Part shown: positions 1 to 64,000 of the stretch, piece by piece | Layout: each line of letters starts with the position of its first letter | Position numbering within the stretch: the first letter of the stretch is position 1 | NCBI GenBank assembly: GCA_018457135.1 | Contig: JAGGDU010000191.1 | Span: forward strand, 1 to 64,000 | DNA from: Trichodesmium erythraeum GBRTRLIN201 | GTDB taxonomy: Bacteria; Cyanobacteriota; Cyanobacteriia; Cyanobacteriales; Microcoleaceae | DNA length: 64,000 nucleotides | Direction: 5' to 3' | Translations under genes and position numbers: made by a program | Notes under the pieces: generated by a model | Databases searched by the model: none | The model's input: only the letters and a program-made list of their open reading frames with translations | What the model was told of the DNA's origin: nothing

Positions 1-1
1 T

Positions 2-118
2 ATGGCATTTTCTATCCATTATAGTCTTTCAGAAAGATCCCAAATGGCTTCTATATATTTAGATATGTATGGTTATAATGGCTCAAAAAATTGGAATTCA
101 ATTCTGAAAAGATTCTAG
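2..118 (+). CDS. 3' end of an unidentified gene, cut by the window edge
   Basis: An open frame enters from the left edge and ends at TAG 116-118, giving about 38 residues that finish in NWNSILKRF. Composition is protein-like (Ser, Tyr, Ile, Asn rich, no low-complexity run). I do not recognise the family from so short a tail. It lies on the same strand as the pterin cluster but is separated from it by about 180 bp and a MITE-like insertion, so operon membership is uncertain. It could also be a chance open frame. Confidence 0.4.
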   Translation: MAFSIHYSLSERSQMASIYLDMYGYNGSKNWNSILKRF

Positions 119-187
119 GTAGTTTATTTTAATAAATTTAATGAATCTTAACTAATGCAAGAAGTAGACAAATAATTTTAACTGATG

Positions 188-268
188 CAGGACTTACGCT
201 AAAATGTATAAGTTATGTTTTTTGTAGGGGCTAACAACAGAAGTTAAAAAGTTTGTGTGTAAGTTCTG
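188..268. mobile_element. MITE-like element, copy A (81 bp)
   Basis: The element begins CAGGACTTA (188-196) and ends TAAGTTCTG (260-268), an inverted repeat with one mismatch. It is flanked on both sides by TGATG (183-187 and 269-273), which reads as a 5-bp target-site duplication. A sister element with perfect ends lies at 6435-6528. The right end is only 28 bp before the start codon of the first reductase gene, so the insertion forms most of that gene's leader. Confidence 0.6.
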
Positions 269-296
269 TGATGATTAAATTTAATTCTCAAAGACA

Positions 297-1016
297 ATGA
301 TTAAAAAAGCACTTGTAACGGGTTCAGCAGTTGGAATAGGTAGGGCGATCGCTCTCGACTTAGCTAGGAAAGGATTTGATGTAGCATTTCACTATAACCG
401 AAGTGCAGAAGCAGCCAACCAAGGAAGTCAAGAAGCAGCTACCTACGGAGTCAAGTCTATTGCTCTACAAGCAGATGTTACTAAACCAGAGCAAGCTAAA
501 TCTTTAGTAGAAAATGCAGCCGAAAAACTCGGAGGGTTATCTGTTGTAGTTAATAATGTGGGAAACTTTCTGGAAAAAACAACTAGTCAAATATCCATAG
601 AAGAATGGGATGAAATGCTTGATTCAAATTTAAATTCCACTTTCTATGTCACTCAAACAACAATTCCTTACCTCAAGGCAGCAGGTTGGGGACGTATTGT
701 CAACTTCAGTTTCGCAAGTGCCCAACATCTAAAAGCAGATGACCAACAAACAGCCTATAGAATTGCCAAAACTGGTATAATCATCTATAGTAAGTCCCTA
801 GCTCAAGAATTAGTTAAGGATAAAATTACAGTAAATGTAGTTGCCCCAGGAGCAGCAGAAAATACTATTGGTCTGGAGGAAACTATTCCTCTGCTCCCAA
901 CTAAGCGACCTGCAACTTTGAAAGAAGTAACTCATGCAGTTGCTTTTTTTGTCAGTCCTGAGTCAGATTACATTACTGGGCAAGTTCTGGAAGTAGCAGG
1001 GGGTTACAGGTTGTAG
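297..1016 (+). CDS. Short-chain dehydrogenase/reductase, pteridine-reductase-like (copy 1)
   Basis: 239 residues, classical SDR size. The N-terminus has the Rossmann motif TGSAVGIG (residues 8-15), NNVG near residue 86, and the catalytic pair in TAYRIAK, with Ser exactly 13 residues before the Tyr. The C-terminus ends in a TGQVLEVAGG strand typical of tetrameric FabG/pteridine reductases. The family uses NADPH to reduce a carbonyl or a dihydropterin. Because a DHPS-like gene follows 83 bp downstream and the pair is repeated, I infer a pterin substrate, but the FabG-like acyl reductase family cannot be excluded from sequence. No clear Shine-Dalgarno precedes the ATG; the leader CAAAGACAATG resembles that of copy 2. 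Confidence 0.75.
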   Translation: MIKKALVTGSAVGIGRAIALDLARKGFDVAFHYNRSAEAANQGSQEAATYGVKSIALQADVTKPEQAKSLVENAAEKLGGLSVVVNNVGNFLEKTTSQISIEEWDEMLDSNLNSTFYVTQTTIPYLKAAGWGRIVNFSFASAQHLKADDQQTAYRIAKTGIIIYSKSLAQELVKDKITVNVVAPGAAENTIGLEETIPLLPTKRPATLKEVTHAVAFFVSPESDYITGQVLEVAGGYRL

Positions 1017-1099
1017 CAATACTTAGCTATTTTCCTTGACAAAGATTGGGAATTTTAGCCGACTGAAAATTGTTATTGATTAAATAAAGGAGTTCAAAA

Positions 1100-2005
1100 A
1101 TGCTTACTCTCGCAGAAATCTACGAAATTTATGACAAATATAAAGATGACTACAATACCCAAATAGAAGAGTTCAGTATTGGGAATAAAAAATTTAATTT
1201 TAATTCTCAAACATCTATTTTAGGAATCATTAATCTTTCTCAAGATTCTTGGTATAAGCAAACTATTTCTTACACTCCAGAACAAGCAATTCGCCGTGGA
1301 AAAGTATTAACACTTCAAGGTGCGGATATTATAGATATTGGCACTGAGTCTACTGTGAAAACTGCAGCTAGGGTAGACGAGTTGAAACAAACAAGTCAAC
1401 TTTTGCCTATTCTGAAAACTTTCAGTCAAGAAGGTGTGTTAACTTCAGTGGAAACTTATTATCCAGAAGTTGCCAGAGAATGCTTAAAAGCAGGTGCAAA
1501 TGTCATCAACTTTCTGGGAACTGAGCATAGTGAAGAAATGTATCAAGCTGTAGCTGACTTTGATGCAGCAATTATTATTTGTTATGTAGAAGGAAAACAC
1601 GCTAGAGATGTAGGGGAATTTGACTTTACTTCAGGTAGAGATATGATAGATGTACTATACAATTATTTTGAAAAAGAGATAGAAATAGCAACGAAAATAG
1701 GAGTGAAAAAGATTTTTATTGATCCAGCAGTAGGTGTAGGATACACAAATTTTTACTACCAACACAAAAATGTATCAAATAGAATGAGATATCAAATTGA
1801 AACTCTTTTAAATGCTTTTCGGCTTAGAAAATTAGGCTTTCCTGTTTTTAATCAAATACCTACAGCTTTAGAAATTTTTGGAGAAGAGTTTAGAAGTGCT
1901 CAAGTGTTCACGGCAGTGTTTGCAGCACTAGGAAAAAATGATATGATTAGAACTCATGAAGTTGCTAAAGTTAAAGCTCTTTTAGAAACTCTGAGTTGCT
2001 TGTGA
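1100..2005 (+). CDS. Dihydropteroate-synthase-like protein lacking the SRK motif (copy 1)
   Basis: 301 residues with a pterin-binding TIM-barrel pattern. Visible motifs in order are LGIINLSQDSW (the GILNVTPDSF strand), ADIIDIGTEST, SVETYYPEVA (SVDT with Asp changed to Glu), ANVIN, FIDPAVGVG and a C-terminal RTHEV (RVHDV). DHPS normally joins dihydropterin pyrophosphate to p-aminobenzoate using a conserved SRK loop; here that region reads LGFPVFNQIPTAL, with no Ser-Arg-Lys. Pterin binding therefore looks retained while acceptor/phosphate binding is changed. About 90 extra residues vary between the two copies. A strong AAAGGAG ribosome-binding site lies before the ATG. It sits between the two SDR genes, same strand, 30 bp before copy 2. 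Confidence 0.75.
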   Translation: MLTLAEIYEIYDKYKDDYNTQIEEFSIGNKKFNFNSQTSILGIINLSQDSWYKQTISYTPEQAIRRGKVLTLQGADIIDIGTESTVKTAARVDELKQTSQLLPILKTFSQEGVLTSVETYYPEVARECLKAGANVINFLGTEHSEEMYQAVADFDAAIIICYVEGKHARDVGEFDFTSGRDMIDVLYNYFEKEIEIATKIGVKKIFIDPAVGVGYTNFYYQHKNVSNRMRYQIETLLNAFRLRKLGFPVFNQIPTALEIFGEEFRSAQVFTAVFAALGKNDMIRTHEVAKVKALLETLSCL

Positions 2006-2035
2006 TAGTTTAGATAGAACTTAATATTCAAGACA

Positions 2036-2755
2036 ATGCTAAAAAAAGCACTTGTGACAGGTTCAGGAGTGGGAATAGGTAGGGCGATCGCTCTTGACTT
2101 AGCTGAGAAAGGATTTGATGTAGCATTTCACTATAACCGGAATGCCGAGGCAGCTAACCAAGCAAGTCAAGAAGCAGCTACCTACGGAGTCAAATCTATT
2201 GCTCTACAAGCAGATGTGACTAGGCCAGAGTCAGCTCAATGTTTAGTAGAAAATGCAGCAGAAAAACTTGGAGGTTTATCAGTAGTAGTCAATAATGTGG
2301 GCAACTTTTTAGGAAGACCTACTAGCAAAATATCCATAGCAGAGTGGCAGGAAGTTATTGACTCTAACCTCAATTCCAATTTCTATGTTACTACAGCAGC
2401 ACTCCCCCATCTGAAAGCAGCTAATGGGGCACGAATAGTTAATTTTGCTTGCGCTCATGCTCAAAATGTGGTAGCACGAAAGACAAATACGGCTTATGTA
2501 ATTGCCAAAACAGGGATTATCATCTATAGTAAGTCTCTGGCTCAAGAGCTGATTAAAGACAAAATTACTGTTAATGTAGTATCTCCTGGAATAGCTGAGA
2601 ATTCTTTTGACCTAGAAGAAATGATTCCTAAGTTACCTGCTAAACGTCCAGCAACTTTGCGAGAAATTAATCATGCAGTTTGGTTTTTTATTAATCCTAA
2701 TTCTGATTATATTACAGGACAAATTATAGAAGTATCTGGTGGTTGGAATTTATAG
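2036..2755 (+). CDS. Short-chain dehydrogenase/reductase, pteridine-reductase-like (copy 2)
   Basis: 239 residues, exactly the length of copy 1 and clearly a recent paralogue: TGSGVGIG at the N-terminus, NNVGNFL, and TAYVIAK for the Tyr/Lys pair. The notable difference is the residue 13 positions before the catalytic Tyr, which is His (FACAHAQ) instead of Ser. Known pteridine reductases of the PTR1 type carry Asp there, so the position is known to vary with substrate class. The gene starts 30 bp after the first DHPS-like gene and shares the CAAGACAATG start context with copy 1, consistent with duplication of a reductase plus synthase-like module. Confidence 0.75.
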   Translation: MLKKALVTGSGVGIGRAIALDLAEKGFDVAFHYNRNAEAANQASQEAATYGVKSIALQADVTRPESAQCLVENAAEKLGGLSVVVNNVGNFLGRPTSKISIAEWQEVIDSNLNSNFYVTTAALPHLKAANGARIVNFACAHAQNVVARKTNTAYVIAKTGIIIYSKSLAQELIKDKITVNVVSPGIAENSFDLEEMIPKLPAKRPATLREINHAVWFFINPNSDYITGQIIEVSGGWNL

Positions 2756-3134
2756 ACAGGAAATAGGGAATATCAAAGGCAAAAGATAGAAGCTAGAAGG
2801 GAAGAAAAAGCACTTATGGGAGAAGTTTTTTTTATGATTGATGATCCGGATATGATATGACATATATCTGGCAATTTTTGGGAATTTTAGATTCAAAAAA
2901 ATAGCTGTAATCAAATGGATAGTAGGAAAAAATTTAACTTATTTAGGTTAGTCAGCCTCTGACTAATAAATAAGGTCTTAAGCACTTTTATTTAAGGGAG
3001 ATAAGAAAGAAAATTTCTGGTTTTTTTGCCTCCGGATGAAACTATAGGTACTGCTTCCCTACGGCACATGAAAAACGTACTTCCTCCCCCACCAAAGCTA
3101 ATTAATAACTAATAACTGATAACGGATAAATGAT
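2756..3134. other. Intergenic spacer before the second DHPS-like gene
   Basis: No gene seen. It contains a repeat-like stretch (3033-3087, TCCGGAT then ACTGCTTCCCTACGGCACA and AAAAACGTACTTCCTCC) that recurs in altered form near 27570-27627, and ends in heptamer repeats of the TAACTGA type immediately before the next start codon. Confidence 0.5.
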
Positions 3135-4028
3135 ATGCTGAATCTTGAAGATTTATATACAATCCATGAACAAAACCAAGATTCTATAAAAGCCAAAGTA
3201 GAAGAATTTTCTATTGGTAATAAGCAGTTTAACTTTAATACTGAGAAAGCTATTTTAGGAGTAATAAATCTTTCTAATGATTCTTGGTATAGAGAAAGTG
3301 TCTGTTTGAGTGCAGAAACAGCCATTCGTAGAGGAATAGTTTTGAAGTCTCAAGGTGCAGATGTAGTAGATATTGGAGCAGAATCAACTTTAGAAAAGGC
3401 GGAAAGAGTAGAAGATATTAGGCAAAAAAGTCAAATTTTGCCAGTTCTGAAAGCCCTTCATCAAGAAGGTGTTTTAACTTCTATAGAAACATATTATCCA
3501 GAAGTTGCCACGGAATGTTTAAAAGCAGGAGCTAATATAATTAATTTAACTGGACCCGAAAAAAGTGCAGAAATTTATCAGACTGTATCTGAATTTAATG
3601 CGGGGGTAATTATCTGTTATGTTCAGGGAAAAAATGTTAGAGAAGTAGGTGATTTTGATTTTGGAGATGACCCCACAAATTTAATGTATGAATATTTTGC
3701 TCAAGAAATAGAAACGGCAACTAAGTATGGTGTGAGAAAAATATTTATTGACCCTGGTTTAGGATTTTATTATAAAAATCTTCAGGATAGTTCTTTACGA
3801 ATTGGTTATCAGATGAAAACTTTTTTAAATACTTTTAGATTGAGGAAATTAGGTTTTCCAGTATGTCATGCACTTCCCCATGCTTTTGAATGTTTTGGAG
3901 AAGAAGTTAGAAGTGCTGAACCTTTTTTTTGTGTCTTGGCTGCACTGGGAAAAACTGACTTATTTAGAACTCATGAAGTTCCTAAAATTAGAGCTGTTTT
4001 AGATACTTTGGGATTATTTCAAAAATAA
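3135..4028 (+). CDS. Dihydropteroate-synthase-like protein lacking the SRK motif (copy 2)
   Basis: 297 residues, paralogue of the protein at 1100-2005. Motifs: LGVINLSNDSW, ADVVDIGAEST, SIETYYPEVA, ANIINLTGPE, FIDPGLGF and RTHEV. As in copy 1 the SVDT aspartate is Glu, and the SRK loop is absent, replaced by LGFPVCHALPHAF. The consistent loss in both copies argues for a selected change of activity and not decay. The ATG at 3135 is preceded by heptamer repeats of TAACTGA type and no clear Shine-Dalgarno. The 380-bp gap to the upstream SDR suggests its own promoter. Confidence 0.75.
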   Translation: MLNLEDLYTIHEQNQDSIKAKVEEFSIGNKQFNFNTEKAILGVINLSNDSWYRESVCLSAETAIRRGIVLKSQGADVVDIGAESTLEKAERVEDIRQKSQILPVLKALHQEGVLTSIETYYPEVATECLKAGANIINLTGPEKSAEIYQTVSEFNAGVIICYVQGKNVREVGDFDFGDDPTNLMYEYFAQEIETATKYGVRKIFIDPGLGFYYKNLQDSSLRIGYQMKTFLNTFRLRKLGFPVCHALPHAFECFGEEVRSAEPFFCVLAALGKTDLFRTHEVPKIRAVLDTLGLFQK

Positions 4029-4598
4029 GGAAGTAGGGGGAATTTCTAGTGGTGTACTAACATCCCCAAAACAAAAATGTAGGCCTTTGTAGAATAAAGT
4101 GAATCCTAACAAACCTGTTCTCCTCTTTTGGTTAGATTTCGTCCCTCAGCCTAACTAACCTCTATTGCAGCAATTTTAGTTGTGTTAGTCTAGTAGAGTG
4201 CCTTAGACGGTTTAATTTAGGCTGTCAAAGGTATTTATAAATATGTTGTAATGCACTATTTTAGTGGTATTATTCTAGTTGTTTATGCCCTGATGGAACT
4301 TATCACCAATTTCCTCAAGTTAAGAACATATAACTTGATATCTTATCTTTCAAGCTTGATAGACTACTTTTGGAAGTTAAGTTTTAAGTTGATGAAATTG
4401 GTATTATACAAAATAGTAGTAGAAAATAGGGTTAAAGTTAGTAGCAAGGAAGAAGGAATAAAAAACTTAAATTTGAGTAGAGAGTTCCCAAAAGTTGAGG
4501 TATGTAATAATAGATATGCTTCAATTTTATTTCTTCCTGATAGTCTTCTTAATTCGTTACCTTTTAGTTTTACTTATAACTGATAGCTGAGGTGTTAA
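4029..4598. other. Intergenic spacer, no convincing gene
   Basis: A 110-codon open frame exists at 4251-4583 but it is Leu/Asn/Lys/Tyr rich, has no recognisable domain and no good ribosome-binding site, so I do not call it. The last bases hold ATAACTGATAGCTGAGG, which supplies a GAGG ribosome-binding site for the next gene. Confidence 0.4.
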
Positions 4599-5043
4599 AT
4601 GAAAAAAAAAAGATGAAAAAGATCAAACTATAAAAAATGAATCTGACTCAGAAACTTGGGTAATAGGTAAAGAGTTTAGGTTTGAAGCTTCTCATCAACT
4701 ACCTAATCATGATGGGAAATGTGCAAGATTACATGGTCATTCTTGGCGTGGTGTTATTTATGTTTCTGGTAATAAGTTGATAACTTCTGGAGCTAAAAAA
4801 GGTATGATTATGGATTATGGAGATATTAAAAAATATCTCCAACCACTACTGGATAATTATTTAGACCATTACCATTTAAACGAAACTACAGGTTTAGCTA
4901 ACCCAAGCAGCGAAGCCATAGCTAAATGGATTTACGAACAATTAGAAAATAAAATTCCTGGGCTTGTAGCAGTTAGAATTGATGAAACTTGTACCAGTCA
5001 ATGTATTTATTCAAAAGGTAAAATTAATTTTTTGATTTCTTAG
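4599..5043 (+). CDS. 6-pyruvoyltetrahydropterin synthase / QueD family, frame broken in a ten-A run
   Basis: About 147 residues if the frame is restored. Family motifs are complete: zinc-ligand His in FEASHQL, catalytic Cys and the other two zinc His in CARLHGH, MIMDYGDIKK, LDHYHLNE, PSSEAIAKWIYEQL and RIDETCTSQ. The family converts dihydroneopterin triphosphate to 6-pyruvoyl- or 6-carboxy-tetrahydropterin. The only start with a ribosome-binding site (GAGG, 6-7 nt spacing) is ATG 4599, but it is followed by ten A residues (4602-4611) and then reads to TGA at 4614; with nine A it would continue straight into the domain. No ATG, GTG or TTG lies in the coding frame until TTG 4777, after the active site. 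This is a homopolymer indel, an assembly error, or polymerase slippage. Its location after two DHPS-like genes favours a pterin rather than queuosine role. Confidence 0.75.
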
Positions 5044-5481
5044 AATAAAGAGTCAGTAATTAGTAGCTAGGATAAAAAAAATACTATATTTTTTTGTTTA
5101 TTAAATAGTCATCATAAATTGGATTCAAACTTTTTATAAGAGTTAATTTGAACCGAACTTTTTTAAAGTTATTGCTCCTGATTTTTAACTTGTGAATTAT
5201 TTCTTTCTGTAAGCATTCAGCTATCAGCTATCAGCTAGTGTCTAGTGACAAAAGTTAGTAATATTATTTTTAGACAGCGCTTTTCAAATTGATGAACTAC
5301 ATCGCCATAACCAAAACCTTGTAGAGAAATTGCATATAGGTAGGTTGCATAAGGGCGTCCCTATAGTGGTCTACTGTGGAGAAAAACTACCGTAATTTAT
5401 ACAATTAGACACTAGAAGGAAAAATTAGTCTCCAAAAAGAATTAAAAGTCTGACACGAAAAAGATAATCAGCTTTAAGTAA
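5044..5481. other. Intergenic region, no gene seen
   Basis: AT-rich spacer. It carries GACAGCGCTTTTCAAATTGAT (from about 5273), nearly identical to a string near 27467, and GTCTGACACGAAAA (about 5450) also echoed near 27455. These look like scraps of a dispersed repeat. Confidence 0.4.
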
Positions 5482-6148
5482 GTATTTTATTACTTTCATT
5501 GGTTTCTTGTCTTAGCAAATGATCAGAGTTATAATGAATCTAATGCCACATACCAAGGGCGAGAAGTTAACCATCAAAGTGCTAAAGGAGCTGCCTATAT
5601 CGAACGTTTTAATATTTTTTTAAAGCGCAAAGGTTTACCCTTCAGTTATGTTAGTATTTGCGAATTAGTTTATTATATAGGTGTAGTTCATCAGCTATTT
5701 TTGTGAAATAAAAATATCCTGAATGACCTTACTTGTTGTAATGAAGCACAGTGGTCTGAAGAAGATGTGCGATGGTGTTGTCAATGCGCAAAATGTGCTT
5801 TTTCTTATGCTTTAATTGAAGCCGTAACAGATTATCATTTTGCCTCCCAGGTAGTAGGAAAAGACTTATTTAGCTTAAAAAAAAATTGAGGATATTTGGA
5901 AACGTTTATTTGACCCAAATTATGAGAAACCATTTGAGTGTGTTGGTGAAAAACGTGAGACTTTGATGGCTTTAGTTAAATGCCGAAAACAACGTCTCAA
6001 AAATGGCGAATCTTTGGGTATTCTGGCCGAGATACCTGAAGTCGAATTTGATAAATCTCTACTAAAAATATCTACTCCTCAAAATATTCCAATTCAACAT
6101 CAAGAAAAACTTAATTTGGTTTTGACTGAATCAGGTAAATATTCTTAA
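5482..6148 (+). pseudogene. MurL-like (UDP-MurNAc-L-Ala-L-Glu epimerase family) pseudogene
   Basis: Conceptual translation gives NESNATYQGREVNHQSAKG, then YIERFNIFLKRKGLPFSYVS, then WCCQCAKCAFSYALIEA and EKPFECVGEKRETLMAL. The VNH-Q-SKG, C-x2-C-x2-CAF and KPFECVGE blocks match my recollection of the MurL glutamate epimerase family C-terminal half. The gene is dead: the N-terminal half is missing (the frame opens only after TAA 5479-5481), an in-frame TGA lies at 5704 where a Trp codon would fit, and a nine-A run at 5877-5885 shifts the frame so that only the last third (to 6148) is open. The family assignment is from motif memory; a related uncharacterised Cys-rich family is the alternative. 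Confidence 0.55.
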
Positions 6149-6434
6149 TCATTTAGGGATTTTTAAACAAAAATAACTTATACACTCAAACAAGAAACTG
6201 GGTTTATTATCTTGATTTTTCAAGTCACAAAATTTTGCATTATAACCATACTTCTAGGTAACTCCTAATCAAAAAATATTCGATTACTGTGAATTTAAAG
6301 AGTAGGAAATAGAGACAGGAAAACAAAAAAGTATATTCCCAAAATTAAATCAAGCATATTCCAGATTACAGGGTAAATATTTTTTGTTTACTCCCTATTC
6401 TACTACCTTATTAATTAGGGCTGGCTGATTAAAT

Positions 6435-6528
6435 CAGGACTTACGGACCAAGCGCTATATCTAGTAGGGTTTAACAGCCGTTAACTTCTACAGATCATGT
6501 ATATTTTCATCTGCGTGAATAAGTCCTG
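6435..6528. mobile_element. MITE-like element, copy B (94 bp)
   Basis: Perfect 9-bp terminal inverted repeats, CAGGACTTA (6435-6443) and TAAGTCCTG (6520-6528), are flanked by TAAAT on both sides (6430-6434 and 6529-6533), a 5-bp target-site duplication. The interior has AGTAGGGTTTAACAGCCGTTAAC, with an inner inverted repeat TTAAC/GTTAA, and shares the GTAGGG...AACA block with copy A at 188-268. No open frame fits inside, so a transposase would have to act in trans. Confidence 0.65.
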
Positions 6529-6818
6529 TAAATATTAAAATATTAACTGATATTAGTTACTGTTTTTTAGGGTCGAAAAAAGTACCCGGCTTTCAGTGAA
6601 AAATCCTTATACATTTTAGAGTTTTGGGCTGACCATAGCAGAAAAATCAAGGGACAAATATATTCGACTACCTACTCACTATTATGTATTGATGCTGCAT
6701 AAAAATTCCATACCTACTCCCCTATTTTTCCTCCTGGGAGGGGTTAGGGGTAGGTTGGTTATAGTTAGGGGTGAATACCTTTTTTCAATACTCCTTAAAA
6801 ATGTTTTTTCAGCAAACC
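6529..6818. other. Intergenic region 3' of the methyltransferase
   Basis: No gene seen. It includes a G-rich stretch GGGAGGGGTTAGGGGTAGG (about 6735-6755) resembling a Trichodesmium-style dispersed spacer, with no hairpin clear enough to call a terminator. Confidence 0.35.
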
Positions 6819-7811
6819 CTATATACTTTTTTGGCAGAGATAAACTCCTTCTTCTTGATTAGCAGATTCCCAATAATTCAACATATTTATCCCATAACTA
6901 CTGAGGATTTCTTGGAGTTTTGCAGTAGTATAACGGTAGGAAAAAAATAACCCAATTTTATCTCCGCTTTTCCATTCTATCAATTGATTATCCAATTTAA
7001 AAGTCACATCATTATTTAATTCAAAATCAGCATTAACTCTTTTTAAATCAGGTTTTTCCTCATCATCTTTAATCCTAAATTTAATGCTCCCATTTTCCCG
7101 GTTAACTCCCACATCTTCCAATACAGTAGTTAGCCAATCTTTAGTCAAGTTATTATTATATTGCGCCATTATTTTTTCAATACCTTGAACATAGTCAGAA
7201 CCAGGTGCTAAATTTGCACTTAATAGCAATAAATCTCCCTCAACCAAAAAATTGTTTAAAATTGGGAAAATTTCCTGGGGATGAAAATTAGGAATCATGC
7301 CAAAAAATGTAATAATTCTCCTTTCCTGCTCACTTCTTTTCTGAATCTGAAGCATTAAATTATCACTATGAAGTAAATCACAAACAATTGGTTGTACAGA
7401 TAATTCAGGAAAAGAACTCCTAGCTTTTTGAGCAGAAATTATTGCTAGAGATAAACTAACATCTAGAGGATAATAAGTTAATTCTCGTCGTTTATTAGAT
7501 AAGTAGGACAATAACAAACTATCTTTAGTTCCACCACCAGAACCTAATCCAATTAACTGTAAACTGGAAAATTTATCTAGAGTTTCTGCTGTTTTTTGGA
7601 AACATTTTTTATAAGTATCAACACAATTTCTATCATTTTGAGAAGGGGAATATTCTTGATGAATTTTTAACCATTTTTGACTTTGCTTAACACTATCATA
7701 ATGAAACTTATGATTAATTTTTTTCCCCGAGAAACTAACTAAATAATCTTGATAAACTTGGTCCGGAAATTGACTTGGATGTACAAATACTTGTTCAAAT
7801 GTTGCTGACAT
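6819..7811 (-). CDS. EgtD-like SAM-dependent methyltransferase
   Basis: 330 residues, the usual length for the histidine-specific methyltransferase (Methyltransf_33) fold. The SAM-binding motif is LIGLGSGGGTKDSLLL (about residues 86-101), followed by YYPLDVSLSL and FFGMIPNFHPQE, equivalent to the ELGSGSG, VDIS and GSxIGNF blocks of EgtD. EgtD trimethylates histidine for ergothioneine. However, the downstream YDD...GVT...NxNRELG region is only weakly kept (LEDVGVNRENGSIKFRI) and no EgtB or EgtC neighbour is present, so the substrate may not be histidine. It lies 122 bp after the P-loop ATPase gene on the same strand and could be the last cistron of that operon. Confidence 0.65.
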   Translation of the reverse strand: MSATFEQVFVHPSQFPDQVYQDYLVSFSGKKINHKFHYDSVKQSQKWLKIHQEYSPSQNDRNCVDTYKKCFQKTAETLDKFSSLQLIGLGSGGGTKDSLLLSYLSNKRRELTYYPLDVSLSLAIISAQKARSSFPELSVQPIVCDLLHSDNLMLQIQKRSEQERRIITFFGMIPNFHPQEIFPILNNFLVEGDLLLLSANLAPGSDYVQGIEKIMAQYNNNLTKDWLTTVLEDVGVNRENGSIKFRIKDDEEKPDLKRVNADFELNNDVTFKLDNQLIEWKSGDKIGLFFSYRYTTAKLQEILSSYGINMLNYWESANQEEGVYLCQKSI

Positions 7812-7933
7812 AATAATTAAAGATTATTTGATTTAGGATAAGCAAATATTGGATATGATAATAAATTTATAAGTGGAACTCAAGGAATTCAAAATCAATA
7901 TTAATGACAAATAATTCCTTGATTTTAATTGTT

Positions 7934-9436
7934 TTATCTTGAACGTTTAATTCCACCCTTGCGTTTAACTTCAAAACCATATCGATAAATATCGGGGATA
8001 TTAATTCTCCGATCTAAGCGAATTTCAACAATACCTAATTGTTCTAAGTATTGTAAAATTTCTTGGGGCTTTAATGAAGGTGGTTCTTGGTTCCATTTTG
8101 TGTTTTCTAGTAAGTTGAGAAATTTTTCTTCTTCAGTTAGAAGTGTTAAATCTTTAAGTTCTTTTCTTAAAGCTTCTAACCAGGGATATTCTTCCTCTGT
8201 AAGTTCTTTGATTCGATCTTGAGAGGTATCCATTAAAGCTCCTTGTAAATCAGAAGGTTCTAATAAGCGATTTTCGGGCAATTCTTTTTCGTCAAATTTT
8301 TCTAATCTACGCTCTGCAGCCAAGGAGAATAACCTTAAAAAAGAACGAGGAGAAATGCTACGTTTTGCATCTTGAAGGTGATTAGAAATCCAGTTATAAG
8401 TGTAGCCTTTGCGAGGATTTTCTCCCATAAATACCCCAACTATTTTTTCCATTAATAATTCAAAACGAGATTCATCTGATGTAGGTAATATACCTAGGAT
8501 GTTATCTCTTTTTAAAGTTGAAGGAATTAAATCAGGAACTATTTTTAAATAATCATTCATTTCTTCTCCAGAGTTAGCTAAACGCTTTACCAATAACTGA
8601 TATAACAATGGAGTTTTCCACTCTAAAGTAATTTGATGTCCCCTGAGTTTAGAAGCATCTGGAAATCCTAAAAAATCGTGTTGAAATAAGTCTGTGCGTA
8701 GAAATATTTTGGGTCTAATTCGTTCCCAACGACGCCATCTATCTAGCCAAAATGCTAATAGTTCGGCGATGGGAGCCCGCAGTTTTAAATAAGAAGGAAC
8801 AATTCGATCTAGTTCATCATAAGTGATAAATAACCAGCGATCGTCTGCCAATAATTCTTCATCTAATTTATCTAAAGCATAGTTGATACTTTCAAAGTTC
8901 TGGCGAGCATCTGGAAACCAGCCGGAAAGTAATGATAATTTGTTAGTTAAACAACCACGAATGTCCTCTGGTATTTCCTGAGCCCAATTGTGATTTGATA
9001 ATTCTTTTTCTTGTTGAAATATTACTCCTAATACCAATCCGATCCAAAAAATACGCCAATCACTTCTATCCTTGTCTTTCATGTAGTTTTCTGTTACATC
9101 TGGTGTAGGAAATTTTTTTTCCCTAGTCTTAGTACGACCATATCCAGCAATCCAAATTGTTTTTTCTAAAGGGGGTAAGCGTTTAATTGTTAAGTTTTTT
9201 ACTAAGGCTTTGCGACCATTAGGACTTCCTAGTAAACGAAAAAATTCTGTTTTACCAACACCTCTGCCACCTAATATTAAAAATGTATCAGTGTCCAATG
9301 TCTTACGGTAGCGATCTACAGGTAAAAAGTTTTTTAGAAATAAATTTTCATTATCACTTTCATGTTCAGCTATACCTTTTCCTGGTGTAACATTAGCCAT
9401 AATTTCTAATAGCTTTTTTTTATCAAAGTTAGTCAT
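7934..9436 (-). CDS. P-loop ATPase, partner of the KGGVGR ATPase
   Basis: 500 residues. Walker A is GGRGVGKT (residues 56-63) and a Walker B-like segment is WLFITYDELDRI (201-212), followed by RPKIFLRTDLF (241-251), an arrangement seen in STAND/KAP-like and Sll1717-type P-loop ATPases. The central part is helical with many Leu/Arg; the C-terminal 50 residues (QEILQYLEQLGIVEIRLDRR) look like a winged helix. No membrane segment. It starts 8 bp after the stop of the ParA-like gene, so the two are translationally linked. The molecular function is unknown; an NTP-driven sensor or effector loader is an inference from the neighbourhood. Confidence 0.65.
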   Translation of the reverse strand: MTNFDKKKLLEIMANVTPGKGIAEHESDNENLFLKNFLPVDRYRKTLDTDTFLILGGRGVGKTEFFRLLGSPNGRKALVKNLTIKRLPPLEKTIWIAGYGRTKTREKKFPTPDVTENYMKDKDRSDWRIFWIGLVLGVIFQQEKELSNHNWAQEIPEDIRGCLTNKLSLLSGWFPDARQNFESINYALDKLDEELLADDRWLFITYDELDRIVPSYLKLRAPIAELLAFWLDRWRRWERIRPKIFLRTDLFQHDFLGFPDASKLRGHQITLEWKTPLLYQLLVKRLANSGEEMNDYLKIVPDLIPSTLKRDNILGILPTSDESRFELLMEKIVGVFMGENPRKGYTYNWISNHLQDAKRSISPRSFLRLFSLAAERRLEKFDEKELPENRLLEPSDLQGALMDTSQDRIKELTEEEYPWLEALRKELKDLTLLTEEEKFLNLLENTKWNQEPPSLKPQEILQYLEQLGIVEIRLDRRINIPDIYRYGFEVKRKGGIKRSR

Positions 9437-9444
9437 TTTCCTAC

Positions 9445-10845
9445 CTAATTTTTCAGGTTCAATTTACGGTTAAAAAGACGGCACAGTCTTTCTGCCAGTC
9501 GTTGATAAGGTTTACCTGTTAAAATATCAATAATATTTAACAAAGAACTATCTTCTTCAACAGCAGAATATTCAAATAAATTTATTTCTCTACGCAATTC
9601 ACTTTGCCAGTCTATAACTATTGGGTAAAAACGATCTTCTTGACCATTGGAGTTAGGAACATCTTCGCTAGAGCTATAGTAATGATCTTGAAAAACACTA
9701 TAAGCGTCCTCTCGAAATTTTCTCAGCTCCTGCTCTCTTCCTGGTACACCTATTCCTGGAGCTAGAGCATGGATGAGTAACAGTGGCAAAGCTTCGGGAG
9801 CTAAAGGTTTTGCTAGACGACGAATAACTTGAGTTAGTCCTGCCCAACTTTGACGAGATTGAGTGCCAAAAATGACTGCTGCATGGGAGAATTCAGCGAT
9901 CGCTAATCCTCCAAGATCGTGAAAACCTGTTCTGGTATCAAGTAAAATAAAATCTAGTTTCCCTGCTGCTTCATTCAGTTCTTTGAACTTATCAGACGCT
10001 GCTTCATTCAGTTCTTTGAACATATCAGACCAAGTTTTTTCCAGTGGGTTATTGACATTGAGCAAATTCTGGCAATCAAGTCTTGCCAACTTTTCCAGAT
10101 AGTTATTATCCACATTTCCTGCACTCAGTATAGGTAAAATTCTGTCTTCATCTCCTAATAAATTTTCATCCTTGAATGATTCTAAATGATCCTTAAGTTC
10201 CCAATTCTTACCTTGGATATTTTTCTCTAACAAATAATCAATTATCCCTGGAAGACTCTTCTCTCGATCTGGGAAGAAAAAAGTGAATATACCAGGAGAT
10301 TCTAAATCTAAATCGACTACAGCTACTTGATGACCGTGACGAGCTAATGTCAGAGCTGTTGCAACTAATGTTGTTGTGCGACCAACTCCACCTTTGAAGG
10401 AAAAAAACGAAACTATTGCTGGTTTATGACCTTGATCTACTACTTTCTGAGGCCAAGGAGGCTCAGTTTCTTTTTTATTTGTCCATGCTTGTTTAGCAAC
10501 ATGACGCTCTAACACATACCAACGAGGTTGACTTTCATCATCCCATTCAGCGGAAACTCTTTCCGAGCGGATCACATCTATCAAATTTTTATAACCATCT
10601 TTTTCTCCTTGTGGTAGCCAAATATCGTGGCCGTAGTAGGAAACGAGTTTATTCTCAAGGCGTTCTTCTAAGTGATTTAGAATAATATCTTCAAGATTTT
10701 TGTTTTCTAGAGGTTCCAGGAAAAGTCTAATCTTTCCCTGCACATCGCGAATTATAGTTATTGATTCTAGTTGGTCTTTTATAGAAGATTCTTCAAAGCA
10801 TTCTTGCACTTTGTCAAATGTTTCACTGAAAGTAATATTAGTCAT
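9445..10845 (-). CDS. KGGVGR-variant ParA/MinD-like ATPase
   Basis: 466 residues. An unassigned N-terminal domain of about 140 residues precedes the deviant Walker A FFSFKGGVGRTTTL (K151), then VAVVDLDLESPG and LDTRTGFHDLGG, the switch motifs of the MinD/ParA class. The Arg in KGGVGR instead of KGGVGKT defines a variant that is frequent in uncharacterised multi-gene systems. Residues SD-x-FKELNEAA occur twice in tandem just before the LDFILLDTR strand (33-bp DNA repeat at about 9964-10029). Its ATG immediately abuts the HEPN stop (TAAATG), and the P-loop ATPase follows after 8 bp. No parB or partition site is nearby, which argues against plasmid partitioning. Confidence 0.75.
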   Translation of the reverse strand: MTNITFSETFDKVQECFEESSIKDQLESITIIRDVQGKIRLFLEPLENKNLEDIILNHLEERLENKLVSYYGHDIWLPQGEKDGYKNLIDVIRSERVSAEWDDESQPRWYVLERHVAKQAWTNKKETEPPWPQKVVDQGHKPAIVSFFSFKGGVGRTTTLVATALTLARHGHQVAVVDLDLESPGIFTFFFPDREKSLPGIIDYLLEKNIQGKNWELKDHLESFKDENLLGDEDRILPILSAGNVDNNYLEKLARLDCQNLLNVNNPLEKTWSDMFKELNEAASDKFKELNEAAGKLDFILLDTRTGFHDLGGLAIAEFSHAAVIFGTQSRQSWAGLTQVIRRLAKPLAPEALPLLLIHALAPGIGVPGREQELRKFREDAYSVFQDHYYSSSEDVPNSNGQEDRFYPIVIDWQSELRREINLFEYSAVEEDSSLLNIIDILTGKPYQRLAERLCRLFNRKLNLKN

Positions 10846-11370
10846 TTAAAGCTCCTCACTAGATATCCTACCATCCAAAATTAGTTTGGGAATAATTTCG
10901 TTATAGATTTCTGCTGCTCGTTTAACTGCTTCTTTTGCCTTGAATTCCTTGCACCAACCAGACTGAAAATAACGTCGCTCTGGATGATATTCAGCTAAAA
11001 CTGTCCCTTTTATCCGGGAAATTGACAGTTGAGCATCAAGAATAGGATAAATTATCCGTAATCTTCCAATGCCTTTACCTTGAAGTTGTCTTAAATTGTG
11101 ACCGAATTTTTGACAAGCTTTATTGTTAATATATTGCTCTACTATAACTTTAAGAGTACATTCTACCACATAGCCTGCCAAGTAAACTGCATTATCCCAA
11201 CGATGTTGAGCTAGCATAATTTCTGCATCATATAAATGCCTTCCAGCAGCTTGGATAAATGACTCTTTAAAATGACTCTTAAATGACTCTTTGATAGATG
11301 AATCTTTTGAATCTTTTGAATCTTTTGACTCTTTTGACTCTTTTGACTCTTTGATAGATGAATCTTTCAT
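10846..11370 (-). CDS. HEPN-domain protein with Ser-Lys-Glu/Asp repeat tail
   Basis: 174 residues. From about residue 38 it matches the HEPN helical fold: AAGRHLYDAEIMLAQHRWDN, then AVYLAGYVVECTLK and a later KFGHNLRQL. HEPN proteins are often RNases in toxin-antitoxin and defence operons, but the usual Arg-x4-6-His active site is not evident here, so it may be a scaffold or inactive version. The first 35 residues are a charged low-complexity tail built from SKE and SKD triplets, encoded by imperfect 9-bp repeats (about 11300-11348) bounded by two copies of TTTGATAGATGAATCTTT. ATG 11370 is the only in-frame Met. It is directly joined to the ATPase gene downstream. Confidence 0.65.
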   Translation of the reverse strand: MKDSSIKESKESKESKDSKDSKDSSIKESFKSHFKESFIQAAGRHLYDAEIMLAQHRWDNAVYLAGYVVECTLKVIVEQYINNKACQKFGHNLRQLQGKGIGRLRIIYPILDAQLSISRIKGTVLAEYHPERRYFQSGWCKEFKAKEAVKRAAEIYNEIIPKLILDGRISSEEL

Positions 11371-11402
11371 ATTTTAATCAGCTAAGTTTCTCCCTTTAAT
11401 GG

Positions 11403-11642
11403 TTAAAAAATATTCTCATCTGGAACTTCTTTATTTGTATAATAAGCTGTCGCTTTCTTGGCCGCAATTTCTACTGGGACATCTTCTGGCACCAACTGAT
11501 CACGAATAGGCACTCGCTCCACTATTTTAATACCAGAGTTAATAATAGGGCTATATTTGATATCACTCATCGACACTAAACCCTCAATATTACTCATGCC
11601 TAAGCAATGAAAAACATCAGCCATTAATTCCCGAAACCGCAT
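11403..11642 (-). CDS. Small unknown protein, first gene of the HEPN operon
   Basis: 79 residues starting MRFRELMADVFHCLG and ending NKEVPDENIF. It is not recognised. Sequence is soluble, mixed alpha/beta, with a possible beta segment SGIKIVERVPIRDQLVPE. Its stop is 32 bp before the HEPN start on the same strand, with a GGGAGA-like stretch in the gap, so co-transcription is likely. In such operons a first small protein can be an antitoxin, adaptor or sensor, but nothing in the residues decides this. Confidence 0.5.
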   Translation of the reverse strand: MRFRELMADVFHCLGMSNIEGLVSMSDIKYSPIINSGIKIVERVPIRDQLVPEDVPVEIAAKKATAYYTNKEVPDENIF

Positions 11643-11974
11643 ATTTTGTAATCCTACTACACATTCAGTCCCAGGAAAATTATGATTTATATGGTAGTAT
11701 AATATAAATCTAACTATTAGTATTTAAATCAACATTAGTCGTAAGTCTTTAGCTATCAGATACTGAAAACTGTTGACTGTTGACTGATAACTGAAAAAAA
11801 TGGAGTATTATAACTCTTCGCGCTATAGCTAATGCCTGAATGCTTATTAATTAAGTTAATTATAACTAAAAATTATTAACTGAAAACAAAGCAGGTAAAA
11901 AAGAGAGTTTTGTTACTTATAGCTGATAGTTAATACTTGAATGTTTACTATATTAAATAAACCTAGTAAAAAAT
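11643..11974. other. Divergent intergenic region
   Basis: Promoters of the leftward HEPN operon and the rightward lipoprotein gene must lie here. It contains imperfect heptamer repeats (GTTGACTGTTGACTGATAACTG, written here as separate units TTGACTG, TTGACTG, ATAACTG around 11773-11793). No gene seen. Confidence 0.4.
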
Positions 11975-13012
11975 ATGAATTATATTAGTCGCCGTAAATT
12001 TATTTACTATACTAGCCTAGCTGTTGGTAATGGCATATTAACAAGTTGTACTAATACTAATAAATCCAATTCAGTAGCTAAAAACGACAAAAATATTGAC
12101 AAAGTTACTTATGGAACAAACTGGTATGCTCAAGCCGAACATGGAGGTTTTTATCAAGCAATTGCTACAGGAATTTATGAAAATTATGGTTTAGAGGTTA
12201 CTATCAGAATGGGAAATGCTCAAGTCAATGGAACTCAGCTATTAGTAGGAGGTGCAATAGACTTTTACATGGGCTCTAGTCTGAGTGCAATTAGTTCTGT
12301 AGAAGCCAAAATTCCTACTATTACAGTCGCAGCTATTTTCCAAAAAGATCCTCAAGTATTAATTGCTCATCCAGGGATGGGAAATGACTCTTTAGAACAA
12401 TTAAAAGGCAAGGCAATTTTTACCTCATCTTTATCTGAAAAAGGCTATTGGCAATTCCTAAAAAGTAAGTTTAATTATACAGACGATCAGAAACGTCCTT
12501 ATAATTTTAGTGTAGCTCCATTTTTATTAGATAAAAATGTAATTCAGCAAGGTTATCTCACATCTGAACCTTTTACAATTCAGCAAAAAGGAGGCTTTGA
12601 ACCTGTAGTTATGTTATTAGCAGATGCTGGCTATCAACCTTATGCTACTACTATAGAAACAACAAAAGAAATGGTAGAAAAAAATCCCGATTTAGTCCAG
12701 AGATTTGTTGATGCTTCAATTAAAGGTTGGTACAGTTATTTAGAAAATCCCGAACCTGCCAATCAACTAATTAAAAAAGATAATCCAGAAATGACAGATG
12801 AATTATTAGCTTATAGTTTAGAAAAAATGAAAGAATATGGTGTTGTTATTTCTGGAGATGTTATTACTAAAGGTATCGGTGCTATGACAGACCAACGCTG
12901 GAAATCATTTTTTGATAGTGTAGTGGAGACCGGAATAATTAAGCCAGCTACTAACTATAAAGAAGCCTTTACTTTACAGTTTGTTAATAAGGGAGTAGAA
13001 GCATATCAATGA
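11975..13012 (+). CDS. NMT1/THI5-type ABC transporter substrate-binding lipoprotein
   Basis: 345 residues. The N-terminus has a twin-arginine-like SRRKFI and a lipobox ending LTSC, so Cys25 should be lipidated after export. The mature part begins VTYGTNWYAQAEHGGFYQA, the hallmark of NMT1/SsuA-like binding proteins that capture thiamine pyrimidine precursors, sulfonates or similar small organics. FQKDPQVLIAHPG and LKGKAIFTSS are the usual first and second lobe segments. No permease or ATPase gene is adjacent, so it must work with components encoded elsewhere. Substrate cannot be read from sequence. Confidence 0.8.
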   Translation: MNYISRRKFIYYTSLAVGNGILTSCTNTNKSNSVAKNDKNIDKVTYGTNWYAQAEHGGFYQAIATGIYENYGLEVTIRMGNAQVNGTQLLVGGAIDFYMGSSLSAISSVEAKIPTITVAAIFQKDPQVLIAHPGMGNDSLEQLKGKAIFTSSLSEKGYWQFLKSKFNYTDDQKRPYNFSVAPFLLDKNVIQQGYLTSEPFTIQQKGGFEPVVMLLADAGYQPYATTIETTKEMVEKNPDLVQRFVDASIKGWYSYLENPEPANQLIKKDNPEMTDELLAYSLEKMKEYGVVISGDVITKGIGAMTDQRWKSFFDSVVETGIIKPATNYKEAFTLQFVNKGVEAYQ

Positions 13013-13262
13013 GTTAATTTTTCGGAAATAAATAACCTTAATTAATATAGTAATATTAAATTGGTTATGATTTTTTTATAAACAATTAATTTAAACTAAA
13101 AAAGTTTGAAATAATGAATGTAAAAAGCAATCCGATGCTTCCCTTAACTAACTACCCCCAAAATATTACAATTAAAATAGGATTGCTATCTTAATAATTG
13201 TTAACTAATAACTTATAAACTGGGATAGGATTGCTATATTAATAACCGATAAGAGGTAAATT

Positions 13263-13835
13263 ATGTCTATTAATCTCAGCAAAGGTGAAAGACTAAATCT
13301 TTCCAAAGAATCTCCTAATTTAACACAAGCTGGTATTGGGTTAGGATGGGATATTAATACTACAGATACAGGTTCTGAATTTGATTTAGATGCTTCTGTA
13401 TTTATGTTAGGAGCTAATGCAAAAATTCCTTCAGAAAAATACTTTGTTTTCTACAATAATTTAACATCACCAGATGGTTCTGTTAAACATTCAGGAGATA
13501 GTAGAACAGGAGAAGGTTCTGGAGATGATGAACTAATAGAAATAGATTTAAAAAAAGTAGATCAAGAAATTCAAGAAATAGTGTTTGTCGTAACTATTCA
13601 TGAAGCGGATGCTCGAAGACAAAACTTTGGACAAGTCAGAAATTCTTTTATTAGAATTTGTAATATTACTACTGGAGAAGAAGTAACTAAATATGAATTA
13701 GAGGAAGATTTTTCCCGAGAAACTGCCCTAGAATTTGGGAGACTTTATCGCAAAGATAATGACTGGAGATTCCAAGCTGTTGGACAAGGTTATAATTCTG
13801 GCTTACAAGGGTTTATTGATAAGTATGTTTCTTAG
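13263..13835 (+). CDS. TerD-family calcium-binding stress protein
   Basis: 190 residues, the standard single TerD domain. Typical blocks are LSKGERLNLSKE, GLGWDIN, FDLDASVFML, YFVFYNNLTSPDGSVKHSGD, GDDELIEIDL and FGQVRNSFIRI, with the acidic loops that bind calcium in TerD. Members are linked to tellurite resistance, phage inhibition and general stress. A GAGG ribosome-binding site lies before the ATG. It stands alone here; no TerB, TerC or biosynthetic ter module is in the window. Confidence 0.9.
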   Translation: MSINLSKGERLNLSKESPNLTQAGIGLGWDINTTDTGSEFDLDASVFMLGANAKIPSEKYFVFYNNLTSPDGSVKHSGDSRTGEGSGDDELIEIDLKKVDQEIQEIVFVVTIHEADARRQNFGQVRNSFIRICNITTGEEVTKYELEEDFSRETALEFGRLYRKDNDWRFQAVGQGYNSGLQGFIDKYVS

Positions 13836-14571
13836 CTTAAGATTGTAGAGAAATAATGGTAATATTAACCCATAATTTTTTCTTAGGTATTGACTAGATA
13901 ATTCTAGTTCTTATAAAGCATAATTCCCATTGATAAAACGAAAAAATTATACGGCGCTTTCCGTTGTCGGTGAGGTAGAGAAATAGCACTTACCAAACTA
14001 GTTTTTGCACTAATACTTTTAGTAACAGAATATAAGACGGCAATATATGGGAATTGATATTTTCTGTTGTAAGTGTGTAGTAACTATTTTCCTGGTGAGT
14101 TATTTTGGATATAAGTTCATAAGTATATTATCAAATTTTGATTCCTAAATATACCTCATAAACTGCGGAAACTGCCGTATTTTTTTTTGATGATAAATTC
14201 TCATATTTATGGGTATTTTCTAAGAAGTCAAATTAGTCATTGACTATAACAGTTGTTATTCTTGTTTTTAGATAATTGATTTAAACAAATTGAAATTTAT
14301 ATAAAGGAGAAAGACTTTATCTATCTCAAGAATGAAATGAAAGTTTGAAGTAATCTTGAGTTAGAGTTGATAAATTATATTAATTCAATTTATTTATACA
14401 ACTAAATTACAAATTCAAGAGTTGGAGCTAAAAATATCTCAATTTAAAAAACAAAATACACAATAAAAACATCCTTATTTTAATGTTTAAGAAGATATTA
14501 TTATTATGTAAAATTATGGCAGTTAGCAACCCTGTAAAAACATCTCCCCAAGACAGGGTTGCGCGACTTAA
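13836..14571. other. Intergenic region between convergent terD and rsmA
   Basis: About 740 bp, AT-rich, no gene or remnant recognised apart from the inverted repeat at 14526-14562 described separately. Confidence 0.5.
14526..14562 (-). terminator. Perfect 10-bp inverted repeat after rsmA
   Basis: GCAACCCTGT (14526-14535) pairs exactly with ACAGGGTTGC (14553-14562) across a 17-nt loop. It begins about 10 bp beyond the rsmA stop codon on the transcribed strand. No long U run follows, so it may stabilise the 3' end rather than terminate by itself. Confidence 0.45.
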
Positions 14572-15417
14572 TTACTTTAATAGTTTATTGTGAGAGTGTA
14601 AAAAATGCTCTAAACTATTTGCTAAGGTAACCCACTCCTGAACAGTTAAATCTTCTGCACGACTTTGGGGGTTAACTTTTAAGTTTTCTAATAACTCGAA
14701 AAGGCGATCGCGCTCAACAACTGCTTTGAGGTTATTTCTCAACATTTTCCGTTTACTAGCAAAACCTAATTTAACTAACATTTCCATTTGTTTCGGGTTA
14801 TTTGCCTGGGGTTCTATTAATTGAGGCCGTAGTCGTATTACTGCTGAATCTACTTTGGGTGGTGGATAAAATGCTTTAGCAGGTACATCACAAATAAATT
14901 CACATTTGGCTAAATATTGAATTTTTACTGATAAGGAACTATAAGCTTTTGAATCTGGTTTTGCACAAATTCTATCTGCCACTTCTTTTTGTAATAATAA
15001 GACAATTAAATCATAAGTATTGGTTAGAGGTTGGGAAATTGTTCCTAATAGTTTTTCTAATATTAATCCAGTAATATTATAAGGTATATTAGCTACAACT
15101 TTATGAGGATTTTGGAAACCTATAAATTGTGCTAAATTTGTTTCTAAATCTAGGGATAAAATATCTCCTTGTAATAATAAAAAATTTTTGACTCTGCCAA
15201 ATTTTTTGACTAACTTTTGACATAAATCTCTATCAATTTCTACTGCCACAACTGAAGCTGCTAGAGGCAATAAACGATGAGTGAGGACCCCTGTACCTGG
15301 CCCAATTTCTAGGATGCGATCGCTCTCAGATAATTCAGCAGCTTGGATAATTTTATTGAGAGCTTTATCACTCAATAGCCAATGTTGAGCAAATCTTTTT
15401 CGAGGTTGAATAGTCAT
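14572..15417 (-). CDS. rsmA: 16S rRNA adenine dimethyltransferase (KsgA)
   Basis: 281 residues, full length. SAM motif ILEIGPGTGVLTHRLL (residues 35-50), AVEIDRDL, and the catalytic NIPY in VVANIPYNIT. The C-terminal helical domain KLGFASKRKMLRNNLK is typical. The enzyme dimethylates two adjacent adenines of the 16S 3' hairpin late in small-subunit assembly. Heptamer repeats of the TAACTGA type lie immediately upstream of the ATG. Confidence 0.95.
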   Translation of the reverse strand: MTIQPRKRFAQHWLLSDKALNKIIQAAELSESDRILEIGPGTGVLTHRLLPLAASVVAVEIDRDLCQKLVKKFGRVKNFLLLQGDILSLDLETNLAQFIGFQNPHKVVANIPYNITGLILEKLLGTISQPLTNTYDLIVLLLQKEVADRICAKPDSKAYSSLSVKIQYLAKCEFICDVPAKAFYPPPKVDSAVIRLRPQLIEPQANNPKQMEMLVKLGFASKRKMLRNNLKAVVERDRLFELLENLKVNPQSRAEDLTVQEWVTLANSLEHFLHSHNKLLK

Positions 15418-15448
15418 TTTAGTTATCAGTTATCATTTATCAGCTACC

Positions 15449-15685
15449 CTAGCAATAGCAAGAATATTTTCTTTTTTTTATACCCTTAAAAGAGTCATAA
15501 ATAGAACCAGCCAGATTTTTATATATCATAATATATACAACAGATGGTGAGATAGGTAAACCATCAAATTTGGGGATACCACGGAAATTAAAAGTAATTT
15601 TATTTCTTTTTTCTTTCTCAATATCTAATAATTGAAAAAAATCCCGTACGCTCCATTTAGAAGACTTTATAGATCCCTTACCCCA
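15449..15685 (-). pseudogene. Unidentified coding remnant upstream of rsmA
   Basis: A 79-codon minus-strand frame without any start codon at its head reads like real protein: SKWSVRDFFQLLDIEKEK, then FNFRGIPKFDGLPISPSVVY and YKNLAGSIYDSFKG, ending at TAG 15449-15451. A stop lies just before it at 15686-15688. I do not recognise the family. It is most simply the 3' end of a gene whose 5' part has been lost. Confidence 0.35.
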
Positions 15686-15834
15686 TTAGGGGTAAATTGG
15701 AGAATGAAAACGTCACGCCGCTAACCCCGCCCCCATCTCCACATTTAGATATATCAGAAAAAAGTTTTATAAGCTTAAGATAATGTATCGTTTCCAAAGC
15801 TATAGTGAATGCTTTCGACCTTTTGACCTCCCAA

Positions 15835-17178
15835 CTATATTTCAGTAAAATGTTTATACAATAAATAATGAATAAATTGATAGCGATCGCCTATTCTTTG
15901 TAACAATAATTGACTACTAGCATAATTAAGAAAACGACGATAATTCCAAGGAATATGCCCATTATTAAATAAAACAATTCGCAGCACCAATTTTTTTAAT
16001 CCTGGGAAACCAAGCTTTCCACCAATTAAGCCACCAATAGTACCACTAATTAACCCTTCCTTTAATTCCCAAACATATCCAAAAATAAATCCAAAAGTAA
16101 ACCCCCAAAATAATATACTAATCAAATTAACAATTAACTTATATGCTTGTAACTCGCCATTAGTATCCAACCAACTTGGCTGTAATTTTTTTATTCTAAA
16201 TTCCTGAATATTTTCTGCTGCCATTCGTTTTGCTAACCATGCCAACCATCGTCTTGTTTGTTCTGGCAGTGGTTCTTGACCCCTAGAATACCATTTATCC
16301 TTATTTTCTACCCCTAATTGAAAACGAACATAAGCATTTAATAAATATTTTTCTCTTATCTGTTTAGAAGTAATTCTTCTCCAAGCAGCAATTAAAATTT
16401 CCTCATAAGCTAAAGTCATCATGCTTAACATTAATGGTATTTTAGCTAAGTTCAATAACTCTGGTTCATCCTGAATATATACCCAAAGTTCTCGACTTCT
16501 AGACGCCAATAAATAATCTTTAATATGACTGTTTTTTAAAGGTTGTAACAAAACAGCAGCATTCACTCTCAACTTATTGTAACAATTTTTATAAGCTGCA
16601 AAACTACTACAAACAACTAAATGTTTAGGTTGAAAATCTACTGATAATTTGTTAATCTCTTCTAAGCAATACTCAGATAATTCTGGGGATACTTGATCGA
16701 ACCCATCTATTAAAGGTAATATTAGCTTATTTTCTAGCCATTCCCTAGTAACTTTCAAGGATATGTTGTATTTAAACTTAAGTTGATAGACTAACCAATC
16801 TGAAATTTTATGATTAGGATTTTTCCATGTGGAAAGATCTAATAAGACTGGAATTGGTAAGTTTTGTTCTTTTTCAGCCCTAATCACAAGCCTTCTTGCT
16901 AATTCCAGTAAAGTTGTAGTTTTGCCACCTCCAGGATTTCCTAATATAAGTAATTTTCCTTTCATACGGTCAAAAACTTGTATGATATTTACTTGCTCAG
17001 GAAGTTTAAAAATAGGGCGCTTTCCTACTTTTACTTCTAGCTCCCAAGAACGTTTTAATTGTTGTGGTGGTTGCTGACGAACCAGATTAATTATTACTGC
17101 ATGGTGTATAGACTGCGATCGCAGTTGCAGAACTTCTCTCTTAACTATATTTAATAGTTTATCGCGATTTCTTTGCAC
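15835..17178 (-). CDS. NACHT-family NTPase with C-terminal membrane segments
   Basis: 447 residues from a GTG start. A short N-terminal helical region is followed by Walker A LILGNPGGGKTTTLLELARR (about residue 77), then LPIPVLLDLSTW and the Walker B region LILPLIDGFDQV. NACHT proteins usually read DGLDE; here the last acidic residue is Gln. Later blocks LPEQTRRWLAWLAKRMAAEN and the terminal YQFIHYLLYKHFTEI are those of cyanobacterial NACHT proteins, with two glycine-rich hydrophobic segments (about residues 345-395) that probably sit in the membrane. There is no long repeat sensor. Bacterial NACHT proteins are implicated in phage defence, but this short class is not characterised. Confidence 0.75.
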   Translation of the reverse strand: MQRNRDKLLNIVKREVLQLRSQSIHHAVIINLVRQQPPQQLKRSWELEVKVGKRPIFKLPEQVNIIQVFDRMKGKLLILGNPGGGKTTTLLELARRLVIRAEKEQNLPIPVLLDLSTWKNPNHKISDWLVYQLKFKYNISLKVTREWLENKLILPLIDGFDQVSPELSEYCLEEINKLSVDFQPKHLVVCSSFAAYKNCYNKLRVNAAVLLQPLKNSHIKDYLLASRSRELWVYIQDEPELLNLAKIPLMLSMMTLAYEEILIAAWRRITSKQIREKYLLNAYVRFQLGVENKDKWYSRGQEPLPEQTRRWLAWLAKRMAAENIQEFRIKKLQPSWLDTNGELQAYKLIVNLISILFWGFTFGFIFGYVWELKEGLISGTIGGLIGGKLGFPGLKKLVLRIVLFNNGHIPWNYRRFLNYASSQLLLQRIGDRYQFIHYLLYKHFTEI

Positions 17179-17439
17179 CTTTGTATAACTCTATTTTAAA
17201 TGGTTTAGTTAGCTATTATATTGTTAAAATATTAAGCACTTAAAACTTAATTTTTACTCTCCCCTAGTTTGAGATTAGATATACAGTTTAATAGACTAAA
17301 AATGATAAAAAATGTAATTAATTTTGTCTGTCTGCTTAACAGCATATCTTAGCTTTAATAGCTAATAGTAAAGCTTTTTATTTAAATGAAAATTGACTAA
17401 AAAAGTGAAATAAAATTAAGTTAATCAAGGAATAAAATT

Positions 17440-18216
17440 ATGTCATTACATAAGAGAAATCTGATTCTTGCAGCCATAACTGGATTTGCTAGTACTGCCT
17501 CTATTTTTTATTTGACACTTCAGTCTAATTCTTCACAATTTGCTAGTAATTATTTGCAGAAACAAAAGTTGCATAGCAACCTAGTTTCTACTAAACTACA
17601 ACCCTCATTTTCAACTCTTAACTCCTCAGATTTAGTTACTCAAGAATCTAGTCCAGTTATAATTACACCACCAACATCAGGATGCAAAATAGTTATGGCC
17701 ATAGTAGATGATCCTGAAGGACCTCTGAATGTTCGTAGCATTCCAGAAGTAAAAGAAGGTAATATAGTTGGTCAACTTAACAATAATACCTTTATTTCTG
17801 TCGCAGATGAACAATCTGGTTGGCTACAAATTACTAATCCTCTTAGAGGTTGGGTTGCTAAGAGCCGAACTCGCAGTAGTTGTGCAAGAGTAGAGCAGAC
17901 CATTACTTTTTCTCCAGGAAGCGACTTAGCTATTGTTAGAGGTGAGATTATTGGTACTGGTAGTCATAACTACCAAGTTAGGATGATTCAGGGCCAGAGC
18001 CTAACTATTAAAAATTTAGGAGATGTCTTTCCGGCAATTATTAGCCCTGATGACCAACTTATGACAAGGGAACCTAAGATTTATATTCAAGGTAATGAAA
18101 GTGAATGGACAGGTACTATGCCTGTGAGTGGGGTATACACTTTACAATTAGATTCTAATTTTCGTGGATTTAAATATGAGTTTTTAGTATTAATAAAAGG
18201 CAATGATAGTTATTAG
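17440..18216 (+). CDS. Exported SH3-domain protein
   Basis: 258 residues. Residues 5-27 form a hydrophobic signal or anchor segment. A bacterial SH3 domain spans about residues 80-145 (GPLNVRSIPEVKEGNIVGQL, then GWLQITNPLRGWVAKS), bounded by Cys residues (GCKIV and SSCARV) that could form a disulfide. The C-terminal 100 residues (AIVRGEIIGTGSHNYQVRMI) form a beta-rich module often seen after SH3 in cyanobacterial envelope proteins. A cell-wall or extracellular binding role is inferred. No operon partner. Confidence 0.65.
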   Translation: MSLHKRNLILAAITGFASTASIFYLTLQSNSSQFASNYLQKQKLHSNLVSTKLQPSFSTLNSSDLVTQESSPVIITPPTSGCKIVMAIVDDPEGPLNVRSIPEVKEGNIVGQLNNNTFISVADEQSGWLQITNPLRGWVAKSRTRSSCARVEQTITFSPGSDLAIVRGEIIGTGSHNYQVRMIQGQSLTIKNLGDVFPAIISPDDQLMTREPKIYIQGNESEWTGTMPVSGVYTLQLDSNFRGFKYEFLVLIKGNDSY

Positions 18217-18498
18217 CTTAAACTCACAATCTATTAAAATTTTGCCTACTTTATTTTATGGGAATAATTATTTTCAAATAGGAATTGATATTATAACTTA
18301 TATACCTTTTCCATGATTTGAAATGCATTATAATTGACACAGCAATCATACTTCACAATAATTTGATAAGTAATTTGATAAGTAATTGCTAAATCTAACC
18401 CCATGCTTTTCCCTACTTCACTTTGTCTAAAATGAACATTAGTATTTGTTAACAAATCTAGAAAACTTAGATAAAGTTATCAAAAATTATCGCTTTTA

Positions 18499-18852
18499 AT
18501 GGGTCTTGAATCGATGTTTAAAGATTTTAAAACAGGAGTGTATAATTTAGAAGGAAGCCAAGCTAGTATCCAATGTTTTACCAATTCGATTTTACTGATA
18601 GCCATTTCCTATATATCTTCATATTATCGTGGTCAAATAATAAAAAAAAACGGGTATCAAAACTATATTTGTAGATTTACAGAGTTAAGACGAAAAGAGA
18701 GAATAAATAACCATTTTTGGGTAATTATCTATGGTAATTTGTGGACGATAGCTGGGTATTATTTATTTGAGATTGTTGAAAATATTATTAATTTAAATCC
18801 TCAGAAAAAGCCTAATTATCGAAAAAGATTAATAGCTATATCAAAACTATAA
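18499..18852 (+). pseudogene. IS4-family transposase remnant (C-terminal part)
   Basis: The translation begins GLESMFKDFKTGVYNLEGSQ, the RWGIEpMFKDxKsGGYNLE block of IS4-type DDE transposases including the catalytic Glu, then ILLIAISYISSYYRGQIIKK and FWVIIYGNLW. The catalytic Asp residues and all upstream sequence are missing, and no inverted repeats are apparent. A strong hairpin lies 140 bp downstream. Confidence 0.65.
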
Positions 18853-18991
18853 ATTCTTTAATTATATGGAGGTAACTGTCATAATTTATCCGAAGGCTGA
18901 AATTTTTAATTGACGATCTCTCAAAATTTTAAATTGCCTAAAATTAAGTTTGTGAGCTATCTTAAATTGAATAATACATCAATTAATATAG

Positions 18992-19022
18992 GGGAGTCGT
19001 TGAGCTTTGCTGAACGACTCCC
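18992..19022. terminator. Strong hairpin after the IS4 remnant
   Basis: GGGAGTCGTT (18992-19001) pairs perfectly with AACGACTCCC (19013-19022); the loop can add AGC/GCT pairs. It is followed by TTTCTA. It could be a terminator on the plus strand, part of an old insertion-sequence end, or the 3' hairpin of a small RNA. Confidence 0.45.
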
Positions 19023-19207
19023 TTTCTAAATAATGATTATTATTCTCAAAAATTTGGCAATTTTTAACCCTCACAAACAGTAGTTAAACCCTTATTCCAC
19101 AATAGTTTCCACAATAGTGTTAAGGCGCTTGTCACCCCGTGAAGCTTAAATCATATAGGTTTATAGGTTTAGGAAATTTTGATTTTGCTCCACTCTATAT
19201 CAAACTT

Positions 19208-19893
19208 GGCACACAGTTAGTTTGCTAAAGCTGCTTCTTGAATATATTTATTTGCCTTAGCGAGAGCGATCGCTGGCTCGTAAGCCTCAATAGCTTTCTA
19301 GTTTTGCCCCCAGTATTCTTTGTTTTTCTGCCTCTCTCTATTAAATAGTATTTATGGGAATAGTCGTCTGCTGCATGTTGTGCCCATAATTTCATTTTTT
19401 CCCCGTATGTACTCAGTTGTTCTAGCATTTGATCTCGTTCAGCAACTGATGCTTTTGGGCAAAGAGCGAGTAGAGCTAGCGAACCATAAAAGCAATATAC
19501 TGGAAAATTAAAGAACTCGGTGGCACTGCCCTCAAAATACTCTTCTACTCATATGACATAATATTTTGATTGATGAAAATTACCAAGGAAACAAGACAGA
19601 ATTAATTTATGAAGATAGATTTGAAATAAACCATAGCAGTCATTAATATTTTCATAGAAAAGAATAAATTTTTCCTCATTAAAAGCACTGCCTAATAATA
19701 ATTCATGTTTTTTTTCATAGCCGAGTAAATTTAGTACAGCTTGATGAGAAATATTGGTGTAGTAGTAATTATTTTTTGCCTTAAAATGCCAATGTAAGTC
19801 AGCTGTGCTTGAGCAAATATAGAGATAAATTTTAATAATAATAAATTGAAGGAACTTTCGGCTGCACTCAGAGATAATTATATCGTGCGGCAT
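19208..19893 (-). pseudogene. Remnant of a multidomain serine/threonine kinase-ATPase-histidine kinase
   Basis: Conceptual translation on the minus strand gives ISHQAVLNLLGYEKKHELL, then LLGSAFNEEKFILFYENIND, YLHKLILSCFLGNF, then after one in-frame TGA (19549-19551) VEEYFEGSATEFFNFPVYCF and MKLWAQHAADDYSHKYYLIE, and after a frameshift near 19310, AIEAYEPAIALAKANKYIQE. This is the TPR-like ATPase module of the very large cyanobacterial kinase hybrids. Kinase, GAF and histidine-kinase parts are absent. At least one nonsense and one frameshift mutation show it is dead. Confidence 0.6.
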
Positions 19894-20710
19894 TGTTTGC
19901 CAATAAAGTCATACAGAAAACAAGAGTTAGGAGCCAGGAGTTAAGAGTCAGGGGTTAACACTCAGGAGACAATAATGGTCGGTAGTCAGAAAAATAAATC
20001 AAGTATAAATACTTAAGAGTTTTCTAAATATGGAGTCCGATAGCAATTTGCTAATTAACTTAGTTTACCGAGTATATCTGAGCATTTTCAATTTTCCCAC
20101 ACCAAACAACTCTATTACAAATTTTTTGCCGAATGTGGGTTCAAATATCTTCTTAATTATCCTGAAATTCAAGCTATAGCAGAAGCAATAACATCTCCTC
20201 AGTAAAGTTTCCTGAAAAAATATGTCAGTCAGGGCAGGAAATGGGCAATAGTTAGAGCCATTAATTTTTCTGCATTTTTCCCACTCAGGTCAAGGGAAAT
20301 GCCAAGTGAGCAAATATTAATTTCGTCGTAATTTTTGCGCAATGCCTCTTAAAGTTTAGCACCACTTAAACTAATGTATGATAAAAATCTTATATTTATT
20401 CAACCAGCCCTAAGTAGATTTTTAACCCGCCCATGTTGCATCTGTGGAAACCATTTAAAGCATAAGTATTCCCTGATATAATTTATAACAACTATAGATA
20501 AAAATATATATTACAAAATCATTCATAATGCTTATCAATTATCTAGGCTATAATCCATCTTATTCATAAAACTTGTGTAGTATTTTTATGATGCTGAATG
20601 TGGGTTTTAAGTATAACCAGATAACCTCAATTGGATTTTACTAAACCATTCCCTACTTATTTACTCATCTCAAATGAAAACTTTATATAAAATTAATTAT
20701 TTTCAGCTAC
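19894..20710. other. Intergenic region with a possible short coding scrap
   Basis: Between 20071 and 20205 (+) a stop-terminated stretch reads HFQFSHTKQLYYKFFAECGF then KYLLNYPEIQAIAEAITSPQ, which looks like a C-terminal protein fragment but is unidentified and has no start codon. Heptamer repeats of GAGTTAG/GAGTTAA type occur at about 19923-19955. Nothing else seen. Confidence 0.35.
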
Positions 20711-21823
20711 TTAATAACTTCCCATTGCTTCCGATAGAAAATCCGCCGTAGATTTAACTAGAACGATCGCATTCTCATAGACCATCCTAGTCGGTCCTAA
20801 AACTCCCACACTTCCTAGAGGAACTGTCCCATTTCCATAAGTTGCAGAAACTAAGGCACAACCTTGAATAGGTTCCAAAGGATTTTCTGAACCAATTGTA
20901 ACTCTCACCTGTCGATCTGTTTTTTTAGTAGTACTTCCAAATATCAAAGGCCACAATTTATCTTGTTTTTCTTCAAGTAGTTGAATAATAGTTTGGACCT
21001 GTTCAAGTTGGGAGAATTCTGGCAAACGTAGTGCTTCTGCTATACCGCTAATTAATATTCTAGTATATTTAGGCGTTCCACAACGCAGAGTTAAATTTTC
21101 CAACAGATTTTTGATCAATTTAGCGTATTTCTCAAACTCCCAGTCTAGCTCACTCCAGTCCAATAAAGATAATTCCCCTATTACTCGTCCTTTTAGCTGA
21201 CTATTCAAAAAATTTGATAATATTTGTAATTCTCGATCAATATCTTCTAAATTGGGGACGGCAGAATTACCCTGTAAATTTTTGCGATCATTTATCTGAT
21301 TTATTGTCTTTAAGTCCATAATCAGTGATTGAGTTTCATAGGTATTTGTCACTACAATTAGCATGATTTTCTCTGCTTCCACTTGTACCAATTGTAGATG
21401 TCGTAGCTTAGCCGTCGAAGTTTGGGGCATTGTCACCAGAGTAATATAACCACTGAGGCTAGCTAAAATTTGAGCGGCTCCTTGAAGTACAACTTCTAGG
21501 CGACCTTCTGGCCAATTTAGTTGCTTTTGTAAAAGCTCTTCAATTTCAAAAGCTAGATTTTCTGAAGGTCTAATTAATTGGTCAACATATATTCGGTAAC
21601 CTGAGTCCGATGGAATTCTTCCAGCCGAAGTATGAGGTTGATATAATAGTCCGCTTTTCTCTAAAAAGCTCATCCCATTGCGAATTGTCGCTGGACTAAC
21701 ACTGAGATTATACTCTTCTACAAGGGATTTTGAGCCAACTGGCTCTGCTGTCGCAATATAGTGGCGAACTGTTGCCCAGAGAATATGTTGATGACGATTA
21801 TTAAGCTTAACTTGTAATGACAT
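20711..21823 (-). CDS. hrcA: Heat-inducible transcription repressor HrcA
   Basis: 370 residues. The N-terminal winged helix is clear ([18 protein letters not shown], then [40 protein letters not shown]), followed by the GAF-like dimerisation domain and the C-terminal [17 protein letters not shown] and [17 protein letters not shown] signatures. HrcA represses groEL-type genes by binding CIRCE operators. I found no CIRCE inverted repeat in this window and no chaperone gene next to it, as is common in cyanobacteria. Confidence 0.95.
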
Positions 21824-22148
21824 GGATGTAGGGTGAGTATATTCCGGAAGCTACCAAACAATAATAGAAAAAATAATTTTATGTTTATGATAAGGTTAAA
21901 TTTATTTTTCTTAATAAAATTTAGTACTTTATTATGATATAATCATATTTTTTATATGAATATGTAGCAAAATGAACTTTCCTGACCATAAATCTTAGTC
22001 ACCGATCCTAAAAATTTTCTATAATGAGGCTTACAGAAAAACTAGGGTTATCAATGAGTGAGAGCAAAAAAAACTATAACCAGGGCTTTTTATTTTGGTG
22101 AGTAAGTTCTGCTGTATATAAATTAACTATATCTATATATAGCTATAG

Positions 22149-22511
22149 CTAATAACGAGGTATACTTTGGTCTACTACTGATGAGTACGCATCTATACCA
22201 CCAATAATATTTTTAACATTTGTAAAATCCTGATTTTTCAACCATTGGCACATTTGAGCTGAACGGATCCCATGATGGCACAAAACTAAAGTTTCTTGGC
22301 TAGAGTCCAAATGAAGATGAATTTTCTCTGACCATTCATGAAATTCACTTAAAGGTAAAACTTTAAAACCTTTGATAAAAGCTACTTCAATTTCTTGCCG
22401 TTCCCGAACATCAACTAATTGTAAATTTTCAGGAATACCGTTTATTAGGCGACTTGCCAGCTCTTGGACAGTAATTTCAAGAATAGGTTGTTTAGAAGAC
22501 TGTTGTGACAT
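22149..22511 (-). CDS. Single-domain rhodanese
   Basis: About 120 residues from ATG 22511; a TTG four codons upstream is a weaker start. The domain runs LVDVRERQEIEVAFIKGFKV to the active-site loop LVLCHHGIRSAQM with the catalytic Cys, and ends GGIDAYSSVVDQSIPRY. Rhodaneses carry persulfide sulfur; the CHHGIRS loop is the cyanobacterial/plastid style. Cytoplasmic, with no signal peptide. It is downstream of hrcA's divergent side, not in an obvious operon. Confidence 0.9.
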   Translation of the reverse strand: MSQQSSKQPILEITVQELASRLINGIPENLQLVDVRERQEIEVAFIKGFKVLPLSEFHEWSEKIHLHLDSSQETLVLCHHGIRSAQMCQWLKNQDFTNVKNIIGGIDAYSSVVDQSIPRY

Positions 22512-24146
22512 TTTTAGACGCAAGAATCTATTAATTTACTAGTAGTATAAATATACATCAAAGAAAGTCGAATCTTACTCCCGACTCTGATATGTAAAGA
22601 TATAGTGCTTTGTCAATTTTTAAGATTTGGGTTAAAACAATCAATTGAGAAGACAAGGGGGGAAAGTAGACAAAGAGAATTTTTAATAAATTACCTATCA
22701 AATCAACCTTTACAAACCAGTAGTAAGACTTTTGAGTTTGGTACAAGTATCAATGATACACTTTGTTGATAGACTACCACATCTTTGATATTTTTTCTTG
22801 GCAAACACCATATTTAGTCCCATCATTTGTGTACAAAACTAAATCACAATCAGAAGAAACCCTTCTGCATAAAAGCCTTCTGCCCTCTGTCTTTTTTTCA
22901 CAAAAAAACATCTCTAATAATAAATAAAAAATAAAATCAATTATGGCGCAGATATCATTAATTCTTTCCCCCTACTCTATACAGGCATTCCATATAATGT
23001 CTCTATTTACTCCCTCTTTTTATAAATGTCTAAATTGTAAATGTTCAAATGGACATAATATTAGCTAGTTTGTGTTTTTTGATTATATTACACACTTTCA
23101 AATCTTGTTAAACTAAGCAGACCCATTTTCAGTTTTCCTTTATAAAGTTTGCTCATCTTCAGAAACAGATGCGAGACTTTGACCTTATTGAGCTCCTCTC
23201 TTAAAGCTCTTTTTTCATAGGTACATCTTTAAAATTCCACTTTTAGATTGAATAAATCCGAGTGGTTAACTACTTTTAAATTTTTGGCAGTTTTAAAATT
23301 TCTCAGTGGATATTTAGCATATACTCCCAATTCCTTAACTACCTACTTTATCATACCACTTTTCAAAAATATTGTAACAATAGAAGAGGTCTAAAACTGT
23401 TAAGCGATCGCTACTACTCTGTGGCATAAGTGAAACTACTAAAAACAAAAAATAACTATACAAAAACCATCCATTATCCTGTAGATTTAGGATACTTATA
23501 ACTGCTAATTAATAAGGATGTTCAGGAAAAAATTATCTGAATTTAATGATGATAAAATTGCTCTATAAGCACAATTAAACATTACTACAGTCACAAAATC
23601 AGGAAATGGGGAAGAAGGATGCAAAATCTAAAAAAAAAGACTGAAACTTGAGAACATAAGCTAGATATCAAATACAAGACTATGGGCATAAACTATGGAT
23701 GAAGATGTCGAAGCTAGAAGTAAATTAGGGTAAAAATTCCAGTCTTTAATAAAGCCTTGAAAATGAAAAATCATCCCTCTATAGATTCTATTGGAATAGA
23801 CAAATGGAATTATCAGACAGCATATCAGTATCAAGTATCGTAGATATACAGAAATTTTGTAAGCTCTGGCAACAAACTGAAGTAACACCAAAGTTAGCGT
23901 TTCGACTGTCGCCAATATGAAACGCGGACCACGGCGTCAGTCATATCGTCTACTTTACTTTAATTAATTGGATATAGCTTCATAGTCGCAAGAACAATAC
24001 TGTAGTCTAAAGAGCTGAATTAGTTTAAGAGATCAAGTGTGGCAGCCATATCACTCCTTGCAACTGGAATCATCTAATTACCTATCTTACACCTTGCTGA
24101 CACACTACCATCTATTTCTAGCTTAAAATTTTTGAAATACAATGCT
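22512..24146. other. Long intergenic region (about 1.6 kb), no gene called
   Basis: Open frames of 62 and 84 codons on the minus strand (22558-22746 and 23661-23915) are hydrophobic or low-complexity, lack ribosome-binding sites and match no family I know. A HIP1 octamer occurs near 23404. I see no RNA gene or repeat. Confidence 0.45.
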
Positions 24147-27100
24147 TTAGCCCCCTACTGTCGGTAAATAGCTTTGTAAACTATTAATTAAATCTTGGTC
24201 TAAAAAAGGTTTAGTTAAATAGTCATTTGCACCCAAATGTTTAGCTAACTGACGATAGGATAGACTGCTACGAGATGTTAAAATTAATATAGGCATTTCT
24301 TCCATAGAATATTGTTTACGACAATGACTAAGAAACTGTAAACCATTCATCTCTGGCATTTCCACATCACAAATAATAGCCTGAATTGGAATATGCTGTT
24401 GTAGCTTTACTAATCCTTCTTTAGCATCTTTAGCTTGTACAACATTATATCCTGATTTATGTAAAGTTTGAGAAATAGTTTGACGAGTAGTTAAAGAATC
24501 ATCTACTACCAAAATAGTTGGTAGTTGAGGCAAAGCTGGCTGTTTTAACTTATTTTTAATCCCCGGAAATTTATAAGTATTTGATTCTCCTTTGTGTAAT
24601 GTTTTTTCTAATAATTTAATGCCGTCTATAACTGGTACTAAACTACCATCTCCTAAGATTGTGCAACCATACAAATATGATGGTGCTGTTAAAATTTTGC
24701 TAAAAGGTTTAATCGTCAAATTTTGTTCCATTAATATCTGTTCAACTTTGATAGCAATTGTATCTGTATCTTCAGAAATCAAAAATAACATTACCTTTCC
24801 TTGATATTTTTGACCATAAGGACTTTGACCAAATTCAACAGCTTTTTGTTGAATATCACCTAAAACTATAGGATAATTATAATCCGATACAATTGATGGT
24901 GCTATTAATACTTTTTTACCTCGCCAAGAATATATTTCTTTCCCTTCTTTATTAACTTTAATTTCAGTCGGATCTGCATAGATAATAGTTGCTAAAATAT
25001 CTAAGGGAATAGCAAATAAATTACCTTCCATACGAAAAACTAATAATTTTGTGATTGTCAAAGTCCAAGGTAATCTCAGAATAAATCTTGTGCCTTTACC
25101 TCTTTCTGATTGGATAGTAATATTGCCTTTTAATGCTTCTATTTGACGTAAAGCTACATCTAATCCTACCCCTCTTCCTGACAATTCACTCACTTTTTCC
25201 TTAGTTGAAAAGTCTGGATAGAATAATAATTGGTATAACTGTTTAGTTGATAATTTTGTGGCTTCACTAGCAGAAATAACTTGCTTAACTATAGCTTTAT
25301 TCCGGATTTTTTCAACATCTATACCACCTCCATCATCTCGAATTTCAATATAAGTATAATTTCCTTGATAATAAGATTTGATAGTAATTATTCCTACCTC
25401 TGATTTACCATTAGCTTGTCTTATTTCTACTGGTTCAATACCATGATCGAAAGCATTTCTTAGTATATGAAGTATGGGGTCATATAATTTTTCTAAAACT
25501 ACTTTGTCTAACATAGTATTTATCCCAATTAATTCTAGTTTTACCTGTTTTTGGTTTTGTACCGATAAATCTCTAATCATTCTAGGGAATCTATTAAATA
25601 ATGATTCCACAGGTAACATTCGAGTCTTGTTAAGATTACTTTGTATACGCTGTAAGGTTTGTTGCTTTTTTTTGACAATTTGTTGACTCTGCTGATGTAG
25701 TACTTTAATATCGTCTACTGCTTCTCCTATTTGAGCAATTTCTTCTGTAATATTTGGTATTATATTTAGTAGAGATGCTAGTTTATTATTTTGAGGATTT
25801 GATGAATTTTTTAGTTTCTCATAAAAAACATTAATATCTTGAAGATTTATCATTAATTGCTTAATTTTTTGCCACCCTTTATCTAATGTTTCTATTGAAG
25901 CTTGAGCTTGTATATTTTGGAGCATAAAACTATTTTCTTGAGTAGCTAAATCTCCTACTAAATTATTCAATATTTCTAGGTTTTTCAGGTCTATCCTAAT
26001 ACCTAAAGCATATGAGGGTTGAGAAGTAGTTTGTTTTTGCTCAACTTGCTTTTGATTATCAGTAACTTCTGCCCCATAATCTTGTTGTTCCAAAACATTT
26101 CCTGATAATGTTGCAGCATTAGAGTTTTGAGTCTTTTTTCTGTTAGTTATCTCTGCTTTTTGACTTTTATTTTGATTAGCAATGTGAGATTTTTTAGTAG
26201 ATTTCTTGACTTGTTCTGTCTTTTGATTATTAGTCACTTCTAGTCCATAATCTTGTTGATCAGAAACATTTTCTGATAATGTTGTAGCATTATGGGCAGT
26301 AGTTTTTGTTCTGTTATTTATCTCCGCTTTTTGAAGTTGAATTTGATTAGCAACATGAGATTTTTTAATTGGTTGACTAACTTGTTTTTTGTTAGTAGTT
26401 CCTACAGCTTTTTTAGGTTTTAACGGTTTAGTCAATTTTACTAATGTCTCATTTAATTGTCCACCTTGAGCGCGATCGCCTTCTAATACTGCTTTATGTC
26501 CTGCCCAAAAATCTGCTAAAGCTAATTGAGCAATTTTTGTTGTATATTTTGGATTTACCTCTAAAGCTTTAATTGCAGTTTGAGCAATAGAAGTAAACCC
26601 AGGCAAATCAAGCATTGCTCCCAAAGTCGCGAAGACTTCTGCTTGTCTCTTCAATTCATCTTTAAGGGATAAACCATTATCACCTTTACTTCTTCCAGCC
26701 AACAAATTTTCCCAACGCTGCAAACCAAAGGGTATTTCTTCTGTAAAGAGAAACATAGCCATATCACCCTGTTCCATTGGCATTTCAGGAAACTCTGCTG
26801 CTGCTTCTAGAGAATTCCCAAGTTTATTTTCTAGCTGCTGAAAAACCTGCTTTGCTTTGGCAAGAGCTGTCTTTTTATCGTAGTTACCTGTTTCAATTTG
26901 TTCTAGAGTTGCTGATTGCAAACAGTCAAAAGCTTGCAGCAGTAAATTCTCTAACTCCATGTCAAAAACAGTATTTTCCTGATAAAGAGCCCTAATGCCA
27001 TTTTCTAAGTCATGGGCAATTTTTTGAATTCCCATCAAACCAATACAAGCAGCACCTCCCTTAATTGAATGAGCTGCCCGCATCAATTTATGAAGCGTTT

Positions 27101-27209
27101 TAATATCATGCTTTTGAGAGATATTAATCAATCCTTCTTCAAGAGTGTGCAGTAATTTTGTAGTTTCTTCTACAAAGAATTCGTAGGCTTGATCGTCAAT
27201 TTCAATCAT
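24147..27209 (-). CDS. pixL: Hybrid CheA-type histidine kinase of the phototaxis operon
   Basis: About 1,020 residues from ATG 27209; a TTG five codons upstream is less likely. Domains in order: HPt with phosphoacceptor His about residue 47 (LMRAAHSIKGGAACIG), a helical segment, a charged linker, CheA dimerisation helices, HATPase (NAFDHGIEPVEIR, DDGGGIDVEK, GRGVGLDV), a CheW-like domain and a C-terminal receiver (VVDDSLTTRQ, ICDVEMPEMNG, YLTKPF). The linker holds two about 49-residue copies spaced 57 residues apart (SHVANQ...TNNQK and SHIANQ...TDNQK). It is the last gene of the pixGHIJL order, relaying receptor state to the CheY-type regulators that control type IV pili. Confidence 0.85.
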   Translation of the reverse strand: MIEIDDQAYEFFVEETTKLLHTLEEGLINISQKHDIKTLHKLMRAAHSIKGGAACIGLMGIQKIAHDLENGIRALYQENTVFDMELENLLLQAFDCLQSATLEQIETGNYDKKTALAKAKQVFQQLENKLGNSLEAAAEFPEMPMEQGDMAMFLFTEEIPFGLQRWENLLAGRSKGDNGLSLKDELKRQAEVFATLGAMLDLPGFTSIAQTAIKALEVNPKYTTKIAQLALADFWAGHKAVLEGDRAQGGQLNETLVKLTKPLKPKKAVGTTNKKQVSQPIKKSHVANQIQLQKAEINNRTKTTAHNATTLSENVSDQQDYGLEVTNNQKTEQVKKSTKKSHIANQNKSQKAEITNRKKTQNSNAATLSGNVLEQQDYGAEVTDNQKQVEQKQTTSQPSYALGIRIDLKNLEILNNLVGDLATQENSFMLQNIQAQASIETLDKGWQKIKQLMINLQDINVFYEKLKNSSNPQNNKLASLLNIIPNITEEIAQIGEAVDDIKVLHQQSQQIVKKKQQTLQRIQSNLNKTRMLPVESLFNRFPRMIRDLSVQNQKQVKLELIGINTMLDKVVLEKLYDPILHILRNAFDHGIEPVEIRQANGKSEVGIITIKSYYQGNYTYIEIRDDGGGIDVEKIRNKAIVKQVISASEATKLSTKQLYQLLFYPDFSTKEKVSELSGRGVGLDVALRQIEALKGNITIQSERGKGTRFILRLPWTLTITKLLVFRMEGNLFAIPLDILATIIYADPTEIKVNKEGKEIYSWRGKKVLIAPSIVSDYNYPIVLGDIQQKAVEFGQSPYGQKYQGKVMLFLISEDTDTIAIKVEQILMEQNLTIKPFSKILTAPSYLYGCTILGDGSLVPVIDGIKLLEKTLHKGESNTYKFPGIKNKLKQPALPQLPTILVVDDSLTTRQTISQTLHKSGYNVVQAKDAKEGLVKLQQHIPIQAIICDVEMPEMNGLQFLSHCRKQYSMEEMPILILTSRSSLSYRQLAKHLGANDYLTKPFLDQDLINSLQSYLPTVGG

Positions 27210-27729
27210 TGTATAAAAGTTCAAATTTTAAAGAATATAAACAGCATATTATAACACTACACAAAAGTGTTAGCACATTAATAAAATTATAGTAGCTTTA
27301 TTTTCCTAGAGATTAGACTACAGTAGGGTTGTTCCTTGGAGCTCCATATAAGGATTTTTATGATTAAAAGCGTGTTCCCAATTTGCTGAAAACCACTGAA
27401 ATCCAATAAAAACAATAGTTTTGACTTGAGCTAGTAGCTGTTTGCATTCGCATTCTGACACGAAAAGGCTGACAGCACTTTTCAAATTGATTACAAACAA
27501 AGGAATTCCCAAGCCTCTCCTCGGATAGGGACTCAACAAAATATTCACCACATTTATTTCAGTCCGGATACTTGAAGTCAGGGGCACTGTTTCGCTACGC
27601 AACACAAAAAAACGTAGTTCCTCCTCCAGGAGGCTAACTGTAACAGTGATAATTTAAATGACCTCACATCAGAATCAAAAACTTATAGGGAGTTGTAGGG
27701 AGTATATCCCTACTACCTAAGAACCCCAA
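27210..27729. other. Intergenic region between pixJ and pixL
   Basis: About 520 bp inside an otherwise co-directional operon. It has a short inverted repeat AACACT...AGTGTT (27253-27271) upstream of pixL, and a dispersed-repeat stretch (about 27570-27630) resembling the one at 3033-3087. A 95-codon minus-strand frame (27318-27605) overlaps this repeat and is not called. Confidence 0.4.
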
Positions 27730-30700
27730 TTAATTTACCTTAAACTCAGCAACATTCTTTTCTAAATCTCCAGCCACTGCTAGTAATTTAGCAAAAGACT
27801 CTGCCACAGTCATAGATTGTTCAGAAGTTTGATTAGCGATCGCTGCCACTTCCTGCATTGTTTTTGACAGTGTACTAGAAGTATCAGCTTGAGTAGTAGC
27901 AGAAACAGTAATATCCTTTACCAACTCATTAATTTTTCCACTCACATCCAACATATCTGTCAGAGTTTGTCGCGCTCCCTTAACTAACTGAGTACCAATC
28001 ATTACCCGCTTTCGCCCCACTATCATTGATTTAATAACTTCACTGGTGCCAGACTGAATCTCCTCAACAATTTGCTCTATTTCCTCAGTAGCACTAGCTG
28101 ACTGCTCTGCCAGAGAACGTACCTCACTAGCCACCGTAGCAAATCCTTGGTCATCTTGCCCCGCTCTAGTTGCTTCTACCGAAGCATTCAATGCTAAAAC
28201 ATTTGTTTGATTTGCCAAATCATTAATCAAACTAAGAACCCGTGAAATCTTCTTAGAAGTTTCCCCTAAACTTTTCACCTTCCTAGCAGTTGCCTCAACT
28301 GTTTTCTGAATTCCCAGGATTCCATCCACAGTACGGTTCATGGCAGCATCACTCGTTTGTAGAATCTGATTTGCTTGCTGCACCTTAGTTTCTGCTTGTT
28401 TGGCATTAGCTACCACTGCCTTAACTGAATTAGCCATTACCTGAATTTGTTGGAAAGCATTAGCTATTGCTTCTGCTTGGCGTTGAGCTTCACCGGACAG
28501 CTTTTTAATTTCTGCTTCATTATCAACTGTAGTCAAACTCACAACATTTGTTGCCGACTGCACCTGCAAGACTAACTGCTGTAAGCTTTCAATCGCAGCA
28601 TTAAAGAAATCAGCAACAGTTCCCATTACACCAGTTGTAACAGTAGCACGCACTGTCAAATCCCCATCAAAAGAATTTTCTATTTCTGCCAAAAACTTTT
28701 CTATCTGAGTTTCTAGTAATTCTTTTTGGTTTTGCTGTTCCATAGATATACCTTCTGCTTTTTGACGAGCTTGTTCAATTTGTTGTAACAAAAGTGCTTG
28801 GTCAAGAGCATACCCAATTTGCAAAGATACCTGCTTAAAAACTTCAACATCTGACTCTAACCAATTGCGAGTTTCAGAACATTGATGCACCCCTAATAAA
28901 CCATATAGAGTTTGGTTAACTAAAATCGGAGCCACTATATTCGCCTTAACTTGCCATTTTCCTAGTTGTTCTTCATGACATGCTGTCAAACCTGCTTTAC
29001 TTACATCTGGTGTAACCTGTACCCGACCTTGACGATATGGTTCCACATAATCTACCGGAAAACAAGTTACCTCAGTTTCCATATCTATAATATTGATATA
29101 CCCCTGTTTAACCGCCTCACTAATAATCTTACCATCCCAGTCTTTATCAAAACGATAAACTACTACCCGGTCAGCTTCCATCAGTTTAAGTGCTTCTTCT
29201 ACTCCTGTACGAAAAATGCGGTTTATGTCAAGAGATTCCCGAATTCTTAAACTAATTTGATTCAGTTTTTTAGACTGTTCTACAGTTGTTTTTTGCCGTT
29301 GTAGAAGATTTTCCTGCTCAACTGCAAAACCGATTTGAGTTGCTAATTGCTTAATAAAATCAACTTCTGAATCTTTCCAATTACGGGGAGCAGAACATTG
29401 ATTAGTTACAAAGAAACCATATAGCTTTTTCTCAACCAGAATTGGAGCTGTCAATGTCGCTTTAATTTTTAGAGGTTCAGCATCTTTTAAATAACATTCA
29501 GTATTCTTAGCATCATCAATCATAGTTTGAGAGGGGTCGTGTAGATTATTGAATACCTTAACTCGTCCTCGAAGATAAGCTTTAATATGATGTTCCTTAA
29601 AACATTTAGCATCCAATTTTGTACCCATAGCAGTAGGCCACATACTATCTACTGATTCAGCCACAACAGTACCATTATAGTCATCATCTAATTTATAAAC
29701 CATCACTCGGTCTGCTGTTAAAACTTGGCGAGTCTCAACTACTACTGTATTAAAAATATCCTGTTCATTCAAAGATTCCCGAATCATCGAGCTAATTTCA
29801 TTCAAGCGTCGTGCTTGTTCAGTTGCGACCTTTTGCTGTTCTAAAAGTCTTTTCTGTTCTAAGGCAGTACTGAGTTGACTACCTAACTGTTTGACAAAAT
29901 TAATTTCTGATTCTTGCCAACTTCGAGGTTGAGAACATTGGTGAACAATTAATAAACCATATAGTCCTGCTTCTACTAAAATTGGAGCAACAATATTTGC
30001 TTTAACTTCAAAAGGTTCTAATAATTTAATCTGACACTCAGATATCCCAGAACCTTGAATATTTTCAATTGTGCTAACTTGCCCACGCAGATAAGGCTTA
30101 AAATTTTTGGCAAAGCAAGGGTCAGCTATTTTCTTACCCATAGTTTCTGTCCAACCCTGACCAACTGATTCTGCTACCACTGTACCAACCATATTTTCAT
30201 CAAACTGATAAATTATAGTGCGGTCTGCTCCCAGAGTATTACGAGCTTTTTCAATCAGAATATCAAAAACTTCTTCAGTATTAGTGCTACTACGCAAACT
30301 ATTGGCAATTTCGTTTAATAATCGAGTTTGTTTAACTATAGCTTGTTGTTGTTCTAATAAGTATGCTTGGTCTAGAGCATACCCTACTTGAATACTAACT
30401 TTTCCCATCAAGTCTATTTCTAATTCTGTCCAAGCTCTGGGACCAGAACATTGGTGAGCAATTAACAGACCTTGTAGTTTCTTCTCAACTACAATGGGGG
30501 CAACTAAACTAGCTTTGACCTCAAAGAGCTTAAGCTGATTAATATAAGAGGGAGTTAGTTCAGCTTCTTCTATATTGTCTATAACCTTAACTCGCCTTTG
30601 TTGATAGGATTGTACATAATGGTCAGCAAAATAGACATCAGTAATTTTTGCTCCCTGGGCTTTTGGCCATTTGCTATCAACTGATTCAGCAATAACTGCG

Positions 30701-31671
30701 CCTTTTGATTCATTATCAAATTTGTAGACCATTACTCGATCTGAGTTTAAAATACTCCGGGTTTCTTCGACTGTAGTAGCTAATACGTCTTTGAGGTTCA
30801 GGGACTTACGAATTTCGTTCGTTATTTTATTTAATTTTTGAGCTTGTTGGGTAGCTGCCCGTTGTTTTTCTAATAGTAACGCTTGGTCTACAGCATAACT
30901 AAGTTGAATTGCCAGTTGCTGGAAAAATTCGATTTCTGATTCTATCCATTGTCGAGGTTCAGCACAATGATGGGCTATTAATAAGCCTATTAATTTTCCA
31001 CTGGCAAGAATAGGAGCGACTAAGTTTGCTCTAATAGCAAAGGTTTCAAGTTGACTGATATGACAATCATTTAATCCTGCTTCATAGATATCAGCAATTC
31101 CCCTTACCCGACCTTTTTGATAAAATTCTACATAACGCTCCGCAAAACAGGGATCGGTGATTTCTTCTCCCAGTGTTTCTGGCCATTGCACATCTACTGA
31201 TTCGGCAATGACTGTGCCTTGCCAATTTTTATCAAATTGATATACTATTACTCTGTCTGTTTGTAAAGCATATCTAGCATCTTCCACAACAGTTTTAAAT
31301 ATATCTTTAAGGTTGAGAGACTCCCGAATGTTGGACGTTATTTGGTTTAATAATTCGGCTCTTTCTGCTGCAGCTCCTTCTGTTTCTATTAATGATTGAA
31401 GTTGATTGATTCTGATATCTATATTAGAGCGCAATACTGCTAAATCTTCTGCTAATGCATTAGTTTTTTCCTTTAAACCTAGTGATTTTTTGGTAGAAAT
31501 AGATGTTTTTCTAGTATTTGGCTGCCACACTTCTACTGGCACAATTGTTAATTCTTCATTTCCTGATTGAGGTTGTTTAGTTTCTATTGGAGATTTTTTA
31601 GAGTAATCTTTATCTTTATTGGGCAGTCTATTGTCTTGTTGGTTTGTTTTTCTAAAACCGGTCTGTGTCAT
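27730..31671 (-). CDS. pixJ: Soluble methyl-accepting phototaxis receptor with five cyanobacteriochrome-like GAF domains
   Basis: 1313 residues, no membrane segment. After an Asn/Lys-rich head and a coiled coil come five GAF domains (about residues 105-265, 280-435, 450-605, 620-785, 800-955), a HAMP-like linker (990-1040) and an MCP signalling domain (NQTNVLALNASVEATRAG about 1154-1171). GAF1 has both DPCF (Cys175) and the bilin-anchoring Cys203-His204; GAF5 has TCF (Cys870) and Cys898-His899; GAF3 has DPCF (Cys519) but Cys546-Gln; GAF4 has Cys690 and Cys726-Tyr; GAF2 has neither Cys. This is the DXCF cyanobacteriochrome pattern of PixJ/PtxD photoreceptors. The lack of an anchor recalls filamentous cyanobacterial PtxD. 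Confidence 0.85.
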   Translation of the reverse strand: MTQTGFRKTNQQDNRLPNKDKDYSKKSPIETKQPQSGNEELTIVPVEVWQPNTRKTSISTKKSLGLKEKTNALAEDLAVLRSNIDIRINQLQSLIETEGAAAERAELLNQITSNIRESLNLKDIFKTVVEDARYALQTDRVIVYQFDKNWQGTVIAESVDVQWPETLGEEITDPCFAERYVEFYQKGRVRGIADIYEAGLNDCHISQLETFAIRANLVAPILASGKLIGLLIAHHCAEPRQWIESEIEFFQQLAIQLSYAVDQALLLEKQRAATQQAQKLNKITNEIRKSLNLKDVLATTVEETRSILNSDRVMVYKFDNESKGAVIAESVDSKWPKAQGAKITDVYFADHYVQSYQQRRVKVIDNIEEAELTPSYINQLKLFEVKASLVAPIVVEKKLQGLLIAHQCSGPRAWTELEIDLMGKVSIQVGYALDQAYLLEQQQAIVKQTRLLNEIANSLRSSTNTEEVFDILIEKARNTLGADRTIIYQFDENMVGTVVAESVGQGWTETMGKKIADPCFAKNFKPYLRGQVSTIENIQGSGISECQIKLLEPFEVKANIVAPILVEAGLYGLLIVHQCSQPRSWQESEINFVKQLGSQLSTALEQKRLLEQQKVATEQARRLNEISSMIRESLNEQDIFNTVVVETRQVLTADRVMVYKLDDDYNGTVVAESVDSMWPTAMGTKLDAKCFKEHHIKAYLRGRVKVFNNLHDPSQTMIDDAKNTECYLKDAEPLKIKATLTAPILVEKKLYGFFVTNQCSAPRNWKDSEVDFIKQLATQIGFAVEQENLLQRQKTTVEQSKKLNQISLRIRESLDINRIFRTGVEEALKLMEADRVVVYRFDKDWDGKIISEAVKQGYINIIDMETEVTCFPVDYVEPYRQGRVQVTPDVSKAGLTACHEEQLGKWQVKANIVAPILVNQTLYGLLGVHQCSETRNWLESDVEVFKQVSLQIGYALDQALLLQQIEQARQKAEGISMEQQNQKELLETQIEKFLAEIENSFDGDLTVRATVTTGVMGTVADFFNAAIESLQQLVLQVQSATNVVSLTTVDNEAEIKKLSGEAQRQAEAIANAFQQIQVMANSVKAVVANAKQAETKVQQANQILQTSDAAMNRTVDGILGIQKTVEATARKVKSLGETSKKISRVLSLINDLANQTNVLALNASVEATRAGQDDQGFATVASEVRSLAEQSASATEEIEQIVEEIQSGTSEVIKSMIVGRKRVMIGTQLVKGARQTLTDMLDVSGKINELVKDITVSATTQADTSSTLSKTMQEVAAIANQTSEQSMTVAESFAKLLAVAGDLEKNVAEFKVN

Positions 31672-31968
31672 AATTTTATTAGTGATGGTTAATGAGGAAT
31701 TATAGGGGTTTTCACTTCATTAATACAAAACTTCTACAAATGCCTTGTATTTGATTAAATAAATATCTGTATTTTTGAATAATGAAAACTACTATAATTA
31801 ATGGATATAGGTAAATTTTGTATTAGTAAAGACATACAAATGTCCTCCATTCAAAATTCAAAAGTATGTATTAGTAAGGCTTTTATAATTAATTTTGTTC
31901 CTCACTCCTAGTACCGTTCAAAAAAAAAATTATTACTGATGAATTATGAATTATAACGAGGTTTAAAT

Positions 31969-32451
31969 CTAGGTTTTTTCTATGTATTCGATGATTGCTT
32001 TAATATCTAAAATCATCTTTTTTTCTCCTGCTGAATTGCTGCAAGTTCCCTGAATAAACTTTTCTACAAGTGAATTTCTTTTGTGTTTTGTTGACGTACT
32101 AATCTCTTTACTTTCAAAATCGATCAATTTACCTACTTTTTGGACCAAAATACCTAGATAACTATCTCGAAATTTTACTTTCACTACTCTAAACTTTTGC
32201 TGATAGTATCCAGTAGATAGTAAAGGTTGAAAACCCATCAAATAAGCAAGATCGATTAACCATAGAATTTGGCCTTGCCACTGGAATACTCCTACAACTA
32301 CATTTGGCATACCTGGTATTTGTAAGATTATTCTATGGTCTAAAGTAATCACTTCATCCAGCTCACGAGTAAATAGTATTACCTCTAAAGTCTTAGTGAC
32401 TTCTAAAGATATAAATTGTTGACTACTATTTAATGATAGTTGTTTTGCCAT
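31969..32451 (-). CDS. pixI: CheW-like adaptor of the phototaxis operon
   Basis: 160 residues, a single CheW domain: FISLEVTKTLEVILFTRELD, then VVVGVFQWQGQILWLIDLAY and SYLGILVQKVGKLIDF. CheW couples receptor arrays to the CheA kinase. It lies 41 bp after the CheY gene and 297 bp before the receptor gene, in the conserved G-H-I-J-L order. Confidence 0.8.
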   Translation of the reverse strand: MAKQLSLNSSQQFISLEVTKTLEVILFTRELDEVITLDHRIILQIPGMPNVVVGVFQWQGQILWLIDLAYLMGFQPLLSTGYYQQKFRVVKVKFRDSYLGILVQKVGKLIDFESKEISTSTKHKRNSLVEKFIQGTCSNSAGEKKMILDIKAIIEYIEKT

Positions 32452-32492
32452 TGGCTTTTTTTCATGCTTTAGTCATTAAACAACGATGTTTT

Positions 32493-32861
32493 TCACACAA
32501 CTAATTTTTCTAATGTTGCCACAAGTTTCTCTTGATCAACTGGTTTAGTAACATAAGCAGATGCTCCCTGCTTCATACCCCACTGTTTATCAATTTTCTC
32601 TGATTTACTAGAACAAATAATAATTGGGATATTCGCTGTATTTTTTTGCTTTTTTAGTTCTCTACACAAACTATAACCACTCTGACCCGGTAATACAACA
32701 TCTATTAAAATTACATCAAAATTTTTTTCCCTCAGCATCACCTTAGCTGCTTCTGCTGTACCTACATTTAAGACCTCATACCCTGATTTTTTCAAGCACT
32801 GAGTCAGAGCAGTAGCTTCTCTGTGACTATCTTCTACCATCAAAACACTTCCCTTTACCAT
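32493..32861 (-). CDS. pixH: CheY-like response regulator of the phototaxis operon
   Basis: 122 residues, a stand-alone receiver: acidic pair in MVEDSH, phosphoacceptor Asp in VILIDVVLPGQSGYSL, and the conserved Lys in YVTKPV. It has no output domain, so acts by protein binding, probably on pilus motors as in PixH/PilH. It is followed by the CheW gene after 41 bp. Confidence 0.85.
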   Translation of the reverse strand: MVKGSVLMVEDSHREATALTQCLKKSGYEVLNVGTAEAAKVMLREKNFDVILIDVVLPGQSGYSLCRELKKQKNTANIPIIICSSKSEKIDKQWGMKQGASAYVTKPVDQEKLVATLEKLVV

Positions 32862-33385
32862 TGATTATCTTTCCACTGTCAAAACTAACTTAATAGTAAT
32901 TCCTAATGATTACTATTATTTCATATAATCGTAAAAGTTTATCTTTCTTCACAATACAATATTAACTACCAAATGGCATCTCAATAATTGCTTTTTCTTG
33001 CTTCTGTATGCTGTGACTTTCCTTTTAAGGTTAGTTACTTATTTGATTTAATAAGTAGTAGTATTCAAGAAAGAAACTTAAGTAAGTAATTAAATACTAT
33101 TATATTTAAAGGAGCGAATAGCAGTAGTTTTATTGATCAAAATAATTATCGCGACTCAACCCCGCCTTGACAAAATGTTTTTGGAGGTTTGCTTATTCCC
33201 ATACCGTTTACATAAAACTTTTTTTGACTTCTGAGTACTAAACTTTGACTTCTGACGAGCATTAACCCCACTTCAACCATAAATCAAGATGGTCCAAAGA
33301 CTACCCAAAAACCTGAAACGGAGTAGTTAAATTTATTAATATCTTTTAATAACATAAGTCTAAGTAACAATAGAGTTATTCTTGA
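32862..33385. other. Intergenic region between pixG and pixH
   Basis: About 520 bp, AT-rich, no gene or structure recognised. Its length suggests pixH has its own promoter or a processed long transcript. Confidence 0.4.
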
Positions 33386-34552
33386 TCAGTTAAATTTTGG
33401 AGTTACAGACAAATGTTTTTTAATAATTTTTAAAATTGCTTCTGGCTTAGGAGGCTTATTCAGAAAATCAGCAGTTCCAATTAACTTGGCCCGACTGCGA
33501 TCTATTAAATTATTCTTACTAGTAAGAATGATAACTGGTATTTTTTTAAAAGCTGGTGTATTGTGTAAAAATTGATAAACATTATAACCATTAGCATTAG
33601 GCATTTCTAAGTCAAGAAAAATCAAATCTGGTTTATGTTCAGCAATTTTCACAAATCCTTTGATTGGATCTTGTATACCGATCAGGTTATATCCAGCAGG
33701 CTCAACAATTTTTCTTAATGTTTCAGCAACTACCTTACTATCATCAATACAAGCAATTAATGGCTTTTTTTTTGGTATAGTCTTATCTCTATTTTTATGA
33801 GAATTAGTTTTTGCTAAAGATGATGTAAAATTGGGTCCTGGCAAATCTGAAATTGTTTGTAATTGTACCAACCCTTTCTTGACTAAGGGAAGTAAAGTAT
33901 GAGTGACAACTAAGATTGATTTTTGTAGTTTACATACAATATCCCACAGAGTTAAATCACCCTGTAAATATTTACCGAAACCAGATAAAGCTTCTGAGGC
34001 AACAGGTTTTTTAGGAACAGGAACAAGGTTTAGGTTTAAATTTTCAAAACCTGCTTTTCTAGATAGATATTGTATTTGAGCAACTTTAGCGAAAATTGGT
34101 TTTATTTCCGAATAAGATAGAGATAAACCAAGGGATAATTCTGATTTACTACCAGGGTTTTCTTCCCACTTATGTATTAGATCTGGGTAGTAGCTTATGG
34201 AAAACAAGATTTCTAGGGTAACAGTGCGAATGACTGCTTTTGCTTGAGCAACAGTGATTTGATTTTTGCTAATTCCATCATACAGGAGTAAGTATTCCCA
34301 AGGTTTGTATGGCTCTAGTTGTAATTGTATTTGTGAGGTTATAGGATTCCACTTAGGGCAGTATAACTTTACCCGTCGTTCCCAACGCCTTACTCTGTGG
34401 ATTTCGCTAGTGCTATATAATATCCTACCATAAGATAGGTTGATTTGTCTTTCTTTTGGCAGACTATTTAATAATAATTTGCCAGTTGCATTTAGTTGGC
34501 TAAGTTCATCCAAAATTTTGGCCAATTTGATTAACTGTTTGTTAGCAGACAT
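33386..34552 (-). CDS. pixG: PatA-type response regulator (PATAN plus receiver)
   Basis: 388 residues. The N-terminal PATAN domain begins ILDELSQLNATGKLLLNSLP; the middle is helical; the C-terminus is a receiver with CIDDS, FLDLEMPNANGYNV and the Lys in FLNKPPKPE. PatA-type regulators in the first position of pix/pil/hmp operons control type IV pilus activity. A decayed copy of the first 70 or so codons lies immediately upstream (34561-34785), so the present 5' end was once duplicated. Confidence 0.8.
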   Translation of the reverse strand: MSANKQLIKLAKILDELSQLNATGKLLLNSLPKERQINLSYGRILYSTSEIHRVRRWERRVKLYCPKWNPITSQIQLQLEPYKPWEYLLLYDGISKNQITVAQAKAVIRTVTLEILFSISYYPDLIHKWEENPGSKSELSLGLSLSYSEIKPIFAKVAQIQYLSRKAGFENLNLNLVPVPKKPVASEALSGFGKYLQGDLTLWDIVCKLQKSILVVTHTLLPLVKKGLVQLQTISDLPGPNFTSSLAKTNSHKNRDKTIPKKKPLIACIDDSKVVAETLRKIVEPAGYNLIGIQDPIKGFVKIAEHKPDLIFLDLEMPNANGYNVYQFLHNTPAFKKIPVIILTSKNNLIDRSRAKLIGTADFLNKPPKPEAILKIIKKHLSVTPKFN

Positions 34553-34560
34553 TTTTTAGT

Positions 34561-34785
34561 TGTCAGGTTGTAGGATTAAACTCAGGGCAGTGCAATCTGA
34601 TCTGTCGTTCACAAAGCCTTAAGCATCTGGATATCTCTAGTAGCATACGGAATTATACCATAAAATAAGTTAATTTCTCTTTCCTTTGCCGGACTATTTA
34701 TGAATATTTTGCCAGTTGCATTTAGTTAGCTAAGTACATTCAAAATTTCGGCAAATTTGATGAATTTTTTTGTTACCGGATATTG
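34561..34785 (-). pseudogene. Decayed duplicate of the pixG 5' end
   Basis: Minus-strand translation reads KKFIKFAEILNVLS, stop, LNATGKIFINSPAKEREINL and FYGIIPYATRDIQ, aligning residue by residue with pixG's start (LIKLAKILDELSQLNATGKL and so on). Nucleotide identity with 34330-34550 is obvious by eye (for example GCCAGTTGCATTTAGTT in both). Several stops show it is not translated. It is a tandem partial duplication directly upstream of the intact gene. Confidence 0.7.
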
Positions 34786-34934
34786 AACTGAAAATTATAA
34801 GATTCAAATTTAAATAATCCTAATTTTTTGTATATTTAATCACATGTATATATTTCAGCTTCCTTCTTACCACGTGAGCTTCTCTTCACATTCTCAAATT
34901 TTATCCAAATGCTAAGAAGTTACTGCTACCGTTT

Positions 34935-35488
34935 AGCGATCGCATTCCTAGTAGACATCGACGCACCCAGTTAATGGTCAAAAACTTAGCTAAGTTGGGG
35001 TATCCTATTGATCCACCATCAACCCAGCGCGCGAAAAGTACCAGGAAGACCAAATATTCCTATAGCCTTATTTAATGAAGGTTATGTGCGTTCGCGCCAC
35101 AAGAATCTTTTGAACCTTGGTTGAGGGATAATAAACCTACTTATGTTCATTATCAGAAATTTTCTATAATTGAAGGTACTAGTTTACTGCGTAGTTGTGG
35201 AGTAGTTCCTGTTTGCGAGCACCCCTATCTATTTCATGGGGGCAAGTTGAGGTTATATTACCTAAGATGATATAAGTTGCTTTGATGGAGCCAGAAGCTT
35301 TTCATCCCTCTCATTCTCCGACTCAAGTACAAAATTTAAAAGATTTATCCAAAAAGTATAGGTTGTTGATAGCTGGTGGCATTGACTATCATGGAGTTAA
35401 TAATTATAGAAAAAAGGAAACTACTTTAAATATGCTTCCATTACCAATAGAGTTGCTTGCACCGATCCAGCAAGCTCCTAGTATTTAA
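34935..35488 (+). pseudogene. PHP-domain (TrpH-like) phosphoesterase pseudogene
   Basis: Pieces in shifting frames read RHRRTQLMVKNLAKLGYPID, then GRPNIPIALFNEGYV, then PTYVHYQKFSIIEGTSLLRS, GVVPVCEHPYLFHGGKLR, MEPEAFHPSHSPTQVQNLKD and YRLLIAGGIDYHGVNNY. The GVVPVxxHP and GGIDYHG blocks are metal-binding motifs of the PHP phosphoesterase family. The 5' part including HTHTxxSDG is absent and at least two frameshifts are needed; only the last 68 codons remain open. Confidence 0.55.
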
Positions 35489-35683
35489 TGTGGGAAATAG
35501 AGAGACAACTGTAGAGACCTTCCTAGGAATATCTCTGTGAGCTATCCCCTTATTCCCACTATCATAGCGCTAGACAAATAGGTGTTTTACATTCCACTAG
35601 AAAGCTTCTGGTATTTCCTGTTCCTTAACAACATTAATTTCCCAGTTCTAACCAAAAGACGTAGTACCATAATTAAAAAAAAA

Positions 35684-37594
35684 TTATTTGACTAACTCTT
35701 TAACCTTACTCATAATACCTTCAGGGCCAATTCCTTGATGAGGAAACTGTTCCCAGAGACCGCCACAACCTTCTTTGTGAGTAGCAATATAAGCAAACTT
35801 AGGACTCATACCACGTTCTAATAACCAAGAACCGAAACGACTGCCCAAACCAGTACGCCTATTGAAAGCTTCAACTACCAATACAAAAGGAGCCGTACCT
35901 ACCTTTCTCAACATCTCCTCGTCAATTACATTGAGAGTCGGTTTATTAATCAAGCCAACATCTATTCCTTCGAGCCTCAGACGTTCTAATGCATCAAGAG
36001 AACGATATAACGCATCACCGAAACTAACAATATAACCAGCAGTACCTTCCCGAATCACCTCATCTTTTCCAGGAATAAACTTGTAATCTTCGCCAAAAAA
36101 GTCTTTACCATTGCTGTCAAGCAGAATTGGTACTTTCGAGCGAGTAGAAAAAATAAACCGCATTCCAGATTGAGTAAACACTGCCTCAACGCAAGCTTTC
36201 ATTTGATTAGCATCTGCTGGGAAGTAGAGGCGAGTTTCATAAGCATCATCAAGGCCATTGTCAGCAAACATATTGTTTAAACCGAAATGACAAGTATTAT
36301 CTGCCATATCATCTATACCAGCATGGGAGAAATGGCATAAAATATTAGATTTATTTAAGCGCGCCATTGTAATTTCCGAGATGCACATTTCTAGGAAAGC
36401 GCTGAAAGTTCCAAAAATACCTTGCTTACCTGGTTCCATACCAAATCCCGCAGCAGCAGAAAAGTTGCCTCGTTCCATAATACCGCCACTAACAAACCGA
36501 TCCGGGAAAGCTGTACGAATTTGTTTTAGTCCGCAGGAACCTTCTAAGTCACTATCAATAAACAAGTGGTTGCTACGTTCTGTTTCACTCATACCACTAA
36601 CAATAGATACCACAGTATCCCCAAAGACATTGCGGTTGGAACCAAGTTTGTCACTTACCCCCAAATAAGTGTAGCTTTGTAATGGTTTTTCAATACTTTC
36701 AAGATACTTAACTGCTTCAGTTATTCCTCTATCTTTTAAGTACCCGATCGCTAATTTTAAAGGAATTACGTCATGTCCGTGGATAGAACCTTCTAAACCT
36801 TCTATTCCTACACACATTTTCCGCTTATTGACTATAGCGATCGGACCGGCTGTCGTAACTGCTTGACACATTCTTTGGTAAAGACTATCTAAATCTTCTC
36901 CATCTCCTTCAAGTACTTTTATACCGTGACCTGTGAGAGTTTTATTGAGGTCATAACCTTTTAAATAGTTGGAAGGATGACCCGCAATAGTCACATCATT
37001 ATCATCAATGAGTAATTTAATATTAAGATTTTGTGCTACTGCCATTCTCGCCGCTTCAGCATCATTACCCTCTTGTTGAGAACCATCAGAACCAAGGCAA
37101 AATACTGCTTTATTAGGATTTGCCATTGCCACACCATTGATGTAAGGCCACATATGTCCCAATCTTCCGGAACTAAATTTTACTCCTGGAGTAAGTCCTA
37201 GTTCTGGATGTCCTGGTAGATGGGAATTAGCTGCCCGATAATTTACAAGATTTTCAACGGGAAGGTCTCCTTGTATAGCCGCCATTAGGTATTGGGTAGC
37301 TACACGGTGTCCAGCCTCATCAAAGAAAATAGGTACAAACTTTTCTGCTGCACCTCGGAAAAAAGCATCTAGAATCATGACTTCCGGCACTGTATCATAA
37401 GGGCCACCGGTATGACCTCCTACTCCTCTAGCAGCGCCAGTGGCAGTGAAAAATACGATCATATCACGACAAAGTTGAATATTTGCTTTGAGGGTTTGTC
37501 GTTGTTCATCTGTAAGGATGGAATTTGTGGGGTCCAAAGAAAGAGGTTTGTAGCTTTCTATGTTAATTGGAAATGTTGCTCTAGCAGTTGTCAT
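35684..37594 (-). CDS. Transketolase-like thiamine diphosphate enzyme
   Basis: 636 residues. The ThDP-binding motif is CLGSDGSQQEGNDAEAARMA followed by LLIDDNDVTI (GDG...N). The early GGHTGGPYDTVPEVMILDAF replaces the GHPG block of housekeeping transketolase, and FDEAGHRVATQYL takes the place of the second His motif. The pyrimidine and C-terminal domains are present (IMERGNFSAAAGFGMEPGKQ, then VLVVEAFNRRTGLGS). The overall plan is transketolase but the substrate could differ from pentose phosphates. It is monocistronic, and a separate housekeeping tkt would be expected elsewhere. Confidence 0.75.
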   Translation of the reverse strand: MTTARATFPINIESYKPLSLDPTNSILTDEQRQTLKANIQLCRDMIVFFTATGAARGVGGHTGGPYDTVPEVMILDAFFRGAAEKFVPIFFDEAGHRVATQYLMAAIQGDLPVENLVNYRAANSHLPGHPELGLTPGVKFSSGRLGHMWPYINGVAMANPNKAVFCLGSDGSQQEGNDAEAARMAVAQNLNIKLLIDDNDVTIAGHPSNYLKGYDLNKTLTGHGIKVLEGDGEDLDSLYQRMCQAVTTAGPIAIVNKRKMCVGIEGLEGSIHGHDVIPLKLAIGYLKDRGITEAVKYLESIEKPLQSYTYLGVSDKLGSNRNVFGDTVVSIVSGMSETERSNHLFIDSDLEGSCGLKQIRTAFPDRFVSGGIMERGNFSAAAGFGMEPGKQGIFGTFSAFLEMCISEITMARLNKSNILCHFSHAGIDDMADNTCHFGLNNMFADNGLDDAYETRLYFPADANQMKACVEAVFTQSGMRFIFSTRSKVPILLDSNGKDFFGEDYKFIPGKDEVIREGTAGYIVSFGDALYRSLDALERLRLEGIDVGLINKPTLNVIDEEMLRKVGTAPFVLVVEAFNRRTGLGSRFGSWLLERGMSPKFAYIATHKEGCGGLWEQFPHQGIGPEGIMSKVKELVK

Positions 37595-38629
37595 AGTTAA
37601 TAAGAGGAAAGTACCTATAATTTATTTTCCCATCATTTATTCCATACCTTTAACAAGGCAGAAAATTTTTAGGGCTAGTTACTGAAGTAAAAAAATTGTA
37701 CAAAAGTTGGGATAATTCTACATTCTTTTTTAGAATATGAGATTGAAGCAAAATTTTTTGTATTTCATATAACTATAGAAGTTAAAGAACTAGGCATAGT
37801 TCTACATAGTTAAATATTGATTGTGCTACTATTTCTAATCTGTTAAATATAAATATGTGGGTATAAATAGTAAACGATACTCAATAGAAATCTGATTTCT
37901 CTGTTCTACTAATATCCAGTATGTGACAACTATTATTGGCGATCGCTCTTCTATCAATCTCATCTTATGAAGTGGATAAGAGAATAGCTTAATAATATTA
38001 ATTCCTAAAAATAATGGGATACTTCTTCAAGAGTTTAGTTATTAACTGTACTAAGCTCATGCATATCAAATCATACCCCTACTAGAGACAGTAGTTCTGC
38101 GTAACTCCTGATTCAGTAATAAGTAAGTAAGACAAGTAAGAGAAATGTTTTTAATGAATGATTATAGGCAAAGTGGGAGGATATCTTGTATCTTATTAAG
38201 TATTATTTTTCCACTAAGCTTGTGTAAATTTATTTATACATGACTACAGGACTTGTGAAACTAGCTTCCTGTTTCATCTCATAACATTGACCTTAGTCTA
38301 TAAATGTTTGTGTAATATTGATTTGATTTCAATTAGTGATTTATCTCTTTATCAGAAATTGAACATATATTCCTGATAATGACAAATAATATATAATTGT
38401 ATCAATCTTTGTCAAATTATTTGAATTTAAGTAGATCTGTGTTTAAATTTGTCGCTATATAACAAAGTGTAAATTGACCTCAAATAATCTGTGTGGAAAA
38501 GCTTAGAGTCAGTACACAAATCTTAATATAGCTAAGTTTTTTTTACACCTACCTATTTAGTAGTTAGATCTACTCCCTACTTTCAAGAATATTTAGCAAG
38601 ACTTTGGCAAATGATTAAAGATGTTGCTC
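37595..38629. other. Intergenic region, about 1 kb
   Basis: No gene recognised. A HIP1 octamer lies near 37940. A short stretch before 38635 (+) reads YFQEYLARLWQMIKDVALKP and then a stop; it may be a scrap of a lost gene or chance. Confidence 0.4.
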
Positions 38630-39556
38630 TCAAACCTGAATAGATTTTGGTGGAGTTTTCAAAGTATATATCTGAGTTTCTGTAGCGATCGCCTGTCGTA
38701 AATTCAAAGGTATTTGCAACATACCCAATAAAGAAACACCATCCATAAACTTAAAACCGCCTGTAGTTTTTTCTGCCAATAAACGGTCTACTTTTTCTGG
38801 GTTTGGTGTAGAAGAAAATTTTTGCTCAGAACAAACAACAAACCCTAATGGACATCCATAACTCGTAGAATAAGGTATCAGGGAATAAACACAATTAAAT
38901 ACACTTTGTAAAGTTTTAACTACACGAGCATGAAGATACATCTCAGCAGGAGAAATTGAACCCCCTTGTATTATAAACGAGCCTAAAGCCGACAAAACTT
39001 GGGAAATTTTTTGAAAGTATTCCTGAGTAAATAAAGGAAAAGAAAGACCATGTTCAATAGGATCTGTCAGGTCAGAAATAATTACATCCCAAGTTTCATT
39101 AGAAGAGTCTAAAAAATTCTGAGCATCATCGATGATTAACTCTACACGGGGGTCTTCAAAAGAATTTTGGTGCATTTCAGGCAAATACTTTTTGCAAGCT
39201 TCTACAACCTTCTCATCTATGTCAACCATAACTACTTGCTCAACTGTTTTCCAGCGTAATACTTCTCGTATTGTTGCTCCTTCTGCTCCTCCAAATACTA
39301 AGACTTTTCGTGGAGACCCATGACAAATCATAGCTGGATGTACCAAGCCTTCATGGTAGAGAAATTCATCTGCAGTGCAAGACTGCCACTTACCATCTAA
39401 TATTAAAGCTTTACCATAAACACCCTTGACAATATAAATTTCCTGATATTTTGTTTTTTGATAAACAAGCACCTGGTCAATACCATGTTTATAAATGTCC
39501 CAGGGTGTAATTTGCTCAGTGAAATACAAATCTGTATTAATATTAGTACCTGCCAT
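38630..39556 (-). CDS. Polyamine aminopropyltransferase (spermidine synthase family, ACL5-like)
   Basis: 308 residues. The decarboxy-SAM site is VLVFGGAEGATIREVLRWKT followed by MVDIDEKVVEACKKYLP; the catalytic Asp lies in VIISDLTDPIEHG. Classical SpeE proteins read D[SC]TDP, whereas D-L-[TA]-DP followed by an extended loop and YTQEYFQ-like segment resembles thermospermine synthases such as plant ACL5. It transfers aminopropyl groups to putrescine or spermidine. Cytosolic and monocistronic. Product identity is not decidable by reading. Confidence 0.8.
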   Translation of the reverse strand: MAGTNINTDLYFTEQITPWDIYKHGIDQVLVYQKTKYQEIYIVKGVYGKALILDGKWQSCTADEFLYHEGLVHPAMICHGSPRKVLVFGGAEGATIREVLRWKTVEQVVMVDIDEKVVEACKKYLPEMHQNSFEDPRVELIIDDAQNFLDSSNETWDVIISDLTDPIEHGLSFPLFTQEYFQKISQVLSALGSFIIQGGSISPAEMYLHARVVKTLQSVFNCVYSLIPYSTSYGCPLGFVVCSEQKFSSTPNPEKVDRLLAEKTTGGFKFMDGVSLLGMLQIPLNLRQAIATETQIYTLKTPPKSIQV

Positions 39557-40171
39557 TGATTATTTGTCTCCAGATAATTTACTGAAAGGGAGTAGGGAAA
39601 ATGAGTCAAAAAATAGGGAACCAGAAAAATATTTATTCCATCAATTATACCAAACTAATTTAGATAAATTATAATACAATACAATTCAGTTAAATATTTT
39701 TTTAGCAGTTTTATAATTCTGAAAAGCCCTTAACCATGGTTTTATACCTTATAATTTTTAGTCTTATCTGAAAGGAATAGCAAATATAGACTAGAGAAAA
39801 TGGCTTGGAGGGGAACAAGCAAAAAAAATATTTACCCCATTAATAATACACAATTAATTCTGATTATAGCGTTTCTGAAATGACTGGGATTAGAGTTGTT
39901 GTTCTTCTTTTTTATTCCCATCGAACCAAAATTACAACTATGTCAAGACTTTTCATGGAACCCTTCTAACTATTCCCTGTCGGGAATTAAAAATAATAGT
40001 ACTAGATAAAACGCCTCAAATTTAGACTAGTCTTAGCTTTAACCTCAAAATTTTCTAAGTTCTAAATCAGCATAGGTTCTAGTCATTGTTACAGCATCAA
40101 CATAATTCCCTTGTCTAGGCTAATTTTAACTAATTTTTTCTACCAGAAAATGTTAAGTACTACTACTCCTA
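39557..40171. other. Intergenic region, about 600 bp
   Basis: No gene, RNA or repeat recognised; AT-rich throughout. Confidence 0.5.
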
Positions 40172-41707
40172 TTAGCAAAAGTTATATTTTTTTAGCGCAG
40201 GTATTAAATATTGAGTTAAAGTAAAAGCATCTACTCCTAACTCTGTTCGTTCTTTTACTGCTAATATTGCTGCTTGAGCATGCCACCAAACTGCTGTTTT
40301 TACAGCATTGAATGGTAGAGTTTGAGTTGAATTAATAGCTAATAAACCTCCAACTAATCCTGTAAGTACATCTCCACTTCCCCCTCTAGCTAATGCGGGA
40401 GTGCTTTCTGGATTTATTAATATTTTTTGGCTATTAGCAATAATTGTTTTTGCCCCTTTTAAAACTATTATAACGTTACTATTTTTAGTAGCTTTTTCAG
40501 CAGCTAATATCCGATTATTCAGTTGATCTACTAGATGAGGAAATAGACGTTTAAACTCTCCTGGGTGGGGAGTAATAATTGTTGGTGCTTGACGTTGACT
40601 TACTAAAGAATTATTTGCTAAATTTCCACAAATATTTAAAGCATCAGCATCTAAAACTAGAGGACAATTTACAGATAATACTTTTTCTATTATAGATGTA
40701 GGTTCTATAGTTAAACCAGGTCCACAAGCAATAGCTTCAAATTTACTTAAATCTATATCTTCTGGTAATTGTTTTATTGTTCCAGTTTCTGTTTCAGGGC
40801 AACCAATAATTAGTGCTTCTGGTAAATGACTATTTAGTATAGGTTTAATTGATTTTGGTACAGCAATTGATAACATTCCTACACCTGTTACTCTAGAACC
40901 TAATCCTGTTAAAACTGCCGCGCCACTATAACGATGGGAGCCTACAATTAATAATAAATTACCGTTTGTATATTTATAGGTTGCTGGGGGACGAGGTAGA
41001 GGTAAATTTTCCAGAGCAGATGTTTTTGTAATTCTCTCAATTGTTGGAAATTCTCCTAAAACTTCTGTAATATCTGCTAGGGGAATATCAAAGTCAATTA
41101 ATTCAGATTTACCAAAATATTTTAGAGCTTTGTCTTGTAAAAATGCCTGTTTCCACAGACCCAAACAAAATGTGTAGGTAGCACAAATACTTGTTCCTAA
41201 AACTTCTCCTGTATCTGTATGTATTCCCGAAGGTAAGTCAATACTAAATACCTGTTTTTGCCAACTATTAATTTGACTGATACTTTCAGCTAAATCTCCA
41301 GATATTTCCCGTTCTAAACCAAAACCAAATAAACCATCTATGAGCAAAGCACAATTTTTGAGCAGGGAAATATTTTTGACAAAATTAACTCCTAAATATT
41401 GGAGATATTTGGCATGAGCATTTGTTAGTTCTTTCAGGTTTACAAAAGGGCAGTAAACTATTATTTCATAACCTTGAAAATATAATTCTCTGGCTATGAC
41501 CAAAGCATCTCCACCATTATGACCAGGACCTACTAATACACCTATTTTACTAATATTAGAATTTAATAATTCTGAGATTTTTCGTGTTACTAATCCTGCA
41601 ACCTTTTCCATTAATGCTGCTACAGGCATTCCCGCAATAAATATACGTTCCTCTATTTGTCGCATTTGTGCAGCAGTAACTATAAATTTTTCTTTGATAT
41701 TGTTCAT
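40172..41707 (-). CDS. nnr: Bifunctional NAD(P)H-hydrate epimerase / ADP-dependent dehydratase
   Basis: 511 residues from ATG 41707; an upstream TTG would add nine residues. The N-terminal YjeF epimerase has VLVGPGHNGGDALVIAREL and SIDLPSGIHTDTG; the C-terminal dehydratase has LLLIVGSHRYSGAAVLTG, LVLDADALN, IITPHPGEF and ARGGSGDVLTG. The enzyme repairs hydrated NAD(P)H. Length and domain order are those of the full fused bacterial form. Confidence 0.93.
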   Translation of the reverse strand: MNNIKEKFIVTAAQMRQIEERIFIAGMPVAALMEKVAGLVTRKISELLNSNISKIGVLVGPGHNGGDALVIARELYFQGYEIIVYCPFVNLKELTNAHAKYLQYLGVNFVKNISLLKNCALLIDGLFGFGLEREISGDLAESISQINSWQKQVFSIDLPSGIHTDTGEVLGTSICATYTFCLGLWKQAFLQDKALKYFGKSELIDFDIPLADITEVLGEFPTIERITKTSALENLPLPRPPATYKYTNGNLLLIVGSHRYSGAAVLTGLGSRVTGVGMLSIAVPKSIKPILNSHLPEALIIGCPETETGTIKQLPEDIDLSKFEAIACGPGLTIEPTSIIEKVLSVNCPLVLDADALNICGNLANNSLVSQRQAPTIITPHPGEFKRLFPHLVDQLNNRILAAEKATKNSNVIIVLKGAKTIIANSQKILINPESTPALARGGSGDVLTGLVGGLLAINSTQTLPFNAVKTAVWWHAQAAILAVKERTELGVDAFTLTQYLIPALKKYNFC

Positions 41708-42703
41708 TTTTCCGAATTTTATACCAAATATCAAAAGTATTTTTAGGGAGTAAGTAGAGGTGTTATATGCAACCTAACTACTGAGCAGGGAGTAGGAAAA
41801 TCAGCAGTAATTTGGCCAAAAAGATATAAAAATAGCATCAAACCTTATATAGTAATTGTTTGATATTTAATCAATATATTTCTTTTTCTATCTAGGTTTA
41901 ATCCATTTTTAGTAATGGCTGAGTATTTTCCTTACCCAAAAATAGCAATGATAGGCATTTTTGCCCTTGGACATTGTCAAAGTATTCTTGGATATAATAT
42001 ATTTTCCCTCTTTTCCTATAATCTTTCAAAACATTGTTGAACTTTACTTATTAGTTAATAACTGAAGTATTGAGGAAGTGTAGCATTATTTTTGTTAATA
42101 TTATTCTAATTTAACGAACCTTCCTTCAAAAGAATAGAAAATCATATTAAGTCTGATTGATCAGTATTAGAGGGTTTAGGTTAAGATAGTATCTGTAAAT
42201 AAAATATTAAATCCTGATTTGAGATGGGTATTCCCAGATTCATATCTTCAACTTAGTAATCTTTGTAGTTTGCCGTAACCCAAATAAACGTCAGCTTTAA
42301 GCAGAAGTTAAAATTGGTTTTATAGGGAGCCTCTATTTCAATCAATTTTTAAGCTTATCAAAATAATTGAGTTGTCTAAACATAGCTTTTAAAACCATCC
42401 ATTACCCACATATTTATTAACATCAAAATTTACAAAAAAAATAAAACAATTTATACACTTACTATGAATATTTTTTTACAGTAAATATCTTGAAAAATAT
42501 ATTTTTATTCAATATGTAAATTCCAATTATTCTCCTTTTTTTTTATATCCTTATATCCGTTTTCATAAAATAGTCATAGGAGCTCATGATAATTTTTTTT
42601 TTAATGAGAAGTGTTTTTTAAAGGTTATTTGAATCTCTTTTACCAAAACAACTTTGGATTTCATACCTTTTAAAACTTTAACTTTGTTAACTTCTTTGTT
42701 ATT
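41708..42703. other. Intergenic region, about 1 kb
   Basis: No gene recognised; long A/T tracts, for example near 42590-42605. Confidence 0.5.
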
Positions 42704-43549
42704 CTAACGACCATAATAAATAACTACATTAATAAACCCTGAATCTAATAAATAGCGTTGCCATTTTTCTGCAGTTTTTTCATTTTCAAAAGGTCCTATA
42801 GCTACATTTTCTGGTATTTCTGTCACCTGAATACCTCTATCAGGAACTCCTAATAATCCCAATTTATATGTCGTTATAGCTAAATCTTTTGACTGGCTAG
42901 GAATTAGTAAATAATAGGACTTACTATTTAGTCCATAAGCTATTGAATTAGTCACTGGAGGATATATAGTAGCTGCTAAAGTTGTAGAACTTACAGGTTT
43001 TCCAAATGCTTCACCAGGATTCAACTTCAATCGTTTACCATGAATTCCTTTTTCCTTTAAAAAATCTAACAAATCTAAGGTAAAAAACAACTCAGAAAAG
43101 CTTCCGACTTGAATAACTTTTCGGTTATTAAAAAAGCGAAATACTGCTCTTGGTTCAATTATTTGCCGAATAATTCTTAACAAAATTTGACTTTTTGAAT
43201 CAATATAAACAATATATTGTAAACTTGGAAATGGATTAGGTTCAATGGGGTTAAATATTGGTTCTTGTTGTTGGGCTGAGGGTGTTATAATTAATGGTGG
43301 TAAATTTTCAACAGGTCTTTTATCTCTAAAAAAATCTGTTATTAGTGGTTCATTATTTGATGTGTTATTTTGGGAGGTAAAAATTGTATTTTGGCTATGA
43401 TTTTGATTGGTATTTAAGGTTTGATTTTTGATTGATTTTCCTAGAGATAAAGTCTGATAGCTTAGGGCTAAAAACCATCCTAATATAATTGATAATAACG
43501 ACATTTTTGATGTTTTGTAGCATGATGTTGTAAAAAAAATATTTGGCAT
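42704..43549 (-). CDS. Exported protein with C-terminal SPOR-like domain
   Basis: 281 residues; an internal Met at codon 16 (MSLLSIILGWFLALSY) would give a cleaner signal peptide. A Ser/Asn/Gln-rich spacer is followed by two repeats of SPOR-like character: VIQVGSFSELFFTLDLLDFL and the terminal VAIGPFENEKTAEKWQRYLL then SGFINVVIYYGR. SPOR domains bind peptidoglycan lacking stem peptides. The family is common in cyanobacteria but uncharacterised. Divergent from mnmA with 91 bp between the starts. Confidence 0.6.
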   Translation of the reverse strand: MPNIFFTTSCYKTSKMSLLSIILGWFLALSYQTLSLGKSIKNQTLNTNQNHSQNTIFTSQNNTSNNEPLITDFFRDKRPVENLPPLIITPSAQQQEPIFNPIEPNPFPSLQYIVYIDSKSQILLRIIRQIIEPRAVFRFFNNRKVIQVGSFSELFFTLDLLDFLKEKGIHGKRLKLNPGEAFGKPVSSTTLAATIYPPVTNSIAYGLNSKSYYLLIPSQSKDLAITTYKLGLLGVPDRGIQVTEIPENVAIGPFENEKTAEKWQRYLLDSGFINVVIYYGR

Positions 43550-43640
43550 GGTTACTTACTTCAATAAATGATGAATTTTAGCTGATAGCTGAATGCTTAG
43601 ATAGATATATATTTTTTTTAATTGTATAAACTCAAATCCA

Positions 43641-44720
43641 ATGAATAAAATTATAGTTGGTCTCTCTGGTGGAGTTGATAGTTCCACAGCAGCAGCAATA
43701 TTGCATCATCAAGGATATCAAGTCGAGGGCTTAACTCTTTGGTTAATGAAAGGAAAAGGTCAATGTTGTTCTGAAGGAATGGTTGATGCTGCCTATATTT
43801 GCGAACAATTAGATATTCCCCATCATATTGTCGATACTCGCAATTTATTTCAAGCAAATATTGTTGATTATTTGGTGACTGGTTACAGTGCCGGAATTAC
43901 TCCACTACCTTGTTCTCAATGTAATAAAACAGTAAAATTTGGTCCCATGTTAGCTTATGGTCGTGAAAAATTAGGTATTGACAAAATTGCCACAGGGCAC
44001 TATGCACGACTTGATTATGACTCAAAAAGCGATCGCTATCTATTAAAACGTGCAATTGATCGTAATAAAGACCAGTCTTATTTTTTGTATGATTTAACAC
44101 AGTACTTATTGGCAGGTTCAGTATTTCCTCTAGGAGAAATGGTAAAGAGTGAAACCCGACGCATTGCAGCAGAATATGGTTTGAAAACTGCTGACAAACC
44201 AGAAAGTCAGGATTTATGTTTGGTAGAGTCTAGCGGTTCCATGCGGGCATTTTTAGATAAATATATTACTCCCCATCAAGGTGAAATAGTTGACCGAGAG
44301 GGACGAGTTTTGGGAAGACACGATGGTGTCCATCATTATACTATTGGCCAAAGAAAAGGTTTAGGAGTTTCTGCCCCTCATCCCTTATATGTGATAGACC
44401 TAGACCCAGCAATGAATAAAGTAATAGTGGGCGATCGCGATAGCGCGACTAAAATGGAATCTACTGTGAAGCTGGTTAACTGGGTTTCTATTGCCCCACC
44501 AAGTACATCAATACGCGCAGAGGTACAAGTGAGGTACCGCAGTTTACCCGTAGCTGCAAATATTATTCCTTTGGGTGTTAATGAAGAAAAACCTCAAGAT
44601 GGTTTTCGAGTTAAGTTAATTTTTGAAGAAGCAGTTTTTGGTATAACTCCCGGGCAAGCTGCTGTTTGGTATGAAGGAGATATTTTGTTGGGTGGAGGGA
44701 TCATAGAAAACGAGAAGTAA
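43641..44720 (+). CDS. mnmA: tRNA-specific 2-thiouridylase
   Basis: 359 residues. PP-loop GLSGGVDSS at residues 8-16, catalytic Cys in PLPCSQCNK and the second Cys in SQDLCLVES, plus [11 protein letters not shown] and [12 protein letters not shown]. MnmA adenylates and thiolates U34 of Lys, Glu and Gln tRNAs. All key residues are present and the length is normal. Well-supported start at 43641. Confidence 0.96.
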
Positions 44721-45264
44721 GTGTTAGTTTGTAGTCTGGATTTTTTAGTTGATCATCAAAACTGAAAATTCAGACTACTAAATTATTTATTATATAGATT
44801 TTATTACTTAAACTTAATACTTTTGCTCTGGGACAAGAAACCATTTTTTGATTTTCGTAAAGTCAGAAAGCGATCGCAACTCCTGTAGTAGTACTTTGAT
44901 ATTTTTTCAATAAAATATTGATCATTGTTCTTTTGAGATAAAAATAGTGATGCAAGCATTGAGAATTTAAGTTATACTTCAACCTTACCACTAAACGTAA
45001 GTTAATATTTGATAGTCGAGAGCGATCGCTTAGTAGCAAAAAAGAAAAGTATGAGTCTAGAGACATCAACTTAGTTACAAGTACATAACAAACCCTTAAC
45101 AGACCCATAAACCAATATCTTTACAGCTTTAAGAGCACCCAAAAATTTTGAGTCTTAAAAATCTTACTTTTAGCCTTTGAATGGATGAACTTTAACTTCC
45201 GTAAAACAAACAGTATAACTTTAATCTCAATTCCCTGCCTCTTATTCATCCCACTCAAAAAACA
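44721..45264. other. Intergenic region between convergent mnmA and shc
   Basis: No gene; two HIP1 octamers (about 44871 and 45022). An 81-codon minus-strand frame is rejected as chance. Confidence 0.5.
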
Positions 45265-47163
45265 TCAACCACTTAACAAACTCTCATACCTTCCCAAAGC
45301 CATCAAAGGAAAATACTGTGAATAAAAATGATACTTAATATAAAAATGACCAGGAAACCCAGTACCAGTAAACTCATCCTCCAGCCAACTCCCATCATCA
45401 TTCTGAGTCGAAACTAAAAAACCCACACCCCCATCAATAGCATCCCTAGCAAAATTACCAGTCCCCTCCCCCGCAGCCAATAAACCAATTAACGCCCAAG
45501 CAGTCTGAGAAGCCGTACTTTTCCCCTTCCCCTTCAACGACGGATCATTATAACTCCAACAACTTTCACCCCATCCACCATCCGAATTTTGACAACCAAC
45601 CAACCAACTTGCCCCCCTCTCTATATAACCTCGGTGACTTTCCCGTGCCATAACAGCCAAAGCCAAAATAACTCCACTCGTACCGTATATATAATTAACT
45701 CCCCACCGACCAAACCAACAACCTTCCTCTTCCTGCTCCCTTACCAAAAAATCGATCCCCCGTTTCACCCGCCAACTATCCATAGCTAACCCACAACAAC
45801 CAACCATTTCCAATACCCGCCCCGTCACATCTGCCGTATTCGGATCGATCATCGCCTTTAAATCTCCATAAGGAGTAGCATTCAACCAGTCTTGATTATT
45901 ATCTACATCAAAAGCTGCCCAACCACCAGCTTCACATTGCATCGAAGCTATCCACTCCATGCCACGAGCGATCGCCTTACCTTTCAGATCCTCATCAGGC
46001 AACTCTACAACATCCAAAGCCATAACCACTACCGCCGTATCATCTATATCTGGATAAAAACGATTCATAAATTCAAACGCCCAACCCCCCGGTTTACCAA
46101 ATTTATTCTTAAACACCCAATCACCATAATCCAAAATTTGCTGTTGCAACAACCATTGTCCAGCCTTAACCATTGCCGGATGACTAGGAGAAATACCAGA
46201 ATCAACCAACGAACGTATTACCCAAGCGGTATCCCACACTGGAGATACACAGGCTTGTACCCGATAACTATCCTCATTTTCTATAGCAAACCTATCTATA
46301 GCCTCCAGTCCCCGCACCACCACAGGGTCAGCCACATCATATTCCAAGCATTTTAATGCCAACATAGAATTTAACATAGCCGGAATAATACCCCCCCAGT
46401 CACCCGTAACCTCTTGCCTTTCTAAAATCCATTTTTCTGCTGCTTTTAATCCTTCCTGTTGCAAAGGCATCAAATTCAAATTTTCTGCAAATTTAAAAGC
46501 CTTATCTAGTCCCAAAAATAAATCTGTCAGATCGTATTTACGAGGTAATTCAAAACTAGCATTGTTAATTCCTTCGGCATAAAGCTCATCAAGATTAATA
46601 GTGGGGTTAACAGAAAAAATCGGCTTTTTATCAAACACAATTAATAGTGGAACAGTACTACTTCTTGCCCAACTTGACATTTCATAAATAGTAAATGGAA
46701 AATCTTCAGGAAGTAGCATTATGCTAGAAGGAATAGAAGGAATACCCTGCCAGCTGTAGCATCCAATTAAAGCCAAATGTAATTTAGTAAAAATTCTGCT
46801 GCAACTAATACCACCTTTTTTAATAATAAAATTTTGTGCTTCAATCATAATTGGATCTGTTCTTGAAACACCCAATAATCTCAAAGCCATATAAGCTTCA
46901 ATAGAAGTGCTTAAGTCTCCTCCATCCCCATAAAATAGTTCCCAACCACCATGTTCTCGTTGTTGAGATATTAGGTAATTTTTTGCCTTATTCAATGGTA
47001 TTTTTTTATCAGTTTGCCAAATTTTATGTAGTAAAATTATTTCTGCTGTTATTGTGACATTTGATTCTAGTTGACCCCACCAGTATCCTTCTGTTTCTTG
47101 TAAACTTAATAAGTGCTTTTGACTAGCTAATATAGACTGTTTTACTTTGTTTTTTTCTATCAT
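45265..47163 (-). CDS. shc: Squalene-hopene cyclase
   Basis: About 632 residues from ATG 47163; a TTG three codons upstream is less likely. The catalytic DxDD acid motif is PDIDDTAVVVMALDV, and QW repeats occur along the protein (for example QQREHGGWELFYGDGGDL, QCEAGGWAAFDVDNN, QNSDGGWGESCW, QNDDGSWLEDEFTGTGFPG). It cyclises squalene to hopene for hopanoid synthesis at the membrane. Full length for the family. Confidence 0.96.
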   Translation of the reverse strand: MIEKNKVKQSILASQKHLLSLQETEGYWWGQLESNVTITAEIILLHKIWQTDKKIPLNKAKNYLISQQREHGGWELFYGDGGDLSTSIEAYMALRLLGVSRTDPIMIEAQNFIIKKGGISCSRIFTKLHLALIGCYSWQGIPSIPSSIMLLPEDFPFTIYEMSSWARSSTVPLLIVFDKKPIFSVNPTINLDELYAEGINNASFELPRKYDLTDLFLGLDKAFKFAENLNLMPLQQEGLKAAEKWILERQEVTGDWGGIIPAMLNSMLALKCLEYDVADPVVVRGLEAIDRFAIENEDSYRVQACVSPVWDTAWVIRSLVDSGISPSHPAMVKAGQWLLQQQILDYGDWVFKNKFGKPGGWAFEFMNRFYPDIDDTAVVVMALDVVELPDEDLKGKAIARGMEWIASMQCEAGGWAAFDVDNNQDWLNATPYGDLKAMIDPNTADVTGRVLEMVGCCGLAMDSWRVKRGIDFLVREQEEEGCWFGRWGVNYIYGTSGVILALAVMARESHRGYIERGASWLVGCQNSDGGWGESCWSYNDPSLKGKGKSTASQTAWALIGLLAAGEGTGNFARDAIDGGVGFLVSTQNDDGSWLEDEFTGTGFPGHFYIKYHFYSQYFPLMALGRYESLLSG

Positions 47164-47360
47164 TTTTATCAATAATTGAAAATATAATATTGTTATTCAA
47201 AGCAATAATTAATCAATAGTAATTATCTCTATTTATCTATGATAATAATTATGCAATGCGAGGGAATATAAATGAAAATTTTATATTTTTAACATCCTTA
47301 GGGAACCTTCCCTCAAATTTTATTGTCTCTAGATAACTAGATTCTGTATAGATAGACTAG

Positions 47361-47392
47361 CTTCCCAGTATGCAACTAGCAAACCTGGGAAG
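47361..47392. terminator. Inverted repeat between acsF and shc
   Basis: CTTCCCAG (47361-47368) pairs with CTGGGAAG (47385-47392) across a 16-nt loop. It lies within the about 700-bp spacer (47164-47868), which otherwise shows no gene. No U run follows on the minus strand; weak T-rich sequence follows on the plus strand. Confidence 0.35.
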
Positions 47393-47868
47393 TTTCCTTC
47401 TTATATATTCCTTTCTAGTTTATCTCTGCTATTATATAAAATAATTCTTTAATCAGCCCAATTAATTTGTAACATTATTTGATTAAAATTTTAGAAATAA
47501 TTTATATGATTTTATAAATTATATAGTTACTAATATCTTAATATTCTACAGATTAAATAATTAGTAAAAATCATAAATTTTTATTAAACTGCTACTTCTA
47601 ACTCCAGAACTATAAGTATAGGAAAATATTTACATCCTTAAACTACAGAATAAAATCGTAATCAAAATGCTGTAGCCAGCCTACTAGGTGTACTCTAAAT
47701 CCAAGCAATGCATGAGCTTTATCCACCCAAATTATGCTACCTTCATTTTGCTAAAGCATAATTTGTGTCAATGCTTTGAAGACTCATCAGCAAGCCCTCC
47801 ATAAACACAAATAAATAGCCTTGTGTCAAACAAGACTATCAAAATCAAAAAATTAATTATTAACTTTA

Positions 47869-48945
47869 TTAACGAACAGAACTTTGCATAGTAGCCGTTT
47901 CAATTGGCTTCATTAAATACAACTTTAAAAATTGCCAACCATTAGATAAATACAGAGGAAACTTTTGGAAAAACTTCACAAAACCAGGATTATTAGAATT
48001 AGCGATCTTCGTCAACTTCTCATTATTCTTTATACAAAACTCTAATCTTGCATAAAACTCAGGATTTTCTACATCCAAAATCACTGGAAAAACCCGCCCT
48101 GAAGTTTCATTAGTTTTCTCAATCACATACTTATCATAATCACAGGCATTCAAACCAATAGAAGCATAAAAATCAGCACGTTGAATATCATTCAAATACA
48201 TAGTAGCAAACACAGAAAGCAAGAAAAATCTACACCACAACTTTGCTTGCCAATCATTCAGAAATTCTGGTCTAGCTCTCATAATAGCATCAAAAAAATC
48301 TCCATGACGATTTTCATCCTGACACCAATTTTCAAAGAAACGGAAAATAGGATAAATTCTATCTTCTGGGTGAGCTTCTAAATGACGATAAATAGTAATA
48401 TAACGCCAATAACCAATTTTTTCTGATAAATAAGTAGCATAAAAAATAAACTTTGGTTTAAAGAAAGTATACTTACGACTTTTAGTCAAAAACCCTAAAT
48501 CCAAAGACAAATTAAAATCTGACATTGCCTTATTTAAAAAACCTGCATGACGAGCTTCATCTCGTGACATTAAAGTGAAACACTCAGCCAAAATAGGACT
48601 TTTATTTTTGAGGCGACGACCTAATTCTTTATAAAGTAAAAAACCAGAAAATTCAGCAGTACAAGAACGCTCTAAAAACTCAACAAATAAACGACGAGTT
48701 TCCCCATCAATATGATCCCAAGATTGGGCAAATTCCTCATTCCTCACAAAATGATGGCGATTATAATCTGCACGAAACTCTTCCAAAATAGCCATCAATT
48801 CATCCTCATTCACAGAGATGTCCATTTTAGCCATCTCATCAAAATCTGTTGTATAAAATCTAGGTGTGAGGATAGTTTCCTTTGCAGGAACTTTAACACC
48901 TGGACGCATTTCAGTAAAGGTTTGTTTTTTGAGAGAATTTACCAT
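47869..48945 (-). CDS. acsF: Mg-protoporphyrin IX monomethyl ester (oxidative) cyclase
   Basis: 358 residues. The diiron ligands are in [15 protein letters not shown] and [13 protein letters not shown], with [13 protein letters not shown] near the N-terminus. It makes the fifth ring of chlorophyll using oxygen. Length and the start [10 protein letters not shown] are typical of the cyanobacterial enzyme (AcsF/ChlA1). Monocistronic. Confidence 0.96.
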
Positions 48946-49931
48946 AAATTTCGTTATTTTCTTAATTATGATTATGAATCTATGTTTATAGTGAGATATA
49001 GCTGCACTCAGCAGTTAACCCCTCCCTTTTCCCATTTGGGGGAAAGTTTGTAAAGTGAATACCAAAACTCTCCTATATTCGGAGCACGAACTAAATTGGA
49101 AAGTTTAAGAATGTCCTTAGTACCCTGGTGACGCTATATTTTTTTTAATTGCTCCATTAATTGTTAATTAGCTTTATTTTATCTATAGAGAGGGTAGTAA
49201 AAATGACACTATGTTTTTCATCCCATACAGTCTATCAAGGTCTGGAGATTTGAATCACATAATTTGCATTAAGAATTGCAAAGCTATTGTAGTTAATTTG
49301 ATTAATAGCTAATTTCATTAACAAAAACCCACCAAAATTAATTTGTCGATTTTAGTACTCATTTAGTGTAGCGAATCAGGTTACTACCGACTAATTATAG
49401 GGTAAGAGAGAAAGTAAGGCTTAATAAGTAATAGATATAATCTATAATCTAATACGGTTCAAACCCGACTAAAACTCATTAAGATATGAAACCATTAAAT
49501 AACTACTATAGTCTACAGAACTGCAAAAAAATATTACTAGCAATACCTTGAAATTTTTTACACCAGAAACTATTTCAAATCTAGTATGAGTAAGGGAAAT
49601 ACCTGACATAGCTAAAAATAGCAGAAACCTAAATATATTAAGAGAAAGGTAGGTTAAAAGTAAAAACATTAATGTATCAGGTTTTGACATGATTTTTAAC
49701 CTATTATTTTCTCAAGTCCAGTTAATAAAACGTATTCATATACAATCAGCTTTTCCTCATTGGATTTGGTACTCATTGTCTACAATTTCAAATATACCAG
49801 TCCCTAGGGGGCGAGGATATTCTTATACCTCTTTACCTCTTAAATTTTTTCACAGTAATATCTTAACTTATGACTTCTAGCAATTGTTATTTTAACTTCA
49901 GCTATAACCAGCTTGTTAGCATAGTTGTATT
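48946..49931. other. Intergenic region, about 1 kb
   Basis: No confident gene. Two opposed frames (49469-49690 minus and 49689-49880 plus) begin within two bases of each other but look random. A tRNA-like GGTTCAAACCCG string at 49457 has no acceptor or anticodon arms around it. Confidence 0.45.
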
Positions 49932-50144
49932 ATGGTTAATAAATTTTTGGACTAAATATAAACAAATAATATAGGATATAATTACCTATTTTGGGCCGCG
50001 TGTTTAGTTGATTTAAGTAGATGTCATCGAATCTACAATGGCAAATTTTTTACAGGTTTAGTTTGGCTCTATACCTATGGCTTATTTGGAGTCGTTCAAT
50101 TTATTAACTTGTTGTTAATTCCGAGTATGCTCAAATCAAAGTAA
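49932..50144 (+). pseudogene. Broken 5' part of a TM2-domain membrane protein
   Basis: From ATG 49932 the frame reads MVNKFLD, two stops, then YLFWAACLVDLSRCHRIYNG, KFFTGLVWLYTYGLFGVVQF and INLLLIPSMLKSK before TAA 50142-50144. The HRIYNGK...GLFG...IDLxLIPSM pattern is the TM2 domain (two membrane helices). The C-terminal domain normally fused to cyanobacterial TM2 proteins continues in another frame at 50191-50406, so one frameshift near 50124-50142 and earlier stops split one ancestral gene. Confidence 0.55.
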
Positions 50145-50190
50145 ACTGGGTATTTCAGAGCAAGGGATATCATTAAATTCATCAAATGAA

Positions 50191-50406
50191 GTGATCGCCA
50201 TCAAAGCATATTCACCACAAACCCGTCAACAATTAATGATTGCATTACTTAAAACAGCTTCTACAAAGGGAGGAAAATTATCTGTTGCTCAAGGAGTCAT
50301 GGCAACAGGATATAGCTTTACAGAATTAGAAGAAACCATGAAAGAAATGCTTAAAACTGGTTACGTCAGAGTAGATAACCATCCAGATACAGGAATTGTT
50401 ATCTAA
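50191..50406 (+). CDS. Small protein, C-terminal domain of a split TM2 protein
   Basis: 71 residues from a GTG start, no in-frame ATG upstream. It contains TRQQLMIALLKTASTKGGKL, SVAQGVMATGYSF and YVRVDNHPDTGIVI, which resembles the winged-helix-like tail of cyanobacterial TM2 proteins. Open frame extends upstream with QGISLNSSNE without a stop back to the TM2 remnant. It may be expressed alone or be part of a pseudogene. Function unknown. Confidence 0.5.
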   Translation: MIAIKAYSPQTRQQLMIALLKTASTKGGKLSVAQGVMATGYSFTELEETMKEMLKTGYVRVDNHPDTGIVI

Positions 50407-50551
50407 TTTCCATGAACTCTAAATATTGGAAACAAAGTAATCAATAAGATATATTTTAGTTAAAATTTTAACATAGTTGCTCAAATAATGGTACTATAGT
50501 ATAGTAATATGTTTGTACAATTATCTGTATTTAAAGAATAGAATAACTTTT

Positions 50552-50728
50552 ATGGCTGTACCAAAGAAGAGAACCTCAAAATCTAAGAAAAATATGCGGA
50601 AAGCTAACTGGAAAAACCAGGCAAAACTAGCTGCAAAGAAGGCACTATCCCTAGGTAAATCTGTTGAAACTCAACGTTCCCATAGTTTTGTACACCCAAG
50701 ATATGAAGAGGAAGAAGAAGAAGATTAA
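50552..50728 (+). CDS. rpmF: 50S ribosomal protein L32
   Basis: 58 residues from ATG 50552 ([20 protein letters not shown]), ending in an acidic tail YEEEEEED. Lysine/arginine-rich start and size are those of cyanobacterial/plastid L32, which lacks the zinc-finger cysteines. An upstream TTG (50513) would add 13 residues but lacks a ribosome-binding site. A TATAGTAT stretch about 55 bp upstream could serve as a -10 element. Confidence 0.93.
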
Positions 50729-50747
50729 CCAACTAGGGATTTTTGGT

Positions 50748-50804
50748 CAATGTTTTCAATATTAAGATTCGGCCAATCTTGAAAGCCCCTAACCAAAAAC
50801 ATTG
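50748..50804 (+). terminator. Nested hairpin downstream of rpmF
   Basis: CAATGTTTT (50748-50756) pairs with AAAACATTG (50796-50804), enclosing a second perfect stem AAGATT (50764-50769)/AATCTT (50775-50780). An alternative TTTTTGGT/ACCAAAAA pairing overlaps the outer stem. A T run of eleven follows only about 35 bp later. It could be a terminator or a mutually exclusive 3' UTR fold. Confidence 0.4.
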
Positions 50805-50913
50805 CTTTAAAACCTTGCTAATACCCAGGCAACCTTTTAGTTTTTTTTTTTGAATGTATCTGTTAAGATGAATATTAATTAACTAATAGCCTGTAAGCAA
50901 TCTGAGACCAAAA

Positions 50914-51122
50914 AGGATAAACCAGGCAAACGTAAGACTAGGGTAAAGTTTGATAGAAACATTTAATCACGGGACATAAAAAGTAGCAGGTTGTATTGTA
51001 TAACTTAGAGCCTTTGCTAAGTGCAAAACTTAAAACCGCCGAGTAAACTAAAGCCTAAGTATATAGGCACCTCTAAATAGGCTTAATAGCCTGGGAAAAT
51101 GTCGAGAAATGCCTGGTGTCCT
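50914..51122. ncRNA. Candidate structured RNA of about 210 nt, unclassified
   Basis: The ends pair: AGGA (50914-50917) with TCCT (51119-51122), then ACCAGGCA (50921-50928) with TGCCTGGT (51110-51117). Inside are further local hairpins: TTTGC/GCAAA around 51018-51032, GCCT/AGGC around 51052-51067, and AGGCT/AGCCT around 51079-51092. No open frame crosses it. The overall plan (closing stem plus inner hairpins) is like that of stand-alone regulatory RNAs, but it does not show tmRNA, RNase P or SRP RNA signatures. Strand is not determined. Confidence 0.35.
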
Positions 51123-51220
51123 AATTGTCCCAAAATAATCTCCTAAAATATGCACTAGATTTAAAAAAAGCTTGTTAGGTAGACTGTTGGAGGCAATATT
51201 CCCACGCTACATAATTTGAT

Positions 51221-52330
51221 TTAATTAACTCTAGCCGATGGTAGAATAAACATTGCATCACCAAAAGAATAAAAGCGGTATTTTTGATCAATTGCATCCT
51301 GGTATAAACTTAAAAGACGTTTTCTACCAATCATCGCACTAACAAGCATAAGTAAACTAGAGCGCGGAAGATGGAAATTAGTGATTAAACCATCTACTAC
51401 CCGCCATTTGTAACCAGGATAAATAAATATATCTGTGTAATCAGAAAATGGTCGAATTAAAGGAATTAAAGATTCTTGAGTGCTATAATTATCATTAGCT
51501 AGCGCTGCTGCTTCTATAGCTCTCACTACTGTGGTTCCCACTGCGATAATGCGTCCACCTTTAGCCTTTGTCTGGTGAATTTTATCTACACTCAAAGATG
51601 AAACCTCAACCCATTCGGAGTGTATATTGTGGGTAGTAATATCTTTAACTTCAACCGGACGAAATGTGCCAATACCAACGTGCAAAGTTATAAAAGCTCG
51701 TCCAATATTCCCTTGTTCTAGTTTATATAGTAATTCATCAGTAAAATGTAAGCCAGCGGTAGGAGCAGCGATAGCTCCTGCTATCTTACTATATACAGTT
51801 TGATATTGTTCAGTTAAAGCCTGTGAACCTGTAACATAAGGAGGAAAAGGTATATGACCAAATTGCTTTAACAAATCAAGCCAAGAAACTTCTTGAGGCC
51901 AATAAAATTGTAAAACACGTCCACCTGTTTCTTGATCAATTGCTAATACTGTTGCCTGCAACTTATAATCACAAGTAAATGATGAATTAGGTTCAAACTC
52001 AATCCTTGTCCCAGCACTAAAATGTTTGCCAGGCTTGACCAAAGCTAACCAAGAATCATTTGTGATCTGTTTCAATAATAATATTTCTACCTGAGCACCA
52101 CTCGTTTTTTGACCATAAAGCCTAGCGGGAATCACACGGGTATTATTTAATACTAGTAAATCTTCTGGTTGGAGTAAATCTGGTAAATCCCTGAAAATAC
52201 GATGATTGTGTGTGAGGGACTCTATAACCATTAAGCGAGAGCTGTCTCTAGGAACAACTGGATTTTGAGCAATTAGCTCTTGGGGAAGTTCATAATCATA
52301 AGCCTCAATGGACCAATCTAAATCGGTCAT
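51221..52330 (-). CDS. queA: S-adenosylmethionine:tRNA ribosyltransferase-isomerase
   Basis: 369 residues. Family signatures are YDYELPQELIAQNPV at the N-terminus, PARLYGQKTSGAQVEILLL, GAIAAPTAGLHFTDELL, HVGIGTFRPV and NFHLPRSSLLMLVSA. QueA transfers the ribosyl moiety of SAM to preQ1 in tRNA, the penultimate step of queuosine. It is preceded by three near-perfect CAGTTAT-type heptamers directly upstream of the ATG. Normal length. Confidence 0.96.
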   Translation of the reverse strand: MTDLDWSIEAYDYELPQELIAQNPVVPRDSSRLMVIESLTHNHRIFRDLPDLLQPEDLLVLNNTRVIPARLYGQKTSGAQVEILLLKQITNDSWLALVKPGKHFSAGTRIEFEPNSSFTCDYKLQATVLAIDQETGGRVLQFYWPQEVSWLDLLKQFGHIPFPPYVTGSQALTEQYQTVYSKIAGAIAAPTAGLHFTDELLYKLEQGNIGRAFITLHVGIGTFRPVEVKDITTHNIHSEWVEVSSLSVDKIHQTKAKGGRIIAVGTTVVRAIEAAALANDNYSTQESLIPLIRPFSDYTDIFIYPGYKWRVVDGLITNFHLPRSSLLMLVSAMIGRKRLLSLYQDAIDQKYRFYSFGDAMFILPSARVN

Positions 52331-52810
52331 TTCAGTTATCAGTTATCAGTTATTAGTTATCATTATCTCCTGTCATCAGGAGTTAAGAAAATCCTAGGTT
52401 AGGTTTACTTTTTGATCTTTTTGAAAGTGGAGATCAAACCTTATCAATTAGTCATATTTATTGAAGAAACAATAATGGATAATTAATTGGGTAAAACCCC
52501 CCATATAAATATGGGTACTTCTCCCCTAGTAATCTTCAACATAAAGAAGTGAATATAGATTAAGTATAGATATAATGATAAAATACTAGGCAGATATAGC
52601 TGTAGTGAAAAATACAACAGATTTTATAGCTGATTTAGACTTTTAAACATTGTAGAACATATACCTAATTGATTTATAGGGAAGCGATAAGATCCGCCCC
52701 GCTTCCTATAAACTTTTCCCACTACCTTTAATATTTCCTCTGTAGTAGAAAATAAAACTTAGAGGTTAAATCAGGGTAAAAGGGACAGTTATAAGCGGTA
52801 ATAGTTTGAT
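52331..52810. other. Divergent intergenic region with hairpin
   Basis: Holds heptamer repeats at 52333-52362 (leader of queA) and a long hairpin at 52673-52712 described separately. No gene seen. Confidence 0.5.
52673..52712 (+). promoter_or_regulatory. 13-bp hairpin upstream of a conserved small gene
   Basis: TTTATAGG-GAAGCG (52673-52686) pairs with CGCTTCCTATAAA (52700-52712) with one bulged G, followed by CTTTTCCC. It lies about 100 bp before the next start codon on the same strand, so it may be a leader attenuator or the terminator of a short RNA. Confidence 0.35.
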
Positions 52811-53200
52811 ATGGAATATCTTTACTTTTTAGGAAATACTAGTCTGTGCCTCAGAGTAGTTGAATACTTAGACAATGCCCATCATTTACAGCTTCGTTTT
52901 ATGACAGTAATTCATCAAATTGATGGCTGGGTCGTAAAACTTAAAATGAGCAAATACTTGACTCCTCAAAAACACGGAGACTTTAGGGCTTTTATGAATG
53001 AATTGGGAATACCTTATGATCCTGATATCCGTGTCAGAATGGCACTATGGGGCTTGGAAACTGGACAATCACCCTTAAGTGTGATGAGACGTTATCAGGT
53101 AGCAGTGGTTTCCCATGGAGAGCCCAATCAAGATGATATAGAAGCATTTAGAACCCAATTTGTCAGGGGTTTGGGATATTGCCCAGAAACTTTGGGTTAG
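52811..53200 (+). CDS. Conserved cyanobacterial hypothetical protein
   Basis: 129 residues, no signal or membrane segment. Notable stretches are VIHQIDGWVVKLKMSKYLTP and RMALWGLETGQSPLSVMRRY, with YCPETLG at the end. Even composition and absence of low complexity suggest a real gene; I have an impression of cyanobacterium-specific homologues but no function. It is monocistronic with a hairpin in its upstream region. Confidence 0.6.
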   Translation: MEYLYFLGNTSLCLRVVEYLDNAHHLQLRFMTVIHQIDGWVVKLKMSKYLTPQKHGDFRAFMNELGIPYDPDIRVRMALWGLETGQSPLSVMRRYQVAVVSHGEPNQDDIEAFRTQFVRGLGYCPETLG

Positions 53201-53731
53201 TCTTGCTGGAATCTGACTCTAATTTATTTGAATTTGTTTGTACCTATACATCTATAAAAAATATATTGTTAATATTAGTATGGGTACAACAAAAAATAGT
53301 ATATATTTAATTGATTCTTCACAATTGTCATTTTAATAAAGATTAAATTAAAATATAGTAAAATATCTTTATATCTAGTATAGTATTGGTCAATAAAAAA
53401 AATATATCTATACTACAGTACTACTGGCTATCAACATCATAGTAGAAAACTGAACTTAGGGACGTTAACATTAGACTAAAAAGGATTTATACCAAAACTG
53501 GTTAATAGAGGAGTCATAAAAAGTATTAATCAATTCCATAACAAAACGAAAACTAAATTCCAGAGTAAATTGAAAAAGGAATTGAGAATACCAAAAAAGA
53601 TCCCTTAGTAATATTTAATTAAATGCTTTTAGTTTTTTTCACCATACCCTAATTGTTTTAGCTGATAATAAGGCCAATAATTTAGCTCGTATAGATGTGT
53701 AATTAATCTGACACGACTACTTTGTGACTAT
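53201..53731. other. Intergenic region, about 530 bp
   Basis: Very AT-rich (for example 53253-53420); no gene or structure recognised. Confidence 0.5.
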
Positions 53732-54274
53732 TTAATCCAAGTGAATAATAAAAGCAGAAGCAATGTAATTATGTAAAACCAATTGATAACCTGCTAACTC
53801 TACAGAATTTCCAATATCAACAGTTAACTCAGATATTTGCTGTTCTATTGATAGTTTTTTTTGGGCTTGAGAATTTTTTCGAATATAATTACACCTGACT
53901 AAAGCTACATCAAATCTACATGAATAATCTACTAATTCTGGGCGATCGCTCAAAAAAATTTCTGCAGTTTTCCATAGTTTTGCTTGTTTTGACTCTGTAA
54001 CTGCTAGTAAACCATCTTGATCCCAGTTACCGCGACTACGGGTTTTAACCTCTACAAATGCTAAAATAGGAAATTTATAATTAGAGCTATCCCTCAATGA
54101 AGAAGTAGTTTTTGTGGCAACAATATCTAGCTCTCCCCAGGGACATTGCCACCTTCGATGTAGTATTTGCCAACCTTCAAGATTTAACCATTTTGCCACT
54201 AGCTCTTCTCCCAAAATACCTGTGTCAATTTTTTGGGAAATAAAAGTAGATTTACTAGATGAATCAAGACTCAT
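53732..54274 (-). CDS. YraN-family (UPF0102) nuclease-like protein
   Basis: 180 residues. The nuclease-fold core is GILGEELVAKWLNLEGWQIL, RWQCPWGELDIVATK and LAFVEVKTRSRGNW, giving the D...ExK metal site of the Holliday-junction-resolvase-like fold. It is longer than the usual 120-residue YraN because of an insert before the EVK strand and a C-terminal extension, as in cyanobacteria. Function is unproven. Divergent from the pentapeptide gene by 52 bp. Confidence 0.8.
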   Translation of the reverse strand: MSLDSSSKSTFISQKIDTGILGEELVAKWLNLEGWQILHRRWQCPWGELDIVATKTTSSLRDSSNYKFPILAFVEVKTRSRGNWDQDGLLAVTESKQAKLWKTAEIFLSDRPELVDYSCRFDVALVRCNYIRKNSQAQKKLSIEQQISELTVDIGNSVELAGYQLVLHNYIASAFIIHLD

Positions 54275-54326
54275 TTTAGTTTATTCTATATTATGAACTG
54301 ATTAAAGTAAATTAACCAGAAGTAGC

Positions 54327-54854
54327 ATGAATTTTAGACAACAGAAAACTTCCCAAGTTTTAGTCAGCTTTGTCTTTTCATTAGTAGTTTATATGGTTGC
54401 TATGGGGACAATAACTGCTATGACCTTTATTAAGGCTACACCAATTTTAGCTGATGAGTATGACAAACAAATATTAGTAGGTCAAGATTTTTCTGGTAAA
54501 GACTTAACTAATGATTCATTTACTAAGTCAATTCTGCGTAAAAGTAACTTTAGTAATGCAAATTTGAGTGGAGTTAGTTTATTTGGCGCTCATTTAGAAG
54601 GAGCTAATTTAGAGGGAGCAAATCTTAGTTATTCTACTTTGGATGATGCTGTTTTTAACAAAGCAAATTTGACTAATGCTATTTTGGAAGGTGCTTTTGC
54701 TTTCCATACTCAATTTCGTGACGCAATTATTGATGGAGCAGATTTTACTGATGCTTTTTTGCGAAAAGATACTACAAAAGATCTATGCAAAATTGCTCAA
54801 GGTAAAAATTCTATTACAGGTAAGGAAACAAGAGATACACTCTTTTGTAAATAA
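54327..54854 (+). CDS. Exported pentapeptide-repeat protein, lumen-type
   Basis: 175 residues. Residues 10-45 form a hydrophobic signal segment ending near LADEYDKQ. A block of pentapeptide repeats of A(D/N)LXX type follows (SNANLSGVSLFGAHLEGANL, then EGANLSYSTLDDAVFNKANL), about 10 units, then a C-terminal DLCKIAQGKNSITGKETRDT with two Cys that may form a disulfide. This matches thylakoid-lumen pentapeptide proteins. Role unknown. Confidence 0.75.
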   Translation: MNFRQQKTSQVLVSFVFSLVVYMVAMGTITAMTFIKATPILADEYDKQILVGQDFSGKDLTNDSFTKSILRKSNFSNANLSGVSLFGAHLEGANLEGANLSYSTLDDAVFNKANLTNAILEGAFAFHTQFRDAIIDGADFTDAFLRKDTTKDLCKIAQGKNSITGKETRDTLFCK

Positions 54855-56499
54855 TTTTTATTACCCTAACTCGCAGGAATTAAGGAACACAGAATTAGGA
54901 CAAATAAACTTTAGATAAACTTTATTGAAATTTTCCCTTGTCTACCAACGCCCAGGCAATTAGCACTAAAGATTTGATCTTGTTAGGGCTGTTGCTGGGA
55001 ATAACTGTAGTATTTATGAGCTGGACTTTCTGCTCTACTAAATCTACCTAAACTTACATATAAATTTACTCAAACTTATATAAGCAGGAATTGCATAAGC
55101 TTTGGAGCTAGATTCAGTGTTTCACCCTTATGTCACTGAGTACAGTCTTTAACTTATTTAAGACCGAAACTTCAAATTATCAGGAAGCTTAAGCTACTTA
55201 TTCACATAGTTCTCCCTAATTACTCATACTGCTACGATATTGCTATGTATGTACTATTTTCAATGAACTTAGTTCATTTTTGTTTGACTGTCAAGTCTCA
55301 CCCATAAGTTCTGCTGACTTTCAATGAGGGCTTGGCCGAACTACAGTGAATTTCAGCAATAGATATCTCCAGAAAAGGTTATCAAACCTTTGCTATGTTA
55401 TTCTAAAATCTGCATTTTTGGAGAGGTCTAATAAATAGCACGACTATTTGTTGATGGTTCTTCTCTCAGGGAAAATTACCTTAACCCTAATGGTTAAGGG
55501 TAGACTCTTGGTAAATTTATTTTTGGTCATTCCGGCAGGGACTACAAAATTAATTATTGTACCATCAATTTATGCTTTTTATGATAATAGCTACAAGTAT
55601 TAATATTCTGAGTGAGGTGAGGGGAATGTTACTAACTGATAATTTCGACTGACCTTCTTGGCAGAGTATTGTTTTAGTTTAGTTAGCAGAGTCTTTAGGT
55701 GAGGTCTGTTTATCTTAGGGTCATTCTTCAGGCTTGTAGGGCTTCAGTAATGAGTGAACGCCTGGTATTCTCTGGCCAACATAGGTTTTGTCTAAAAATA
55801 AGGATTGGATAATGGTTGTTTTTTTTTGTACTAATGCATTTCTCCAGTGAATCTTAAAAACTCCGTTTCTTTGTTCAGAGTTTGATATTTTACCAATAGC
55901 TAGACTATTTACTAATAGATAGTTAGACTATGTTTCTAGTTTTTAGTTTCTACTCAAGGGATGTTCTAGTTATTTGCTACTGCACTTATACCTAGTATGA
56001 ACGCAGCAAATTTCATTTTCCGTCCATTAACACACTCGTCGGAGCAGTAGTTTAAATCGTTATTTCTTTACTGCTGCCTCAATGTCAATCACAGATAGGC
56101 AGTCCAGACAAGCACATTTCAATTAGGTTACCTTATTCATTGTTGTTTTTCTAAACTTATTATTATAACTAGTTTAACACATGAAAGATATTCAGTAGCT
56201 CTGCTCCGAAATGGTAGATGGGGATGAAAAAAGTAAGATTATCCTACTAAATCTCTCGAAAAATTCCAATAAGTGGAAATATTAGGATATATGGTATAAA
56301 AACCTTTTATGGATATTTATACTTCTGTTTTTCTCGACAAAATAATTACAACAGACCAGGATTACAATGGGCTAATTTTATTTGATTTTTTTCAAGTATA
56401 TATTTATATTTTATTAAACATTGAGTTCTTCCTCAGTTCCTGTACAAATAACCAGAATTATTTTTGATTAAAGTTGCAGCCTATAAAAGGGTTTACCTC
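54855..56499. other. Long non-coding stretch between the pentapeptide gene and dnaG
   Basis: About 1.6 kb without a gene. A remnant-like hydrophobic string KDLILLGLLLGITVVFMSWT occurs near 54965-55030 (+). Minus-strand stretches around 55440-55560 read NFVVPAGMTKNKFTKSLPL, possibly an old transposase scrap, but I cannot assign it. Ends at the 181-bp tandem repeat. Confidence 0.4.
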
Positions 56500-56861
56500 C
56501 TCTAAAAATCTGCTACTTAACTTGTATGAAACTACTAGAGTAGACAGTAGAAGTCTTGGCTTATTCTGGAATGGAAAAGATAAGCTATATGCAGTTTTTA
56601 GGGCTAATTAACTTTGCTATTAAGATTTCCCTTTACTATTTCATAACATAATTCGTTTTTTAGATTCATTAATATTCAAACTCTAAAAATCTGCTACTTA
56701 ACTTGTATGAAACTACTAGAGTAGACAGTAGAAGTCTTGGCTTATTCTGGAATGGAAAAGATAAGCTATATGCAGTTTTTAGGGCTAATTAACTTTGCTA
56801 TTAAGATTTCCCTTTACTATTTCATAACATAATTCGTTTTTTAGATTCATTAATATTCAAA
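56500..56861. repeat. Perfect tandem duplication, two 181-bp units
   Basis: Unit 1 is 56500-56680 and unit 2 is 56681-56861; both start CTCTAAAAATCTGCTACTTA and end TTAATATTCAAA, and I found no mismatch between them. Each has AGAGTAGACAGTAGAAGTC and a long AT stretch but no open frame. It lies 52 bp beyond the dnaG stop. Perfect identity implies a recent duplication, or an assembly artefact. Confidence 0.85.
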
Positions 56862-56913
56862 TATTTACTTGTTTACTCTGAAAAATTTGAAGAGTTATTT
56901 TTGTACTATGATT

Positions 56914-58941
56914 TTAGTTAGTTAATTCCCCTAAAGGTACTTCAATTAAATCTTGAATAGTTGTCAGTCTTAACCTCTCCAATTCCTGAATCCATTGTGA
57001 TTCACTATAAAATTTTTCTTTATATTTTTCAGCTAATTCTGGGTCAACGGATAAATCAGTTTCTTGCCACATATTCAAGAGAGTACTTTGACGTTTTTTT
57101 GATATAATTAATTCTATAGTTGCTACTGAAGAACGAATTTCTAAAGGGGCTCTAAGAATATTTTTTTTTGTTTTTTCATCTAAATGAAAAAGATGCTTTA
57201 AATTAGGGAATTTATCTAGATTTTCCCAGTAAGTATCTTGTAACTTTGAAATTAAATCATCTGATTGATTAATTTCATTTTCCGAGATATTTTCTGCAGA
57301 AACAATTTGCTGCCACAAAAGTCTATTGTGAGCGAAGCTAAACTGTAAATCTCTTGCTTCCATTGCATCTTTCACCTCTCGACGATAGTTAGGACAATGT
57401 AAGTAAATACGCAATAATAAAGACTCAGCTTCTGCCAATAAACTCCCTTTTACAGGTGGAGATAAAACCTCTGGTGAATGATTTTTTTTTCCCTTAGTAA
57501 AGTTCCTATTATTTCGCTGATTAGATTTTAATTGTTTCGCTACTAGTAACGGTGGTGATATAAATTCACCCTTAGCTAAGATCTTTTTCCAATTAATAAA
57601 AACTTGAGTTAATAAATTTTCATAAATTAATGAAACTCTCCGAGTGTCTTCCTGACTCAAAATTTGCGCACAATATTGAAGATAATAAGTAAATTGATTA
57701 TCATTAGTTATTTTCGTTAATATTTTAACTATTTCTTGACTAGCTTTAGTATATTCATCTGCCAGACTAAGATTTTTAGTTCTGACTATATTTTGAATTT
57801 GCCAATCAATCCATAGAGTAGAATTAACCAATAATTCTTGATATTTTTTACCAGAATAAGTTTTCAAATATTCGTCAGCATCTTTCCCGTCAGGAATGTT
57901 TAAAATTCTCAGTTGAACTTCCCCACTATAAGCAAATTTTTCCATTTCTCCAATTGCTCTTTCAGTAGCTTGAATACCGGCTCGGTCAGCATCAAAATTT
58001 AAGATGATTTGTTTAGATTCTGTGTAACGTAAAAGTTGTCTAATTTGAATTGAACTTAAGGCCGTACCAAGAGAAGCAACAACATTATTAATTCCTGAAG
58101 CATGAAGAGCGATCGCGTCAAAATATCCCTCTACAACGACAGCTTTATCTTGTTTAGAAATAGCAGTTTTTGCTTTATCCAAAGCAAATAAAGTTTTACC
58201 CTTATCAAATAATTCTGTCTCAGGAGAATTCAAGTATTTAGGTTGTTCATCACTTAAAGTTCTGCCACCAAAACCAATAACTCTACCTTGAATATCATTG
58301 ATAGGAATCATTAAGCGATCGCGAAATCTATCGTAATAACCAGTACCAGATTTTCTTGACAAAATTAATCCAGTTTTTTCGACTAATTCTACAGGCAAAC
58401 CTTTTTGTTCTACCAGATAACCATAAATAGTTTCCCAACCATTAGGAGCATAACCCAATTGAAAATTTTGAATGGTTTCTTCTGAAGTTTGACGTGAAAT
58501 TTGTAAATACTCTAAAGCAATTTTTCCCTGGGGTTGTCTTAAGGCATGTTGATAAAAACTATTAGCTATTGCCAAGATTTCATAAAGTTTTTCACGCAGA
58601 GAAATTTGCCGTTGAAACTCTTGTCTATTTTCCGGTAATTCTGTTTTAATTGGTATTTGATAACGTCTCGCTAAATCTAATACAACATCACTAAAAGAAG
58701 ACTTACCAATTTCCATCAAAAACTTCAACACGTTACCAGCTGCACCACAACCAAAACAGTAGTACAGTTGTTTAGTCGTACTAACAGTAAAGCTAGGAGT
58801 TTTTTCTTCATGAAAAGGGCATAATCCTACATAATCTTTTCCCCGCTTTTTTAATAAAAGATGCTCTGAAATAACATCATAAATGTCAGCCCTTTGCTTG
58901 ACTTCTGTAATAGTATCTTGATGAAAACGGAAATTATTCAT
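56914..58941 (-). CDS. dnaG: DNA primase
   Basis: 675 residues. The CHC2 zinc-binding domain is complete (GLCPFHEEKTPSFTVS, YYCFGCGAAGN), followed by the RNA polymerase domain with the TOPRIM motifs VVVEGYFDAIAL and LNFDADRAGIQATE. The C-terminal helicase-binding domain is diverged as in other cyanobacteria. Makes RNA primers at the replication fork. Monocistronic here. Confidence 0.96.
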   Translation of the reverse strand: MNNFRFHQDTITEVKQRADIYDVISEHLLLKKRGKDYVGLCPFHEEKTPSFTVSTTKQLYYCFGCGAAGNVLKFLMEIGKSSFSDVVLDLARRYQIPIKTELPENRQEFQRQISLREKLYEILAIANSFYQHALRQPQGKIALEYLQISRQTSEETIQNFQLGYAPNGWETIYGYLVEQKGLPVELVEKTGLILSRKSGTGYYDRFRDRLMIPINDIQGRVIGFGGRTLSDEQPKYLNSPETELFDKGKTLFALDKAKTAISKQDKAVVVEGYFDAIALHASGINNVVASLGTALSSIQIRQLLRYTESKQIILNFDADRAGIQATERAIGEMEKFAYSGEVQLRILNIPDGKDADEYLKTYSGKKYQELLVNSTLWIDWQIQNIVRTKNLSLADEYTKASQEIVKILTKITNDNQFTYYLQYCAQILSQEDTRRVSLIYENLLTQVFINWKKILAKGEFISPPLLVAKQLKSNQRNNRNFTKGKKNHSPEVLSPPVKGSLLAEAESLLLRIYLHCPNYRREVKDAMEARDLQFSFAHNRLLWQQIVSAENISENEINQSDDLISKLQDTYWENLDKFPNLKHLFHLDEKTKKNILRAPLEIRSSVATIELIISKKRQSTLLNMWQETDLSVDPELAEKYKEKFYSESQWIQELERLRLTTIQDLIEVPLGELTN

Positions 58942-59982
58942 AGAATTTATTAAATAATTTAATCTAAACTTTGAATCTTCTAGTCAAGATTAAGTTTTAC
59001 TACTCAGTACTTGATTTTTTTTGTGCTTATCTGCCATAAATTATGCTGAATTTTTTTGATGTTCAGATCAATAAGTAGTAGAAGAAATAGTTTTACGAAA
59101 TCTCAAAAGTATCCTTAAATCTTCTGAAGAGTAGAGAATAGATAGAAACGTTGTATTTAAATAACTTATGCTCTATAATTATTAGTCATAATTAATCTAA
59201 GATTTAATACATATAATAGTTAAAAACTTAATTATATTTCTAGTGATAATTAATCTCAAGCCTTTGAAATATCTGGATAAAAACTTAGTTTACAGAAATA
59301 TATATTTGACTTACTTATTGCTTAATCACTAAAGTCGTGAGGAAACATAGTATTATTTATAGTAATTAGTATATTCAGTAATAATTTTTATTTATTTGTC
59401 CAAAAAAGGTTCTTAAACTCTTGTTGTTCCTTTCTTAAATAACTATTTTTGGACATAACTATTGCACTTTATTTGGTGGCTACAAATCTTCTACTAATTA
59501 GTTATATTTCTTGACTCTTTCAGAGAGACTTACAGTATATAGGTTCAAATTATGTTTGAAGCTTTTTTTATAGGTGCAAATATTGCACTGCTTAATTATA
59601 TCACCTAACTCTTTGAGTAGACACTTGCACTATATAGGGAAAAATTATCAATGTCTTGTTAAAACTGGACTTGATACCATAGCACTACAAAAAAGTGTTA
59701 GAATTTTGTTAAAATAGAAATCTAGGTCAAATAGTAGTTTTAACTTGATATAAATTGCGCAGTACCCCCCAGGAGACTCGTTGATAATTGCTGGCAGAGG
59801 ATTCCGGTACGGAAATAGTTAAAGCAATATCAAAGATATTTACATCACAGTTGCTAAAATTATCTATCCATTGTCAAGAATTCAACATTATGAAATGTTA
59901 AATGGTTAATTTGAAACCTTAGATATTAAGATATAATAAGTAAGTTTGATTTTAGGCTGGAGTAAAAAATATCTAGCCAGTT
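58942..59982. other. Intergenic region, about 1 kb, divergent promoters
   Basis: No gene. It contains a short inverted repeat AGCACT...AGTGTT (59682-59700) like the one upstream of pixL. Promoters of dnaG (left) and the DUF502 gene (right) must lie here. Confidence 0.45.
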
Positions 59983-60690
59983 ATGAATAAGTGGGTAACG
60001 GTGTTCAAACGCATAAGGCAGGACTTAAAAAATGACCTAATTGCAGGTCTATTGGTAGTCATACCATTGGCCACCACAATTTGGCTGACTATAACTATTA
60101 CTTGGTGGGTAATTAATTTTCTCACCAAGATTCCAAAGCAAATTAATCCCTTTGATGGTTTACATCCAATTCTGGTGGGTCTACTAAATTTCTTAGTGGG
60201 ACTAGCAGTACCATTGCTAAGCATCCTAATCATAGGACTGATGGCCAGAAATATTGCGGGAAAATGGCTATTAGATTTAGGAGAGAAAATATTACAAGCA
60301 ATTCCATTTGCTGGCTCAATTTATGGCACTCTCAAGCAAATATTAGAAACTCTGCTCAGGGACTCTAACCAGAGATTTCGCCGTGTGGTATTGGTAGAAT
60401 ACCCACGTCGAGAAATTTGGACTATAGCTTTTGTCACAGGCACTATAGGTAACGAAATTAAATCTCATCTAGGAGATTCAATGTTAAGTTTATTCATTCC
60501 TACAACTCCAAATCCCACATCTGGTTGGTACGCTATAGTACCAGAAAAAGATGTGATTAATGTTTCTTTGTCAGTGGAAGATGCTTTTAAAGTTTTAATA
60601 TCTGGTGGAATAGTAAATCCTAGTTCAAATTCTGCAGTTAGTGAAGAAAAAATACTCAACAATAAGCTCAAACCAGCACCTCTAGATTAA
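59983..60690 (+). CDS. DUF502 membrane protein
   Basis: 235 residues. Two membrane helices at about residues 17-47 (LIAGLLVVIPLATTIWLTIT) and 63-90 (LLNFLVGLAVPLLSILIIGL), then a cytosolic beta domain with VVLVEYPRREIWTIAFVTG and PTTPNPTSGWYAIVPEKD, the DUF502 hallmark. Function is unknown; plant homologues (COV proteins) affect vascular patterning and trafficking. It precedes nusB by 69 bp on the same strand, so they may be co-transcribed. Confidence 0.85.
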   Translation: MNKWVTVFKRIRQDLKNDLIAGLLVVIPLATTIWLTITITWWVINFLTKIPKQINPFDGLHPILVGLLNFLVGLAVPLLSILIIGLMARNIAGKWLLDLGEKILQAIPFAGSIYGTLKQILETLLRDSNQRFRRVVLVEYPRREIWTIAFVTGTIGNEIKSHLGDSMLSLFIPTTPNPTSGWYAIVPEKDVINVSLSVEDAFKVLISGGIVNPSSNSAVSEEKILNNKLKPAPLD

Positions 60691-60759
60691 AGAATTAAGA
60701 TCAACAACTTTTTGCTGAAAAGGATTTAACAGATTAGACCAGAATATAATACAAAGACT

Positions 60760-61383
60760 ATGAAAAAGACTCCCCGTTCTACAGCTCGCGAATTAGCTCT
60801 TCTTGCCTTAAGTCAATTACCAAAAAAATCAGGGAGTTTAGAAAAAAAGCAACTTCAAGAAGTTGTATTGGCAGCAGTTCGGACTTTAAGAATAGAGGCC
60901 CAAGATATTTTAGAAACTGCAGCAGCAGAACTACAGAGAGGGAGCGATCGCCTTCTGAATAGTCAGATAGACACTACTGATATTGAAAGTGCTAGAGTAA
61001 TGCTTTATGAAGCCATAGAGTTAGGCCAAACAGCAATTAATCGTATTGGAACTGCTGTTGAATTACCAGAAATGCTTCAACTTACTAATCAATTAGAAGT
61101 TCGCAGCTATGCTATGGAAGTTCTAACAAAAGTAAATGGTAATAGAAAAGAAGTTGATAAATTACTCCAAGAATCAATAGTGGATTGGCAGATAGAACGT
61201 TTACCCAGAATTGACCTAGATATACTTAGAATTGCAGTAGCAGAAATGATGTTTATTGGAATTCAAAAACAAGTGGCAATTAGTGAAGCAGTAGAGCTAG
61301 CCAAGCGTTATAGTGGTGAAGATGGGTATAAGTTTATCAATGGAGTGTTGCGAAGAGTTTTTGATAAAATTAATGTAATTTGA
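60760..61383 (+). CDS. nusB: Transcription antitermination factor NusB
   Basis: 207 residues. STARELALLALSQLPKK at the start and the C-terminal core IERLPRIDLDILRIAVAEMM, QVAISEAVELAKRYSGEDGY, KFINGVLRRVFDK identify NusB. The long middle insert is normal for cyanobacteria. It binds boxA RNA with NusE for rRNA antitermination. Upstream of ftsY, the usual nusB-ftsY neighbourhood of cyanobacteria, but here the two are split by an RNA-like element. Confidence 0.95.
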   Translation: MKKTPRSTARELALLALSQLPKKSGSLEKKQLQEVVLAAVRTLRIEAQDILETAAAELQRGSDRLLNSQIDTTDIESARVMLYEAIELGQTAINRIGTAVELPEMLQLTNQLEVRSYAMEVLTKVNGNRKEVDKLLQESIVDWQIERLPRIDLDILRIAVAEMMFIGIQKQVAISEAVELAKRYSGEDGYKFINGVLRRVFDKINVI

Positions 61384-61429
61384 GGGGTCAAAGTCAAACT
61401 TAAAAGTTAAAAGTTAGATTTGATTGGAG

Positions 61430-61662
61430 CAGGAATTAGGGAAAAACACTAGCAGTTCCCAGAAACTGTAGTGCCAGGGTATATATGTGTTATTACATCG
61501 TGGATTAGAGATAGGAACTCTGGGGAAGGTAAACAGCCTCTCAAGTCTGTTTGTCGGGGGTTTATTACCTAGACAAGTGGCGTGGAGGCAGGAATACTTG
61601 CTCAATCTTGAGGTTGGGAAACCCGTACTGTATTCGTAGGGTCAGTGTCGGGAAGATGTCAC
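61430..61662 (+). ncRNA. HEARO / omega-RNA-like structured element without a partner gene
   Basis: A G-rich stretch in an otherwise AT-rich spacer. Stems visible: CACTA-g-CAGTT (61447-61457)/AACTGTAGTG (61464-61473); GCCTC (61536-61540)/GAGGC (61585-61589) enclosing TTGTC/GACAA (61551-61555/61572-61576); CTCA/TGAG near 61601-61612; and a terminal hairpin CCCG-ACTG/CAGT-CGGG (61622-61652), followed by GAAGATGTCAC. The strings GGGGAAGGTAAACAGCCTC, CCTAGACAAGTGGCGTGGAG and GAGGCAGGAA match my memory of the RNA that precedes IscB genes. IscB is absent: the next frame, 23 bp on, is ftsY. Family call is from memory. Confidence 0.5.
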
Positions 61663-61684
61663 AATAGTAATATGTAAAATAAAT

Positions 61685-63346
61685 ATGGTTTTTAATTGGT
61701 TCCGTCGTAAGTATAATGATAGTTCAGACAAAACTTCAAAGGAGAAACCTGCACCTAAAAAAGAAAAGTTAGAAGCAGCTGTTGAATCACAAGAAAAATC
61801 AGAGCAGGAGTCTACAGACAGTAAAGAAGATTATTTGAGTTGGGCTAAAGCAGCCTATAAAAATATTCAAGAACAGAAAAAAGCTCAAGATAGTGTTCAA
61901 GATGCTACAGGTACTTTTGAAAAAGAGGAAAAGCTAGAAACTCAAACAACTGCTACAACAGTAAAGGTTGATCCAAGTATACCAGAGCCACCCAAAATTA
62001 AAGAACAAGAAGATATTGCAGGACAAAAAACAGAATCTACATCTACAAGCACTCAGGCCGAACTAATTCCAAGTGTAAGGGAAACTGCTCCAAGGGAAAT
62101 AAAATCCTCAGAATTAAAAATTCCAGTAGAGTCAGATTCAGTGTTAGAGACAACTGCAGTAGTTGATAAAGTAGATGAAGATTTACCTTTCTGGGCTAAA
62201 GCTCAAGCGGAAAGACAAGCAAGGGTAGAACGTCTTAAAGAAACTGCTATAGAAGAACCAGAACCAGAAATTCTTCAAGAAATAACTGTAGATAACGAAA
62301 CAGAAGAAATAGACCCGATAATTATTGATGAAGCATTTCTCTGGTCAGCAGAAGTTTTAGCAGCTCAAGGTCGTCGCCCAGATCAGGTTTCTGCTGAAGA
62401 AATTACTTGGTTGAAGAAATTACGGCAAGGCTTAGATAGAACTCGACGCAACTTGCTCAACCAATTGAAGGCAATTGTTGGCCAAGGACCTCTAAATCAA
62501 GATGCGGTAATGGAAATAGAGTCAATGTTGCTACAAGCTGATGTTGGAGTAGAAGCTACTGACTATATTATAGAAACCCTACAAAATAAGTTGCGCTCAG
62601 AAGCTTTACCTCTAAAAGAGGCGATCGCTTATTTAAAAAAAATCTTACGAGACATCCTTGATGAGCCATTCAAAGATTTGGAAGTGGCTAGTGCTGCATA
62701 TAACTTAACTTTTGTCCCAGAAAAGGATTCCCTAAATATTTGGCTCTTGAATGGTGTAAATGGAGCTGGTAAGACTACAACTATTGGTAAAATTGCTCAT
62801 TTAGCTACCAAGTCAGATTACAAATGTTTAATCGCAGCTGCAGATACATTTCGAGCTGCGGCAGTAGAACAATTAACAATTTGGGGACAACGAAGTGAAG
62901 TAGAGGTAATAGCTAATCCTGGTAAAAATACTGATCCAGCAGCAATAGTTTTTGATGCTATACTAGCAGCTCAAAGCAGAAATACGGAATTGTTACTGGT
63001 AGATACAGCCGGAAGACTACAAAATAAGAAAAATTTAATGGATGAACTGAGTAAAATTCATCGCATAGTAAATAGAAAAGCTCCAGATGCAGTAGTAGAA
63101 TCCCTACTGGTATTAGATGCTACACTTGGTCAAAATGGTTTACGACAAGCAGAAGTATTTGCTAAAGCTGCTAAACTAAGTGGCGTAGTTTTAACAAAAC
63201 TTGACGGAACTGCTAAAGGTGGTGTGGCACTTGCTGTTGTAAAGCAATTGGGTTTACCTATTCGCTTTATTGGTGTGGGAGAAAAAATAGAAGACCTCCG
63301 TCCATTTTCTAGTTATGAATTTGTTGAAGCTCTTATAAGTGGTTAA
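61685..63346 (+). CDS. ftsY: Signal recognition particle receptor FtsY
   Basis: 553 residues. A long acidic N-terminal A domain (about 1-240, rich in Glu, Lys and Thr, with two WAKA-type motifs SWAKAAYKN and FWAKAQAER) precedes the NG GTPase. G1 is LNGVNGAGKTTTIGK (about 357), then DTFRAAAVEQL, LVDTAGRLQNKKNL, VLTKLDGTAKGG and FIGVGEKIEDLRPF. It docks SRP-ribosome complexes at the membrane. The leader is an RNA-like element, so its translation could be affected by that structure. Confidence 0.96.
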   Translation: MVFNWFRRKYNDSSDKTSKEKPAPKKEKLEAAVESQEKSEQESTDSKEDYLSWAKAAYKNIQEQKKAQDSVQDATGTFEKEEKLETQTTATTVKVDPSIPEPPKIKEQEDIAGQKTESTSTSTQAELIPSVRETAPREIKSSELKIPVESDSVLETTAVVDKVDEDLPFWAKAQAERQARVERLKETAIEEPEPEILQEITVDNETEEIDPIIIDEAFLWSAEVLAAQGRRPDQVSAEEITWLKKLRQGLDRTRRNLLNQLKAIVGQGPLNQDAVMEIESMLLQADVGVEATDYIIETLQNKLRSEALPLKEAIAYLKKILRDILDEPFKDLEVASAAYNLTFVPEKDSLNIWLLNGVNGAGKTTTIGKIAHLATKSDYKCLIAAADTFRAAAVEQLTIWGQRSEVEVIANPGKNTDPAAIVFDAILAAQSRNTELLLVDTAGRLQNKKNLMDELSKIHRIVNRKAPDAVVESLLVLDATLGQNGLRQAEVFAKAAKLSGVVLTKLDGTAKGGVALAVVKQLGLPIRFIGVGEKIEDLRPFSSYEFVEALISG

Positions 63347-64000
63347 AGGTTTATTGCTTTGACCATTGAGAATGAGAAACTGTACTGAAGTAGCAGTTGT
63401 CAAAAAATCTATGTTTTTATTTTTGGTATTTTGATCTTCCTGTAGCCCAGGTATATGAAGTACCATAGCTGTACTTGACTTTTAATGAAATCCTCTGTGT
63501 GTAAGTTAAAGATTGATATTATTTTTATTAGTTATGTTTTTATTTATTTTTAGAAAACTAAATTAGCTATAAGTAGTCTCAAGAATGGGAAGATGATAAA
63601 ATTGATTTTACAAAAACTCTTAAAGATAACTTATGGTGAATTTGATTCGGTGACATCATATTTATATAAAAACACAAAAAAATAAAGAGTAATACTTAGT
63701 CATAAATGATGACTTAAAACTAGACTTAATCTCCTACTAACTCATAAAAATAATAACTCTATAAGTCATGCTTAATAAATTTTAAGCAAGCAAGATTGTA
63801 GTTTTCGCATTTTGCAGAATAAATTCAAACATAGTTCCAATCAAAATTATCAACGAAGCAGCAATCTAGGAAAACAATAAATCTCATAATTTCAGCTTAT
63901 GAAATAATACACACTATCAGGTATCAATAAATTTTAGTCTATCAATCTATCAAAAAAAAATCTATGAATGTACTACCTGTATATGGAAATTCCCCTGAAC
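63347..64000. other. Intergenic sequence to the window edge
   Basis: No gene recognised in the last 650 bp; AT-rich, ending inside a spacer. Confidence 0.5.

Follow-up and report, generated by a model that had tools for sequence, protein, structure and literature searches.

A DHPS-like protein, a TmpR-like reductase and an EgtD-sister methyltransferase as a possible dedicated branch of the folate pathway

Introduction

Could two SDR reductase genes that alternate with two genes for dihydropteroate synthase (DHPS)-like proteins, here called DHPSL, serve to make a pterin other than folate? This arrangement lies at the start of a stretch of 64,000 nucleotides from Trichodesmium erythraeum GBRTRLIN201 (contig JAGGDU010000191.1), hereafter the window. 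A sequence-only reading had proposed such a non-folate route, which we followed through the residues, folds, trees and gene neighborhoods of the proteins concerned.

Results

Layout of the array

Four intact plus-strand open reading frames were found in the order that had been described: SDR1 (297–1016, 239 aa), DHPSL1 (1100–2005, 301 aa), SDR2 (2036–2755, 239 aa) and DHPSL2 (3135–4028, 297 aa). Their Pfam matches are far past chance, with Pterin_bind (PF00809) at 1.4e-29 for DHPSL1 and 6.2e-30 for DHPSL2, both putative condensing enzymes, and adh_short_C2 at 8.4e-48 for SDR1 and 1.6e-45 for SDR2. Like TmpR, the two SDRs exceed the cut-off of NCBIfam model NF012208 (382.7 and 378.8 bits against 325) and are pteridine/dihydrofolate-type reductases by this match. 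The cluster had been thought to end at 5043; however, a gene that the earlier reading missed also belongs to it, at 6819–7811 on the minus strand, encoding an EgtD-sister, SAM-dependent N-methyltransferase of 330 aa (MT; PF10017, 3.5e-27), which we propose as the third core gene. Across its 64 kb, the window gave no match to HPPK, FolB, NUDIX or the FAD gene found at other loci, and the sequence 5' of SDR1 is missing because the contig begins at window base 1.

The PTPS/QueD-family gene reported downstream was upheld as a domain match (PF01242, 2.2e-33) but not in its start: the TTG at 4777 falls within the domain, and the matching plus-strand frame spans 4603–5043. An in-frame TGA at 4600–4602 directly precedes this frame, no ATG, GTG or TTG occurs in it ahead of 4777, and an A10 run throws the ATG at 4599 out of frame. 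The startless frame may reflect slippage, an unusual start, a sequencing error or decay. It carries the CxxxHGH motif of QueD/PTPS (CARLHGH) and is the sole PTPS match in its genome. Relatives with 83–85% identity adjoin DHPSL in genomes G149 and G155; since these two and the window are the only loci examined with PTPS beside DHPSL, PTPS does not look like a core gene and is probably an accessory part.

The DHPSL family

Judged by sequence, the DHPSL proteins are a monophyletic family, and in the tree their clade stands apart from canonical DHPS with a support of 100/100. Unlike FolP, both window copies remain under the equivalog cut-off of TIGR01496 (110.6 bits for DHPSL1 and 114.3 bits for DHPSL2 against 162.6). 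When 28 DHPSL proteins were aligned with 16 canonical DHPS (B. anthracis numbering), Asn27, Asn120, Asp184, Arg254 and His256, the pterin/pyrophosphate active-site residues of DHPS, were each kept in 28 of 28 DHPSL. On the other hand, the loop-2 Arg (Arg68) occurred in none of the 28 compared with 15 of the 16 canonical enzymes, the SRK Lys in none compared with all 16, and both Asp101 (Asp in 16/16 canonical) and Asp257 were replaced by Glu in every DHPSL. The accessible text of PMC2994781 counts an Asp and the SRK Lys among the pterin-pocket residues of DHPS, and it ties the loop-2 Arg and the SRK Lys to binding of the pABA carboxyl and the pterin. The motif states first read from the letters hold in both copies (INLS-DSW, ESTx, IDP and RTHEV present, SRK absent, the SVDT Asp changed to Glu). 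The view that the pterin side is kept stands for the retained motifs, but the pocket itself is altered too, through Asp101 to Glu and the loss of the SRK Lys.

Could DHPSL instead be a pterin-dependent methyl or one-carbon transferase of the MetH/AcsE pterin-domain type, which does not condense anything and whose tetrahydropterin is recycled or modified by MT and SDR? Methyltransferase members of the pterin-binding superfamily are not known to carry the SRK Lys, which is absent from DHPSL too. We nevertheless consider this highly improbable, since Arg254, His256 and Asn27, active-site residues with pyrophosphate roles in DHPS, are kept in 28/28, and since HPPK, the maker of the pyrophosphate, adjoins DHPSL in five loci examined (L015, L020, L022, L034 and L029/L136). 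The predicted model of DHPSL1 (pLDDT 91) also argues for a protein of the DHPS type, whose TIM-barrel fold it shares: the 50 solved folds listed in each of two comparisons were all DHPS or Sul enzymes (Foldseek E 4.5e-19 to 3tyd; VIA Z 31.6 to 3tyz).

The two copies in the window have different relatives. DHPSL1 groups with the copy of G358 (98/100) and that of Moorena (95/99), and DHPSL2 with G149, G155 and Hormoscilla (97/92); the former are orthologous to DHPSL1, and DHPSL2 is orthologous to the Dolichospermum/Hormoscilla copies. In the tree, the two modules are paralogues of ancient origin, each with an orthologue group of its own. That the duplicated module yields two pterin variants, as had been proposed, stays at the level of a suggestion; G358, which has the DHPSL1 type alone, lacks MT.

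Separate folP and the reductases

A canonical folP, whose presence elsewhere in the genome the earlier reading had wanted confirmed, was found in 24 of the 25 genomes that carry DHPSL, which makes it improbable that DHPSL serves as the cell's DHPS. In this, DHPSL resembles actinobacterial FolP2, a non-folate DHPS paralogue beside a working folP; according to the accessible text of PMC1971073, M. leprae folP2 fails to complement an E. coli folP mutant. The likeness ends there: FolP2 clusters with cell-wall genes and has no SDR/MT partnership described in that same accessible text (PMC1971073), and FolP2 (2vp8, E 1.2e-19) is a weaker PDB match to DHPSL than FolP.

The reductases are related to TmpR, FolM and PTR1 without sharing all their features. 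SDR1 has TGX3GXG, Y-x3-K and a Ser at −13; SDR2 has TGX3GXG and a His at −13. The TGX3RXG motif, given as that of PTR1/FolM pteridine reductases in the accessible text of PMC1971073, occurs in none of the 16 cyanobacterial and verrucomicrobial SDRs, the window's included, five of which also lack the −13 Ser, whereas all three alphaproteobacterial SDRs have it together with an Asp at −13, like FolM/PTR1. The SDRs of L029 (220.1 bits) and Roseibium (111 bits) fall below the NF012208 cut-off of 325. Matches to SDR2 (E ≤ 1e-50) were found in 5 of 373 cyanobacteria, namely all four DHPSL genomes and G286, which has the SDR without DHPSL, a distribution that sets the window-type gene apart from TmpR, FolM and PTR1.

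Could DHPSL and the SDR simply be isozymes of DHPS and DHFR whose product is still ordinary folate, kept, for instance, as protection against natural antifolates or in place of a DHFR that is missing? Both window SDRs pass the cut-off of the TmpR model, which is linked to trimethoprim resistance, G000 has no PF00186 DHFR match, and the Sul enzymes, going by family names, are a precedent for DHPS homologues recruited into resistance. Such a bypass is, however, unlikely: none of the 28 aligned DHPSL has a loop-2 Arg or an SRK Lys, canonical folP is nearly always present, a usual stand-in for FolA should be common rather than confined to 5/373 cyanobacteria, and the co-occurrence with MT would be left unexplained.

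The methyltransferase

The MT is EgtD-like in fold (Foldseek E 2.9e-18 to 4uy5) and retains, in 16 of 16 aligned sequences, Tyr39, Asn166, Tyr206, Thr213 and Ser284, the amine/SAM-binding set of EgtD, the histidine N-alpha-methyltransferase. In contrast to EgtD, it forms a separate clade (SH-aLRT 100, quick tree), and the window protein scores 80.8 bits against the egtD equivalog cut-off of 290.9 (TIGR03438). The Hormoscilla MT reaches 59.4 bits and that of L029 has no match at E ≤ 1e-10, while a genuine EgtD fragment from L031, a Streptomyces locus, used as a control, exceeds the cut-off with 313.9 bits. Glu282, which contacts the imidazole of the substrate histidine in EgtD, is Phe in all 16 MTs, compared with Glu in 6/6 EgtD-type rows and in the L031 fragment. 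Phe47 is likewise Trp in 16/16, and Met252 is Ala, Val or Gly in 15/16. The L031 fragment retains Met252 as well. By its title, PDB entry 4pip is EgtD-M252V,E282A with tryptophan bound. An EgtD-like gene, C45 (24% identity), lies at another place in G000.

Co-occurrence and gene neighborhoods

Among 387 Verrucomicrobiota, the genomes with DHPSL and those with MT are the same nine, and among 386 cyanobacteria, MT occurs in three, all within the four that carry DHPSL; these counts ignore phylogeny, and the DHPSL tree shows four of the nine Verrucomicrobiota to be closely related. The two genes are mostly unlinked in Verrucomicrobiota (MT within 2.5 kb of DHPSL in just one of the nine), and an SDR adjoins the unlinked MT in six of the nine. 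The identities of DHPSL and MT correlate across 16 genomes (r = 0.92), which shared descent alone could yield. Overall, MT is present in 17 of 25 DHPSL genomes; the remaining eight are G358, three Verrucomicrobiota-type MAGs, two Streptomyces and two alphaproteobacteria, so methylation would not be universal.

Could the product then be a non-methylated tetrahydropterin, such as a pterin glycoside acting as a signal or photoreceptor cofactor, with MT as an unrelated neighbor? Cyanobacteria are known for pterin glycosides, PTPS and NUDIX genes neighbor several clusters, and the eight genomes without MT fit this idea. The glycoside link drawn earlier found no support, as no glycosyltransferase-like cluster was seen among the recurring neighbors, whose clusters are only partly annotated. 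Together with the identical and nested genome sets and the correlated identities, this makes a non-methylated product very doubtful.

The neighborhoods point to the folate precursor route in several lineages, where DHPSL, like folP, adjoins FolB and/or HPPK: FolB-HPPK-DHPSL-SDR in an alphaproteobacterium (L034), NUDIX-MT-SDR-DHPSL-(−)HPPK in Hormoscilla (L022), NUDIX-SDR-DHPSL-PTPS-FAD-(−)HPPK-MT-(−)FolB in Dolichospermum (L020) and HPPK/DHPSL-SDR-MT in L029, whose HPPK, at 44.5 vs. 110.4 bits, is the diverged one of two copies. HPPK adjacency may be opportunistic because the cluster-side HPPK of G149 is the only one in its genome, and HPPK and FolB of G000 lie on another contig. Homologues away from pterin genes, which the sequence-only reading had counted against itself, do occur: the flanks of the two Streptomyces DHPSL genes held no other pathway gene, and several verrucomicrobial loci have DHPSL without an SDR within reach. 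Yet the partners co-occur in trans in Verrucomicrobiota and Cyanobacteria. A non-folate pterin route is thus supported by the separate folP, by the FolB, HPPK and NUDIX neighbors of the relatives and by the pABA-side losses in all 28 DHPSL.

Discussion

We propose, with about even confidence, that these genes form a dedicated branch of the folate pathway in which DHPSL couples an amine other than pABA, SDR reduces and MT N-methylates, giving an undescribed pterin conjugate. The ordinary FolB/HPPK route would supply 6-hydroxymethyl-7,8-dihydropterin pyrophosphate. DHPSL would displace the pyrophosphate in the manner of DHPS and join an acceptor other than p-aminobenzoate, for which an amino acid or amine of aromatic or hydrophobic character is the likeliest candidate. 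The TmpR/FolM-like SDR would then reduce this dihydropterin conjugate to its tetrahydro form. In most lineages MT may N-methylate the amine of the acceptor, either ahead of the coupling step or afterwards. The basis of this proposal is established at the level of sequence: family identity, a conserved pyrophosphate/pterin core, lost pABA contacts, a separate folP and gene co-occurrence. Against it weigh the eight DHPSL genomes that have no MT, the bare Streptomyces flanks, the verrucomicrobial DHPSL loci with no SDR nearby, the lack of HPPK, FolB, NUDIX and FAD-gene matches in the window, the divergent SDR motifs, the SDR of G286 and the possibly opportunistic HPPK adjacency.

More tentatively, and with less than even expectation, we suggest that at least two phyla make an unrecognized folate analogue, in which a tetrahydropterin carries an N-methylated aromatic amino acid or amine through a folate-type methylene bridge, assembled by paralogues of DHPS and EgtD together with a pteridine reductase and serving as a cofactor or natural antifolate apart from folate and methanopterin. 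A full-text literature search found no description of such a pathway. The Roseibium protein WP_152499760.1 is annotated as "dihydropteroate synthase".

A few scattered bacteria may possess a second folate-like assembly line for an undescribed, vitamin-like pterin compound. If so, proteins labeled as dihydropteroate synthases, such as that of Roseibium, would catalyze the committing step of this pathway and would not be folate enzymes, and a native context would emerge for the reductases of the TmpR family. DHPS and EgtD would both have been re-specialized at known substrate-contacting positions, a clear case of its kind, and the three-gene set would be a small, testable unit for a new cofactor or natural product, with one substrate predicted and one to find.

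Reading Frames of the Window

The window opens contig C191 (94,726 bases) of the 7.2-Mb cyanobacterial genome, so that the sequence upstream of base 1 is out of reach. The alternation of reductase and DHPS-like genes proposed by the sequence-only reading was borne out by four intact open reading frames on the plus strand: the short-chain reductase SDR1 (297–1016), the DHPS-like DHPSL1 (1100–2005), SDR2 (2036–2755), and DHPSL2 (3135–4028). SDR1 and SDR2 score 382.7 and 378.8 bits, both above the 325-bit cut-off of NF012208 ("bifunctional dihydropteridine reductase/dihydrofolate reductase TmpR"). The DHPS-like pair matches Pfam Pterin_bind at ~1e-29 to 1e-30 and, at 110.6 and 114.3 bits, falls under the 162.6 cut-off of the DHPS equivalog profile.

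The PTPS-family gene described as following this module was recovered as a domain (4603–5043, plus strand; PF01242, 2.2e-33) in a frame where no start codon precedes 4777, which is internal to the domain. An in-frame TGA occupies 4600–4602, and an ATG at 4599, followed by a run of ten A's (4602–4611), is out of frame. Slippage, an unusual start, a sequencing error, or decay could account for the lack of a usable start. The frame is the single PTPS match in the window genome, and in 8 of 13 cyanobacterial genomes searched, a single open frame encodes a neighbouring pair of PTPS domains. We rejected PTPS as a core part because, among the loci examined, it adjoins DHPSL solely in the window, in the Dolichospermum genome G149, and in the cyanobacterial genome G155.

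Farther along (5716–6121, plus strand) lies a decayed, frameshifted remnant with 63–65% identity to a 138-residue ORF directly after the Moorena DHPSL (locus L021, 10893–11306), for which no Pfam match was found. Three genes at 7934–11370 (minus strand), adjoining the methyltransferase gene MT described below, match components A, B, and C of the PADLOC candidate defence system PDC-M28 (1.9e-11, 1.8e-61, and 7.5e-80); they encode a HEPN-like protein (under the Pfam cut-off), an ATPase of the MinD/ParA type, and one product without a Pfam match.

A DHPS-like Family Distinct from Canonical DHPS

Could the DHPS-like proteins simply be the cell's own dihydropteroate synthase? As the sequence-only reading had anticipated, a separate canonical, full-length folP is present in the window genome (contig C209, E 1.1e-86) and in 23 of the 24 other genomes with DHPSL, the exception (G390) being a metagenome assembly. 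DHPSL is therefore probably not the cell's own DHPS, judging from gene content. In a maximum-likelihood tree, the branch that sets 28 DHPSL apart from 16 canonical DHPS is supported at 100/100.

An alignment set 28 DHPSL against 16 canonical DHPS, with numbering after PDB 1tws. Asn27, Ser32, Glu65, Asn120, Asp184, Arg254, and His256 are kept in all 28 DHPSL, which also share the substitutions Asp101 to Glu, Thr29 to Ser, and Asp257 to Glu. The lack of the SRK lysine and the Glu in place of the SVDT Asp, first read from the window copies, thus extend to the whole set, as does the loss of the loop-2 Arg68; Pro-His is the commonest replacement for the Ser-Arg of SRK. The pterin-pocket residues of DHPS include three Asp, one Asn, one Lys, and one Arg, and the pABA carboxyl is linked to the loop D2 Arg (there Lys217) and Lys383/Ser385, according to PMC2994781, whose residues we equate with 1tws numbers by order and motif. 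Consequently, the pyrophosphate-handling residues look preserved and, judged from the alignment, the grip on pABA is gone. Of the two sites that the sequence-only reading proposed to compare, the pABA side has lost its contacts in 28/28, and the pterin pocket is retuned, not simply intact. An AlphaFold2 model of DHPSL (pLDDT 91, based on 32 sequences) has DHPS complexes as its best solved folds (3tyd, Foldseek E 4.5e-19; 3tyz, Z 31.6, 2.1 Å over 262 residues), a likeness of a predicted structure that is no proof of function by itself.

The family is sparse. Genome searches scored the best ~5–7 candidates per genome, so that weaker members would escape. In 386 cyanobacterial genomes (E ≤ 1e-25), close relatives of DHPSL1 occur in three genomes besides its own (G358, G155, and G149); three other matches stand well apart (27–34% identity, ~1e-26), one of which (G109) adjoins a triose-phosphate-isomerase-type gene, as does the canonical folP of the window genome (this and some other gene identities were recognised by eye). 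Across the genomes of 84,980 species, at least 15 family loci are 36–61% identical along most or the whole of the query, the next step being ≤33%. They comprise three cyanobacteria (one of them the Dolichospermum locus L020), two Streptomyces, one Roseibium, one alphaproteobacterium, and eight loci either labelled Verrucomicrobiota or falling among such in the tree. One further copy, on a Roseibium plasmid, is annotated as dihydropteroate synthase, and DHPSL occurs in 9 of 387 Verrucomicrobiota genomes (E ≤ 1e-45). A phage origin was rejected: viral contigs held no relative in a query for close relatives only, and 19 phage records gave only distant DHPS matches.

Two Ancient Paralogues

A recent tandem duplication of the SDR–DHPSL module was also rejected, as the DHPSL copies are 58% identical and each has its own orthologue set. 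DHPSL1 groups with G358 (98/100) and Moorena (95/99), and DHPSL2 with Dolichospermum and Hormoscilla (97/92); the two copies in the window are therefore ancient paralogues. Between the SDR copies the distance is smaller (76% protein identity), and the opening 270 bp of their genes (297–566 versus 2036–2305) is 84–92% identical in 90-bp windows, compared with 58–79% for the remainder. The confinement of high identity to this stretch suggests that the 5' part of the two genes is likely a gene-conversion tract. Carrying both cyanobacterial types of paralogue, the window genome may make two products.

Partners of DHPSL

MT, a putative SAM methyltransferase related to EgtD (6819–7811, minus strand) that the sequence-only reading had overlooked, has relatives that adjoin DHPSL or lie one gene off in Hormoscilla (L022) and in loci L026, L029, and L032; in Dolichospermum (L020), the distance is 2.4 kb. 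In six other Verrucomicrobiota (L150–L155), MT lies away from DHPSL, adjoining and divergent from an SDR. Genes in GC-rich loci were delimited with a simple codon-usage caller, and details of these calls may be wrong. MT was found in 3 of 386 cyanobacteria (E ≤ 1e-20), all among the four DHPSL carriers, an overlap with a hypergeometric probability of 4e-7 if genomes are treated as independent, which they are not. In Verrucomicrobiota, the MT carriers are the very 9 of 387 genomes that have DHPSL (2e-18 under the same treatment, four of the nine being close relatives). Of the MTs accepted, that of G720 is the weakest (7.9e-22) and lies close to the threshold. Overall, with one of the searches run at 1e-6, MT is present in 17 of 25 searchable DHPSL genomes and was not found in the other eight (G358, G388, G389, G391, two Streptomyces, and two alphaproteobacteria); a weak match in G358 (26%, 1.2e-11) was counted as EgtD, with which it groups in the MT tree. 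Across 16 genomes, DHPSL and MT identities are correlated (Pearson r = 0.92, Spearman 0.60; none of 9,999 permutations reached such a value), a pattern that common descent could produce by itself. PLSDB plasmids gave no MT match (E 1e-5) and no close SDR (E 1e-40).

The SDR clade (E ≤ 1e-50) was found in 5 of 373 cyanobacteria, namely the four DHPSL genomes and G286, and an SDR of the window type adjoins DHPSL or MT in eight of the nine DHPSL Verrucomicrobiota (not G693). G286 carries a NUDIX–SDR pair (L183, 7821–8979; 64% and 54% identity) in which the SDR overlaps the end of the NUDIX gene; no DHPSL was found there at E ≤ 1e-25, and its SDR may function independently of DHPSL or be a leftover.

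The gene row is FolB–HPPK–DHPSL–SDR in the alphaproteobacterium (L034) and FolB–DHPSL–SDR in Roseibium (L014 and L033). The SDRs of these three loci have TGX3RXG, a PTR1/FolM motif according to PMC1971073, and Asp at position −13 relative to the catalytic Tyr, whereas cyanobacterial and verrucomicrobial SDRs differ. The pairing of DHPSL with either of two SDR types suggests a need for a reduction step. Five cyanobacterial loci (L015, L016, L020, L021, and L022) have NUDIX genes together with the set; no NUDIX, HPPK, FolB, or FAD-gene match was found within the 64-kb window. In locus L161, FolB adjoins a HAD–NUDIX fusion 3 kb from MT.

Are HPPK and FolB pathway-specific copies? The window genome has a single HPPK, on another contig than DHPSL and paired with and divergent from FolB, and G149 and G398 each have one, namely that beside DHPSL, so the idea was rejected except for G393, where a second, diverged HPPK copy adjoins DHPSL, and for G358, with extra weak HPPK matches. 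No PF00186 DHFR match was found in the whole window genome. The two Streptomyces flanks share only DHPSL, with a frame antisense to it in the same stretch, and a single match of 29% between two additional ORFs, and were dismissed as a source of shared pathway genes. A riboflavin synthase-type gene (Lum_binding, 3.9e-42 in L157) adjoins the SDR in L157 and L158 and lies 5.4 kb from MT in L162; occurring near the SDR in several Verrucomicrobiota, it was set aside as probably a housekeeping neighbour.

What the METHYLTRANSFERASE might do

Despite its membership of PF10017 (3.5e-27), the window MT scores only 80.8 bits against the EgtD equivalog cut-off of 290.9. We aligned 16 MTs with six EgtD-type rows, leaving out the G390 MT, which is split over two contigs. 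Tyr39, Asn166, Tyr206, Thr213, and Ser284 are kept in 16/16. Glu282, which we take to contact the histidine imidazole in EgtD, is Phe in every MT; Phe47 is always Trp; and the Met252 position holds Ala (12), Val (2), Gly (1), or Phe (1). As a control, the EgtD fragment of the Streptomyces locus L031 retains Glu282 and Met252 and exceeds the EgtD cut-off (313.9 bits). This gene (16785–17573, minus strand; Streptomyces guryensis) is a genuine EgtD, 61% identical to PDB 4uy6 and ~6 kb from DHPSL. PDB 4pip is, by its title, an engineered EgtD (M252V,E282A) with bound tryptophan. Together, these changes, the kept contacts, and 4pip indicate that MT has probably kept its hold on an amine resembling an amino acid, one whose side chain is larger and less polar than that of histidine. 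The MT model (pLDDT 87, based on six sequences) best matches EgtD 4uy5 (TM 0.77).

A Proposed Pathway

It is plausible that DHPSL would join the HPPK product to an amine acceptor, releasing PPi, and that SDR would reduce the resulting dihydropterin conjugate to the tetrahydro form with NADPH. MT would methylate the acceptor amine with SAM; this acceptor would differ from pABA, an aromatic amine or amino acid being one possibility. In lineages that lack MT, the product would stay non-methylated.

The components are of known kinds. SDR pteridine reductases are established, and so are DHPS paralogues that are no folate enzymes, such as FolP2 according to PMC1971073. No description of the DHPS–SDR–EgtD-like set was found in the open-access full-text literature with the terms used. 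That the set makes a new class of cofactor or natural product is a tentative proposal, which we regard as possible though rather unlikely.
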